Source of the DNA: an uncultured Nitratifractor sp.
GTDB taxonomy: Bacteria > Campylobacterota > Campylobacteria > Campylobacterales > Sulfurovaceae
Length of the DNA: 52,366 nt
Assembly: GCA_913054475.1 (NCBI GenBank)
Contig: CAJXJF010000004.1
Location: 1 to 52,366, forward strand
Direction of reading: 5' to 3'
Part shown: positions 1 through 52,366 of the stretch, in pieces
How the letters are laid out: each line of letters begins with the position of its first letter
Numbering within the stretch: position 1 is the first letter of the stretch
Position numbers and translations under genes: made by a program
Notes under the pieces: generated by a model
Seen by the model: the letters and a program-made list of their open reading frames with translations, nothing else
Told to the model about the DNA's origin: nothing
Databases searched by the model: none

Positions 1-665
1 TTACCTATAAACTCATGAATATCATCATCTTTATTGATAACATTTTTTAATTTCTTTCCGAATTCATTATTTTTTTCACTCTCTGAAATATCATCAAAAA
101 AATCCTCTATCGCAAATTCAAATAAATGACTAAAGGGGAGATGTCCATAATCATGAAAAAGGGCAAAAAGTCTCGTCGTTTGAAATAAAATAGCTTTAAT
201 AAACGATAGATCGGATGATATATTTCTACTTGAATTTATGGAATAGTAGTTGCTAAAACAATTGCCTAAAAATTCATAAATATAATTATTAAGTAGCTCA
301 AATTTAATTCCATTATCGTTGATAAACTTTTCTTTGTATCTATCGGCTTCAATACCTATTACTCTATCTATTAATTCAACGATGTCGTTTTTTGCCCCTG
401 TCAAGAAAGTCTTTTTGCTTTTCAAAAAACTATTTACTATCTCAATATTAGCATTTTTTAGTCCATTGCTGTATATCTCACCAGCGAGATAGCAAACTCC
501 CAAACTGTGTATAAAACGGGAGGTTTTATTGGATGGATAAACCAGATAGGCCATAGAGTTTTGTAGAATATAATGTAGCCTATTAAAAAGCGGAAAAGAG
601 AATATTTCAAACTCTATATCAGAGCAGACTATATTGCCCCAAATATTATCTTTTACAAATCTCAT
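1..665 (-). CDS. HD-domain phosphohydrolase (dNTPase-like), 3' end missing
   Basis: Truncated by the left window edge; 221 residues are visible from an ATG at 665, with a GGGGG Shine-Dalgarno 7 nt upstream. The protein has the layout of the COG1078/SAMHD1-like HD superfamily: a YPSNKTSRFIHSLGV stretch around residues 43-57 (His53), then FHDYGHLPFSHLFE around residues 170-183 with the His171-Asp172 metal pair plus His175 and His180. Characterised members hydrolyse dNTPs or other nucleotides; the substrate here is unknown. The DNA is far more AT-rich than the rest of the window and lies next to a dead transposase, which suggests horizontal acquisition. A role in nucleotide-based phage defence is possible but is inference. 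Family assignment is fairly sure, function is not. Confidence 0.75.
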   Translation of the reverse strand, partial: MRFVKDNIWGNIVCSDIEFEIFSFPLFNRLHYILQNSMAYLVYPSNKTSRFIHSLGVCYLAGEIYSNGLKNANIEIVNSFLKSKKTFLTGAKNDIVELIDRVIGIEADRYKEKFINDNGIKFELLNNYIYEFLGNCFSNYYSINSSRNISSDLSFIKAILFQTTRLFALFHDYGHLPFSHLFEFAIEDFFDDISESEKNNEFGKKLKNVINKDDDIHEFIG

Positions 666-686
666 ATTCTATACCCCCACTTTGCG

Positions 687-692
687 ATTATA
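687..692 (-). promoter_or_regulatory. Putative -10 box of the HD-protein gene
   Basis: Read on the minus strand this is TATAAT, about 22 nt upstream of the HD-protein ATG. No good -35 is visible at the expected distance; the upstream DNA is T-rich. Confidence 0.4.
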
Positions 693-724
693 TTCATTTT
701 GACTTAAAAAAACGACTATTTGAT

Positions 725-1110
725 TACACGGTAATTCAATCCCAAGTTCAAACAAAGAAAAGAGTCTGTAATGGCCTTTGCCTCGGATGAGTCGGAGAGT
801 TTTTTTGGGTATGCATCGCATCCATGCTCAGGAGGGTTCTTTCGAGATCGGGAGCTTCGAGCAGTTCTGGCGAGACGGGGATTTCGTCGCTCTTGTCATC
901 GACTCGGGTATGGGTTAAACGGAGAGAAAGGATATGACAGGCCTTCTCGTTCAGGGCCTTGTTGGTCGAGCCCCGCATCGTCTTGCCATCGATGAAAGCA
1001 ACAGAATCTCTCATGGATGATTCTTGGTGATCTTCGCCTCTCGATAGTCGGGAAGTGCCCGAAACGCCCCAAGCAGCGAACGCAGCTCTAAGATTGGGAA
1101 GCGCCATAGC
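725..1110 (-). pseudogene. ISAs1-family transposase remnant
   Basis: A decayed DDE transposase of the ISAs1 (H-repeat) family. One reading frame (748-1107) carries FIDGKTMRGS, then HILSL, DKSDEIPVSPELLEAPDLE and MDAMHTQK, which are landmarks of the family catalytic core. The N-terminal motif LLGAFRALPDYREAKITKNHP is present but in another frame (about 1010-1080) and runs straight into the core, so the intervening part of a normal transposase is deleted. After MDAMHTQK the homologous reading KTLRLI continues in a third frame across an A-run. With two frame changes and a missing middle and C-terminus it cannot encode an active enzyme. No terminal inverted repeats were identified with confidence. 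Confidence 0.75.
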
Positions 1111-1163
1111 ATATTCTTTTGTATGGCTCAGGGTTGAACTACCCTACTGAAATTCGCAAACCC

Positions 1164-1193
1164 TTGACTATAGACACGGTAAACGGGTATAAT
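1164..1193 (+). promoter_or_regulatory. Sigma70-type promoter upstream of the DEAD-box helicase
   Basis: TTGACT at 1164-1169 and a perfect TATAAT at 1188-1193 are separated by 18 bp. The promoter lies 120-165 bp before the helicase start, leaving a long 5' leader. It is the best consensus promoter seen in the window. Confidence 0.7.
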
Positions 1194-1357
1194 ACTCCTT
1201 CAATAAAAAAATAGGTATATAAAGCCCGCTATTGAACTGCTTTTGTAATTTGACTGCATAATAAAATCTCCGGACTATCGAAAGATCTTTTCAGGTTGGA
1301 AGCTGCAACGATATGAATGCGAACGATATGGAGCTTTTGTACCCTGAAAGAGTAAAA

Positions 1358-2802
<1,445 letters not shown>

Positions 2803-2803
<1 letters not shown>

Positions 2804-2831
2804 GCGACGGGAGAGGGCACTCTCCATCGCC
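2803..2831 (+). terminator. GC-rich hairpin after the helicase gene
   Basis: GGCGA (2803-2807) pairs with TCGCC (2827-2831) and the stem continues inward through GG/CC and AGAG/CTCT around a GGCA loop, with one mismatch and a bulge. It begins in the stop codon. No T-run follows, so it may be a pause or RNA-stability element rather than a full intrinsic terminator. Confidence 0.4.
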
Positions 2832-2908
2832 ACCTAACCACATCTTCGATATAATCATCCCCGACAGAAAGATTCGAAACGATTCATAGAAGAAAAGGGG
2901 AGTCTCCA

Positions 2909-5347
2909 GTGAGCTACAATCCTAAAGAGATAGAGAGTCAATGGCAGAGAATATGGGAAGAGGAGGAGGCTTTCGAGCCTTCAGGAGATAGAAAAAAACC
3001 GAAAAAATATATACTCAGCATGTTTCCCTATCCCAGCGGCAGGATACATATGGGACATGTACGAAACTACGCCATAGGCGACGCTCTCGCACGATACTAC
3101 CGCAAACGGGGTTATGATGTACTTCACCCGATAGGCTGGGACGCCTTCGGTATGCCTGCGGAGAATGCCGCTATCAAACATGGTCTTCATCCCGGAAAAT
3201 GGACTTACGAAAATATAGAGTATATGAGGAGAGAACTGGGTGCACTGGGACTCTCCTTCTCCAGAAAGAGAGAGTTCGCCACCTGTGACCCGCTCTATAC
3301 GAAGTGGGAGCAGGAGTTCATAATACGGATGTTCGAAGAGGGGCTGCTCTACAGGGAGAAGACGACGGTAAACTGGTGCGAAAGCTGCCACACCGTTCTG
3401 GCCAACGAGCAGGTCGAGGATGGTCGCTGCTGGAGATGCGACAATCCGGTGGAACTCAGAGATATGCCGGGATACTATATAGATATCGTATCCTACGCAC
3501 AGGAGCTTCTGGACGATCTGGATAGCCTGGAGGGGAAATGGCCCCAGCAGGTGCTCACTATGCAACGAAACTGGATAGGCCGTTCGGAGGGGCTGGAGTT
3601 TAGCTTCGAGCTTACACAGGAGAGCAGAGAGAAGCTCTCGGGACTCTTCAAGGGCTACAATGTCTTCACCACCAGAGCCGATACCATTTACGGAGTGACA
3701 TACTCGGCCCTGGCACCGGAACATCCCATAGTCAAATATATGATAGAGAAGAGACTTCTCGACGATGATATCGCCGGGAAGATAGAGCGGATGGCAAATA
3801 TGGGCGAAAGGGAGAGGGCACAGGCCCAAAAGGAGGGCTATCCTCTGGGTATCAGTGTCATCCACCCTCTCACCGGTGCCGAAATAGAGGTCTGGACAGC
3901 CAACTTCGTCCTGGCAGCTTACGGCGGAGGAGCCGTTATGGCCGTACCTGCCCACGACGAGAGAGACTTCGAATTCGCGACCCTATACTCTCTACCGATA
4001 AAGAGAGTCATAGAGGGGGGTGAACTGCCATATACCGGAGGAGGCAAACTTATAGACAGCGCCGAGTTCGACGGTCTCGACAACGAAGAGGCGAAGAGAA
4101 AGATAATAGAGCATTTCCAAAAGCTGGGCATAGGCGAGAGAAAGGTCAACTTCAAGCTCAGAAACTGGGGTGTGAGCCGCCAGAGATACTGGGGAGCCCC
4201 CATACCTCTGATTCACTGCCCGAAGTGCGGACTCGTGGCCGAAAAGAGGGAGAATCTCCCCATAACCCTACCCGAAGATGTGGAGATTACAGGGGAGGGG
4301 AATCCTCTGGAGAACCACCCCACATGGAAATTCTGCAAATGTCCCCACTGCGGTGCGGATGCCGAAAGAGAGACCGATACGCTCGATACCTTCGTACAGA
4401 GCAGCTGGTATCAGTTTCGCTATACCGTCGATCCCGAGAAGTGGGAGGAGACGGGTATCGACAGAGAGAGTGCCCGATACTGGATGCCCGTAGATCAATA
4501 TATAGGCGGTATAGAACATGCCATTTTGCATCTTCTCTATGCCAGATTCTTCACGAAGGCTCTAAGAGACCTTGGATATCACGATATAGACGAGCCTTTC
4601 GAAAGGCTGCTGACTCAGGGTATGGTGCTCAAAGACGGCTCGAAGATGAGTAAGTCCAAAGGCAACACCGTTGACCCGGACAGTATAGTCGAAAAGTTCG
4701 GAGCCGATACGGCCAGACTCTTCATCCTCTTCGCGGCACCTCCCCAAAAAGAGTTGGAGTGGAACGACAGCGGAGTGGAGGGGGCCTACCGCTTCCTCAA
4801 GAGGCTATACTCCAGACGAGAGAAGGTAAAACACGACTCCATACCTGAAATCGAGCACTCCTCTTTGCAAGCCGCTTCGAAAGAGGCGAGAGCCAAGGTC
4901 TATGAAGCGCTCAGAAAGAGTGAAGATGTATTTGAAAAGAGTTTCTCCTTCAACACACTCATAGCTGCCGTCATGGAGGCTCTCAACGCACTGGAGAGGC
5001 AGAAAGACGATAGAGTGTGGAGCGAAGGTATCTATATACTTCTGAACCTTCTCGAACCGATAGTACCCCACATCGCCACCCAGATGAGCGAAGAGCTCTT
5101 CGGGCGCAGGAATCTCAGGAAGAGTATCGAAATAAGGGAGGAGGTCTTCGTCACAGATACCGTGACATATGCCGTAAGCATCAACGGAAAAAGGCGTAGC
5201 GAAGTGGAAGTCCCCTCTGGTGCCGAAAAGGAGACAATCATATCCATGGCAGCCGAGGCCGGCTCGAAATGGCTTGGCGATATGCAGATAGTCAAAGAGA
5301 TAGTGGTACCCGGGAAATTGGTCAATTTCGTGGTCAAACCGGTATAG
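2909..5347 (+). CDS. leuS: Leucyl-tRNA synthetase
   Basis: 812 residues, normal for bacterial LeuRS. It charges tRNA-Leu in the cytoplasm. Class I signatures are clear: the HIGH-type motif HMGH at 47-50 within [12 protein letters not shown], and KMSKS at 579-583. The CP1 editing region is present, with the [12 protein letters not shown] segment and a zinc-type CxxC pair. The start is GTG with GGGGAG 6-7 nt upstream. The stop is 2 bp before lptE, so leuS-lptE-folC form a tight operon; a TATAAT at 2850-2855 may be the promoter. Confidence 0.97.
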
Positions 5348-5349
5348 AG

Positions 5350-5889
5350 ATGAAACGGATGAAAGTGATGAAAAGATACATATCTTCCCGCAGGGCCTTT
5401 CTCTACTCTGCCGCACTCCTGACGCTTTCGGCCTGCGGCTACCGTCCGGTTTCGCACTATGCGCACGGACTGCTGGGAGAGAGCGTATATGTGAGTGTGC
5501 ATCCAAACGGCAAAGAGCCCCAAAATGGTGTCTATCTGAAAGAGGCTATCATAGATACCGTAAGAGAGCGTTTTTCGGCGATAGTGACGGAAAAACGAGA
5601 AGATGCGGATAGTACGATAGAGGTACTCAGATATCATATAGGCTACTCTCCCCTCACCTATGACAAAAACGGCTATGTAACGAGATATAGAGTCGATACC
5701 ACCGTCACCTTCAGGATAGAGACGGCCGATGGCAACTACGACAAAATTGTAAATGTGTCGGAAGATGTCGGTATAAAGGCCGGCTCGCTCACCTCCTCCA
5801 TCGCCAGAGAGAGCGCTATACGCTACAGCATACGCAAAGCGATGGACAAGCTCGTCGCCTATGTGGCTCAGAGGGGATATCTGAAATGA
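5350..5889 (+). CDS. lptE: LPS-assembly lipoprotein LptE
   Basis: 179 residues. LptE plugs the LptD outer-membrane barrel that delivers lipopolysaccharide to the cell surface. It has a signal peptide ending in the lipobox LSAC with Cys29 as the lipidated residue, followed by GYRP, a hallmark start of mature LptE proteins, and the LPS-assembly lipoprotein fold rich in alternating beta strands. The ATG at 5350 lies 2 bp after the leuS stop, and the last 4 bp overlap folC. The leuS-lptE linkage is also common in other Proteobacteria. Confidence 0.85.
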   Translation: MKRMKVMKRYISSRRAFLYSAALLTLSACGYRPVSHYAHGLLGESVYVSVHPNGKEPQNGVYLKEAIIDTVRERFSAIVTEKREDADSTIEVLRYHIGYSPLTYDKNGYVTRYRVDTTVTFRIETADGNYDKIVNVSEDVGIKAGSLTSSIARESAIRYSIRKAMDKLVAYVAQRGYLK

Positions 5890-7049
5890 GAGACTCTTTT
5901 TCTCGCTGGATAGAGAAAAAGCCCCTCTATTACGGGGAGATAGAGCACAATCGCATAAAAGAGGCATATAGCCGCATAAAAGAGAAAATCTCTCACCCCC
6001 CGGCCATCCATATAATTGGGACCAACGCGAAAGGCTCCACCGGCAGAGCGATAGCCCACCTCGCCTACCTCTGCGGCAAAAAGACCGGACACTACAGCTC
6101 ACCGCACATATCCAGATTCAACGAGAGAATATGGCTCGATGGTGCCAATGTCGATGATGCCGTACTGGACGAAGCCCATGAGAGACTCTACTCTATGCTG
6201 GGAGAAGAGATAAGCGAGGCTCTGAGCTACTTCGAATATACGACTCTTCTGGCCTTCGTGATTTTCGAAGATTGCGAGCTTGTCGTGCTCGAAGCGGGAC
6301 TGGGCGGAGAGTTCGACGCCACGACGGTGTGTGACAACAGGGTATTGAGTATCTTTACACCCATAGCCGAAGATCATCGTGCTTTTCTCGGCGACAGCAT
6401 AGAAGAGATTGCCAAAACCAAACTCGAAGCGATGAGTTCCGTAGCGCTTCTCGCGCCCCAACCCTATCCGATAGTGGAGGAGATGGCCCGCAAAAAGGCC
6501 GAAGAGAGGGGCAGCAGACTCTATATGGCTTCGGAAAAATTTCTCGATATTCGGGAGAGGGAGAGATTGACGAAAATCGTAGCTCTAAAGGGATGGGCGG
6601 AGTATCTCTATGACAACATTCTCTGTGCCCTTTGCGCCCTGAAGATACTATCCATACCTTACGACATAGAGAATCTCGCCTCTTTGGAACTCTTCGGCAG
6701 ATACTATAGGCTGGCGGAAAATCTGCATATAGATGTGGGGCACAATCCTCTCGCGGCCAGAGCCATAGTCTCCCAACTATCCGAAGAGAGTGTATTGATA
6801 TACAACACCCTGCAGGACAAAGATTACGAAGAGGTACTATCCATCCTCTCTCCACGACTGAAGAGGGTGGAGATAATCCCCATAGAGGACTTCAGAGCGC
6901 TCCCGCAAGGCAGGCTGGTCGAAACGATAGAGGAGCTCGGCCTGAGATACGATATCTTCGACGGGAGACTCTTCAGCCATGAAAACTATCTCGTCTTCGG
7001 CTCTTTTCGCACGGTGGAGGCATTTTTGAAGCAGATGAAAAATAACTGA
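5886..7049 (+). CDS. folC: Folylpolyglutamate synthase / dihydrofolate synthase
   Basis: 387 residues, slightly short for the Mur-ligase-like FolC family. It adds glutamate to dihydropteroate or folates using ATP. The Mur-ligase P-loop appears as GTNAKGST around residues 45-52, followed by HYSSPHISRFNERI, the substrate loop typical of FolC, and a VLEAGLGGEFDAT segment. A C-terminal ligase domain contains DVGHNPLAARA. Its ATG overlaps the lptE stop (ATGA), implying translational coupling. Confidence 0.93.
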   Translation: MRDSFSRWIEKKPLYYGEIEHNRIKEAYSRIKEKISHPPAIHIIGTNAKGSTGRAIAHLAYLCGKKTGHYSSPHISRFNERIWLDGANVDDAVLDEAHERLYSMLGEEISEALSYFEYTTLLAFVIFEDCELVVLEAGLGGEFDATTVCDNRVLSIFTPIAEDHRAFLGDSIEEIAKTKLEAMSSVALLAPQPYPIVEEMARKKAEERGSRLYMASEKFLDIRERERLTKIVALKGWAEYLYDNILCALCALKILSIPYDIENLASLELFGRYYRLAENLHIDVGHNPLAARAIVSQLSEESVLIYNTLQDKDYEEVLSILSPRLKRVEIIPIEDFRALPQGRLVETIEELGLRYDIFDGRLFSHENYLVFGSFRTVEAFLKQMKNN

Positions 7050-7111
7050 ATCAAGATGTGTAGCATTGTCGAAAAAGGACCAAAACAACTTAGAACCGAG
7101 TAGGAGAGAAA

Positions 7112-8176
7112 GTGAAAGAGAGATATAGAACCAGAAAGATTCATGTAGGTCGCGTAGCGGTAGGAGGCGATGCCCCCATCTCTGTACAATCGATGACATT
7201 CAGCAACACCAGGAATGTAGAAGCCACCGTAGAGCAGATAAAGAGACTCCATTTCGCGGGTTGCGATATCGTGAGGGTTGCCGTACCCGATATGGAGGAT
7301 GCACTCGCTCTCGAAGAGATAGTCAAAAGGGTGGACCTACCCGTCGTGGCCGATATACACTTCAACTACAAATTGGCGCTCGAAGCTGCCAAGTGGGTCG
7401 ATTGTATCCGCTTCAACCCCGGCAACATAGGAGAGAAATCCAGAATAAAAGAGATTGTCAAAGCGTGTAAGGAGCGTAATATTCCAATAAGGGTAGGAGT
7501 CAACGCCGGCTCTTTGGAGAAGGAGTTCGAACAGCGATACGGTGCCACCGCCGAAGGTATGGTGGCCAGTGCAGAATACAATATCAAATTCCTCGAAGAT
7601 CTCGATTTTAGCGACATTAAGGTCTCTCTCAAAGCCAGCGATGTCGAGAGGACGGTAGAGGCATACAGAATGCTGCGTCCGAAAAACGACTATCCATTTC
7701 ACCTCGGAGTCACCGAAGCCGGTACACTCTTTCATGCGACAGTGAAATCGGCCATAGGCTTGGGAACACTGCTGCTCGATGGTATAGGAGACACTATGCG
7801 TGTATCCATTACGGGTGAGCTGGAGAAGGAGATAGAGGTAGCCCGCGCCATACTCAGAGACAGCGGAAGAGAAAAGAAGGGGGTCAATATAGTATCGTGT
7901 CCTACATGCGGCAGGATAGAGGCCGACCTGGTGAGCGCCGTGGAGGAGGTGGAGCGTAGAACAGCCCATATAAAAGCCCCCCTGAACCTCTCCGTAATGG
8001 GTTGTGTGGTCAATGCCATCGGCGAAGCGAAACATGCGGATGTAGCCATAGCCTTCGGCAAAGGTAACGGGCTGATTATGGTAAAAGGAGAGATTGTAGC
8101 CAAGCTTCCCGAAGATGAGCTCGTAGAGCGCTTCGTAAAAGAGGTGGAGCTGATGGCGGAAAATATGGAGGTATAG
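7112..8176 (+). CDS. ispG: 4-hydroxy-3-methylbut-2-enyl diphosphate synthase
   Basis: 354 residues. An iron-sulfur enzyme of the non-mevalonate (MEP) isoprenoid pathway that reductively opens methylerythritol cyclodiphosphate. The N-terminal TIM barrel begins with [13 protein letters not shown]. The C-terminal [4Fe-4S] ligands are visible as Cys263, Cys266 (SCPTCGR), Cys298 and Glu305, matching the known 3-Cys/1-Glu set. The start is GTG with GGAGAG 4-5 nt upstream. It follows folC by 62 bp and leads into dnaB 9 bp later. Confidence 0.97.
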
Positions 8177-8185
8177 GGAAGAGTC

Positions 8186-9622
8186 ATGGAGAAACTCTAC
8201 AACCTCAATATAGAGAGAGCCGTACTCTCAGCCATCATATTCGACCCCGAAATATACGAAGAGGTAGCTGCCTCCCTCGAGCCGGAAGATTTCTATCTCC
8301 CCTTTCACGCCCAACTCTTCACCGCGATGGAGAAGCTCTTCATAAAGGAGAAACCGATAGACGAGGAGTTTCTCAAAAGAGAACTCGAAAGAGAGGGGAA
8401 ATTCGACGAAGTGGCGATGGTGGATGTACTCTCGGCCAATCCCATCAGCGATACAGGCTCGTATATAGCCGAAATCAAGGCCCTCTCTTCCAAACGGGCT
8501 CTCGTGACGCTCGCTACGGAGATACGGAAACTGACCATAGAGGAAGAGCTCGATGCGATGGAGGTGATGGACAGAGTCGAGAAGAAACTCTATGAGATAA
8601 CCCAGCAGAGTGTGAGTGAAGATTTCCGAAACTCCATGGAGATAACCCGTTCGATGCTTTCGGAGATAGAGAAGCTCAAAGCGATGGGCAACTCCAGACT
8701 CATCGGTGTAGATACCGGTTTTAGAAACCTCAACGAGCAGACAAGCGGCTTCGGGAAGGGGGACCTGGTGATAATAGCGGCCAGACCCGCGATGGGAAAG
8801 ACCGCCCTCGTACTGAATATGGCCCTCAAGGCTATAGAGAGGGGAGAGGGGGTGGCCTTCTTCTCTCTCGAGATGCCTGCAGAACAGCTTATGCTGAGGA
8901 TGCTCTCGGCCAAGACATCCATACCCCTGCAATCTTTGAGAGTGGGAGACCTCAGAGATGAGCAGTGGACACAGCTCGCGGCAGCGGTAGAGGATATATC
9001 GAGGCGAAAACTCTTCGTCGATGACGGCGGATACGCCACCATACACCATGTACGCTCCAAACTCAGAAAACTCAAAGCCCAGCATCCAGAAATCACTATG
9101 GCGATAATCGACTATCTACAGCTAATGAGCGGAGAGGGGAGCAGAGAGGGAAGACAGCAGGAGATAAGCGAGATATCACGGGGGCTCAAACAGCTCGCGA
9201 GAGAGCTCGACATGCCGGTGATAGCCCTTTCACAGCTCAACCGCTCCCTCGAAGCCAGAGAGAACAAGCGCCCCATGCTGAGCGATTTGAGAGAATCGGG
9301 CGCTATAGAGCAGGATGCAGATATCATCCTCTTCGTATATCGCGACGATGTCTATAGGGAGGCGAAGGAGAAAGAGAAGGAGATGAAAGCCAAGGCCGAA
9401 GGCAAAGAGTACAAGAGCGACTATCGCAGGAAACCGGAGGAGGAGACCGAATTGATAATAGGCAAACAGAGAAACGGCCCTACAGGTACGGTGGATTTGA
9501 TATTCCAGAAACGCTATACCCGTTTCGTGGATGCCGACAAGGGTAGCGCTCCCTTCGAGGTGGTTTACGAAGGGGGGAATATAGATATGAGAGAGGGAAA
9601 TATAGAACTTCCTCCCATATAG
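8186..9622 (+). CDS. dnaB: Replicative DNA helicase
   Basis: 478 residues. Hexameric 5'-3' helicase that unwinds DNA at the replication fork. It has an N-terminal DnaG-binding helical domain (about 1-110), a linker, then a RecA-like ATPase with Walker A ARPAMGKT (199-206), a Walker B/IDYLQL segment, and the ALSQLNRSLE motif. Length and order fit standard DnaB without an intein. It follows ispG by 9 bp and precedes comEC by 10 bp. It lies about 9 kb from dnaA. Confidence 0.97.
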   Translation: MEKLYNLNIERAVLSAIIFDPEIYEEVAASLEPEDFYLPFHAQLFTAMEKLFIKEKPIDEEFLKRELEREGKFDEVAMVDVLSANPISDTGSYIAEIKALSSKRALVTLATEIRKLTIEEELDAMEVMDRVEKKLYEITQQSVSEDFRNSMEITRSMLSEIEKLKAMGNSRLIGVDTGFRNLNEQTSGFGKGDLVIIAARPAMGKTALVLNMALKAIERGEGVAFFSLEMPAEQLMLRMLSAKTSIPLQSLRVGDLRDEQWTQLAAAVEDISRRKLFVDDGGYATIHHVRSKLRKLKAQHPEITMAIIDYLQLMSGEGSREGRQQEISEISRGLKQLARELDMPVIALSQLNRSLEARENKRPMLSDLRESGAIEQDADIILFVYRDDVYREAKEKEKEMKAKAEGKEYKSDYRRKPEEETELIIGKQRNGPTGTVDLIFQKRYTRFVDADKGSAPFEVVYEGGNIDMREGNIELPPI

Positions 9623-9632
9623 AGCTTCGGAT

Positions 9633-10904
9633 ATGTCCCGACTGCATTTTCCCCTTTTCGGCGACAGAAGGGAGATGCTTCTGAGTCTGCTCGTGATTCT
9701 CTCTCTGCTTGTGTTGCGTCTTCTCGGACTATATGGGAACTATCGTGATTTCATGCAGAGCCCCTTCCTCTATCTCGAAGCGCACGCCATACGAAGCTAC
9801 CCCTCCCCGCAGGGCCATCCCGTCGTGAGATTCCGTTGCGACTCTCCCCGTACATTCTATGCGAAATACAGGGGTGAAGAGCCCATAAACGGGAAGAGGC
9901 TCCGCCTCAGAATCAGACCAAATCCCGAAATATCCTTTATCGACTACCTCAGAGGAGCTTTCGTGGATATCGAAGTGAAAAGAGTCTATGAGAGTCCGAA
10001 AAATCTGAGAGAGAAGGTGGCACAATATATAGAGAGTCAGCATGAAAATCCCTTGATGGCTTCGTTCTACAAATCGATATTTATCGCGGATACCCCTTCT
10101 GCGGAATTGAGAGAGAAGATATCTCTTCTTGGAGTGAGCCATCTCGTCGCTCTGAGCGGATTTCATCTCGGGATAATCTCGTTCGTCATCTTCTCGATTC
10201 TGAAAATCCCGTACAGCTACTTTCAGGATAGATACTTTCCCTATCGCAACCGTTTTGCCGACCTAGGGATGCTTTCTCTCTTGATTATATTTCTTTTTAT
10301 GCTCTTTACAGGCTCGCCTCCCTCTCTTCTACGCTCTTTCGGCATGATGCTCATAGGATGGTTCGCCCTGATAACGGGACTGGAACTCATGAACTTCGCC
10401 ATCCTCTTCGCAGCGGTCTGTATATTGCCTCTTCTCTTCCCATATCTTCTCTTCTGCACGGCTTTCTGGCTATCTGTATGCGGAGTCTTCTATATCTACC
10501 TTCTTGGCAGATTCGTATCGACCAAGAAGAGCGGAATCTATACGAAACTGCTCCATATCCCTTTTGGGATTTTCATTCTCATGACTCCCATAGTCCACTC
10601 CATCTTTCCCGCCACCTCAGCCTGGCAACTCCTCTCTCCGATTCTCTCTATCGTTTTTCCCTTTTTCTATCCGCTGGCCATCTTCGCACATCTTGTCGGT
10701 TACGGCGGATTGTTCGACAGTGCGCTTCTATATCTCTTCTCTCTCCCCTCCACTTCGTTCGACATGGGCGTATCCACACTCTTTCTACTCCCATACATAG
10801 GCATATCCCTACTCTGCATATGGTATCCGCAACTGTTGAAAACTCTTTTACTGCTGGCCATCTCCTCTTTCGTATATATCTTCGCTCCTGCTTTTATAAG
10901 ATAG
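9633..10904 (+). CDS. comEC: ComEC/Rec2-type DNA-uptake channel
   Basis: 423 residues. Inner-membrane protein that passes single-stranded DNA during natural transformation. It has an N-terminal membrane segment, an OB-like DUF4131-type region (about 40-125), then the competence domain with SHLVALSGFHLGI at about 169-181 and at least seven further hydrophobic helices. The C-terminal metallo-beta-lactamase domain of Firmicute ComEC is absent; short versions are usual in Helicobacter and relatives, so this is not a truncation. The ATG is 10 bp after dnaB. Confidence 0.85.
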   Translation: MSRLHFPLFGDRREMLLSLLVILSLLVLRLLGLYGNYRDFMQSPFLYLEAHAIRSYPSPQGHPVVRFRCDSPRTFYAKYRGEEPINGKRLRLRIRPNPEISFIDYLRGAFVDIEVKRVYESPKNLREKVAQYIESQHENPLMASFYKSIFIADTPSAELREKISLLGVSHLVALSGFHLGIISFVIFSILKIPYSYFQDRYFPYRNRFADLGMLSLLIIFLFMLFTGSPPSLLRSFGMMLIGWFALITGLELMNFAILFAAVCILPLLFPYLLFCTAFWLSVCGVFYIYLLGRFVSTKKSGIYTKLLHIPFGIFILMTPIVHSIFPATSAWQLLSPILSIVFPFFYPLAIFAHLVGYGGLFDSALLYLFSLPSTSFDMGVSTLFLLPYIGISLLCIWYPQLLKTLLLLAISSFVYIFAPAFIR

Positions 10905-11142
10905 GATGAATATAGAGATTCTCAACCCCCTACTCAAGGTACTGTCGTAGCTTATGAATCTGTCAAGACGGGCTATGCGCACGAGAATGAACTCTCTTCC
11001 TGCGCCTTTTTCGTATGCTAAAGTGTGAACGAAGCGGTCACTCTCGTTTTACGGGGCTGATTCGAAGGCGAGATACAGCATCGTTTAAGCTCAGCATATT
11101 ACAATAGCCCTAATTTCCATTTATTCAAAAAGAGGAGGGAAT
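10905..11142. other. 238-bp intergenic region before the por operon
   Basis: No gene was recognised. A TACAAT at about 11099-11104 could be the -10 for the por operon, and GAGGAGG precedes the porG start. A 24-codon plus-strand frame starts near 10953 (MNLSRRAMRTRMNS...) and a minus-strand open stretch spans the same DNA; neither resembles a known protein. Confidence 0.4.
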
Positions 11143-11706
11143 ATGATAGAAATAAGATGGCACTCCCGTGCCGGGCAGGGTGCCGTGACCGGTGCCAAGG
11201 GTCTGGGCAATGTCGTAGCTAGGACCGGCAAAGAGGTACAGGCCTTCGCTCTATACGGTTCGGCGAAGAGAGGTGCGGCCATGAGAGCTTACAACCGCAT
11301 AGACGACGATCCGATCATAAATCATGAAAAGTATATGAATCCCGATTATGTTCTGGTGATAGATCCAGCTCTGGCCTTTACCGACAATATCACGGAGCAT
11401 GAGAAGGATAGTACCAAATATATAATCACATCCCATATGGACAAGAGCGAACTCATAGCCCAGATTCCCGCGCTGCAGGACAAGAAGGATAGAGTCTTCG
11501 TAGTGGACTGCATAGGTATCTCCATGGATACGATAGGTAGAGCCATTCCCAACACTCCGATGCTGGGGGCGCTGATGAAGATTTCGGGCATGTTCGAACT
11601 CGACTTCTTCCTCGACAGTATGAAGAGAGTTTTGGCCAAGTTCCCGCAGAAGATAATCGACGCGAATATGGAAGCGATAACCAGAGCTTACAACGAAGTA
11701 AAGTAG
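11143..11706 (+). CDS. porG: Pyruvate:ferredoxin oxidoreductase, gamma subunit
   Basis: 187 residues, full length for the gamma subunit of the four-subunit 2-oxoacid:acceptor oxidoreductases. The complex converts pyruvate + CoA to acetyl-CoA + CO2 with reduction of ferredoxin or flavodoxin, and can run in the carboxylating direction in autotrophs. The family N-terminus IRWHSRAGQGAVTGAKGLG is clear. A strong GAGGAGG ribosome site precedes the ATG. It is first in the order gamma-delta-alpha-beta, as in Helicobacter porCDAB. The substrate (pyruvate rather than 2-oxoglutarate) is inferred from that gene order. Confidence 0.9.
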   Translation: MIEIRWHSRAGQGAVTGAKGLGNVVARTGKEVQAFALYGSAKRGAAMRAYNRIDDDPIINHEKYMNPDYVLVIDPALAFTDNITEHEKDSTKYIITSHMDKSELIAQIPALQDKKDRVFVVDCIGISMDTIGRAIPNTPMLGALMKISGMFELDFFLDSMKRVLAKFPQKIIDANMEAITRAYNEVK

Positions 11707-11718
11707 AAGGATAGAACG

Positions 11719-12165
11719 ATGAAAGGTGTATTGGCTACAGACAGACGGGGAATGAGAGAGCTCGGTGCCGAAGAGATGGTAGGCTGGGATGAGGTTACAC
11801 AGGGAGTGGTTCTTCCCTCCTTCGATCAGGCGATTGGGAATGCGGCTTTTCTCAAGCCCGAGGAGAGACCCTATTCCGATTTTAGCAGTTATACCGCCAC
11901 GGTGGCTTCATGGAGGGTGATAAGACCAGTTTACAATAGAGATATCTGTATAGACTGCCAGAACTGCTGGGTATGGTGCCCGGATGCCTCTATTATCTCC
12001 AGAGACAAGCAAATGCTGGGAATAGACTACGACCACTGCAAGGGGTGCGGAGTCTGTGTGGAGGTCTGCCCGACCAATCCCAAGTCTCTACTCATGTTTG
12101 CAGAGACCGAAACGATAGAAGAGGCGCTCGCCAAGTGGCCCGAGAAGAAAAAGAAAGAGAAGTAA
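11719..12165 (+). CDS. porD: Pyruvate:ferredoxin oxidoreductase, delta (ferredoxin-like) subunit
   Basis: 148 residues. It carries electrons from the catalytic subunits through two [4Fe-4S] clusters. Both CxxCxxCxxxC clusters are visible: Cys77, 80, 83, 87 and Cys107, 110, 113, 117, each followed by Pro or close to it. An N-terminal extension of about 70 residues precedes the ferredoxin fold, as in epsilonproteobacterial PorD. The C-terminus ends in a lysine-rich tail. It lies 12 bp after porG and 9 bp before porA. Confidence 0.93.
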   Translation: MKGVLATDRRGMRELGAEEMVGWDEVTQGVVLPSFDQAIGNAAFLKPEERPYSDFSSYTATVASWRVIRPVYNRDICIDCQNCWVWCPDASIISRDKQMLGIDYDHCKGCGVCVEVCPTNPKSLLMFAETETIEEALAKWPEKKKKEK

Positions 12166-12174
12166 AGGATAGAT

Positions 12175-13410
12175 ATGGCTGAGAAAATGGAACTCAACGA
12201 AATAGAGGTCTGGGACGGTAACCAGGCTGCGGCTCAGGCGCTGAGACAGGCCCAGGTGGATGTGGTGGCGGCCTACCCTATCACTCCCTCCACTCCGATA
12301 GTCGAGGGTTATGGTGCTTTCGTGGCCAACGGATATATAGACGGTGAATTCGTAATGGTGGAGTCCGAACATGCGGCTATGTCGGGATGTGTGGGCGCTG
12401 CTGCAGCCGGAGGAAGGGTGGCTACCGCCACATCTTCACAGGGATTTATGCTTATGATAGAGGTGCTCTATCAGGCATCGGGTATGAGGCTTCCTATTGT
12501 ACTGAATGTCGTAAACCGTGCGATAGCCTCTCCACTGAATGTTCGTGGCGACCACGGAGATATGTATGCTGGACGCGACAGCGGATGGATACAGCTCGAC
12601 GCCTTCAACGCTCAAGAGGCTTACGATATGAACCTCTGCGCATTCAAGATAAGCGAAGATATAAATGTACGACTTCCGGTCATGGTGCATCAAGACGGAT
12701 TCACCACATCGCATACGGCCCAGAATGTACGACCGCTCAGTGACGACGAGGCATACGCTTTCATAGGTGATTACAAGCCCGTGGACGAGATGCTCGACTT
12801 CAGCAAAGCCGTCACCTACGGTGCCCAGACCGAAGAGGATTGGCACTTCGAGCACAAGGCCAAACAGCATAGAGCTCTTATGGATTCCTATGTTGTAATC
12901 GACAGAGTTTTCGAAGAGTTCGAGAAGAAGACGGGCAGAAAATACAGACGCCTCGAGAGTTATATGATGGATGATGCCGAAGTGGCTATCGTAGCCCTCG
13001 GTGCCACTGTCGAGACATGCATACTCGCAGCCAAAGAGCTCAGAGAGCAGGAGGGACTCAAGGCTGGAGTCGTGGCTCCCAGATCTATTCGTCCTTTCCC
13101 CTTCAACGAAATCAGGGAAGTTCTCGCCAATGTCAAAGCGGTAGCGGCTCTGGATCACTCGGTTTCGATGGGTGCGATGGGTATGCTCTACAACGAGATA
13201 GCCGGTGCCATGCTCAGTGCGCAGGAGAGACCTTTGCTTACCAACTTTATCTACGGACTTGGAGGACGGGACTTCGCGGTGGATGAAGCCAAGAGAATCT
13301 TCCGTGAACAAAAAGGCCATGCCGATGTCGGTTATATCACTACGGAAATCCAGCAGTTCAGCGGACTCAGAGGTCCCAAACTCGGATTCTACGAGATGAA
13401 AAGGAGCTAA
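12175..13410 (+). CDS. porA: Pyruvate:ferredoxin oxidoreductase, alpha subunit
   Basis: 411 residues. It contains the TPP pyrimidine-binding domain and the substrate-binding transketolase-C-like domain. The segments AAYPITPSTPIVE and MVESEHAAMSGCVGAAAAGG are characteristic of the family. With PorB it forms the thiamine active site. It lies 9 bp after porD and 3 bp before porB, so all four subunits are made from one transcript. Confidence 0.95.
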   Translation: MAEKMELNEIEVWDGNQAAAQALRQAQVDVVAAYPITPSTPIVEGYGAFVANGYIDGEFVMVESEHAAMSGCVGAAAAGGRVATATSSQGFMLMIEVLYQASGMRLPIVLNVVNRAIASPLNVRGDHGDMYAGRDSGWIQLDAFNAQEAYDMNLCAFKISEDINVRLPVMVHQDGFTTSHTAQNVRPLSDDEAYAFIGDYKPVDEMLDFSKAVTYGAQTEEDWHFEHKAKQHRALMDSYVVIDRVFEEFEKKTGRKYRRLESYMMDDAEVAIVALGATVETCILAAKELREQEGLKAGVVAPRSIRPFPFNEIREVLANVKAVAALDHSVSMGAMGMLYNEIAGAMLSAQERPLLTNFIYGLGGRDFAVDEAKRIFREQKGHADVGYITTEIQQFSGLRGPKLGFYEMKRS

Positions 13411-13413
13411 GAT

Positions 13414-14367
13414 ATGGCAATAACATCTATAAAAAACCTCAAAGAGTTTTCGACCAACAACGAGAGACTCGAAGGTGCGCACCTCCTCTGCCCTGGATGT
13501 GCCCACTCGATGATAGTTCGCGAACTGCTCAACTGTACCGACGACAACCTCGTAATAGCCACAAATACCGGCTGTCTGGAGGTCTCCACAGCCGTCTATC
13601 CCTACACCTCCTGGGATACCTCATGGATACACATAGGTTTCGAAAATGCCGCCACAGCAGCAGCCGGTGCCGAAGCGATGTACAAGGCGCGCAAGAGAAA
13701 AGGGACACTCAAAGATCCTGACGCTCCAGTCAAATTTGTAGCCTTCGGAGGAGACGGCTCCACTTACGATATCGGATTTCAGTGGATTTCCGGAGCCATA
13801 GAGAGAGGTCATGATTTCACATATATCTGCCTCGATAACGAAAACTATGCCAATACCGGCGGACAGCGCTCCTCATCCACACCTGTAGGTGCACACACCT
13901 CTACGGCGCAAGCTGGTCGTGTAAGCTACGGAAAGAAGCAGAAGAAAAAAGATATAGTCGCCATCATGGCCGCACACGGCGCTCCCTATGTCGCTCAACT
14001 TGCACCCAATAAGTGGAAGATTATGGCCAAAGGTTTCCAGAAAGCTCTCGAGACCGAGGGCCCCTGCTTCATAAATACTGTCTCCGCCTGTACTACCGAG
14101 TGGAAATTCAACCCCAAGGATACGATCAATATAATAGATCTCGCTACCGACTCTCTGATGTTCCCCATCTACGAGATAATAAACGGCAGAGAGCTCAATA
14201 TCCTCTACAGACCCAAAACCGTCGTACCGGTAGAGGAGTATCTCGCTGCACAGGGGCGCTACAAGCACCTCTTCAAGCCCGAAAACAGGCATGTAATCGA
14301 TGCCATCCAGAAAGATATCAACGAAAAATGGGAGTATCTGCAGCGCAGAGAAGAGGCCAAGGTCTAA
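13414..14367 (+). CDS. porB: Pyruvate:ferredoxin oxidoreductase, beta subunit
   Basis: 317 residues. It holds the TPP diphosphate-binding fold: GGDGST begins at residue 112 (Asp114) and the motif closes with the N-Y-A-N-TGGQRSS stretch. The N-terminal LCPGCAH contains Cys26 and Cys29, ligands of the proximal [4Fe-4S] cluster. The gene closes the por operon and is followed by a G5/C5 hairpin at 14391. Confidence 0.95.
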   Translation: MAITSIKNLKEFSTNNERLEGAHLLCPGCAHSMIVRELLNCTDDNLVIATNTGCLEVSTAVYPYTSWDTSWIHIGFENAATAAAGAEAMYKARKRKGTLKDPDAPVKFVAFGGDGSTYDIGFQWISGAIERGHDFTYICLDNENYANTGGQRSSSTPVGAHTSTAQAGRVSYGKKQKKKDIVAIMAAHGAPYVAQLAPNKWKIMAKGFQKALETEGPCFINTVSACTTEWKFNPKDTINIIDLATDSLMFPIYEIINGRELNILYRPKTVVPVEEYLAAQGRYKHLFKPENRHVIDAIQKDINEKWEYLQRREEAKV

Positions 14368-14390
14368 TCACTTCCTCCGATACTCCACTT

Positions 14391-14404
14391 GGGGGCTCTC
14401 CCCC
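14391..14404 (+). terminator. G5-CTCT-C5 hairpin after porB
   Basis: GGGGG (14391-14395) pairs perfectly with CCCCC (14400-14404) around a CTCT loop, 24 bp after the porB stop. No T-run follows, so it may be a transcript-end stabiliser rather than a full terminator. Confidence 0.35.
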
Positions 14405-14439
14405 GTCCCGCTCCTGACAATCTCCCTCAAAGGTTATAG

Positions 14440-14673
14440 ATGAAAAGAGTCTTCAGAGAGATATACGGCGCAGGTGTACTCTTTTTCTACTACTTCAAAT
14501 GGCCCATGTTCATAGGGTATCCCGTTTTGATAGAGTATCTTTCATATCCTCGCTACTGGGTGATGGACATTCTGTGGATATACTGTCTCATCCTGATAGT
14601 GAAAGATGTGATATACAAATTTGTACTGAAAAAGAGCTATTGCGACGATAAAAAGTGTTCCAAGGGAAAGTGA
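14440..14673 (+). CDS. Small two-helix membrane protein, function unknown
   Basis: 77 residues. Two hydrophobic, aromatic-rich segments (about 10-30 and 40-62) are followed by a short basic tail containing two Cys (SYCDDKKCSKGK). AAAGG lies about 6 nt upstream of the ATG. It follows the por operon at 72 bp on the same strand and is separated from it by the hairpin at 14391. No domain was recognised. The membrane topology is suggested by composition only. Confidence 0.65.
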   Translation: MKRVFREIYGAGVLFFYYFKWPMFIGYPVLIEYLSYPRYWVMDILWIYCLILIVKDVIYKFVLKKSYCDDKKCSKGK

Positions 14674-14747
14674 ATGGAAAATTTCGCTTTTGCAGCTTCG
14701 CGACAGCAGTCGTGACGGCTGCCATCGCACTCTCCGCAAAGAGGGGA

Positions 14748-14951
14748 TTATACAGTAGCTTCGAGGGCCTTCTTCTTCATCGTCCTGAGTGTGGAAGCGG
14801 CGACTTTTATCTTTTTGCGTGTACCATCTTCGAGTGTAACGCGTACTGTCCTGAGATTGGGAAGCTGGCGCTTCTTGGTCTTGTTGTGAGCATGGGATAC
14901 ATTGTATCCTACCAGAGGTCCTTTTCCTGTTACCTGACATCTTCTCGCCAT
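14748..14951 (-). CDS. rpmB: 50S ribosomal protein L28
   Basis: 67 residues. Component of the large ribosomal subunit. The N-terminus [12 protein letters not shown] and the LPNLRTVRV core are diagnostic. The ATG at 14951 is chosen because it restores the family N-terminus and has AAAAGG 7 nt upstream; an in-frame ATG at 14957 would add only Met-Lys. It stands alone, without rpmG beside it. Transcription probably starts from TATAAT (minus strand, 15039-15044), leaving a leader of about 80 nt. Confidence 0.95.
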
Positions 14952-14986
14952 TTTCATACCTTTTAAATATTTTCTCTATTTCGATT

Positions 14987-15044
14987 GAAGCGGCGCAGTA
15001 TCACTCTGCTTCGCACTCAATATTACAAAAGTTTCGGGATTATA
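14987..15044 (-). promoter_or_regulatory. rpmB -10 box and leader inverted repeat
   Basis: Minus-strand TATAAT occupies 15039-15044. Downstream of it in the leader, CTGCTTC (15006-15012) can pair with the split arm GAAG (14987-14990) plus GCAG (14995-14998). An imperfect hairpin in a ribosomal-protein leader could be regulatory, but this is weak evidence. Confidence 0.35.
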
Positions 15045-15165
15045 CAGAAAATGGCTTAAAGACAAATTACAAAATATTGACACAATCTCCGCTCTATTGA
15101 AGCCTCTCTTCCTCATAATATCCGAGAAAAGTGCCTACAAAACGCTCCTCTTTCGCATCGAGCAA

Positions 15166-16065
15166 CTATATACAGGAGAGATGGCCCGGGTAATCTTTCG
15201 CCGGCAGTGAAGGAGCCTCTATTCTGAATATGGTCCCGGAGAGCTTCTCTTGAGCTATATTGACTCTGTTACCGACCATGACGAGTGTACGCTCCCCGTA
15301 ACCCTTTTCATCCATAAGTTTTCTCATCTGTGCGATATCCACGCTTTTGCGATCGAAGGGCAGGACCCAGAAGCGTGTGGAGATACCCAACTCTCTCTCT
15401 ATCGCCTCTTCGCACTCGATAAACTCATCTGTAAATCTATGAATATAGGACTCTTCGCTTATCGGATAGTGAGCGCTGCTGTGATTGCAGATCTCCCACC
15501 CGTTTTCCAACAAAGTTCTTATGCCTTCGAAAGTGTCGAAAATCCTGAATGCATCTTCTCTGGAATGTTCCGGACAGAACTCTTCGTATAGCTCGTCTAT
15601 GATTTCGACTATATCCCGGGAGAAGTGATCGAGCGTAAAAGCTTTTATGTACTCTCTCCCCGTCCTGAAAGCGAACTTTTTAAGCCTGCTTCTAAGAAGT
15701 CTCGATGCGTCGCTATGGGCGAGGAAGGAGAGTTTGGCTCTCCAGAACATCTCCTCTCTCAGGGCGAAGCGTGAATTTATTGAGACCGCACCCTCTATTG
15801 AATACTCTTTCATTATGGGCATGGCATATTTTCGTACACCCCTGAAGCCGTCGTCGAACCAGAAGCTCACGAGGGGCTCGTCTATATCCGCATCCAGAAA
15901 TCTCTTGAAGCCCTCCTCTATCGATACGGGTCTGGCGCTCTTGGAGAGTATCTCGAGCTGCTCTTGGAAGATATCGGGAGCGAAAGTGCCTCCTATACCT
16001 CTCATCCAGATACTCTCCTCCCATGAGATATCGTGATAGTTGAGTATATACCACCCTTTTTTCAT
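15166..16065 (-). CDS. Polysaccharide deacetylase family protein (NodB-like)
   Basis: 299 residues. NodB-fold carbohydrate esterase 4 proteins remove N- or O-acetyl groups from glycans with a metal centre. Visible: LNYHDIS at the start, motif 1 FDDG with Asp71-Asp72, and motif 2 HSSAH with His195 and His199, the expected Asp-His-His metal triad. There is no signal peptide, so action on a cytoplasmic (lipid-linked or nucleotide) sugar is more likely than on exported wall polymer. Its ATG overlaps the stop of the upstream formyltransferase gene (TGATG), so the two are translationally coupled, and GGAGAT precedes it. The substrate is unknown. Confidence 0.82.
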   Translation of the reverse strand: MKKGWYILNYHDISWEESIWMRGIGGTFAPDIFQEQLEILSKSARPVSIEEGFKRFLDADIDEPLVSFWFDDGFRGVRKYAMPIMKEYSIEGAVSINSRFALREEMFWRAKLSFLAHSDASRLLRSRLKKFAFRTGREYIKAFTLDHFSRDIVEIIDELYEEFCPEHSREDAFRIFDTFEGIRTLLENGWEICNHSSAHYPISEESYIHRFTDEFIECEEAIERELGISTRFWVLPFDRKSVDIAQMRKLMDEKGYGERTLVMVGNRVNIAQEKLSGTIFRIEAPSLPAKDYPGHLSCI

Positions 16066-17021
16066 CAGAATCTCCTTATCCTCTCGAGCTCTTCCCGTAG
16101 CCAGCCGGAATCGAAATCTCTCAGGAGCGCTTTGCGTACAGGAAAGTTCAGCTCGCTATCGAGATAGCTTCTGCCGTCTTTCGAATCCTGTGGGAATATG
16201 GCTATCTTCTGCGAGTTCGAATCGATAATCTCTTCTACCACCTCTATCATGAGCTCCGTACCGAGTGCGACCGTTCTTAGAAAGATCGACTCTATACTGT
16301 CGTCGGGGTGGAGAGTGACCGTGGATCTTCTCAAGATCGCACCAGCATCCGCAGCGCTGACAGTCAGATGTACGGTGGAGGCTATATCTTCGAGCTTTCT
16401 ATGGTATAGGGCCCAGTGTATCGTATTGCTTCCTTTGAAACGGGGCGAAGAGCCTGCATGCTGGTTTATCGCCACTCCTCTTATACTCTCTATCAGCGCC
16501 GATTTATACAGAGGCCCTCCGAGTGTCAGAAAGAGATAGGGGTCGAGTTGTCGTATCTCTTCTCTGAAATCATCCGTATGGACATACTCCGTCTCTATTT
16601 TTCGAGCCTGCATATCTATCTTCTTTTCGAGCCTCGCTATCTCTTTTGCGAAGAGTTTCTCCTCCTCTCTCCTGAGACTTCTACTTCTGAGTCTGATTCG
16701 ATAGAGTAGATCGGATATATCCGTCGCACTTTTGCGCACTGCGGCTTTGAGACCTCTGCATCTGTAGTATTTCGCCACATCTCTTGCGAAAGAGGGTATC
16801 TTTTCGAGTCGGGAAAGTTTTGAAGACAAGGCTGTGGCTTTGTGTAAAGAGCGGAAGCTGTCGTCGAGTTCGTACCAGCCCTTCACCCTCTCGCCGAAGC
16901 TCTCTATGATTCGAAGAGCGAAGCGTCTGTGCCTGAGCTCTTTCCCCGTGACGAGGACTATCGTTTTATCTTCGGAAGGAGGTAGATATAGATACTCTCT
17001 GCGTATATCGTGCGGATACAT
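16065..17021 (-). CDS. Formyltransferase-fold protein, probable sugar N-formyltransferase
   Basis: 318 residues. The central and C-terminal parts match the formyl_transf_N fold: LTLGGPLYK, then INQHAG with Asn186 and His188, then TVHLTVSAADAGAI with Asp225, giving the Asn-His-Asp catalytic set. The N-terminus IVLVTGKELRHRRFALRI (21-38) is a Rossmann-like segment seen in surface-polysaccharide formyltransferases. A charged helical insert spans about 100-145. The ATG at 17021 is preferred for its perfect AAGGAG 7 nt upstream; an ATG at 17063 would add 14 residues. The coupled deacetylase suggests a deacetylate-then-formylate modification of an amino sugar (inference). Confidence 0.72.
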   Translation of the reverse strand: MYPHDIRREYLYLPPSEDKTIVLVTGKELRHRRFALRIIESFGERVKGWYELDDSFRSLHKATALSSKLSRLEKIPSFARDVAKYYRCRGLKAAVRKSATDISDLLYRIRLRSRSLRREEEKLFAKEIARLEKKIDMQARKIETEYVHTDDFREEIRQLDPYLFLTLGGPLYKSALIESIRGVAINQHAGSSPRFKGSNTIHWALYHRKLEDIASTVHLTVSAADAGAILRRSTVTLHPDDSIESIFLRTVALGTELMIEVVEEIIDSNSQKIAIFPQDSKDGRSYLDSELNFPVRKALLRDFDSGWLREELERIRRF

Positions 17022-17110
17022 TCGCCAACTCCTTTGTCTATGGATAGATACAGGAAGCATCATACATACCCCCTGTATCTTGCTTCGCTGTCGCCAAGTG
17101 GAGCGACGAA

Positions 17111-17130
17111 ATAAAAACGGAGAATCTCCG
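17111..17130 (-). terminator. Rho-independent terminator
   Basis: Reading the minus strand, CGGAG-ATT-CTCCG (17130 to 17118) is followed by TTTTTAT. It lies 1 bp after the stop of the 17132-17518 gene and separates that unit from the formyltransferase gene. Confidence 0.75.
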
Positions 17131-17131
17131 G

Positions 17132-17518
17132 CTACTTCTGTACGATGGCTTTGGAGAAGATAACGCCGTCTATACCGAAACGGACAATGTTGTCTATACT
17201 CTTCTCATCCTCTATCACCACCAGAATCTTGGTGTCGAAGATGTAGTCATCGGCTATCTTTTGGATAATGATAGCCTGCTCGTGCTGACATAGAATATAG
17301 TTTGCCTTCAAGGCATTGGCAAAAACGGCATCTCTAATATTGTTGACAGTTATAGAGAAGGATATATCATTGGCCTTACAGTATTTGGCAATATCGATTG
17401 AGACATTGAGGGGCTCCAAGAGGACTATCTCATCGGCTTGAATCTTCTCTATCTCCTCTATGGAAAATATTTTCATAAATCTTGGACTTTCTATCCAGGG
17501 ATGTCCGAAAATAAGCAT
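17132..17518 (-). CDS. Conserved hypothetical protein of Campylobacterota
   Basis: 128 residues. The N-terminus (MLIFGHPWIESPRFMKIFSI) and a repeated hydrophobic strand/helix pattern (EIVLLEPL, DISFSITV, ANYILCQ, TKILVVI, GVIFSK) suggest a small alpha/beta Rossmann-like fold. I recall close relatives only in epsilonproteobacteria, where the function is unassigned. The start overlaps the stop of the upstream zinc-motif gene (TAATG), with GGAGG 6 nt before it. The gene ends directly at a terminator. Confidence 0.75.
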   Translation of the reverse strand: MLIFGHPWIESPRFMKIFSIEEIEKIQADEIVLLEPLNVSIDIAKYCKANDISFSITVNNIRDAVFANALKANYILCQHEQAIIIQKIADDYIFDTKILVVIEDEKSIDNIVRFGIDGVIFSKAIVQK

Positions 17519-17736
17519 TATTTACCTCCTTTTGGCAAACATTCGGCACAGCAGTAGAATTTGCCTTTATATTTTATCGCCTCTTTACTGCTTACAAATG
17601 TAGAACAGTTTTCACATTCTACCATAGTATCCTCAAGCTCTATCTCATCTTTTTTCTCATTCGGCACGATTTTGCCTCCAAATATCTTATAAAGCCAGTA
17701 AAACACAAGTCCAAAAACAATCAACTTCAACAACAT
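17518..17736 (-). CDS. PP0621-family small membrane-anchored zinc-motif protein
   Basis: 72 residues. An N-terminal transmembrane helix (about 1-18) is followed by an acidic linker and two Cys pairs, VECENC and YCCAEC, that resemble a TRASH/zinc-ribbon metal site. This architecture is that of the PP0621 family, whose function is unknown. It is translationally coupled to the next gene through a 1-bp overlap. Confidence 0.72.
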   Translation of the reverse strand: MLLKLIVFGLVFYWLYKIFGGKIVPNEKKDEIELEDTMVECENCSTFVSSKEAIKYKGKFYCCAECLPKGGK

Positions 17737-17975
17737 ATCGTCTCCATATCCCTGAGTTGCTCCTATACAAAAGGACTCCTACAATCCCTTCTCCCCTATT
17801 CCACTATATCCATCTCGACAAGCTATTTTTGAGATTTATCTTTGTCAAGTTCGATACAAGATATACCCCATCTTCTCCTCAACCATTCTCAATAAGCTAA
17901 AAATCTCTCTTTCAATAACACTATCTACCTCTTGAATAGCTTGATATTGTATATAAAATATATAAAAAATCGGAT
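17737..17975. other. 239-bp intergenic region between ruvC and the PP0621-family gene
   Basis: AT-rich DNA with no recognised gene. A minus-strand open stretch encodes ...SVIEREIFSLLRMVEEKMGY... but has no usable ATG start. TTGTCAAG/GACAAG motifs recur near 17818-17850 without forming a clear operator. Confidence 0.4.
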
Positions 17976-18449
17976 TTATCTCCTTCTCAGCCTCTGGGCA
18001 TGGGTTATGGCTATAGCCATGGCATCGGTGATATCCAGAGGTTTGATCTCCTTTTTGATAGCGAGTATCTTTCTTACCATGAAGGCGACCTGCTCCTTGC
18101 CTGCCTTGCCGTTTCCGGTAAGAGCCTTTTTGACCTGCAAAGGGGTGTATTCGTGGAAATAGCCTATCTCCTGTAGAATCTTCAGACTCAAAGCTCCCCT
18201 GAACTGGGCGAGTTTCAAGACACTTTTGGGATTGTAGGCATAGAAGATATCCTCTATGGCGACCTCGTCTATACTCTCTTTTTTCAGAATGATATCCAGC
18301 CCCTCTATCAACTCCACTATCTGCTCCTGAAGAGTTTCGCTTCTGATTCTGAGAACTCCGGCTTCGAGCAGTATCATTTTTCTGTTTTCGAGTCTCAAAA
18401 TGCAGTATCCCAGATTTCTGCTTCCCGGATCTATTCCCAAAATATTCAC
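17976..18449 (-). CDS. ruvC: Crossover junction endodeoxyribonuclease RuvC
   Basis: 157 residues. Resolves Holliday junctions with RuvAB in recombinational repair. The four acidic catalytic residues are all present and at near-canonical positions: Asp7 (GIDPG), Glu66, Asp139 and Asp142. The start is GTG with GAGAGGTG upstream. Its leader is the DnaA-box cluster, so the 5' end of ruvC abuts the origin and points away from dnaA. Confidence 0.95.
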
Positions 18450-18569
18450 TTTTCACCTCTCTTTTCACAATGTGAAAAACTTTTTCACCTCGAACGATAC
18501 CCTTGGATTTTCCGTATTTTAGTCCTTTTTGGATAAAATCGAATAAATATTCACATTTCGGCATGTGAA
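18445..18569. other. oriC1: oriC1: DnaA-box cluster upstream of dnaA
   Basis: Seven TTCAC/GTGAA cores occur in 125 bp: 18445-18449, 18452-18456, 18464-18468, 18472-18476 (inverted), 18484-18488, 18550-18554 and 18565-18569 (inverted). Most are preceded by T-runs, as in TTTTTCAC. TTCAC is the known core of epsilonproteobacterial DnaA boxes. With the cluster after dnaA this forms a bipartite origin, as described in Helicobacter. The same stretch must carry the divergent ruvC and dnaA promoters, implying DnaA autoregulation. Confidence 0.8.
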
Positions 18570-18591
18570 AAAGTGGAGGAATAGAGAGAAG

Positions 18592-19926
18592 ATGAATATC
18601 GGTCAAAAGGTGTTGAAGGAGCTGGAGAAGGAGATAAGCGTAAACGAGTACCGAAGATATATCCAAAGGCTGGAGTACGATACCGAACTCTCCAGAAGCG
18701 ATATAGCTATCTTCAGAGCGCCGAACATCTTCACTGCGAAATGGGTGGAGACGAAATACAGCAAAAGTATCGCACATCTCTTCGAACTGGAAAACGGTAT
18801 AAAACCCAAGGTCGAAATAACGGCCTCGAAGAGGAAGGAGGGGAGCCTACTCAGTCATAAAAATATGCAAAAAGAGAGCAAAAGCGGCAAAAGTACCCAT
18901 CTGAACCCATCTTTTACCTTCGACAGTTTCGTCGTGGGAAGCTCCAACCAGTTTGCCTACACCACCGCCAGGAGCGTAGCGGAAAAACCCGGGATACAGT
19001 ACAACCCTCTCTTCATATACGGAGGAGTCGGCCTCGGAAAGACCCACCTTCTGCAGGCGATTGGAAACTACCGTACCCAATTCGGAGATACCGTGATATA
19101 TACGACACTCGAACAGTTCATGAACAAATTCATCTCCTCTCTTCAATCCCGTACGATGGACAGATTCAGAGATACCTTCAGACACTGCGACCTGCTTCTG
19201 ATAGACGATATACAGTTTCTAAGCCGTAAGGAGCAGACACAGGAGGAGCTCTTTCACACCTTCAACGAACTCCACTCCCTCAACAGACAGATAGTACTGA
19301 CATCGGATAGAGCTCCCAAGAAGATAGCCGGACTCGTGGACAGACTGAGAAGCCGTTTCGAGATGGGACTCACCGCAGATATCCAGCCTCCCGAACTGGA
19401 GACCAAGATAGCCATCATACAGAAGAAGTGCGAACTCGACGGCATCAGACTCGACAGGGATATCATCAACTTCATCGCCACCCATATGGGAGACAATATA
19501 AGAGAGATAGAGGGGACCATAATCAAACTCAACGCCATGAGTACGATGCTCAATCAGGAGATAACACCCGAATTCGCCAAAAATGCCGTCAGGGACCAGC
19601 TGAAGGAGAAGCAGGAGAATATCACCATAGACGATATCGTGGGTATTGTCGCCAGAGAGTTGAATGTCAAACCCTCCGACATCAAGTCGAAAAAGAGAAA
19701 CAAGAATGTGGTCAACGCCAGGAGAATCGTCATCTATCTCGCCAGAAACCTGACTCCCAACTCCATGCCCCAGATAGCCCTCTATTTCGGGATGAAAGAC
19801 CATACGGCAGTCAGTAAAAACATGAAGAAGATAAACGAGATAGTCGAAAACGACGAAAACTTCAAAGTGCTCCTCGAAGAGCTCTCCAACAAGGTGGGAA
19901 GCAGCCATCGCAAGAGCGACATATAA
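18592..19926 (+). CDS. dnaA: Chromosomal replication initiator protein DnaA
   Basis: 444 residues. AAA+ protein that binds DnaA boxes and opens the origin. Domain I (about 1-75) binds partner proteins; a short Lys/Ser-rich domain II follows (about 80-105). Domain III holds Walker A GGVGLGKT (144-151) and the LLIDDIQFL Walker B. Domain IV ends with the helix-turn-helix signature KDHTAVSKN (Asp403-His404-Thr405). The ATG at 18592 is chosen over an in-frame GTG at 18565 because it gives the family N-terminus MNIGQKV and follows GGAGGA; the GTG would lie inside a DnaA box. Confidence 0.97.
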   Translation: MNIGQKVLKELEKEISVNEYRRYIQRLEYDTELSRSDIAIFRAPNIFTAKWVETKYSKSIAHLFELENGIKPKVEITASKRKEGSLLSHKNMQKESKSGKSTHLNPSFTFDSFVVGSSNQFAYTTARSVAEKPGIQYNPLFIYGGVGLGKTHLLQAIGNYRTQFGDTVIYTTLEQFMNKFISSLQSRTMDRFRDTFRHCDLLLIDDIQFLSRKEQTQEELFHTFNELHSLNRQIVLTSDRAPKKIAGLVDRLRSRFEMGLTADIQPPELETKIAIIQKKCELDGIRLDRDIINFIATHMGDNIREIEGTIIKLNAMSTMLNQEITPEFAKNAVRDQLKEKQENITIDDIVGIVARELNVKPSDIKSKKRNKNVVNARRIVIYLARNLTPNSMPQIALYFGMKDHTAVSKNMKKINEIVENDENFKVLLEELSNKVGSSHRKSDI

Positions 19927-19981
19927 CTGCGCAGACCCCCATATCGCTAAATTGAATGAAAATGAGGATATAATTTCAGCA

Positions 19982-20115
19982 GTGAATAAATGTGAAAGAA
20001 GAGGGTGAAGTAAGCCATTCGATATTTACGGTGTGGAGGGCTCTTCAGAGCTTTTTCACACTTTCCGGGGAAACAACTACTACTTCTACTCAAATATTAA
20101 ATAAAGAGGGAGATC
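19982..20115. other. oriC2: oriC2: DnaA boxes, DnaA-trios and AT-rich unwinding element
   Basis: The dnaA-dnaN gap holds four DnaA-box cores: GTGAA at 19982-19986, 19992-19996 and 20005-20009, and TTCAC at 20055-20059 within TTTTTCACA. The last box is followed by a GC-rich spacer (TCCGGGG, 20064-20070), then CTACTACTTCTACT (20077-20090), which on the lower strand reads 3'-GAT-GAT-GAA-GAT-5', and then AT-rich DNA (20091-20104). This order, box then GC spacer then DnaA-trios then AT-rich DNA, is that of the basal unwinding system. It marks the likely start of strand opening. Confidence 0.8.
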
Positions 20116-21180
20116 ATGAAGATCAAAGTACAGAAACAGATTCTCGAATCCATACTGATAAGTGTACAGCCGTTTCTCGAAAAAAAAGACGATACCCAGA
20201 TAACATCACATATACTGATAGAGAGCTATGAAGGCAGGAGCGTAATAAGGGCTACTGACCATGAGATAGGATTACAGATAGAGACGGAGCGCTTCGAAAC
20301 CATCGAAGGTGGCTCCTTTACCGCAAACGGCAAGAAACTGCTCGACATAATAAGAATCCTCAGAGATGAAGAGATAAGGCTGGAGACCGAAGATTCACAT
20401 CTCAAAGTGATACAGAAACGCTCCAAATTCAAACTGCCCATATTCGACCCGCAAGCCTATCCCTCCTTTCCCGTCAAAGACGAAAAACCCAAAATATCTC
20501 TCGATTCGTACTCTCTGATCAAGAATTTCAAAAAAATCTCTCCCGCCATAGATACCAACAATCCCAAGCATGAACTCAACGGAGCCCTCATAAATATAAA
20601 GAGAGAATATACCGATATAGTGGGAACCGACACCAAAAGGCTCGCCATAGTGAAGATGGAGAATGTATCGGAAAAGGAACTGGCTCTCATACTTCCCAAA
20701 AAAGCCATTATGGAGATACAGAAACTCTTCCTCGACAAGATAGAGATATACTACGACGAGAATACACTGATTATCACGAACGAGGACCTATTTTTCTACA
20801 CAAGGCTCATAAACGGCAAATATCCGGACTACGAAAGGATAATCCCCAAAAGCCTCAAACATGAAATCGAGCTCCCCAAGAAGGAGATGATAGACGCTAT
20901 ACGGATGATAACGACTATATCCCACGAGATAAGAATAAGCATAGAGCCCGACCGTATAGTCTTCGACTCCCTCTCCACCGATGTGGAGGCCAAGACCGAA
21001 ATCGAGAGAGTCACCAATATAGAACAAAGCTACCAGCTGACGATAAACAGCAGGCATATGCTCGATTTCCTCTCACAGAGCGAAAGTGAGAGTTTCATAC
21101 TCGGAATCAACGAAGCGACGACACCCTTCATGGTGAAGGATGGAAATTTCATAACGATAATAATGCCTATAGTCATATGA
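20116..21180 (+). CDS. dnaN: DNA polymerase III beta subunit (sliding clamp)
   Basis: 354 residues, normal for the family. Forms the ring clamp that tethers DNA polymerase III. Three repeated clamp domains are visible by length and pattern (e.g. [36 protein letters not shown]). GAGGGAG precedes the ATG by 5 nt. It follows oriC2, and its stop overlaps an ATG just before pyrG. gyrB, often next in bacteria, is not here. Confidence 0.96.
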
Positions 21181-21200
21181 TAGAGAAAAGAGAGAAAGAG

Positions 21201-22835
21201 ATGAGTGAAAAAGAGAGCAAATATATATTTATAACGGGTGGTGTGCTAAGCTCGCTTGGAAAAGGAATAACCGCGGCCAGCATAGGTACACTGCTGAAAT
21301 CCTCCGGACTCAGGGTGGCGGTACTCAAACTCGACCCCTACATAAATGTGGACCCCGGTACCATGTCTCCACTCGAACATGGAGAGGTATTCGTAACGAA
21401 AGATGGAGCCGAAACGGACCTCGACCTCGGGCACTACGAAAGATTTCTCGATACATCGCTCACCAAAGCCAACAACTTCACTACCGGACAGATATACAAA
21501 TCGGTAATCGAAAAGGAGAGAAAAGGGGAGTATCTCGGAAAGACGATACAGGTGGTACCCCATATCGTCAACGAGATAAAAGATAGAATAAGAAGAGCGG
21601 GAGAGGGCAAAGATATTCTGATAGTCGAACTCGGAGGTACGACGGGAGATATCGAGGGATTGCCCTTCCTCGAAACCTTCAGACAGATGAAGCATGATCT
21701 GGGGAGAGAGAATGTCATGAACATACATGTCACTCTTCTGCCCTATATCAAAGCTGCTGGAGAGTTGAAGACCAAACCTACACAACACTCCGTACAGGAG
21801 CTCAGAAGGATAGGTATAGCTCCCCATATGCTGATTCTCAGAGCCGAACAGCCCGTACCCGTGGAGATGAAACGCAAAATCGCCAACAGCTGTGATGTGG
21901 ATGAAGAGAGTGTCATAGAGGCCATAGACGCCCCTACCATCTATAGAGTACCCATAAATTTCCTCATGCAGGATATTCTGGGTCCAATCTCCAGACAGTT
22001 GAAGCTTGGTGAACTGCATCCGAAGATGGATGAGTGGAACACACTCGTAAACAAGATACTCAAACCGGCCGATGAAGTCACGATAGCTTTCGTAGGAAAG
22101 TATCTCGACCTCAAAGAGTCCTACAAGTCTCTTACCGAAGCTCTGATGCACGCCGGCGCGCATCTGGACAGGGGAGTCAAAATAAAGTGGGTCGATAGTG
22201 AAAAGGTGGAGGACGATACGGCGGAGAAGTATCTCAACGGAGTGGACGGAATACTCGTAGCGGGCGGTTTCGGAGAGCGAGGAGTCGAAGGCAAAATAGA
22301 GTCGATAAGATTCGCCAGAGAGAATAAAATACCTTTTTTGGGAATATGTCTGGGAATGCAACTCTCCATAATAGAGTTCGCCAGAAATGTACTGGCTTAT
22401 GAGGATGCCAACTCCATGGAGTTCGACAAAAACACGAAACACCCCATGATATATCTCATCGATGAATTCATAGATGCGAGCGGTACCAAGCAGGTGAGGA
22501 CGACGACTTCACCACTGGGTGGGACAATGAGGCTCGGCGAGTATAGATGCGATGTCAAAAAGGGAAGCAATCTGGAGAAGGCGTACGGCAGTACCGTGAT
22601 ATACGAGAGACACAGACACCGCTACGAAGCCAATCCCGCATACAGGGAGGAGATGGAGAGTGCCGGTATGGAGGTGACTGGAGAGTCGGACGGCCTTATA
22701 GAGGCGGTCGAAGTGAAAGAGCATCCGTGGTTCCTCGCAGTACAGTTTCACCCTGAGTTCACCTCCAGACTGCAAAATCCCAATCCGGCCATACTCTCTT
22801 TCGTTGAAGCCGCAATGAAGAGTGCCGAAGCTTGA
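21201..22835 (+). CDS. pyrG: CTP synthase
   Basis: 544 residues. Converts UTP to CTP with ATP and glutamine. The synthetase domain starts with [16 protein letters not shown], including the P-loop. The class I glutaminase domain has FLGICLGMQ with nucleophile Cys383, and HPEF near the C-terminus. The ATG at 21201 is chosen because it has AAAGAG before it and gives the usual short N-terminus; the in-frame ATG at 21177, overlapping the dnaN stop, has no ribosome site. recJ starts inside its stop codon region. Confidence 0.96.
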
Positions 22836-24427
22836 GTTACGACACTCTGCCTCTCCTCTCGGCCGAAAAGATAGAGGAGCTTCTCTTCTCGAGATTTGAA
22901 GATGGTTTTTTGAAACTTTCCGATCTTCCCGATCCGTATATGTTCAAAGATATGCAAAAGGCTGCAGATAGGATAGTTTTGGCTTTGAAGAGGAGGGAGA
23001 AGATAGTCCTCGTAGGCGATTACGATGTGGACGGTGTCTGCTCCACGGCGATCATGAGGCTCTTCTTTCGTGAGCTCGGATACGATCTCGACTGGCTCAT
23101 TCCCAATCGATTCAGGGACGGCTACGGCTTCTCCCCCTCTCTACTCTCGAGAATTGCGGATGCCGATCTGATTATCACGGTGGACAACGGTATCTCATCT
23201 TTGGAGGCTGCCAGTGAGTGTGAGAGGAGAGGTATCGATCTCATTATTACCGATCACCATATCGTACCGAAGATACCGCCTGCGGCATATGCCATCGTAA
23301 ATCAGAAGCAGATAGATTGCACCTTCCCCTACGATGAGGTATGTGGAGCCCAGATAGCCTGGTATCTCTGTGCCGCACTCAAAAGGAGTCTCGGAGTCGA
23401 TATAGATATGAAGAGTATGCTTCAGATTGCGACACTCGCCATCATAGCCGATATCATGCCCCTTCTTCATATCAACAGAGCGATAGTCAAAAGCGGACTC
23501 TCCATTCTACAGAGCAGTGATATGCCCTTTATGAAAGCCTATAGGGAGTATAGCTCCAAAGAGCGCCTGAGAGCGGAAGATATAGCCTTCGGCCTCGCAC
23601 CTGTGATCAACAGTGCCGGAAGAGTCGAGGATGCCTCCATAGCCTGCGAGTATATATGTGCACGAAACATATACGATGCCAGAAACTATCTCAAGAGGCT
23701 TGTCGAATGCAACGAAAGACGGAAACTCCTCGAAGAGAGTATCACGGCAGAAGCCATGGAGCTCGCGAAAGAGGATGAGGCGATACAGGTGATAGCCTCC
23801 GATAGTTGGCACGAAGGAGTCATAGGTATAGTCGCTTCGAGAGTGGCAAGAGCCTTCGAGACACCGGCAATCATTCTTACAGCCAATGGAGAGGATTACA
23901 AGGGTAGCGGCAGAAGTTTCGGTGAGTGCAATCTCTTCGATATGGTCAGTAGCTGCAGCGACAGGCTCAAAAAGTTCGGCGGACACAAAGCGGCTATAGG
24001 ATTGAGTCTTGAAAAAAAGGATCTGGACTCTTTCACTCAGGCTATCCGCAGACATGCGAAAGAGAATTGCGACAATAGAGACTATATCGACCCCGATATT
24101 CTCGGAGAGTTGCCGCTATCTTCCATAGACTGGAATCTCTATGCGATACTGGACTCTTTCGAGCCCTATGGTGAGAAGAATAGAAAACCAAAGTTTCTGG
24201 CCAGAGATGTATATATTCGGGAGAAGAGATATATGAGTGACGGCAGACATCTGAAATTCATAGCCAGAAATGGAGATATATTCATAGAGATACTGAAATT
24301 CAGATTGAGCGAGAGTGAGATAGAGAAGATAGAAAATAGTGAAAAAATAGATATCATATACACCGTTTCGGAGAATATCTTCAACGATAGACGGACTTTA
24401 CAGTTGATTGTCGAAAAGATACTCTGA
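22832..24427 (+). CDS. recJ: Single-stranded-DNA-specific exonuclease RecJ
   Basis: 531 residues. A 5'-3' ssDNA exonuclease in recombination and mismatch repair. The DHH-family metal motifs are present: [18 protein letters not shown], and ITDHH at about 139-143, followed by the DHHA1 region with GSGRS and FGGHKAAIG. The start is TTG overlapping the pyrG stop (TTGA), so translation is coupled. The pyrG-recJ pair brings nucleotide synthesis and repair genes under the origin-proximal transcript. Confidence 0.92.
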
Positions 24428-24504
24428 TTTACAGATATCTTGTCAGTTTTGTAGCTAAGCAATATCAAGTGAAATTTAAATCCGGCTTCTCATCGCTTAT
24501 CAAT

Positions 24505-24717
24505 AGTGCATCTCATGCTTGAGATATTCGTCGGAATTGAGATCCTGTAGGTAGAAGAGTGCGATCTTCTCCTAATGCTCTTCGACCCACTCCCTGACCT
24601 TTTTGGCATGGTGGAGACTGTAGAGCTTCATAGAGGAGGAGTCGATGGCCTTTTCGAGGAATTCGATGAAGCCGTAAAGAGTGAAGTGGGTTTTGCCGGT
24701 AGGTGTCCACGTTGGAG
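24505..24717 (-). pseudogene. IS630-family transposase fragment
   Basis: Translating the minus strand gives TPTGKTHFTLYGFIEFLEKAI, then LHHAKKVREWVEEH, an in-frame stop, EKIALFYLQD and LNSDEYLKHEM. This tracks the IS630 transposase end (GFIEFL..., HHAK.VKEWLEEH, FYLP..., LNPDEYLN.DLK) with the catalytic-glutamate motif DEYL retained. The in-frame stop and missing N-terminal half show it is dead. Confidence 0.6.
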
Positions 24718-24984
24718 CGTATCAACAAGGAGGTACGAAGGCGCTCATGGGTCGTATCAGTCTTTCCCTCCCAGGCATCCTATATCAGACTCATCGGCAC
24801 CTATTTGATGGAGTATGCCGAGGATTGGGAGATGGAAAAAGTTATATCAGGTGATGGAAATTTACGAGGCGTGGCTGAATGCCGCTTGAATATATTTACT
24901 GGGAAGGAAAATTGCGAACATTTCTTGACATTATCGAATCGGACACCGAAGTCCATAGAGCTTGCCATCGAGAATAATAAGTAA
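24703..24984 (+). pseudogene. IS256 (Mutator) family transposase C-terminal fragment
   Basis: The reading STLERINKEVRRRSWVVSVFP followed by IRLIGTYLMEYAEDW matches the conserved C-terminus of IS256-type transposases (T..IERLNKEIRRR...VFP....IRLI...L.E..EEW). Only about the last 50 residues of the family remain; a stop lies directly upstream, and the frame then runs on into unrelated sequence to 24984. It partly overlaps the IS630 fragment on the other strand, suggesting nested insertion and decay. Confidence 0.65.
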
Positions 24985-25231
24985 AAGTCCTTTTAACATT
25001 TGCGTGGGGCTGAAGCCTCTGGTTTCTTTGAGTTGTGAACTCTATCCTGCAGATATAAGGAATTTCCGTTCTATTACCGAAGAGGTGACTCTCTCGTCAG
25101 TCAAAGCCTTGGATGCGATTAGAGCGACAGGTGACAATAATAACTCGTTTCTATCTCATTCCCACCATCGCGGGTAGAGCTTTATATATGGAATGGGTTT
25201 GATTTTGCCGTCTCAGTATGAAATGGCAAGC

Positions 25232-25675
25232 TCAAAGCTCCTTGCTGTCGAGTATGAAGGTCACCGGGCCGTCATTTTGTATATCAACACTCATCATGGC
25301 ACCGAAACGCCCCTTTTTCAGAGGCACCATATCTCCCAGCCTACTACAGAAGAGTTCGTAGAGTGCGAATGCAGCTTTTGCCTCCATAGCCTTTTCGAAA
25401 CTCGGTCTTCTACCCTTTTTGAGCGAAGCCGCCAGCGTAAACTGGCTTATCGCGAGCACCTCTCCCTCTATATCGAGCAGACTCTTGTTCATCCTGCCGC
25501 TGCTGTCGGCGAAGATTCGCAGATGTACTATCTTCTCCACGAGTCTGTCTATATCTCTTTCGTCATCACCTTCCACGACACCTAGGAGTATATTCAAGCC
25601 CCGCCCAATTCTGGCTATCTCTTCACCATCGACCCTGACCGAAGAGGAGGATACTCTCTGAATCACCGCGACCAT
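25232..25675 (-). CDS. dtd: D-aminoacyl-tRNA deacylase
   Basis: 147 residues, full length. Hydrolyses D-amino acids from mischarged tRNA in the cytoplasm. The family motifs SQFTLAA and the C-terminal GPVTFILD are both present; the Gly-Pro pair is part of the chiral proofreading site. It lies 9 bp after purT on the same strand. Confidence 0.95.
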   Translation of the reverse strand: MVAVIQRVSSSSVRVDGEEIARIGRGLNILLGVVEGDDERDIDRLVEKIVHLRIFADSSGRMNKSLLDIEGEVLAISQFTLAASLKKGRRPSFEKAMEAKAAFALYELFCSRLGDMVPLKKGRFGAMMSVDIQNDGPVTFILDSKEL

Positions 25676-25684
25676 GGGCCTGCC

Positions 25685-26851
25685 TCAATCGTCGTAGATT
25701 CGCTCCGCTATGGCGCGGGCCTTGACTCTGGCCTCCTCCGCACTCTCGGCTATGGCAAGCGCCACGGCGAGCCTACGGCCGGGATGAGAATCCGGTTTGC
25801 CGAATATCCTGACGAAAGATTTCGACGAAAACGCATCGTCGGGAACGAATATTCTGGGATTTTCACTGCTGTTTAGAGCCTTGTAGGCGGCACTGGCACC
25901 CGGAGAGAGGAAGTCGAAATCCAGAGGCAGACCAAGTACCGCCCTCAGATGCAGCGCAAATTCGCTCTGACTCTGGGTAATGAGTGTCACCATACCGGTA
26001 TCGTGCGGTCTGGGAGATAGTTCGGAGAAGTAAACCTCTTCGCCCTTTACGAAGAACTCCACTCCGAAAATACCTCTTCCACCCAGTCCATCCGTCACCC
26101 TTTTGGCTATCTCCTGTGCCCTATTCAAAGTCTCTTCGCTCATTGCCATAGGCTGCCACGACTCTATATAGTCTCCATCCTTCTGGATATGTCCTATCGG
26201 TTCGCAAAAGACCGTACCCGTCTCGTTTCTTGCGGTCAGGAGCGTTATCTCGTAGTCGAAGGGTACGAACTCTTCCACAATGAGTTCGCTGGCATCTCCC
26301 CTCGCCTCCTTGGCTATCTCCCATGCCATAGAGAGATCATCTCGTCCTCTGACAATACTCTGTCCATGTCCGGAGCTGCTCATGACAGGTTTCACCACAC
26401 AGGGGTAACCCATCTTGTCGCAAGCTTCGTAAAGTTCGTCGAGACTCTTTACGAAGAGATAGGAGCTTGTCTTCACCCCCAACTCCTCTGCGGCGAATAT
26501 ACGAATATTTTTTCTATTCATCGTCTTGTTTACCGCCTCCGCATTTGGTATGACGGTATATCCTCTCTTCTCCGCCTCGAAGAGAGCTTCGATAGCTATA
26601 GCCTCTACCTCGGGAAGTATATAGTCCGGTCTCTCCCTCTCTATCACTTCCAGCACAGCCTCTTTGTCGAGCATATCTATCGTATAGGCTCTGTTGGCCA
26701 GCAGTTGAGCGGGCGCGTTTTCATATCTGTCCACCGCGACCGTCTCTATCGCCAATCTCTGAGCCTCTATTACCACCTCTTTTCCCAGCTCACCCGAGCC
26801 CAAGAGAAGTATTTTGATACTTCCTTTCTTTAGCGGTGTAGTAAAAAACAT
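25685..26851 (-). CDS. purT: Formate-dependent phosphoribosylglycinamide formyltransferase 2
   Basis: 388 residues. ATP-grasp enzyme that formylates GAR using formate and ATP instead of formyl-THF, in purine synthesis. The N-terminus [20 protein letters not shown], the [14 protein letters not shown] nucleotide loop and [20 protein letters not shown] are typical. The ATG at 26851 is preferred (GAGG 6 nt upstream); a TTG at 26857 would add two residues. Formate use links it conceptually with the formate dehydrogenase in this window. Confidence 0.95.
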
Positions 26852-26990
26852 ATCCAACCTCTTAGTTATATTTTAAAGAAAAGTCCGAAAATCGATCGAG
26901 AGGCACTCTCTTGCTCTCGACTCCTATTTTATTTTTGCCGGAGAAAAACCCTTTTGTGCAATCCTGCTTCCTGCTCGGAGCCTTTTTCTC
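26852..26990. repeat. Intergenic spacer with GAGAAAAA/TTTTTCTC inverted arms
   Basis: An 8-bp inverted pair, GAGAAAAA (26941-26948) and TTTTTCTC (26983-26990), brackets 34 bp just after the stop of the LysM gene. A long-range stem could help 3'-end formation. No gene was seen. Confidence 0.3.
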
Positions 26991-29105
26991 TTAATTGATA
27001 CGGCGTCCCCATTTGAATCTCGCACGATAGAAGGGTCTATTGAGAGATGTGATGACCACTCTGTGTCGTGCACTGCTTGCGTGTATGAATTTGTTGTTAC
27101 CGATATAGATACCGACATGATTCACATAGCCTCTGCGTCTCCTGGATGTATCGAAAAATATGAGGTCTCCGGGCTTGAGATTTTTTCTACTGACATACTT
27201 TCCGTAGTAGGCCTGCTTTCTCGATATTCTGGGTATTGTCACACCTTTGGATTTTTTCATTACATATTGTGTAAATCCTGAGCAGTCGAATTTGTTCGGC
27301 CCCTCCGCACCCCAGACATACCTCTTACCGAGGTATCTTTTAGCTGTTCTTATTACCTGATTGCTCGCTCTGCTCGCTCTATTACCACCTTCGAGCGCCG
27401 CAAGTGCATCTCTTCTTCTTTTTCTCCTCTCTCTCTTTTTCGCTATCCTCTTATGCAAGCTTTTTTTACTATGTATCTTTTTCTTTCCGCTCTTTTCGGG
27501 CTCGAGAAGTAGTGTGAGCTTCATTCCCTTTCTCAACATCGCCCCCCTTTTCAAGCCATTACTCTTTCGTATATCTTCTATGGTAGTCTTGTATCTCTTG
27601 GCTATCTTCCAGAGAGTATCGCCGCTTCGCACTACATATCTCTTCTTTATCTTCTTGCTTTTTACCTCTTTGGGGATACTCTTCTCGAGCTTCAGAGACA
27701 TACCGACACGAATCACATCACCCTTTTTCATTCCGTTTATCTCTCTAAGCTCTTTTATACTCAATCCGTTTCTTTTGGCTATTATCCACAAAGAGTCACC
27801 TTTGCGAACTTTGTATATGTTCTCTTTTTTCTTTTTCTTGGCTTTGGCGAGCCGTTTTTTCCCTTTTTTGCTCCTTTTACTCAAGGCAAACTCCTCTTCT
27901 TTCAGAGGAATTCTCAAAATCTGCCCAGGTCTGATAAGATCGCTAACACCCAAGCCGTTACTTTGCATCAAATCTTTCAAAAGGAGATGATTTTTTCTTG
28001 CTATTGTAAAAAGGGTATCGCCATTTGCAACCTTGTATTTTTTATATCTGTCGATCAACTCTCTTTTTTTTACAAGCACTATTTTTAGTTTCTGTCCTTT
28101 TCTTATAATGGAGCTTCTCTTGAGTGAATTTAGTCTCTTTATATCGGATACCTTCACTCCATATCTATGAGCGAGTTTTGCGAGAGTGTCTCCCCTTTTT
28201 ACAGTATGTATCAACTCCTTTTTCTCCACTACGGTTCTAACCACACTCTCTATATCATCTTTTTTTTCTCTCTTTTTCGCAAGCTTCTTGCTCTTTTTTT
28301 TGCCAGAATCTCCCTTCTTTGTGGTCGCAATGGCTTTTTTCGAAGGTATTTTAAGCTTTTGACCTATTTTTATCAGCGCACAAGAGGGATCCTTGAAGCC
28401 GTTAGCTTTGGCCAATTCGACAGTTTTCAGGCCAAATTTTTCGGCCAGTATAGAGAGAGTATCGCCGGACTTCACGATATAGACAGTCTGTTTCTTCTCT
28501 TTTTTCGTCTCGTGTATCTCTCTCGTTTTATCCTTTTTTTCCCTCTTTTTCGCAAGCTTCTTGCTCTTTTTTTTGCCAGAATCTCCCTTCTTTGTGGTCG
28601 CAATGGCTTTTTTCGAAGGTATTTTAAGCTTTTGACCTATTTTTATCAGCGCACAAGAGGGATCCTTGAAGCCGTTAGCTTTGGCCAATTCGACAGTTTT
28701 CAGGCCAAATTTTTCGGCCAGTATAGAGAGAGTATCGCCAGACTTCACAATATATTCATCTTGTCCCTTTTTCGTAGCCACACTCTTTGCACTCGCTTTT
28801 TTACCGACACTTTTGTCACTTTTGGATTTGGCATCCGGAAAATAGGTATCTACCGGGACTTTCAACTTCTGTCCCACTTTGATTATCGCATTTTTCTCCA
28901 GCTTGTTGGCACTTCTGAGTTCAGCTATCGTAGTGTGGTGGGCATGGGCAATGCTGTATAGTATATCTCCCTCTTTCACGACATATTCGACCGTTTTAAT
29001 CCTCTTAGCGGATTTTTTTCGATCCGTTTTGTCTCCCGACGCCCTATTTGCGTCCAGAGTCAGTGTCAATATCAATATTATTATCACTGACAATATACTT
29101 TTCAT
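26991..29105 (-). CDS. Secreted LysM-repeat NlpC/P60 peptidoglycan endopeptidase
   Basis: 704 residues. N-terminal signal peptide (MKSILSVIIILILTLTLDANRA), then seven LysM peptidoglycan-binding repeats each with a (V/I)K.GDTL-type start and (I/V)GQKLK-type end, joined by very Lys-rich linkers, then an NlpC/P60 domain. Catalytic residues are visible: Cys in KFDCSGF, His in VNHVGIYIG and His in FIHASS. NlpC/P60 enzymes cut peptide bonds in wall stem peptides, so a role in cell separation or wall growth is likely. The ATG at 29105 is chosen for its signal peptide and AGGATAGGA; an upstream in-frame start lacks both. LysM repeats 2 and 3 are near-identical (see repeat). Confidence 0.92.
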   Translation of the reverse strand: MKSILSVIIILILTLTLDANRASGDKTDRKKSAKRIKTVEYVVKEGDILYSIAHAHHTTIAELRSANKLEKNAIIKVGQKLKVPVDTYFPDAKSKSDKSVGKKASAKSVATKKGQDEYIVKSGDTLSILAEKFGLKTVELAKANGFKDPSCALIKIGQKLKIPSKKAIATTKKGDSGKKKSKKLAKKREKKDKTREIHETKKEKKQTVYIVKSGDTLSILAEKFGLKTVELAKANGFKDPSCALIKIGQKLKIPSKKAIATTKKGDSGKKKSKKLAKKREKKDDIESVVRTVVEKKELIHTVKRGDTLAKLAHRYGVKVSDIKRLNSLKRSSIIRKGQKLKIVLVKKRELIDRYKKYKVANGDTLFTIARKNHLLLKDLMQSNGLGVSDLIRPGQILRIPLKEEEFALSKRSKKGKKRLAKAKKKKKENIYKVRKGDSLWIIAKRNGLSIKELREINGMKKGDVIRVGMSLKLEKSIPKEVKSKKIKKRYVVRSGDTLWKIAKRYKTTIEDIRKSNGLKRGAMLRKGMKLTLLLEPEKSGKKKIHSKKSLHKRIAKKRERRKRRRDALAALEGGNRASRASNQVIRTAKRYLGKRYVWGAEGPNKFDCSGFTQYVMKKSKGVTIPRISRKQAYYGKYVSRKNLKPGDLIFFDTSRRRRGYVNHVGIYIGNNKFIHASSARHRVVITSLNRPFYRARFKWGRRIN
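28270..28739 (-). repeat. Tandem 273-bp direct repeat within the LysM gene
   Basis: 28270-28466 and 28543-28739 are identical over 197 bp at a period of 273 bp (91 codons, in frame). The unit covers one LysM domain plus its KKSKKLAKKREKK linker. Identity including third positions points to a recent duplication or ongoing gene conversion. Confidence 0.9.
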
Positions 29106-29242
29106 TCCTATCCTTGATCGCTTTTGGATGTCCTTCCACCTCACGCATCGTGCAGATGGACCTCTGTAAATATAACATCGGACGAATAATAAAAAATTAA
29201 TGATATTAGTAAATATATAAACGATTGATGTATGGGTTTTTT

Positions 29243-29263
29243 GGGCGGAGAAGATCTCCACCC
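29243..29263 (-). terminator. Strong hairpin between rplQ and the LysM gene
   Basis: A 9-bp stem (GGGTGGAGA/TCTCCGCCC, one G-T pair) with a 3-nt loop begins 5 bp after the rplQ stop on the minus strand. It is followed by A's rather than T's, so it may be a processing or stability element or a partial terminator. Confidence 0.45.
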
Positions 29264-29268
29264 GGAGT

Positions 29269-29619
29269 TTATACGAGCTCTATGATGGCCATTTCAGCCG
29301 CATCGCCCTTTCTGAGGCGCGTCTTTATAATTCTGGTATAACCGCCGTTTCTATCTTTGTATCCCGGAGCGATCTCCTCTACGAGTTTCTTCGTGGAAGC
29401 TTTGTCCTGAAGCTGGGCGAAAACTGCTCTGTGTGCGTTGAAATCACCGGCGGATGCCTTGGTGATGAGCTTTTCGTAATACTTTCTGAGCTCCTTCGCC
29501 TTGGGCAGTGTAGTCTCTATTCTGCCGTGCTCCGTTAGAGAGATTGCAAGGTTTTTCAGCAGTGCGGCACGATGCTGAGATTTTCTACCGAGTTTGCGAT
29601 ATCCATGTCTATGTCTCAT
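29269..29619 (-). CDS. rplQ: 50S ribosomal protein L17
   Basis: 116 residues, full length. Near the peptide exit region of the large subunit. The N-terminus [17 protein letters not shown] is diagnostic. It lies 13 bp after rpoA as the last gene of the alpha operon and is followed by a strong hairpin. Confidence 0.97.
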
Positions 29620-29632
29620 GGCAATCCTTTAT

Positions 29633-30637
29633 CTATTCTTTTAGTTGTTCTATCTTTTTGCTCAGAGCGCTTCTGGTCTCTTCATCGAGAATGAAATCCT
29701 CTCCGAAACCTCTTTCGCTCAATACCTGCTGTATCTCCGCAAGCGACCTGGAGCCGAGGTTTCTTATATCCTTGAGCTCCTTCTCGCTCATCATGACAAG
29801 TTCGCCGAGATACTTTATACCCGCTCTTTCGAGAGAGTTGAAACTTCTCGCGCTCAATCCCAGAGTGTCGATGGGGACTATGAACGATTTGAGCTCACCG
29901 CCTCCAGAGTTCTTGGCTCCATTGCTCATACTCAAATCGAGATTGAGTATGTTTCCGAATACGGAGAGCTGCTGGCTCATCGTCTTGAGAGCGTTACTGA
30001 AAGCCTCTACAGGCGTAATCTGCCCGTCTGTCTCTATATCGAAAACGATCTTTTCATAATCGGGATTGTCCTCTACAAGCACATTCTCTATGCTGTAGTT
30101 GGCTTTTCTCACCGGTGTGAAAAAGGCGTCGAGGGCGATAGCGTCGCTCTCCACCTCTTCTCTGAGATCTTCACTCGGGACATATCCAATCCCTCTGGCT
30201 ATCTCCATCGTGAAGTTGAGTTCCGCATCTTCGTTGAGCGTAGCCAGCGTTACATCGCTGTTTATCACCTCTACAGTATCGTTGTTCAGATCCCCGGCCA
30301 TGACCTTTTTCGGCCCCTTGAAGCTGTAGCTCACTTTGGCTCTGTCATCCATCTCTTCGCGGATACGGAATCTGATACTCTTGAGGTTGATGATAAAAAG
30401 AGCTATATCTTCGTGCATTCCCCTGATGGAGTCGAACTCGTGTTTGGCTCCTTCTATCTTGAGAGATATCGGAGCATATCCGATAGAGCTCCCGAGAAGA
30501 AGGCGTCTGAGAGGATGGGCCAGCGTCACCGCATACCCGTTCTCGAACGGATACGCAACCACCTGAGCTTTTGTCCCGCTGATTTCGTCTATTTCGACCT
30601 CAGTAGGCAAAAACGGTGCCGTTTTTATTTTTTTCAT
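29633..30637 (-). CDS. rpoA: RNA polymerase alpha subunit
   Basis: 334 residues. Two alpha subunits scaffold RNA polymerase assembly and their C-terminal domains contact promoters and activators. The N-terminal domain includes GYAVTLAHPLRRLLLGS and PVEAFSNA; the C-terminal domain includes LGLSARSFNSLERAGI and LGSRSLAEIQ, the DNA-binding helices. It lies between rpsD and rplQ with short gaps, as in most bacteria. Confidence 0.97.
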   Translation of the reverse strand: MKKIKTAPFLPTEVEIDEISGTKAQVVAYPFENGYAVTLAHPLRRLLLGSSIGYAPISLKIEGAKHEFDSIRGMHEDIALFIINLKSIRFRIREEMDDRAKVSYSFKGPKKVMAGDLNNDTVEVINSDVTLATLNEDAELNFTMEIARGIGYVPSEDLREEVESDAIALDAFFTPVRKANYSIENVLVEDNPDYEKIVFDIETDGQITPVEAFSNALKTMSQQLSVFGNILNLDLSMSNGAKNSGGGELKSFIVPIDTLGLSARSFNSLERAGIKYLGELVMMSEKELKDIRNLGSRSLAEIQQVLSERGFGEDFILDEETRSALSKKIEQLKE

Positions 30638-30656
30638 ATGCCAGCCTTTCGATTGG

Positions 30657-31283
30657 TTACTTGGAGTAAAGCTCGACTATCAGACGCTCTTCTACAGGTA
30701 TCGATACCTCTTCTCTATCCGGAATTCTCGTAAATATACCGAAAAGTTTCTCTTTGTCCACATCTACCCACTCTACGATTCCGGTCTGATTCGTAAGCTC
30801 TATCGCTCTTTGGATCTGGGGGTTGTTCTTGCTCTTTTCTCTCACCTCGATCTTCTGACCGGCCTTTACGCGATAGGAGGGGATATCGACTCTACGACCG
30901 TCAACCAGAATGTGACCATGGTTGACAAGCTGTCTCGCGAAAGCTCTCGTAGTGGCGAATCCCATTCTGTAAACTACATTGTCAAGTCTCTGCTCGAGAA
31001 GTTGAATCAGAAGTTCACCGGTATTGCCCTCTCTTCTATTGGCCTCTTTGAAGAGAGTTCTAAACTGCTTCTCGCTTACGCCATACATGAATTTCGCCTT
31101 CTGCTTCTCGCGAAGCTGCAGGCCGTATTCGCTGATTTTACTTCTGCGCTGTCCATGCTGGCCGGGAGCGTATGGGCGCTTTTCGAGTGCACTCTTTCCG
31201 GAGAGTCTGCGCTCTCCTTTGAGTCCAAGATCGACACCGAGTCGTCTTTCGAGTTTTTCAACAGGACCTCTATATCTTGCCAT
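30657..31283 (-). CDS. rpsD: 30S ribosomal protein S4
   Basis: 208 residues. Primary 16S rRNA binder that nucleates 30S assembly. The N-terminus [16 protein letters not shown] and the S4 RNA-binding domain around [27 protein letters not shown] are diagnostic. In many bacteria S4 is the translational repressor of this operon. It lies 79 bp after rpsK, the widest internal gap in the cluster. Confidence 0.97.
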
Positions 31284-31362
31284 CTTGTTTACCTTTTTCT
31301 TTTTTCTTCAAAATATTTTTCAAATAGACATCTATTCGCAAATAGAGCCGTTTCCAATCGAA

Positions 31363-31737
31363 TCAGACTCTACGCTTCTTGGGAGGACGACAACCGTTAT
31401 GAGGCAGAGGTGTGATATCCTTGAGGAAGGTTACTCGTATCCCCTCTATGGCACCTACGGACTTCACGGCCGTATCACGACCCGAACCGGGTCCCTGAAC
31501 CTTGATACCAACCTCTTTTATTCCATACTCTTTGGCTTTGTTCATCGCATCTTCCACAGCCTGCTGAGCCGCATAGGGAGTGGATTTTTTGCTTCCCTTG
31601 AAGCCGAGCGCTCCGGCACTGCTCCATGCAAGTACATTACCCATCTCATCGGTAACCGTAATAACCGTATTGTTGAATGTTGCGGCGATATAGACCACAC
31701 CCTTGGCGACACTCTTCTTGATTTTTTTCTTAGCCAT
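31363..31737 (-). CDS. rpsK: 30S ribosomal protein S11
   Basis: 124 residues. Part of the 30S platform near the mRNA exit. Motifs include [15 protein letters not shown] and GPGSGRDTA, and the C-terminus ends in [13 protein letters not shown], all typical. It lies 13 bp after rpsM. Confidence 0.97.
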
Positions 31738-31750
31738 TCTTCACTGCTCC

Positions 31751-32113
31751 TTACGCTGCGCCGACTGTTTTTCTCTTGCCCTTGCGGGTGCGTGCATTGG
31801 TTTTAGTCTTCTGTCCGCGTACCGGTAGTCCGCGTCTGTGTCTGAGACCGCGATAGTTTCCGAGATCCATGAGAGTCTTGATATCCATCATGACCTTCTT
31901 ACGGAGGTCTCCTTCGACCATGTAGTTGTCCTGAATCTCTTTACGAATCGTCGCCGCTTCGGCATCGCTCAGTTCGTAAACACGCTTGTCGTAGCTGATA
32001 CCGGTAGCGTCGAGTATCTTTCTCGAAGTCGTAAGACCTATACCATAGATATATGTCAGCGCATACTCCATTCGCTTGTTCTTTGGCAAATCAACACCTG
32101 CAATACGTGCCAT
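31751..32113 (-). CDS. rpsM: 30S ribosomal protein S13
   Basis: 120 residues. Sits in the 30S head and contacts the 50S subunit and P-site t[17 protein letters not shown] at the N-terminus and [23 protein letters not shown] near the C-terminus are diagnostic. It starts 2 bp after the rpmJ stop. Confidence 0.97.
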
Positions 32114-32115
32114 GT

Positions 32116-32229
32116 CTATCCTTGTCTCTGTTTGTGTTTGGGATTTTTACAAATCACTCTGACTACGCCTTTGCGCTTGATGATTTTGCAATCATCGCAC
32201 ATCTTTTTAACCGAGGGTCTAACCTTCAT
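32116..32229 (-). CDS. rpmJ: 50S ribosomal protein L36
   Basis: 37 residues, short but full length for L36. It begins [15 protein letters not shown] and contains the C-x2-C...C-x4-H zinc-site pattern (Cys11, Cys14, Cys27, His32), so this is the zinc-binding (C+) form. It ends with TAG at 32116-32118. It is the first gene of the cluster; infA and secY, which often precede it, are not in the 280 bp upstream. Confidence 0.95.
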
Positions 32230-32298
32230 TTTGGTCTCCTGTCTCTTTTTGCACCTCGTTTTTTGCGTGGAAGACCGAGTCTTTCTGCCTTCCAACCC

Positions 32299-32384
32299 TT
32301 ATGGAAACGGTGCCTCTTCCATAAAGATTCTTCACGCAGGTCCTTCCCGTGTAGGCACACTACAATCGGGGGGACGAGATTATA
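32299..32384 (-). promoter_or_regulatory. Alpha-operon promoter and leader hairpin
   Basis: Read on the minus strand, TATAAT occupies 32379-32384. Downstream in the leader, TTATGGAA/TTCCATAA (32299-32306 and 32317-32324) forms a perfect 8-bp stem with a 10-nt loop. The leader to rpmJ is about 140 nt. Such a structure could take part in autoregulation by a ribosomal protein, but that is inference. Confidence 0.5.
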
Positions 32385-32471
32385 CAACTTAATGGCTTAT
32401 TCCATACTTATTCATATCATCAAAGGGGGAAATGAAAAATGATATGGTAACACTTGAAGCAGCAAAACTTC

Positions 32472-32498
32472 GCTATATCGTAATAGTAACGATATAGC
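32472..32498 (-). terminator. Hairpin terminator of the serS/glycosidase unit
   Basis: GCTATATCGT (32472-32481) and ACGATATAGC (32489-32498) form a perfect 10-bp stem with a 7-nt loop, 10 bp after the stop codon of the 32509-34086 gene. On the minus strand it is followed by GAAGTTTT, a weak T-run. Confidence 0.6.
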
Positions 32499-32508
32499 AA
32501 GACCTATT

Positions 32509-34086
32509 CTATCGCCCGAAGAGGGCTTCGAGAACTTCACCTTTTGGTGCAATATCACCGAAGATATGGGCATCTATCTCATCTTCGGCACCACTTTTGA
32601 TAATTCCGAGGTGGTATTCATTTTGCATAAAGAACTGATAACCGCCATAATCGTGTCTTGGATGGTCAAACAGTGCCATTGTCGCATATCCAAACATACC
32701 GTTTCGTTTCAGCTCCCCCTCGAGCTCTCGAAGCTCCCTGTAGGTTTGAACAACCTTATCTTCCCATCCCTCTTCATCGATTTCACCCATATCGATCTTT
32801 GAGTTTTTGTTGATATCGTTCCATGTCGCACTCGCTACCGCAATATAAGGTAGAAAGATAGGCTTGGCATATTTCTCATGCAAAAACTTCGTTAGATTGA
32901 GAACCCTTCGAGCCAAATAGTCTATCCCCACCTCTTCGTTTGTATAGCCTTTGGGCTTGGCTCTCTCCCAAGTCCCCGGATCTTGCGGATCGCGACTAAA
33001 TTGCCCCACCATCTCTTGAAAGGAGATAAAATCTATTTTATTTTTCAAGTCGTTGTAGATAATTTCACTTTCGGCCCATCTGCTTTTGTCTCCGAGTGCA
33101 CAGTTTGCATATCCGCACTTTTCATAGCTCTTGTTGGCGTTGCGATTCCCCGTATCCATCATACAGAGAGAAAATAGCGTCTGCGAACTTCTATTTCGAA
33201 TTATATCGATAGCCTTGGAGATAATTCTGGCAAAAGTGTGTTGACTCTTCTCGTTATGGACAATCTTCTTTTTGTTGAATTCTGGCTCCATGATAAATAG
33301 TTTCGTACCATGTAGCTTTTGCAGAAATCCTCCAACTCTCTTGCAATTCTCATAATAGGTCTCAAGCTCGGAATCCGAGGGGATATCATCCAGCTCATCT
33401 CCAAAATACCAATATAGAAAAACTGGTATATACCCTCTATCCATAGCTCTTTGTATCTTCTCCTGATTGAACCAGCTCTCATTCCATCTTCTACCCATCC
33501 AGTAAACCAGATATTTCGCATGAGAGAGATAGCTTTGCAGATTTTCGAACGCTTCGGAATCGAATCGCTCTATTATGTTATAGTGCTCGCTCTCTTTGAT
33601 ATCCTTATCGAATACGAGATCGACAGAATCGACCCAAACACTATTGCCATCCTCTCCTTGAAAATCGAATGCATAGGCACCACCGAAACCTGTAGCAAAA
33701 TCTCCAAAGAGTCCCTTTTTGTCTATCGGCACACCTCTATTCTCCCCCTTCACGAAGCCTTTCGATTCGACACAATATCCGAATGAAATACTCTTTTTCG
33801 GGGCTATGATTGCACTCCATCTCTCTCCTACTACGGCAAATCCTTTTGTATCGGGGATAAACTTGGCACCCCATATCGCTATCGGCTTGGCCTTTACGAC
33901 AAAATCTCTCAAACACCATCTCAAAATTTTTCCACTACGATTTTCGAGTGTCACCTTTTCGCAATATCCACTATCATTTACGGCAAATCTCTCTCTATCT
34001 ATATGAAGATTTTTTCCCCATGCGACGAAGCCTACAGCACAAAAAAGCACTATTTTCAACCATGGATTCACCATAACCCTTTCCAT
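32509..34086 (-). CDS. Secreted glycoside-hydrolase-like protein with CBM2-like N-domain
   Basis: 525 residues. A signal peptide (about residues 8-24) is followed by a ~120-residue beta-rich region whose pattern RWCLRDF, AIWGAKF, ERWSAIIAP and SISFGY resembles carbohydrate-binding module family 2 with its exposed tryptophans. The rest looks like a TIM barrel: YIPVFLYWYF, KLFIMEPEFN (candidate acid/base Glu), IDFISFQEM (second candidate Glu), PIFLPYIAVAS and FGYATMALFDHP. I cannot name the GH family. The ATG overlaps the serS stop (TAATG), and an alternative Met lies 4 codons on. Base composition is more AT-rich than serS, suggesting a later arrival. Export and a glycan substrate are inferred. 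Confidence 0.6.
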   Translation of the reverse strand: MERVMVNPWLKIVLFCAVGFVAWGKNLHIDRERFAVNDSGYCEKVTLENRSGKILRWCLRDFVVKAKPIAIWGAKFIPDTKGFAVVGERWSAIIAPKKSISFGYCVESKGFVKGENRGVPIDKKGLFGDFATGFGGAYAFDFQGEDGNSVWVDSVDLVFDKDIKESEHYNIIERFDSEAFENLQSYLSHAKYLVYWMGRRWNESWFNQEKIQRAMDRGYIPVFLYWYFGDELDDIPSDSELETYYENCKRVGGFLQKLHGTKLFIMEPEFNKKKIVHNEKSQHTFARIISKAIDIIRNRSSQTLFSLCMMDTGNRNANKSYEKCGYANCALGDKSRWAESEIIYNDLKNKIDFISFQEMVGQFSRDPQDPGTWERAKPKGYTNEEVGIDYLARRVLNLTKFLHEKYAKPIFLPYIAVASATWNDINKNSKIDMGEIDEEGWEDKVVQTYRELRELEGELKRNGMFGYATMALFDHPRHDYGGYQFFMQNEYHLGIIKSGAEDEIDAHIFGDIAPKGEVLEALFGR

Positions 34087-35330
34087 TACATATATTTTTC
34101 GAGTACTTCGGGTATCTCTATGGAGCCATCTTCACGCTGATAGTTTTCCATGATGGCGACAATCGTCCTGCCTACTGCCAAAGCGGAGCCGTTGAGTGTA
34201 TGAACGAGGCGATTCTTCTTGCCGTCTTTGAATCTTATCTTCGCCCTTCTTGCTTGGAAATCTCTCGTATTGGAGACAGAGCTTATCTCTCTGTATCTCT
34301 TTTGTCCCGGTAGCCAAACCTCCAAATCGATTGTGCGCGCAGCCGAGAAACCGAGGTCTGCGCTGCAGAGTTCGACCAGTCTGTGGGGAAGTCCGAGCTC
34401 TTCGAGAATCTCGGAGGCGTTTTGTACCATCATGTCGAAGACTTCGTCGCTCCTCTCCGGGTGGGTGATCGCGACCATCTCCACCTTGGCGAACTGATGC
34501 TGCCTTATTATCCCCCTCGTATCTCTCCCCGCACTTCCAGCCTCCCTTCTGAAGCAGGGAGAGTATGCCGTCATGAGAAGAGGCAATTCATCCATATCGA
34601 GTATCTCATCGTGAAAGAGGTTGGTGAGGGGAACTTCCGCGGTGGGGATGAGGTAGAGGTCCTCTTCGCATACCTTGAAGAGATCATCTTCGAATTTCGG
34701 CAACTGCCCCGTACCCTTGAGCATATCGGAATTGCTCATGAAAGGTAGTGCATATTCCACAAAGCCCTTTTGCATATTTTTGTCGAGAAAGTAGTTTATC
34801 AGAGCTCTTTGGAGCATTGCCGCCTCTCCTCTTAGGACAGCGAATCTGCTCTTGGCGAGTTTGACACCCCTCTCGAAGTCTATCCAGCCATTCTCTTGTG
34901 CCAACTCCCAATGCTCTTTCGGAGGAAAATCGAATTTGCCAGGCTCCAAGATCCTCTTTATCTCCACATTATCCTCTTCATCCATACCATATGGTACACG
35001 CTCGTCGGGAAAATTTGGAATGCTCAATGCAAGTGTATTTAATGTCTCCTGTGTATCTTTTGCCTCTTTGTGCAGTTGGGCGGCCTCTTTCTTGAGAGAA
35101 TCCACTCTCTCTTTGAGCTCAGTTAGATCTCTATTTTGCCTTTTGTATTCTCCGAAGAGTTTGGAGAGCCTGTTTTGCTCGGCTCTTACGGCTTCGAAGT
35201 CGGCATTCTTCCTCTTCATCTCCTCGAAAAGGCCTTTGAGCGTCTCGAGAGTTTCGTCATCCACTCCTCTTCTCTTCAGTTTCTGCGAAGCCTCGTCGAA
35301 ACTGTTTTGAAGATACTTCAAATCTATCAT
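34086..35330 (-). CDS. serS: Seryl-tRNA synthetase
   Basis: 414 residues. Charges tRNA-Ser (and tRNA-Sec where present). It has the N-terminal coiled-coil tRNA-binding arm (about 30-105, rich in Glu/Lys/Leu) and the class II core: motif 2 in [20 protein letters not shown] and motif 3 in [12 protein letters not shown]. The ATG at 35330 with GGAG 8 nt upstream is chosen; a TTG two codons earlier sits too close to that site. TATAAT on the minus strand (35368-35373) may be the promoter. Confidence 0.96.
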
Positions 35331-35336
35331 TGCCAA

Positions 35337-35502
35337 TACTCCTTCGCTGGGTGGATATAGTTTCGTGATTATAGTTAAAAGTGCAATAGTATTGGATTAA
35401 GTCGCTCTATGAAAGCAAAAGTGGCAGTCGCCTAAGAACATATTAATATATTAAAAGATATGATTTGATATTGACAAATGTGAAAAAGGGGGTTACTTAC
35501 AT
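35337..35502. other. AT-rich divergent intergenic region
   Basis: Separates serS (minus) from the outer-membrane protein gene (plus). It holds the serS -10 candidate at 35368-35373 and, for the plus gene, a TTGACA-like sequence near 35472 followed by GGGGG before the start. No gene was seen. Confidence 0.35.
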
Positions 35503-36051
35503 ATGAAAAAGCACAAAATGACAAAAATGTGCAAAGCGCTGGTGCTTGGAGGCATACTCTTAAATGTCGCGAACGCTCAAGATGGTACCGGTATTTTGGG
35601 GCTGGGTACCACATTTGGGCACTTCAAGACACTCGACAGTCTTAGGCTCGAGCAAGACTATACGGCTCCGTCGCTGGATTTGAAAATAGGAGCCAAAAAC
35701 AGTGATTGGAGATTTCTACTCGGCTACAGTTTCATAAAAAACGAAACTATATCTGGCGCAACGGCAAAAAACACTCTCGTTACCGGTCAGATCGATTATC
35801 TCTTGTATGACATCCCCATAAATGCACAGCAGGCGATTCAACCGTATATCGGTACAACCGTAGGTTATGAAGAGTATAAATTCGGAAGCAGTATAGACGA
35901 GAGCGGTACGGCATACGGAGGGCAGTTGGGTGCTATATGGGATTGTCCAGACTACTCGATAGATGCCGCATTTAGATATCTCGATACTTCGCTCGACAAT
36001 GTAAACGAGATATACGGCTTCTCGCTCGGCTTCAACTATAAACTGAATTAA
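35503..36051 (+). CDS. Outer-membrane beta-barrel protein
   Basis: 182 residues. A signal peptide ends near VANAQDG (about residue 25). The mature part alternates polar and hydrophobic residues in strand-length blocks with aromatic girdles (SDWRFLLGYSFI, IDYLLYDIPI, IQPYIGTTVGYEEY, AYGGQLGAIWD, NEIYGFSLGFNYKLN), the pattern of an 8-strand OmpA/Opa-like porin-type barrel. The ligand is unknown. It leads 28 bp into the Ig-like lipoprotein gene, so the two are probably co-transcribed. Confidence 0.65.
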   Translation: MKKHKMTKMCKALVLGGILLNVANAQDGTGILGLGTTFGHFKTLDSLRLEQDYTAPSLDLKIGAKNSDWRFLLGYSFIKNETISGATAKNTLVTGQIDYLLYDIPINAQQAIQPYIGTTVGYEEYKFGSSIDESGTAYGGQLGAIWDCPDYSIDAAFRYLDTSLDNVNEIYGFSLGFNYKLN

Positions 36052-36079
36052 GTGAAAGTGGCAACGGAAAGGAAAAGAT

Positions 36080-38524
36080 ATGAAGAAGATATATTTGCTG
36101 ATGGCGACAATCATTCTGATATTGAGCGGTTGTGGCGGAGGCGGAGGTAACGATGCAGAAGATAACGGACCACCACCTACGGCCAAGATTGATACGAGTG
36201 TAGTCTCTTTCGAGAATGATAGTTCGGGAAATGAATTTTCCGCTATAGTCAAGATGACAGCGGCACAGATGGCGCAGGATATCAAAATAGAGCTCGATGG
36301 GCTATCTCTCTCTCTAAACAATGGCTGTACTGTAGATAGCTATACAATAGAGAATGTTTCTGGCGAAGATCTACGCTTCGAAGCCGTAGGAGAGAGTCAC
36401 AATATAAATATAAATGCCAAATATAGTTGTCCCGGCTCAAAAAGAGTTATCTCTACAGCGGTCGAATTGAGCTATGACAAATGGATATTAAATGGCAACA
36501 ATAGCGAGAGAAGAGGGCCATATAAGGAGGTGGTGAATCTTGCGCAAACAGGTGCTTCTGGAGATACCCAAAGTGCCTCGAGCTACAAGCTATATGCCCA
36601 AGAGTCTCTTACGGTCAAAAGCTCTCAGGAGCATTATCAGATATCTGTGGCGCTCTCTGTAACGGATATCAACGGGACACACCCTGCAGTCGGAGAGAAG
36701 ATTGTCGCCAGCTTTATACAGCCGCTTTACGGCAGTTTACAGTCATATAGCGTCACTACCGATGAGAGCGGCATGGCCACCTTTACATATGTGCCACCCA
36801 AGGAGATGAAGGGGCTTTCAGAGAGTCTAATCACCTTCTACAAAGAGGGAGAGCCATCCAACATGAGCGAAACGAAACTCATCTTCGAACCCCAACTCGA
36901 CAAGGGGGTGGCAAATCTCTATATAATGCCGCAAAATATACAGGTAAGCAAAGCAGGCGAAGAGCAGAAGATCAAATTCATTACGGTCAATAGTGAAAAT
37001 GTCGGTATCAGCGCCGAGGTTGAGGTCGAACAACTCTTTAACGGAGACGGTAACGATTATGGTGAATTTTCAACTACTACCATAAAGACCAATGACTCTG
37101 GAATAGGCGAACTTACATATAAGGCTCCGGACTCTATAGATAATCAACCCACAAGAGTGATCACAGCTACCGAAAAGCAGAGCAATATTCAAAAAGAGAT
37201 GACTTTCAACTTCTTCTCTACGGGAGATGGAGTTGCGACATACGAAATAGAGGCATCGGCTCCAAAAACGATTGCGGTCGAGCAAGAGGGAGTTATCTTG
37301 GTTAGTATTCATGAAAAAGGTGCGCCGGATAAGCTGATAGATTCGGAGAGGGTCAAGAATGTTACGGTAGATATAAGCGGTTTTAAAAACATGCTCTCGT
37401 TTACGAAGGTCGATGATAACAAATTCAGCTACTCTCAAGAGAATGTCATGAGCATAGGCATAAAGACAAAAACTATAGCGGGGGTCGCTCTCGTTCAGAT
37501 AGAAGCCACGATATTCAACGGAAAGGAGGATGTTAAACTCAAGACGGCAGCTCCGCTTACAATAATGTCGGGGCCCATATCCTCCCTCTCTCTGGTTTAT
37601 GTCAAAACGATACCCGACGAGCAAAAGGGTCTTTTTAAGGACATATATACCGTACATGCCGTAGATAAATATGCCAACCATGCCAACAAAGGAGACAAAA
37701 TACACCCCAGTCTTATCAGTGGCGGCACGGAAGGCAACTCTACCGAAGCGGCCACAATCATGCCTGATGGCGCTGATACCGGTGCGATAGAGCATAGTGG
37801 TGGAGTGAGTACATTTACAGATTCGACGAGAAAACCCTTTGGCAATCTAAATCCTGCGAGAGATAGAGTGATTGTACTGGCTTCCAATTCTCACTCGGGC
37901 AAAGAGTATATGGGGCACTGGAGCATAGAGGATATAAGCTCCTCCGAATCTTTGACACTGAAAGAGACATACTATGGTAGTAAGATAAAAACCGGTCTAA
38001 AATATGTAGTTGGTGATGAGGACAGGTTGTTAAATGGTAATGTCGCAACTGCTGATGTGGTGGGGAGCGCCGACAATCCCGACTATACTATCGACGATAA
38101 TGGTACGGCACAGATCGAAGTTGTTTACGATCCGGCTTTTGTAGGACATACATATACTATTGCAGTCAATTCATATACAAGCAAAAGCAGAAGCGGTGCA
38201 GCGATAATAAACAATTTCAGAGGTAACGGATATGTCTGTAACGATGTTACCGTACCGGCTAACGGAGATACTCAAGATGCGGTCTTGGCTATTGCGATTC
38301 TCAATCCCAACGGGGGTACTGTGTGGCTCGACAATGTGGACATTACAGCCCAAAGCTTGAGTGCCGAACCGAAAAAACAGTGCAGTATAGATTTCGACAA
38401 CAGCAATCTGCATGTCAAAAGCGGTCATGTTTTGGTCAAGGTCAATACAACTGCAGGCACTAGCGATACATGTACTATCCACTGGGCTGCCGGAAACGGT
38501 AGTATCTTGATGGAATATTACTAA
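36080..38524 (+). CDS. Large Ig-like-domain surface lipoprotein
   Basis: 814 residues. The signal peptide ends in the lipobox ILSGC with Cys18, followed by a GGGGG spacer, so the protein is lipidated. At least two Big_1/invasin-type Ig folds are visible: VTTDESGMATFTYVPP (about 233-248) and IKTNDSGIGELTYKAP (about 334-349), with further beta-rich domains and little Lys-rich content. Cys pairs near the C-terminus (GYVCNDV, KKQCSID, SDTCTIHW) suggest disulfides. It could be an adhesin or structural surface protein; no enzymatic motif was seen. AAAGGAAAAG precedes the ATG. Confidence 0.65.
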   Translation: MKKIYLLMATIILILSGCGGGGGNDAEDNGPPPTAKIDTSVVSFENDSSGNEFSAIVKMTAAQMAQDIKIELDGLSLSLNNGCTVDSYTIENVSGEDLRFEAVGESHNININAKYSCPGSKRVISTAVELSYDKWILNGNNSERRGPYKEVVNLAQTGASGDTQSASSYKLYAQESLTVKSSQEHYQISVALSVTDINGTHPAVGEKIVASFIQPLYGSLQSYSVTTDESGMATFTYVPPKEMKGLSESLITFYKEGEPSNMSETKLIFEPQLDKGVANLYIMPQNIQVSKAGEEQKIKFITVNSENVGISAEVEVEQLFNGDGNDYGEFSTTTIKTNDSGIGELTYKAPDSIDNQPTRVITATEKQSNIQKEMTFNFFSTGDGVATYEIEASAPKTIAVEQEGVILVSIHEKGAPDKLIDSERVKNVTVDISGFKNMLSFTKVDDNKFSYSQENVMSIGIKTKTIAGVALVQIEATIFNGKEDVKLKTAAPLTIMSGPISSLSLVYVKTIPDEQKGLFKDIYTVHAVDKYANHANKGDKIHPSLISGGTEGNSTEAATIMPDGADTGAIEHSGGVSTFTDSTRKPFGNLNPARDRVIVLASNSHSGKEYMGHWSIEDISSSESLTLKETYYGSKIKTGLKYVVGDEDRLLNGNVATADVVGSADNPDYTIDDNGTAQIEVVYDPAFVGHTYTIAVNSYTSKSRSGAAIINNFRGNGYVCNDVTVPANGDTQDAVLAIAILNPNGGTVWLDNVDITAQSLSAEPKKQCSIDFDNSNLHVKSGHVLVKVNTTAGTSDTCTIHWAAGNGSILMEYY

Positions 38525-38676
38525 TCTCGAGATAGATTCCGCTATCCCTCCCCCTCCCTTCGGGGGCTCTCAATCTCCCGCTTTGGCGAGAGCCGATGAA
38601 GAAATTTTTCACCCTTTCCCAATATTTATTCTCTTTTGGATAGAATATTTCAACTTTTTAGACTTGGGGAGAAAAG
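38525..38676. terminator. Intergenic region with hairpins after the Ig-like lipoprotein gene
   Basis: GGCTCTC (38565-38571) and GAGAGCC (38588-38594) form a perfect 7-bp stem with a 16-nt loop, just after a CCC-TTCG-GGG tetraloop stem. There is no immediate T-run. The region then carries AT-rich DNA and GGGGAG before the aldehyde dehydrogenase start. Confidence 0.4.
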
Positions 38677-40125
38677 ATGTTCAACATATTTGGAGGAAGC
38701 GAGAGCGAAAGAGAGGCGAAGATACTTTTCGGCTCGACGGATGAGAGTAGAGAAGAGAAGGTGGAGCGTAAGAGTCCGTATGACGGGAAGGTGGTGAGTA
38801 CCTATCCCGTATGTAGCGCCGCAGATGCCCAAAAGGCTCTAAAGATAGCCAAAACGGCATCGAAGGCGGCGGCCAAAGCCCCTCTGCATCAGAGGATAGC
38901 CTGGCTCAAGGATGTGGCTGCGAAGTTGAGAGAGCAGGAGGATGATTTCGCGAAAATGATTGTCGACGAGATAGCCAAGCCTCTGCACTTCGCCCGCATA
39001 GAGGTACGCAGATGTGCCGAGACGATAGAGTTGACGGCGGGAGAGCTGCTCTCTTTCGGAGGGGAGACCATAGCTTCGGACGCTACACCCAGCGGAAGGC
39101 AGGCTACGGCATACTATCGTAGAAAGCCAGTGGGTGTGGCGGTCTGTATAACCCCTTTCAACTTTCCTCTGAATCTCATCGCACACAAGATAGCGCCGGC
39201 GCTGGGTAGCGGTAATGCCGTCGTGCTCAAACCTACACCCGAAGCACCCCTCACCGCCTACAAGTTCGCGAAACTCTTCATAGATTCCGAATATGCCGTA
39301 CCCGATGCACTGAGTGTCGTCTATGGGGATGCCGAAGTTGGCTCCGCACTCGTGAAGAGTCCGATACCCAGAGTGATCAGTTTCACCGGCTCCGTGGGCG
39401 TGGGCAAAATAATAACGGCAGAAGCGGGGATAAAGAAGCTGAGTCTGGAGCTTGGCGGCAATGCGGCGACATATATCGACAGTGCGGCCGATTTGAAGAG
39501 TGCGGCCGTCAAATGTGCCTTCGGCTCTTTCTACAACAGCGGACAGGTCTGCATATCTCTGCAGAGAATATATGTCCATGAGTCGGTTTATGAGCAATTT
39601 GCGGAAATGATGGCCGAAGAGACGAAAAAGCTCAAAGTAGGCTCGCCCTACGAGGAGGATACCTTTATGGGGCCTCTCATAAACGAAGAGGCGGTACATA
39701 GAGCCAAAAGCTGGATAGCGAGCGCCAAGGATGAAGGAGCCACCGTCGTAACTGGAGGTGAAGAGGTGGATGGAATCTTCCCTCCTACCGTCGTTACCAA
39801 TGTCACCGACGATATGAAGATTGTATGCGAAGAGGTCTTCGCTCCTATCGTCTCTCTCGTGAAGGTTGAGGATATGCAGAGTGCCATCGACAAGATAAAC
39901 GACTCACCATACGGATTGCAATACTCCATCTTCACCGACTCGCTGAGCAGGGCGAGAGAGTTCATAGATGCTTCCGAGTCGGGAGGAGTGGTGGTCAACG
40001 ATATTCCGACTGTCCGTTTCGATATACAGCCCTATGGAGGTGTCAAACTTTCTGGTGTCGGCAGAGAGGGGCCAAGATTCGCCCTCGAAGAGTTTACGGA
40101 GATTCAATCCGTAGTCATTTTCTAA
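38677..40125 (+). CDS. NAD(P)-dependent aldehyde dehydrogenase
   Basis: 482 residues, full length. Oxidises an aldehyde to the acid through a thiohemiacetal. The Rossmann segment CITPFNFPLNL, GSGNAVVLKPTPEAPL, and SFTGSVGVGK are present. Catalytic Cys292 lies in SGQVCIS and general base Glu258 in LELGGN. Relatives include lactaldehyde and non-phosphorylating glyceraldehyde-3-phosphate dehydrogenases; the substrate cannot be told from sequence. It stands 9 bp before the DUF523 gene. Confidence 0.9.
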   Translation: MFNIFGGSESEREAKILFGSTDESREEKVERKSPYDGKVVSTYPVCSAADAQKALKIAKTASKAAAKAPLHQRIAWLKDVAAKLREQEDDFAKMIVDEIAKPLHFARIEVRRCAETIELTAGELLSFGGETIASDATPSGRQATAYYRRKPVGVAVCITPFNFPLNLIAHKIAPALGSGNAVVLKPTPEAPLTAYKFAKLFIDSEYAVPDALSVVYGDAEVGSALVKSPIPRVISFTGSVGVGKIITAEAGIKKLSLELGGNAATYIDSAADLKSAAVKCAFGSFYNSGQVCISLQRIYVHESVYEQFAEMMAEETKKLKVGSPYEEDTFMGPLINEEAVHRAKSWIASAKDEGATVVTGGEEVDGIFPPTVVTNVTDDMKIVCEEVFAPIVSLVKVEDMQSAIDKINDSPYGLQYSIFTDSLSRAREFIDASESGGVVVNDIPTVRFDIQPYGGVKLSGVGREGPRFALEEFTEIQSVVIF

Positions 40126-40134
40126 GGGCTCTGG

Positions 40135-40605
40135 ATGGGCAAGAGAGTGGCTATTTCCGCCTGTCTCATGGGAAAGAGGTGCAGGTATGACGCCAGTGAC
40201 AACAGAGACTCCAAGCTGCTTGGAAAACTCGAAAGCTACGAGCTGATTCCCTTCTGTCCGGAGGATTTCTGTTTCGGGACACCCCGTCCCACCATGGATT
40301 TGATAGAGACTCCAAAGGGGAAAAGAGCTATCTCCAATCTCACGGGTGCGGATTTGAGTGAGCCGCTTATGGACTATGCCCGGAGATTTTTCGAGACCTA
40401 TCCCGATATAGAGCTCTTCATAGGCAAAGACAGAAGCCCGAGTTGCGGTGTATGCAGTGCCAGATTGTACGACAGGCAAAAGAGGCTGCTCTCCTCTTCA
40501 CAGAGCGGGCTTATGGCACAGGAGGCCATCGATAGAGGTATAGAGTCTCATGATGCCGAGAGTTTCATAGCGGCCAACCCCTCTCCTCCGATTACGGGAG
40601 ATTGA
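40135..40605 (+). CDS. DUF523 family protein
   Basis: 156 residues. The family pattern is clear: VAISACLMGKRCRYDA near the N-terminus, FCPED, then GKDRSPSCGVCS, with several conserved Cys that suggest a metal or Fe-S site. Function is not established. AAGGG precedes the ATG, and the gene follows aldehyde dehydrogenase closely. It ends 1 bp before the convergent small gene. Confidence 0.85.
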   Translation: MGKRVAISACLMGKRCRYDASDNRDSKLLGKLESYELIPFCPEDFCFGTPRPTMDLIETPKGKRAISNLTGADLSEPLMDYARRFFETYPDIELFIGKDRSPSCGVCSARLYDRQKRLLSSSQSGLMAQEAIDRGIESHDAESFIAANPSPPITGD

Positions 40606-40803
40606 TCACTCCTTTACAAATTGGCTGAGCCACTCTCTATCTTCACTCTTCAAAACACCGTGCCTCTTTTGGAGGGAGTCCCTTATACCAAGGAGTGTCT
40701 TTTCATCCAGATATTTCAGTAGGGACCTCTCTATCACCTCTCTCTTCTCTCCATAACTCATGAGACTCTCTATCTCTTCGACTAACTTTTCTCTCTTTTC
40801 CAT
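40606..40803 (-). CDS. Small acidic/helical conserved protein, function unknown
   Basis: 65 residues, predicted almost all helical and highly charged: EIESLMSYGEKREVIERSLLKYL then ...SEDREWLSQF. Similar short proteins with a YG...I..SLL.YL...EDKEWL pattern occur in other Campylobacterota, from memory. It is divergent from bcp with only 31 bp between the starts, and its stop abuts that of the DUF523 gene. No good ribosome site is visible, so the start is less certain. Confidence 0.55.
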   Translation of the reverse strand: MEKREKLVEEIESLMSYGEKREVIERSLLKYLDEKTLLGIRDSLQKRHGVLKSEDREWLSQFVKE

Positions 40804-40834
40804 TCTGATATACTACCGAAAAAAAGGAGGGAAT

Positions 40835-41308
40835 ATGCCCGAGATAGGTGAAAAGGCACCCGACTTCTGTCTGCCCAATCAGGATAGCGAAGAGATATGT
40901 CTGAGAGATTTGAGAGGAAGCTGGATAGTCCTATACTTCTATCCCAAAGACAACACTCCGGGATGTACGAGCGAGGCACTCGATTTCAGTGCCCATATCG
41001 AGGACTTTTCCCGACTTGGCGCCATAGTGCTCGGAGTCAGCCCCGACACTGTCGTAAAGCATAGAAACTTCATAGAGAAGAAGGGATTGAAAGTGACTCT
41101 CCTCAGTGACGAGGAGAGGAGTGTCCTTCAGGCATATGGAGTGTGGCAGTTGAAGAAAAACTACGGCAGAGAGTATATGGGTGTGGTACGCTCAACATTC
41201 CTGATAGACCCTGAGGGTTTGGTGGCCCAAAAATGGGAGAAGGTGAGAGTCAAAGCTCATGTGGAAGCGGTTTTGAAAAAGCTCGAAGAGCTGAAAGAGC
41301 CTGCTTGA
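40835..41308 (+). CDS. bcp: Thiol peroxidase / bacterioferritin comigratory protein
   Basis: 157 residues. Peroxiredoxin that reduces peroxides with thioredoxin. The peroxidatic Cys44 is in TPGCTSE. The usual resolving Cys five residues on is Leu49, so this is a 1-Cys or alternatively resolved form. The ATG at 40835 has GGAGG 4 nt upstream; an earlier in-frame ATG at 40760 would add an unlikely leader overlapping the opposite gene. Confidence 0.93.
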   Translation: MPEIGEKAPDFCLPNQDSEEICLRDLRGSWIVLYFYPKDNTPGCTSEALDFSAHIEDFSRLGAIVLGVSPDTVVKHRNFIEKKGLKVTLLSDEERSVLQAYGVWQLKKNYGREYMGVVRSTFLIDPEGLVAQKWEKVRVKAHVEAVLKKLEELKEPA

Positions 41309-41323
41309 GTCCGGAAGAAGGTG

Positions 41324-41665
41324 CTATAGAGTGATATTCTCTATAAGCTCTATCTCTCCCCCTCTTATGAGCAGTGCATCTATACAGAAGGGTATATCGA
41401 CTCCCTTCTTCTTCATATAGTGGTATGCGGAGTTTATGACCCTTTTCGTTTTGCCGGGAGTTATATTGTATATCGGGTCGAAAGTCCCTTTCGAGCTTTT
41501 GACCTCGATGAAATGCAAAACACCTCCTCTCATAGCGACTATATCTATCTCTCCGAGCCTTCCTGCGTAGTAGTTTCTCTCCACTATCCGGAAACCTTTG
41601 GCCTGCAGATACGCCGTGGCCGCAGACTCACCCTCCCTGCCGAGGCTCCTCCTGTCTCTGTGCAT
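41324..41665 (-). CDS. yraN: UPF0102 / YraN endonuclease-like protein
   Basis: 113 residues. Restriction-endonuclease-like fold; YraN proteins are linked with DNA metabolism but their substrate is unclear. The core motif GEIDIVAMRGGVLHFIEVKSS with Glu, Asp and the EVK pair is intact. It starts right after the formate dehydrogenase stop (TGA then ATG), a coupled arrangement. Confidence 0.88.
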   Translation of the reverse strand: MHRDRRSLGREGESAATAYLQAKGFRIVERNYYAGRLGEIDIVAMRGGVLHFIEVKSSKGTFDPIYNITPGKTKRVINSAYHYMKKKGVDIPFCIDALLIRGGEIELIENITL

Positions 41666-43774
41666 TCAGCTACACCCGAACTCTTCGCCCAGCGCTATCA
41701 CCTCCACTTTGAGGGATTTGAAGCAGGCTGTATCCACCAGCTCGTCTCTCTCGTCTCCGAAGAGTCTGTTGATTCCGCTTTGGGCGTAGTGGAAGGTGGA
41801 AAATATCGTCCCCTCTCTTATCGTATCGCTATATTTCACACTCAGGGCTTCACTCTCCCCGTAGCGGCTTCTAAGCAGTACTTTGTCTCCGAATTTCTCT
41901 TCGTCGGCAGGGTTGGCCATCACTATATCTTCTGCATATCTCTTTTCGAGTCTGGGGCTTTTCGCCGTCTGAGCCGAGTTGTTGTATTGAGTCAGAATTC
42001 TGCCGGTAGTGAGATATCTATAGCTGTTTTCGGAGGGTTTGAAACTCCCTTCGACGAGCTCCTCCACCATCCCTCTCATCTTCCATCTCGTGTAGCGGAA
42101 GCGTCCCAGCCCGTCTTCCGTCCTGAAATCGAGCAGATGGAGCCTTGGAGTATCTTCGTGGAAGACAGGCCACTGCATGCCTCTCTTTCTATGCCTTTCG
42201 AGTCTGTAGTATTCTGCATGGCTGAATCTTTTGGGGGCTTTGCGTCTGACTTCGTTCCAGACATCCTCGCTATTGCGATAGCCGAAATCTTTGCCGAATC
42301 TTTCGGATAGGCGGGAGAGTACCTCCCAGTCGTCGGGCAGGTCGCACTCCAGCAGTGGCTGGGAGAGGTGCAGTCTGCGCATGGCGTTTATATAGACACC
42401 GGTCTTTTCGTATGCCGACTTCACACCGATGACGATATCGGCTCTTTTGGCTATCTCGCTCATAAAGAGCTCCTGCACCATAATGAATTCCATCCTGCTC
42501 AGAGCTTTGGATATCTTGTTGAGATTGGGATGGATATGCAGCAGGTCCTCACCCATATTTATCATGGATACTATTTTGCCCTCGAGCATCGCATCTATCA
42601 GTTTCGGTGTGCTCAGACCCTTTTTCGCCGGCTTTTCGTAATCGGGAGCGTAATATGGCAGACAGCCCATATCGCATGCTCCCTGTACATTGTTCTGCCC
42701 TCTCAGAGGCATCAATCCGGCTCCGTTTTTCCCTATATTGCCTGTAAGCAGTGCAAGATGGGTGATCGCCATGACGGCGTAGGAGCCGTCTATATGCTCC
42801 GTCACTCCGAGCCCCCAGAGAATCATCGAACGCTTCAGGGCGTACTCTCTGGCTATATTCGGAATGCTTTTGGCGAGATATTCGTAGCCTTTTACCTTCC
42901 TGAAAAAGGAGGGATTGGCGTATGGGTCGTTGAGGATGGACTCTCTGTACTCTTCGAAACCGCAGGTCCTTGTGGCCACGAACTCTTTGTCGTAGAGCTC
43001 TTCGTCGAGTATCACATAGGCCATCATATTGAGTATAAGAAGATTGCTTTCGTAGGGAATCGTACAGTTGTGTCTGGCCATTTTGGCCAGTTTCGTCTCT
43101 CTGACATCTATCACCGCGAGATTGTCGTGCTGGCGTGCACAATCGACTATTCTGTTGGCTATGATAGGGTGGGCATCCATCGTATTCGAGCCTATGACAA
43201 GCAGAAACTCCGCCTCGTAGATGTCGTTGTAGGGGTTGGTGGCCGCTCCCTCTCCAATCGTCTCCTTCATCCCTCTGAGGCTGGGAGAGTGGCAGACTCT
43301 GGCACAGCTGTCTATATGCGGGGAGTTCATCGTTTCGCGGCAGAATTTCTGAAAGGCATAGGCGCTTTCGCAACTGCTTCTGGCCCCGCCGATGGCACAA
43401 AAACTCTCTTCGCCGAACTTTTCGGAACACTCCTCGAGCTTCAAAGCGGCGATATCGAGGGCGGTATCGAGCTCACAGCTGTAGTACTCGCTGTCGAAAT
43501 CCCTCAGTCTGTCCAGGAGCTCTTCGCCCAGCAGCTGACGGTTTTTTTCGATGAACTTTTTTCTTATTCTGGGCTCTCTAACCCTCTCTCTCGACTCTAC
43601 GAAATCGAAACCGTATCTCCCCTTGATACAGAGTTTGCCCTGGCTTACGACTCCATCTTTTTCGGCGAAAATTCTCTCTATATGCCCGTTGGAGACTTCC
43701 GCTGCTATGTCACATCCCACGCCGCAGTATGTGCATACACTCTCTATCTTCGCACTCTCGCTCTTTTTCATCAT
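41666..43774 (-). CDS. Cytoplasmic molybdopterin formate dehydrogenase (Cys type)
   Basis: 702 residues. Mo/W-bis-MGD oxidoreductase of the FdhF group; formate to CO2 or the reverse. An N-terminal [4Fe-4S] site has Cys14, Cys17, Cys21 and Cys49 (CTYCGVGC...KLCIKGR). The metal ligand is Cys161 in RVCHSP, where FDH-H has selenocysteine, with the adjacent His162 conserved. NNVQGACDMG and the C-terminal cofactor-binding region are present. There is no Tat signal or ferredoxin extension, so it is probably cytoplasmic. No FdhB/C, NADH-linked or FdhD genes lie beside it; the electron partner is unknown. GGAGAG precedes the ATG. Confidence 0.85.
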   Translation of the reverse strand: MMKKSESAKIESVCTYCGVGCDIAAEVSNGHIERIFAEKDGVVSQGKLCIKGRYGFDFVESRERVREPRIRKKFIEKNRQLLGEELLDRLRDFDSEYYSCELDTALDIAALKLEECSEKFGEESFCAIGGARSSCESAYAFQKFCRETMNSPHIDSCARVCHSPSLRGMKETIGEGAATNPYNDIYEAEFLLVIGSNTMDAHPIIANRIVDCARQHDNLAVIDVRETKLAKMARHNCTIPYESNLLILNMMAYVILDEELYDKEFVATRTCGFEEYRESILNDPYANPSFFRKVKGYEYLAKSIPNIAREYALKRSMILWGLGVTEHIDGSYAVMAITHLALLTGNIGKNGAGLMPLRGQNNVQGACDMGCLPYYAPDYEKPAKKGLSTPKLIDAMLEGKIVSMINMGEDLLHIHPNLNKISKALSRMEFIMVQELFMSEIAKRADIVIGVKSAYEKTGVYINAMRRLHLSQPLLECDLPDDWEVLSRLSERFGKDFGYRNSEDVWNEVRRKAPKRFSHAEYYRLERHRKRGMQWPVFHEDTPRLHLLDFRTEDGLGRFRYTRWKMRGMVEELVEGSFKPSENSYRYLTTGRILTQYNNSAQTAKSPRLEKRYAEDIVMANPADEEKFGDKVLLRSRYGESEALSVKYSDTIREGTIFSTFHYAQSGINRLFGDERDELVDTACFKSLKVEVIALGEEFGCS

Positions 43775-43813
43775 GATATTTCGCTCTCCGTAGCCTCTTT
43801 GTGCAATTTTATC

Positions 43814-44929
43814 CTATCTTCGGGCGAGATACTCTTCGAGTCTGTCCATCCCCTCTCTCATATCCTCGATATCTCCGGTGAAAGAGAAGCGAAGGTGAGT
43901 TTTGGTGCCGTTTTCGCCGAAGTCCACACCGGGTGTCACCGCTATATGTATATTTTCCAGAAGTTCCTTTGCAAAGCTTCGAGAATCGTCGCTGTAACGA
44001 CTCGTATCGCACCAGATATAGAAAGCTCCCATGGGTGAAACGGATATATCGAAGAGTTTCGAGAGTCTTTGGAGGAGATAGTCTCTCCTTTTGGCATATA
44101 CCTCTCTGACGCTATCGAGATATTCGTAGTCGAAAGCTTCCAGTGCCGCGTATTGGCTTGGAGTCGGTGCCGAAATATAGAGATTCTGGGCTATGATTTC
44201 CGCCGCTCTGCAGAGTTTTTCCGGTACGATTATCCAGCCCAGTCTCAGCCCCGGCATACAGAAATATTTGGAGAAGCCGTTTATCACCAGAGCATCGTCG
44301 AAATACTCCAGCGCACTGTGCGCTCTGCCCTCGTAAACCAGACCGTGGTAGAGTTCGTCGGAAATCAGGCTTATCCCCCTTCGTTCGCACTCCACACACA
44401 GAGAGCGGAGTTTTTCCGGCGGATAGAGGGTGCCGGTGGGATTGGAGGGCGAAGATATGTGCACGACATCTGCATCGTACTCCTCGAGGGCAGACGCCTC
44501 TATGCAGTATCCGTTTTCGACTCCCAGAGGTATCTGCAGGGCTTCGCAATCGACCATATATGCGAAATTTCTGTAGCATGGGTAGGAGGGGTCGCCCATG
44601 GCTATTGAATATCCGGCCTCCGTCGTGAGCTGATATGCCACCATGAAGGCGATACTACTTCCCGGTGTCAGCAAAATCCTGCGAGTCTCTATCTCCAGAG
44701 CGTAGCTCCTTCTGTAGTGTTCGGCTATCTTTTCACGCAACGGAGCGATTCCCATACTGTCGGTATATGAGAAGCCACCTCTCTGCACGGCATCTGCAAG
44801 AGCCCTCTTTACACCCGGCGGAGGAGGAAGGTCGGGTTGACCTATTTCGAAATGTATCGCGTCATCATACTTCGCCGCCTCCGCGACTATATCCATAACC
44901 ATAAAAGGGCTCATTTTATCGTATCTCAC
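43814..44929 (-). CDS. Class I/II PLP-dependent aminotransferase
   Basis: 371 residues from the chosen GTG. Transfers amino groups with pyridoxal phosphate. PLP Lys221 lies in INGFSKYFCMPGLRLGW, Asn163 in SNPTG, and HFEIGQPDLPPP near the N-terminus fits the aspartate/alanine-type subfamily; the substrate is not clear. The GTG at 44929 is selected because GGATGGAG sits 5 nt upstream; a GTG at 44977 lies inside the inverted repeat. It is divergent from the 45013 gene. Confidence 0.87.
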   Translation of the reverse strand: MRYDKMSPFMVMDIVAEAAKYDDAIHFEIGQPDLPPPPGVKRALADAVQRGGFSYTDSMGIAPLREKIAEHYRRSYALEIETRRILLTPGSSIAFMVAYQLTTEAGYSIAMGDPSYPCYRNFAYMVDCEALQIPLGVENGYCIEASALEEYDADVVHISSPSNPTGTLYPPEKLRSLCVECERRGISLISDELYHGLVYEGRAHSALEYFDDALVINGFSKYFCMPGLRLGWIIVPEKLCRAAEIIAQNLYISAPTPSQYAALEAFDYEYLDSVREVYAKRRDYLLQRLSKLFDISVSPMGAFYIWCDTSRYSDDSRSFAKELLENIHIAVTPGVDFGENGTKTHLRFSFTGDIEDMREGMDRLEEYLARR

Positions 44930-44969
44930 ACTATCGCTCCATCCTTTTTTCGCTACACCTACATTTTTA

Positions 44970-45011
44970 CAATACACTATTGTATCGACAATTATATTCG
45001 ATACAATAGTG
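44970..45011. promoter_or_regulatory. Perfect 13-bp inverted repeat, putative operator
   Basis: CACTATTGTATCG (44975-44987) and CGATACAATAGTG (44999-45011) are exact reverse complements around 11 bp of AT-rich DNA. An overlapping ACAATA-CAC-TATTGT dyad sits at 44970-44984. The repeat lies between two divergent genes and touches the ATG of the plus-strand one. It suits a dimeric repressor, or forms a strong 5' hairpin in the mRNA. Confidence 0.6.
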
Positions 45012-45012
45012 C

Positions 45013-45324
45013 ATGGATAAAGAGATGAATAGTATAAAGGAAATGGGAGCGGGGTCGCTGATAGCCTTTTACACTGTCGCTTTGCTTCTGCTCTTCGTCT
45101 ATGCCGCGCTTCTTCTGCCGAGTGCGGATATAGCCGTAGAGAGGGGAGGGCGATGGCAAGCCCTCGTGCCGCTGCTGCTCCTCTCCCTTTTGTGGCTCTA
45201 CACCTTTTGGAGGGCCCGCACTCTGCTGCTCTCCCAAAGATATCTACAGGCCTATGCCTGGCTTTTGGGCGGAAACGCTCTGGGGATAGTACTGATGCTG
45301 AACTATCTTACAATGCTTTCGTAG
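45013..45324 (+). CDS. Small three-helix membrane protein
   Basis: 103 residues. Three hydrophobic segments (about 14-36, 48-65 and 77-100), with R/K-rich turns. No domain was recognised. The ATG at 45013 abuts the inverted repeat and lacks a clear ribosome site; Met5 at 45025 is an alternative with GGA 7 nt upstream. It precedes the DUF4139 gene by 26 bp, so the pair may act together. Confidence 0.6.
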   Translation: MDKEMNSIKEMGAGSLIAFYTVALLLLFVYAALLLPSADIAVERGGRWQALVPLLLLSLLWLYTFWRARTLLLSQRYLQAYAWLLGGNALGIVLMLNYLTMLS

Positions 45325-45350
45325 CCGAGTTTATGGAAAGGAGAAAGAGT

Positions 45351-46769
45351 ATGAAAAGAGGAGGATACAGCCTTGTCGGTATCGGCGCATATCTCGTTTG
45401 TGCCGTTTCGGCATTCGCGGGAGCTACGCTCGAGATTTACGAAGATGGCGCCATATACAGCCATATTCCGTCGGGGCGCTATGTCGGATTCGTCTCTTCG
45501 GAGACTACGGCCAGGTGCGACGGGAGGCTGGTGGCACTCGGGACGGAGGGTGAGTGTCCCGACAAAAAAAGACTCTGCCAGGAGAGGAGAGAGATAGAGA
45601 AGAGTATTCGAGAATATGACAGGAGCAGATTCGCTCTCGAGAGTCTCGAAACGATTCTAAAGAGGGTGAAACCTAGCATGACGGATGCAGTGCTCCTTAT
45701 TGAGAGTGCGCAAAAGATAGGAGAAAAAAGGGCCGAACTCTCGGCACGCAGGAGAGAGTTGAAAAGGGTTTTACAGGGTAAAAGAGAGGCGTTTATGAAT
45801 AAAAGCTCCTCGATGGAGCCCCGTTTTCTGGAGAAAGAGTGTGCGGGAGAGTTGCAGCTGACTCTGCCGGCGTCGGCGATAGAGCTCGGGATGGAGCAGA
45901 AGATAGATATTTCCGACACTGCCAAGATGCATATAGAGCGCTCTTTGCTCCTTAAAAACAGAAGCGGTGTCGATATAGCGGCGAAGAGCGCTTTTGTATA
46001 TGCCAAAAGATCCCGAAACTACATAAAGGCTCCCCGTTTCAATCCCTGGATAGTGCAACCCTACGAAGCACCCTTTCGCAACTTACTCAAAATGCGCACT
46101 TCGCCAAGGGGTGGCCCGATGGCCGGCAGAGCCATACCCGCTCCCTCCCCGGCGCGGGCCAAAAGAGTGGCTTTTCGCAGTTACGATTTGGGCACTGTGC
46201 TTCTCCCCTCCGACGGAGAGAGCCACAAAGTGCTGGTGGAAGAAGAGAGAGTCGAAGGCAGGTGCGAAGAGAGAGGCTACCCCTATGCCTCCCACAAGCT
46301 ATACAGGGTATGCAGCTTCACTCCCACTAAGCCTGTCGAGAGCGACAAATGGATAGTGACGAAAGGGAACAGGGTGGTGAGCGAAGCGGCCTTCGGCTTC
46401 TACGAGGGCAAGAGCTACAGCCTCTTCGTAGATATAGACGATTCCGTCGATATAAAGAGGAGGAGGATAGCCCCCGCCGAGAGAGAAGAGGGGATATTCG
46501 GCTCCTATATACAAAGGAGAGACGGCTATATAGTAGAAATAGTCAATCGCTCCGACGAAAAGAAGAGGATGAAGTTGACGCAGAGGATACCCCATCCCGT
46601 GAAGGATGGAATCGAAGTCTCCCTGCAAAAGGTAGAGGGAGCCAGGAAACTCTCGCTCGATGAAGAGGGAAAACTGCTACTCTATTGCGAAGTACCTCCT
46701 CGCAGCAGCAAAAAGATATATGTGAGATTCCTTTTGAGATACAAGAAAGATATGAAAGTCGTATATTGA
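45351..46769 (+). CDS. Exported DUF4139-type protein
   Basis: 472 residues. A signal peptide (about 1-24, ending SAFAGA) is followed by a beta/coiled-coil N-part: a helical Arg/Glu-rich segment at about 75-150 and then a C-terminal beta-rich DUF4139-like domain (about 200-472). DUF4139 proteins are often coupled to adhesion or mucoidy genes but the function is unknown. GGAGAAAGAG precedes the ATG at 45351; the same frame is open further upstream but only in the neighbour's coding sequence. It ends 1 bp from convergent xerH. Confidence 0.72.
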   Translation: MKRGGYSLVGIGAYLVCAVSAFAGATLEIYEDGAIYSHIPSGRYVGFVSSETTARCDGRLVALGTEGECPDKKRLCQERREIEKSIREYDRSRFALESLETILKRVKPSMTDAVLLIESAQKIGEKRAELSARRRELKRVLQGKREAFMNKSSSMEPRFLEKECAGELQLTLPASAIELGMEQKIDISDTAKMHIERSLLLKNRSGVDIAAKSAFVYAKRSRNYIKAPRFNPWIVQPYEAPFRNLLKMRTSPRGGPMAGRAIPAPSPARAKRVAFRSYDLGTVLLPSDGESHKVLVEEERVEGRCEERGYPYASHKLYRVCSFTPTKPVESDKWIVTKGNRVVSEAAFGFYEGKSYSLFVDIDDSVDIKRRRIAPAEREEGIFGSYIQRRDGYIVEIVNRSDEKKRMKLTQRIPHPVKDGIEVSLQKVEGARKLSLDEEGKLLLYCEVPPRSSKKIYVRFLLRYKKDMKVVY

Positions 46770-46770
46770 G

Positions 46771-47658
46771 CTAAGATTTGATATCATCCCAATCGCTTTG
46801 AAAGGAGCAATCGGCCTCCTTTTTTTGCCTTGCCAGTGGGTGTGCCGACATATATTCGCTCATCTTCTTGCGGTTTCCAAGTTTCGTATATATCTGCGTC
46901 GTAGCCATATTGCTGTGCCCCAGAAGTTCGCTTACATCCGAAATCCTCGCACCATTGTCCAGCAGATGGGTGGCGTAGGAGTGCCTCAACTGGTGCGGAG
47001 TGACCTTGACTCCTCTGCTGCCGAAGAGTTTCGAGACACGATACCTCAACTGTGCACTGTTCATGGGTACGCCACCCTTTTCGAAAAGATATCTGCGGGG
47101 CCTGTACGCACGGATATAGCTCTCGAGTATCGTATGGAGCTCCCCAGGTACGGGCAGCTGTCTCGTTTTACCGCCTTTGCCTGTAACGGTAATCCATCGG
47201 GGGGTGATATTCTCCAGTTTCAAAGAGGCCAGTTCTCCTATACGCAGACCCAGACCGTAGAGAAGGGCCACTATCGCCCTTTGCATCGTATCTCCGTTTC
47301 GGAGGGCCTCGAAAATGTATCTCGACTCCACCGGTTTGGGCAGAGTCTTCGCCACTCTTACGGAATCGTCTCCTTCGAGCAGACTCTTTTTGCCGTAGAT
47401 ATCGTTCATCCACTTCACGAAGGACCTCAGCGCACTCAGCTTTTTGCTGACGGTTCTTTTGGAAAGAGAAGCCATATCCACCCTCATGGCCACGATATCT
47501 ATATGGAGAGTAGCCTGGGCATCTTCGTATATCGTGGAGAGTGAGAGCATCTTTTCGAGGGCTTCGCGATAGGTCTCTATCGTCTTTTCGCTATAGCCTC
47601 TGATACTATAGAGATAGTCCAGATACTCATCCACTCTCTCTTCGACGAACTTTTTCAA
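46771..47658 (-). CDS. xerH: Tyrosine recombinase XerH
   Basis: 295 residues. Resolves chromosome dimers at dif as a single recombinase in Campylobacterota. The N-terminal SAM-like core-binding domain spans about 1-95. Catalytic residues are all visible: Arg139, Lys161, His222-x-x-Arg225, His248 and Tyr257. It follows miaB by 5 bp. No dif site was recognised near it. Confidence 0.9.
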   Translation of the reverse strand: MKKFVEERVDEYLDYLYSIRGYSEKTIETYREALEKMLSLSTIYEDAQATLHIDIVAMRVDMASLSKRTVSKKLSALRSFVKWMNDIYGKKSLLEGDDSVRVAKTLPKPVESRYIFEALRNGDTMQRAIVALLYGLGLRIGELASLKLENITPRWITVTGKGGKTRQLPVPGELHTILESYIRAYRPRRYLFEKGGVPMNSAQLRYRVSKLFGSRGVKVTPHQLRHSYATHLLDNGARISDVSELLGHSNMATTQIYTKLGNRKKMSEYMSAHPLARQKKEADCSFQSDWDDIKS

Positions 47659-47663
47659 TCTCT

Positions 47664-48965
47664 CTACACAATCCTGCCCAAAAGTGTCGTGAGCGTAGCC
47701 CTCTCTATCTCGACATCACGAAGAGTCCCGAGGAGCTCTTCGCTCCCCTCCACGAGCACCAGTTTGCCGTCCGCCGTTCTGCCGGCGGCTTTGCCGCCAC
47801 TTCTGAGCTCTTCGAAATAGACCTCTTCCACCGCCCCTGCACGAGACTTCATCAGCTCTTCCTGAATCTCTCTGTGTCTGGCCTGAAGTCTGCTCAGGCG
47901 CGCGGATGCTGTCTGCGAATCGACCTGCTCTTCATATTGCGCCGCGGCCGTATGGGGACGGGGAGAGTATTTGAAAGAGAAGAGCTGATCGAAGCGTACC
48001 CTCTCGAGCACATCCATAGTCTCTTCGAAATCCTCTTCGCTCTCTCCCGGAAAGCCCACTATGATATCGGTCGATATGGAGACACCGGGCACCATTTTTC
48101 TAATCTTTTCGCATCTGTCGAGAAACCACTCCTTGGAGTAGCCGCGCTTCATCCTTTTGAGTATCCTGCTCGAACCGCTCTGCAGAGGGACATGTATCTG
48201 GGGAGCTATCTTCGGATTTTTGGCGAACTCTTCGAGAAATTCGTCATCCATATGCAGAGGATGCGGAGATGTGAACCTTATTCTGTAGAGTCCCTCCACC
48301 TTTGAAACCTCTCTGAGAAGCTCGGTGAAGTTTTTCGCTCCGCTCACACCGGAACTGAATCTTCTGCCGTAGTTGTTGACATTCTGCCCCAGAAGAGTGA
48401 CCTCTTTGGCTCCCGAGGCCACCGCCCTCCTCACCTCCGCCACGATTATCTCCGAAGGTATGGAGAGCTCCTCTCCTCTCGTTACGGGTACGATACAGAA
48501 GGTACACCGCTTGTCACAGCCTATCGATATATTTATCAGCGCCTTGTAGGGATTGCTTCTGTATTCGCTGAAGTCATACAGTGTCTCATCGTGGTCGGTA
48601 GCTATCTCGACCGCATGTCTTCTGTTTACGACACTGCTTATTTTGGAGACATTGCGGGCCCCAAGTACGAAATCGACCGCGGGAGCTCTTTTGATTATCT
48701 CCTCTCCAAGATGGCTTGCCGTACAGCCCGTCACCCCTATTCTGGCACCCTCTTTTCTCTTTTTCTGGAAGACCCCGATTTCGGAAAAGAGCTTGGCTAC
48801 GGGCTTCTCTCTCACCGAACAGGTATTTATGATGATCAAATCCGCCTCTTCCAGACTTTCGGTAAGCTCGTAGCTCTCCCTTTCTCTCAACTCGGCTACG
48901 ATATGCTCGCTGTCACGCACATTCATTGCGCAACCGAGCGTCTCTATATAAAGCTTCTTTCTCAC
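47664..48965 (-). CDS. miaB: tRNA-2-methylthio-N6-dimethylallyladenosine synthase
   Basis: 433 residues. Radical-SAM methylthiotransferase for adenosine-37 of tRNAs. The N-terminal MTTase cluster uses Cys12, Cys49 and Cys81; the radical-SAM triad is Cys150, Cys154 and Cys157 in GCDKRCTFC; a TRAM domain closes the protein. Its start overlaps the stop of the HP0268-like gene by 4 bp, and xerH follows 5 bp later. Confidence 0.95.
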
Positions 48966-49201
48966 TGGACTATATGTACCTCGTAGATATATTCATCTTC
49001 GTTCAGGCCGTATTTGACCTCTCTCATATAGACATTGTAACCCTTCTCTTCGAAATACTCCATAAGAGATTTGAGCTCTTTGTGTGAATTGTCCTTGTCG
49101 AAGTAGAAGATGGATTTTTTCCGCAGCATCTCTTCTATCTTCTCCAACTCCACACTCTTGGGTTTCGCTTTCAGCGTCGTTCTCGCCAGTTTGAGTTTCA
49201 T
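48962..49201 (-). CDS. HP0268-like small nuclease-fold protein
   Basis: 79 residues. The N-terminus [20 protein letters not shown] and the central [20 protein letters not shown] resemble Helicobacter pylori HP0268, reported to have a Smr-like fold and nuclease activity, and whose gene likewise precedes miaB. The exact role here is unknown. The 4-bp overlap with miaB implies coupled translation and perhaps a link to tRNA or mRNA handling. Confidence 0.8.
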
Positions 49202-49394
49202 TTAATCGTTCCTTCGCCCCTCTCGGGCATGATTGTAAATATATATTAGCGCTAATTATACTTAATTTACCGTAAAGCTACAATAAGATAGAATCTATAT
49301 CTTCAAAAAGAACGCAAATCCTGCACAGATTGTAACTTGAGCTGTAATAGATGAGAGCTGATGTTGTGTTACGGAAAACAAAGGAATATCGAAA
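49202..49394. promoter_or_regulatory. Divergent promoter region with a 12-bp palindrome
   Basis: Between the HP0268-like gene and nusA. ATTAGCGCTAAT at 49245-49256 is a perfect palindrome in AT-rich DNA. TACAAT at 49279-49284 may be the nusA -10. The region could hold operators for both genes. Confidence 0.4.
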
Positions 49395-50531
49395 ATGGAA
49401 AAGATACTCAATATCATAGAAGCTATGGCGCATGAAAAGGGGATATCGGAAGAGAATGCCCTGCAAGCCTTCAAGGAGGCTCTGATAAATACCGCCAAAA
49501 GACTCGGAGGCGAGGATGCACACTTCGAGGTGACGATAGATAGGGAGAATCAGAGCTACCAGATATATAGGGTAGTCACCGTGGTATCGGACACGGACCC
49601 CCGAGCCGAAGAGGAGCCCGAAAACTACATCAGTGTCGAAGAGGCGAAAAGTTACGACGAGGATATAGAGGAGGGCGATCAGATACGCACGGAGTTTCAT
49701 CTCGAAGATTTCGGACGAACCGCCGCATCCAATCTCTTCAGAGAGCTCGAATACCATATACAAAGACGCATAGAGCAGGACCTCTTCGAAAAGTACAGGG
49801 CCAAAGTAGGGACTGTAGTCATAGGTACCGTCAGTCGCGTGGACGACAATGAAAACACCTATGTCGAGATAGGTGAGATAAAGGGTATTCTGAGCCAGAG
49901 AAACAGAATCAAGGGGGAGAGTTTCAAGACAGGGGATACGATAAAGGCTCTACTGAGATTCGTATCCATCGACCCCAAATACGGAATGCATCTCGAGCTT
50001 ACGAGAACGGCACCCAAATTTCTCGAAGAGCTTATGAAGAGAGAGGTACTGGAGATTCAGGACGGTACGGTGGAGATCGTGGCCTCCTCCAGAATACCAG
50101 GAGAGAGAGCCAAGGTGGCGCTAAAGACCGATAGAGCCGATGTGGACCCTATAGGCGCGGCGGTCGGCCAGAGAGGCGTGAGGATAAACGCTGTAAGCGC
50201 CGAGCTCTGCGGAGAGAATATAGACTGTATCGAATATTCGCCGATTCCCGAAATCTTCATCACCAGAGCCCTCTCCCCGGCCATCATCCGGAATGTGAAG
50301 ATAGAGAACAAAAATACCAGCCAGCAGAAGGCGATAGTCGATATCACTTCGGACCAGAAGGCTAAAGCCATAGGCAAGAGCGGCATCAATATAAGGTTGG
50401 CCTCTATGCTGAGCAAATATCAGATAGAGCTCAACGAGGTGGAGGGTATAACGGAGCGATCACCATCCGACAGCGGCAAAGAGCCACAGAAGAGTAACGA
50501 CATATCCGCACTCGAAAACCTTTTCAAATGA
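49395..50531 (+). CDS. nusA: Transcription elongation/termination factor NusA
   Basis: 378 residues, the shorter epsilonproteobacterial form without the C-terminal acidic repeats. It binds RNA polymerase and nascent RNA at pauses, terminators and antitermination complexes. The N-terminal domain spans about 1-130, an S1 domain about 130-205 (VGTVVIGTVSRVDDN), then two KH domains with DPIGAAVGQRGVRI and KAIGKSGINIRLA. AAAGGA precedes the ATG. Confidence 0.94.
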   Translation: MEKILNIIEAMAHEKGISEENALQAFKEALINTAKRLGGEDAHFEVTIDRENQSYQIYRVVTVVSDTDPRAEEEPENYISVEEAKSYDEDIEEGDQIRTEFHLEDFGRTAASNLFRELEYHIQRRIEQDLFEKYRAKVGTVVIGTVSRVDDNENTYVEIGEIKGILSQRNRIKGESFKTGDTIKALLRFVSIDPKYGMHLELTRTAPKFLEELMKREVLEIQDGTVEIVASSRIPGERAKVALKTDRADVDPIGAAVGQRGVRINAVSAELCGENIDCIEYSPIPEIFITRALSPAIIRNVKIENKNTSQQKAIVDITSDQKAKAIGKSGINIRLASMLSKYQIELNEVEGITERSPSDSGKEPQKSNDISALENLFK

Positions 50532-50541
50532 TCTGCTATGG

Positions 50542-50592
50542 TAAAATCCCTTTCCAAATACAATAACAATGGGGCGCTCCTCTTCGCGTCCC
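50542..50592 (+). promoter_or_regulatory. argF promoter candidate and leader hairpin
   Basis: TAAAAT at 50542-50547 preceded by TGG resembles an extended -10. Downstream, GGGGCGC (50571-50577) pairs with GCGTCCC (50586-50592) with one G-T and an 8-nt loop; this hairpin ends just before GAAGGAG, the argF ribosome site, so it could affect translation. Confidence 0.45.
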
Positions 50593-50605
50593 GAAGGAGA
50601 GTCCC

Positions 50606-51547
50606 GTGAGGCACTTTTTGACATTGAGCGATTTCGACAGAGACGAGCTGCGGGAGATGATAGACCTCGCTATCGAGATAAAGGCCCAGCTCAAAAGCGG
50701 CAGACTCGTTCCCTATATGCAGAACAAGACTCTGGCGATGATATTCGAAAAGAGCTCCACACGCACCCGTGTGAGTTTTGAAACCGGTATATATCAGCTT
50801 GGCGGTACGGGGCTCTTTCTCTCCTCCCGCGACATCCAACTGGGACGAGGAGAGCCTATGAAGGATACGGCGAGAGTGGTAAGCCGTATGGTGGATATGG
50901 TGATGATAAGGACCTTCGAACAGTCCAAACTCGAAGAGTTCGCCCACTACTCCAGAGTTCCCGTCATCAACGGTTTGACAGACAGCTACCACCCTGTACA
51001 GCTCATGACCGACTATATGACCATGCTGGAGTATGGCAAAGAGAATCCGACGGTGGCATATGTCGGAGACGGCAACAATATGGCCCACTCATGGCTCTAT
51101 CTCGCGGCCATCATGGGATTCGAGCTCAGAGTCGCCACTCCCCGAGGCTACGAGTGCGACCCCGATATCACGGCGAAGGCTATGGAGCTTGCCCGGAAAT
51201 ATGGAGGAGAGCTGATTTTCGGCAACGACCCGAGAGAGGCGGTGGAGGGCTGCGATGTCGTCACCACCGACACTTGGGTATCGATGGGTCAGGAGGAGGA
51301 GAAGGAGAAGCGTATCGCGGATTTCCAAGGTTTCATGGTCGATAGCGAGCTCTTCTCTCTGGCGAAGGATGACGCGATATTTCTACACTGCCTGCCGGCA
51401 TATAGAGGCTACGAGGTGAGCGAAGAGATATTCGAGCGCTTCGCCGATGTGATTTTCACCGAGGCGGAAAACAGGCTGCATGCCCAGAAGGGGATAATGG
51501 TATGGCTCGACAGAGAGGCACTCGCAAGCCAGGGAGAGAGCGAATGA
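50606..51547 (+). CDS. argF: Ornithine carbamoyltransferase
   Basis: 313 residues. Makes citrulline from ornithine and carbamoyl phosphate in arginine synthesis. STRTR (51-55) binds carbamoyl phosphate and HCLP (261-264) completes the active site. The start is GTG with GAAGGAG 7 nt upstream. Its stop overlaps the hemN ATG (ATGA). Confidence 0.96.
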
Positions 51548-52366
51548 GAAGAGATATCTCCATAGATTTGGAAAAATTCAGCCGTTACAGCCGTCCGGGA
51601 CCGAGATATACCAGCTATCCCACCGCACTCGAGTTCGGTGAAGATTTCGCTTACGAAAGCTATCTGAACTATCTCGAGAGTGGAAAGGGGCCTTTGAGTA
51701 TCTATATCCATCTTCCGTTTTGCAGGAGTGCCTGCTACTTTTGCGGATGCAATGTCGTATTCACCTCCAAAAAGGAGAAGTTGAGTGAATATATCGAATA
51801 CCTCGAAAGAGAGATAGAGCTTCTCTCCCGACATATCGATACCGGCAGAGAGGTGATACAGTTTCATTTCGGGGGCGGTACCCCCACCTACTACCAGGCC
51901 TTCGAACTCGACAGGATAATGAAAAGTCTGAGGAAGCACTTCCCCAACTGGAGCGAGGATGCGGAGGTGAGCGTAGAGATAGACCCGCGATTCTTCAACG
52001 AAGAGCAGATGAAGGTCTTCAGAGAGCACGGCTTCAACCGCATTAGTTTCGGCGTACAGGATTTCGACGAGAAGGTGCAGAGAGAGATTCACAGGATACA
52101 GCCGTACGATATCACGAAAAAGGCCGTGGATATGGCCAGAAACTACGGTATAGAGTCGATAAATACCGACCTCATCTACGGGCTTCCATATCAGAGTCTG
52201 AAGAGTTTCGAAAAAACTCTCAAATTAGCACGCTCTCTCGACCCAGACAGACTCGCAGTCTTCAACTATGCACATGTCCCGTGGATCAAGAAGACTATGC
52301 GCAAATTCGACGAAACCACGATACCCTCTCCAGAAGTCAAACTCTCCATCCTCAAATATACTATCG
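51544..52366 (+). CDS. hemN: Oxygen-independent coproporphyrinogen III dehydrogenase, 3' end missing
   Basis: First 274 residues only; the right window edge cuts the gene. HemN converts coproporphyrinogen III to protoporphyrinogen IX anaerobically by radical-SAM chemistry. The cluster motif [11 protein letters not shown] has Cys60, Cys64 and Cys67, followed by [10 protein letters not shown] and the SFGVQDFD segment. The N-terminal [15 protein letters not shown] is typical of true HemN rather than HemW. Translation is coupled to argF. Confidence 0.93.

Follow-up and report, generated by a model that had tools for sequence, protein, structure and literature searches.

The dnaA locus and its DnaA boxes

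The window, by which the whole analysed stretch of 52,366 nucleotides is meant, contains ruvC (on the minus strand), dnaA, dnaN and pyrG in this order. DnaA-box-like sites with the core TTCAC flank dnaA: seven lie in the ruvC–dnaA gap (oriC1) and four in the 189-bp dnaA–dnaN gap (oriC2). Three of the latter four point outward, and the DUE-proximal one points to a row of pyrimidine triplets. Box clusters in both gaps, with a DUE-facing proximal box and outward-facing distal boxes, are the arrangement by which the bipartite oriC of Campylobacterota is recognised, and outward-facing distal oriC2 boxes have been published for Arcobacter, Sulfurimonas and Wolinella (PMC5043019). The features of the locus are the following.

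17976–18449, minus strand: ruvC
18442–18572, oriC1: seven DnaA-box-like 9-mers in the ruvC–dnaA gap, on the plus strand at 18442, 18449, 18461, 18481 and 18547, on the minus strand at 18471–18479 and 18564–18572
18592–19926, plus strand: dnaA (NCBIfam TIGR00362)
19981–19989 (TTATTCACT), 19991–19999 (TCTTTCACA) and 20004–20012 (TACTTCACC), minus strand: outward-facing, DUE-distal DnaA-box-like sites of oriC2
20052–20060, plus strand: DUE-proximal DnaA box TTTTTCACA, facing the predicted opening site, read directly from the sequence
20060–20068, plus strand: position of the second tandem DnaA box, decayed to ACTTTCCGG (1-bp overlap with the first box; core TTCCG instead of TTCA[C/T])
20061–20076: 16-nt spacer CTTTCCGGGGAAACAA, 50% GC
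20065–20070, plus strand: GC-rich cluster CCGGGG within the spacer, read directly from the sequence
20074–20076, plus strand: slot 1 of the triplet register of the family, eroded to CAA, 13 nt from the box end, where relatives have CTA
20077–20091, plus strand: DnaA-trio array CTACTACTTCTACTC, slots 2–6 (CTA CTA CTT CTA CTC), conserved in relatives
20077–20090: triplet stretch as given in the first-pass annotation, CTACTACTTCTACT
20091–20104: AT-rich continuation of the predicted opening region, CAAATATTAAATAA, 7% GC
20116–21180, plus strand: dnaN, starting 25 bp past the last triplet of the array

Every coordinate in the first-pass annotation proved exact to the base on direct reading of the sequence. 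A further tandem box upstream, CTCTTCAGA (20041–20049), was considered and dropped, as the homologous position in relatives is without a box. Within oriC1, two opposed DnaA boxes stand 1 bp apart near the ruvC start (18461–18469, plus; 18471–18479, minus), and a strong box just upstream of dnaA (18564–18572, minus) could possibly serve autoregulation. GC skew within the 52-kb window gave no clean origin mark.

Anatomy of the predicted opening site

Read 5' to 3', the site consists of TTTTTCACA CTTTCCGGGGAAA CAA CTA CTA CTT CTA CTC AAATATTAAATAAAGAGGGAGATC, followed by the dnaN start at 20116. The first-pass annotation had likened this succession of box, GC-rich spacer, triplets and AT-rich stretch to the basal unwinding system (BUS) of Bacillus subtilis incC (PMC6669920, PMC8287927, PMC10721633). 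The likeness holds in order, orientation, spacing limit, register, AT-rich flank, gene context and DnaA residues. The box fits TTWTNCACA as well as the Campylobacterota core TTCAC and has two mismatches to TTATCCACA, the most that the BUS definition allows. The lower strand of the array reads 3'-GAT GAT GAA GAT GAG-5', that is, five triplets against the BUS minimum of three consecutive 3'-NAN-5', and its first trio lies 16 bp from the box, exactly at the limit of the 0–16 bp permitted there. The AT-rich stretch stops just short of the dnaN ribosome-binding site. A TAA at 20098–20100 closes the reading frame that precedes dnaN, so the triplet array is not coding.

The same annotation described the module as complete. 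While the box, spacer, triplets and AT-rich stretch are indeed present, decay has affected the second DnaA box and slot 1 of the triplets, so that "complete" is too strong and the module comes to lie at the edge of the published 16-nt spacer limit. The window thus lacks the tandem co-oriented second box of the BUS; such a box is usual but not required (57% of predicted origins; PMC8287927), and its decay therefore does not exclude membership.

Compared with the BUS of B. subtilis, the site shares a co-oriented box, a short spacer with a GC cluster, lower-strand triplets resembling 3'-GAT-5', an AT-rich stretch and a position downstream of dnaA. It differs in that B. subtilis has two co-oriented boxes (6/7) where the second is decayed in the window, and in the box core, which is TCCAC in B. 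subtilis and TTCAC here. The protein is likewise similar. In an alignment to B. subtilis DnaA (PDB 8btg), the DnaA of the window keeps E174, N178, I181, R193, K213, E214, E219 and R255, equivalent to E183, N187, I190, R202, K222, E223, E228 and the arginine finger R264 of B. subtilis; both the residues for trio-base capture and the arginine finger expected of a BUS-type DnaA are thus in place. The capture residues are those that hold the trio bases in the structure of the B. subtilis BUS complex, in which N196 contacts the uncaptured third base (PMC10721633). Two positions are substituted, B. subtilis I193 by L184 and N196, unlike in the B. subtilis system, by R187. At residue 181, the position of I190, the window has Ile and most of the Campylobacterales DnaA sampled have Thr; alanine at I190, which contacts single-stranded DNA, is damaging in B. 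subtilis (PMC10721633).

Closer parallels are found within the phylum. The oriC2 of Helicobacter pylori, composed of the ts1/ts2 boxes, a GC-rich sequence and the DnaA-trio (PMC8235120), is similarly the opening half, downstream of dnaA, of a bipartite origin and has about five trios after the GC-rich sequence. Unlike the ts1–ts2 pair, the window has one clean box, 16 nt to the first good trio and dnaN immediately downstream. Opening in H. pylori depends on the trios and begins at the first of them (PMC8235120), and mutations of box and trios yielded no transformants (PMC8287927). The origins of Sulfurimonas denitrificans, Wolinella succinogenes and Arcobacter butzleri (PMC5043019) share the ruvC–dnaA–dnaN locus, the oriC1 and oriC2 halves, the outward distal boxes, a single strong proximal box towards the DUE and the trio motif. 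P1 mapping placed opening in the oriC2 of Arcobacter, Wolinella and Sulfurimonas, 8–18 bp from the last box (PMC5043019); the predicted site in the window is 13–16 bp from its DnaA box.

Conservation and variation of the triplet register in Campylobacterales

The dnaA–dnaN gaps of 80 named loci, 11 genomes of the same genus and about 140 genomes sampled throughout the order were compared. The comparison is one within Campylobacterales, and a phylum-wide search added no outgroup order. Among named relatives, the closest carries the label Nitratifractor sp., with 85% identity in DnaA; the other close loci are mostly Sulfurovum. A box with a triplet array was present in 215 of 225 gaps. The first-pass annotation had named loss of the triplets in relatives as evidence against its reading; instead, about 200 related gaps retain them, spaced almost uniformly from the DnaA box. 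Some variation in this spacing exists across the order: among 188 distinct gaps it is 13 nt in 117, 12 in 37 (spread over several families), 16 in 24, 14 in six and 15 in four. As arrays were selected by triplets at slots 1 and 2, the conservation of these two slots is partly by construction, while slots 4 and 5 were left free. Slot 5, which played no part in the selection, carries CTA in 53% of 202 rows, compared with 0–1% at slots 6–8. Many members of families f12 and f9, which we infer to be Helicobacter-like and Campylobacter-like groups, have degenerate arrays or none, in agreement with the published description of the C. jejuni trio motif as degenerate (PMC6052347).

Relatives carry a second DnaA core 8 bp past the first, so that the boxes overlap by 1 bp, and 163 of 188 distinct relatives match TTCAC there at four or five of five positions; decay has gone further in ACTTTCCGG than in the second box of most of them. 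The array of the window begins one triplet late, at 16 rather than 13 nt, with its phase to the box kept. Most members of the same genus have a similarly eroded slot 1 (TAA, CGA, AGA) and an array 16 nt from the box. The same +3 shift occurs in f3, f8 and part of f17; to explain the 16-nt class, the dnaN tree requires about 13 changes. Judged from these sequences, the whole-triplet shift keeps phase, as it should if DnaA counts triplets from a set starting point, and the 12-nt spacers indicate that one-base changes between box and array also occur. Loss of the second box was considered as the cause of the 16-nt spacer and rejected: a 2 × 2 table gave p = 3e-4, but the association is carried largely by one family (f3). 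In L149 and L162 (f17) and L042 and L068 (f1), the second core is 9 bp from the first and the array shifts along, leaving 5 nt between second box and array. Since the array moves together with the second box, the register of the trios seems to be set by it.

A different kind of variation concerns the phase within the array. In 65 of 202 rows, about a third, one extra base follows slot 3 (CTACTACTA-N-NTACTA); in other rows slot 4 is not a trio though slot 5 is. Across the 202 rows, CTA starts at offsets 0, 3, 6, 9 and 12 and at 10, 13 and 16, and never at 8, 11, 14 or 15. The break is found in L007, L013, L026 and other Sulfurovum loci (a Sulfurovum-type array reads CTACTACTATCTACTA), as well as in L163, L168 and L173 (f15) and L117 (f17). 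It spans families f1, f15 and f17 with nine changes on the dnaN tree and nine on the DnaA tree, counts that come from FastTree trees with many weak forks and in which parsimony cannot separate gain from loss. The f15 members, which are probably Sulfurimonas-like, thus have a +1 break after the third trio, unlike the window, whose array is unbroken. In genus g2 of the family to which the window belongs, the dnaA–dnaN gap of L104 has a four-base-step array, CTAACTAACTATTACTAA, where its sister L120 has ATACTAATACTACTA; trio phase seems to be relaxed in this genus.

A change in DnaA specificity was examined as a basis of the +1 break and set aside. Of 65 phase-broken rows, 49 have Ser at residue 179, the neighbour of the conserved Asn178, where other rows mostly have Asp, Lys or Gln. 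Among independent pairs, however, the agreement holds for only about one in eight, and the phase-broken f15 has Asp, which points to shared descent; with descent allowed for, no DnaA residue was found to track the break. A literature search of incomplete coverage found no report of insertions within trio arrays. One interpretation, on which we are evenly divided, is that the Campylobacterales array is a five-slot footprint with a hinge, in which slots 1–3 and 5 are constrained and slot 4 is loose. The filament would take a 4-nt step between the third and fourth protomer, where the additional base would lie next to the third base that escapes capture, and the array would not need to keep strict triplet phase throughout. 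Such a base could plausibly find room there, as the third position of each triplet points away from the pocket in the B. subtilis structure (PMC10721633). Alternatively, function may depend on three trios only, with a different role for the TACTA that follows. The lineage of the window appears to show a related freedom, having lost slot 1 and moved its array by exactly one triplet.

Alternative explanations and significance

Could the module be a chance match of a short pyrimidine run beside a common 5-mer core? A box followed within 16 nt by four YTD triplets occurs once in the 52 kb, at this site, with 0.17 expected per window in order-1 Markov sequences. Similarly, TTCAC N{6,17} (CTD)4 has a single match in the whole genome (1.74 Mb, 87 contigs), again here, while the same pattern read backwards has two. 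The motif alone is therefore a one-or-two-per-genome event and not improbable genome-wide. With one or two matches per 3.5 Mb of strand, however, the chance that one falls in the 189-bp dnaA–dnaN gap on this strand is about 1e-4, and coincidence is refuted by the comparative data, in which about 200 related gaps have the array in the corresponding position and slot 5 is conserved though unselected; its residual probability is negligible. Another explanation is that the triplets form a dnaN leader or promoter element kept for dnaN expression, next to a DnaA box that only autoregulates dnaN. The array does lie within the dnaN leader, ending 25 bp before the start, but it is anchored to the DnaA box and not to the gene: the distance from box end to ATG ranges from about 52 to 90 bp, that from box to array only from 12 to 16. 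Moreover, it follows the 1-bp displacement of the second box in the four loci described above. This explanation is thus very unlikely, though less remote than coincidence.

Marginally less probable still than a dnaN element is that the strands open in oriC1, with oriC2 merely the second DnaA-binding half. Thermodynamic stability discriminates poorly here. The least stable 28-bp stretch of the dnaA–dnaN gap, 20078–20105, is within the 0.16% least stable 28-mers of the window, but the best 28-mer of oriC1 is within the least stable 0.6%, oriC1 also has more boxes, and for 40-bp stretches the two are equally unstable. As oriC1 is nearly as unstable as oriC2, the predicted place of opening is based on homology to relatives in which opening has been mapped, and not on instability. 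All mapped relatives of the same layout open in oriC2 (PMC5043019, PMC8235120), and no combination of box and trio array occurs in oriC1 or elsewhere in the genome. Taken together, and by analogy with these relatives, the dnaA–dnaN site is most probably (roughly 93%) oriC2, the unwinding half of a bipartite Campylobacterota origin, with a BUS-type module at which opening is predicted. The class has already been published for H. pylori, Arcobacter, Wolinella and Sulfurimonas, and the site adds one more member.

If H. pylori (PMC8235120, PMC8287927) and B. subtilis are valid guides to DnaA binding, unwinding and the direction of assembly, DnaA on the double-stranded box at 20052–20060 would set polarity and register. 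Protomers would then assemble along the lower strand, capturing bases of successive triplets resembling 3'-GAT-5' between 20077 and 20091, each DnaA pair taking two bases of a triplet. Opening of the duplex would start near 20074, run through the AT-rich stretch and end near 20104, providing single-stranded DNA for helicase loading. Given CAA in slot 1 and a decayed second box, the first protomer step is probably one triplet further from the box (16 nt, not 13), a trait that would be specific to the lineage of the window.

The opening site of an uncultured Campylobacterota lineage is thereby predicted to within about 30 bp, and the trio model has passed an order-wide test. The comparative set separates what is fixed (distance from the second box, slots 1–3 and slot 5) from what varies (slot 4, one-base breaks and loss of slot 1). 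The phase-broken arrays in relatives are more novel than the module of the window itself. If functional, the phase break would imply tolerance of a 4-nt step beyond the third trio, and published trio searches demanding unbroken triplets will undercount such arrays. The variants in relatives offer natural material on how strictly the DnaA filament counts in threes.
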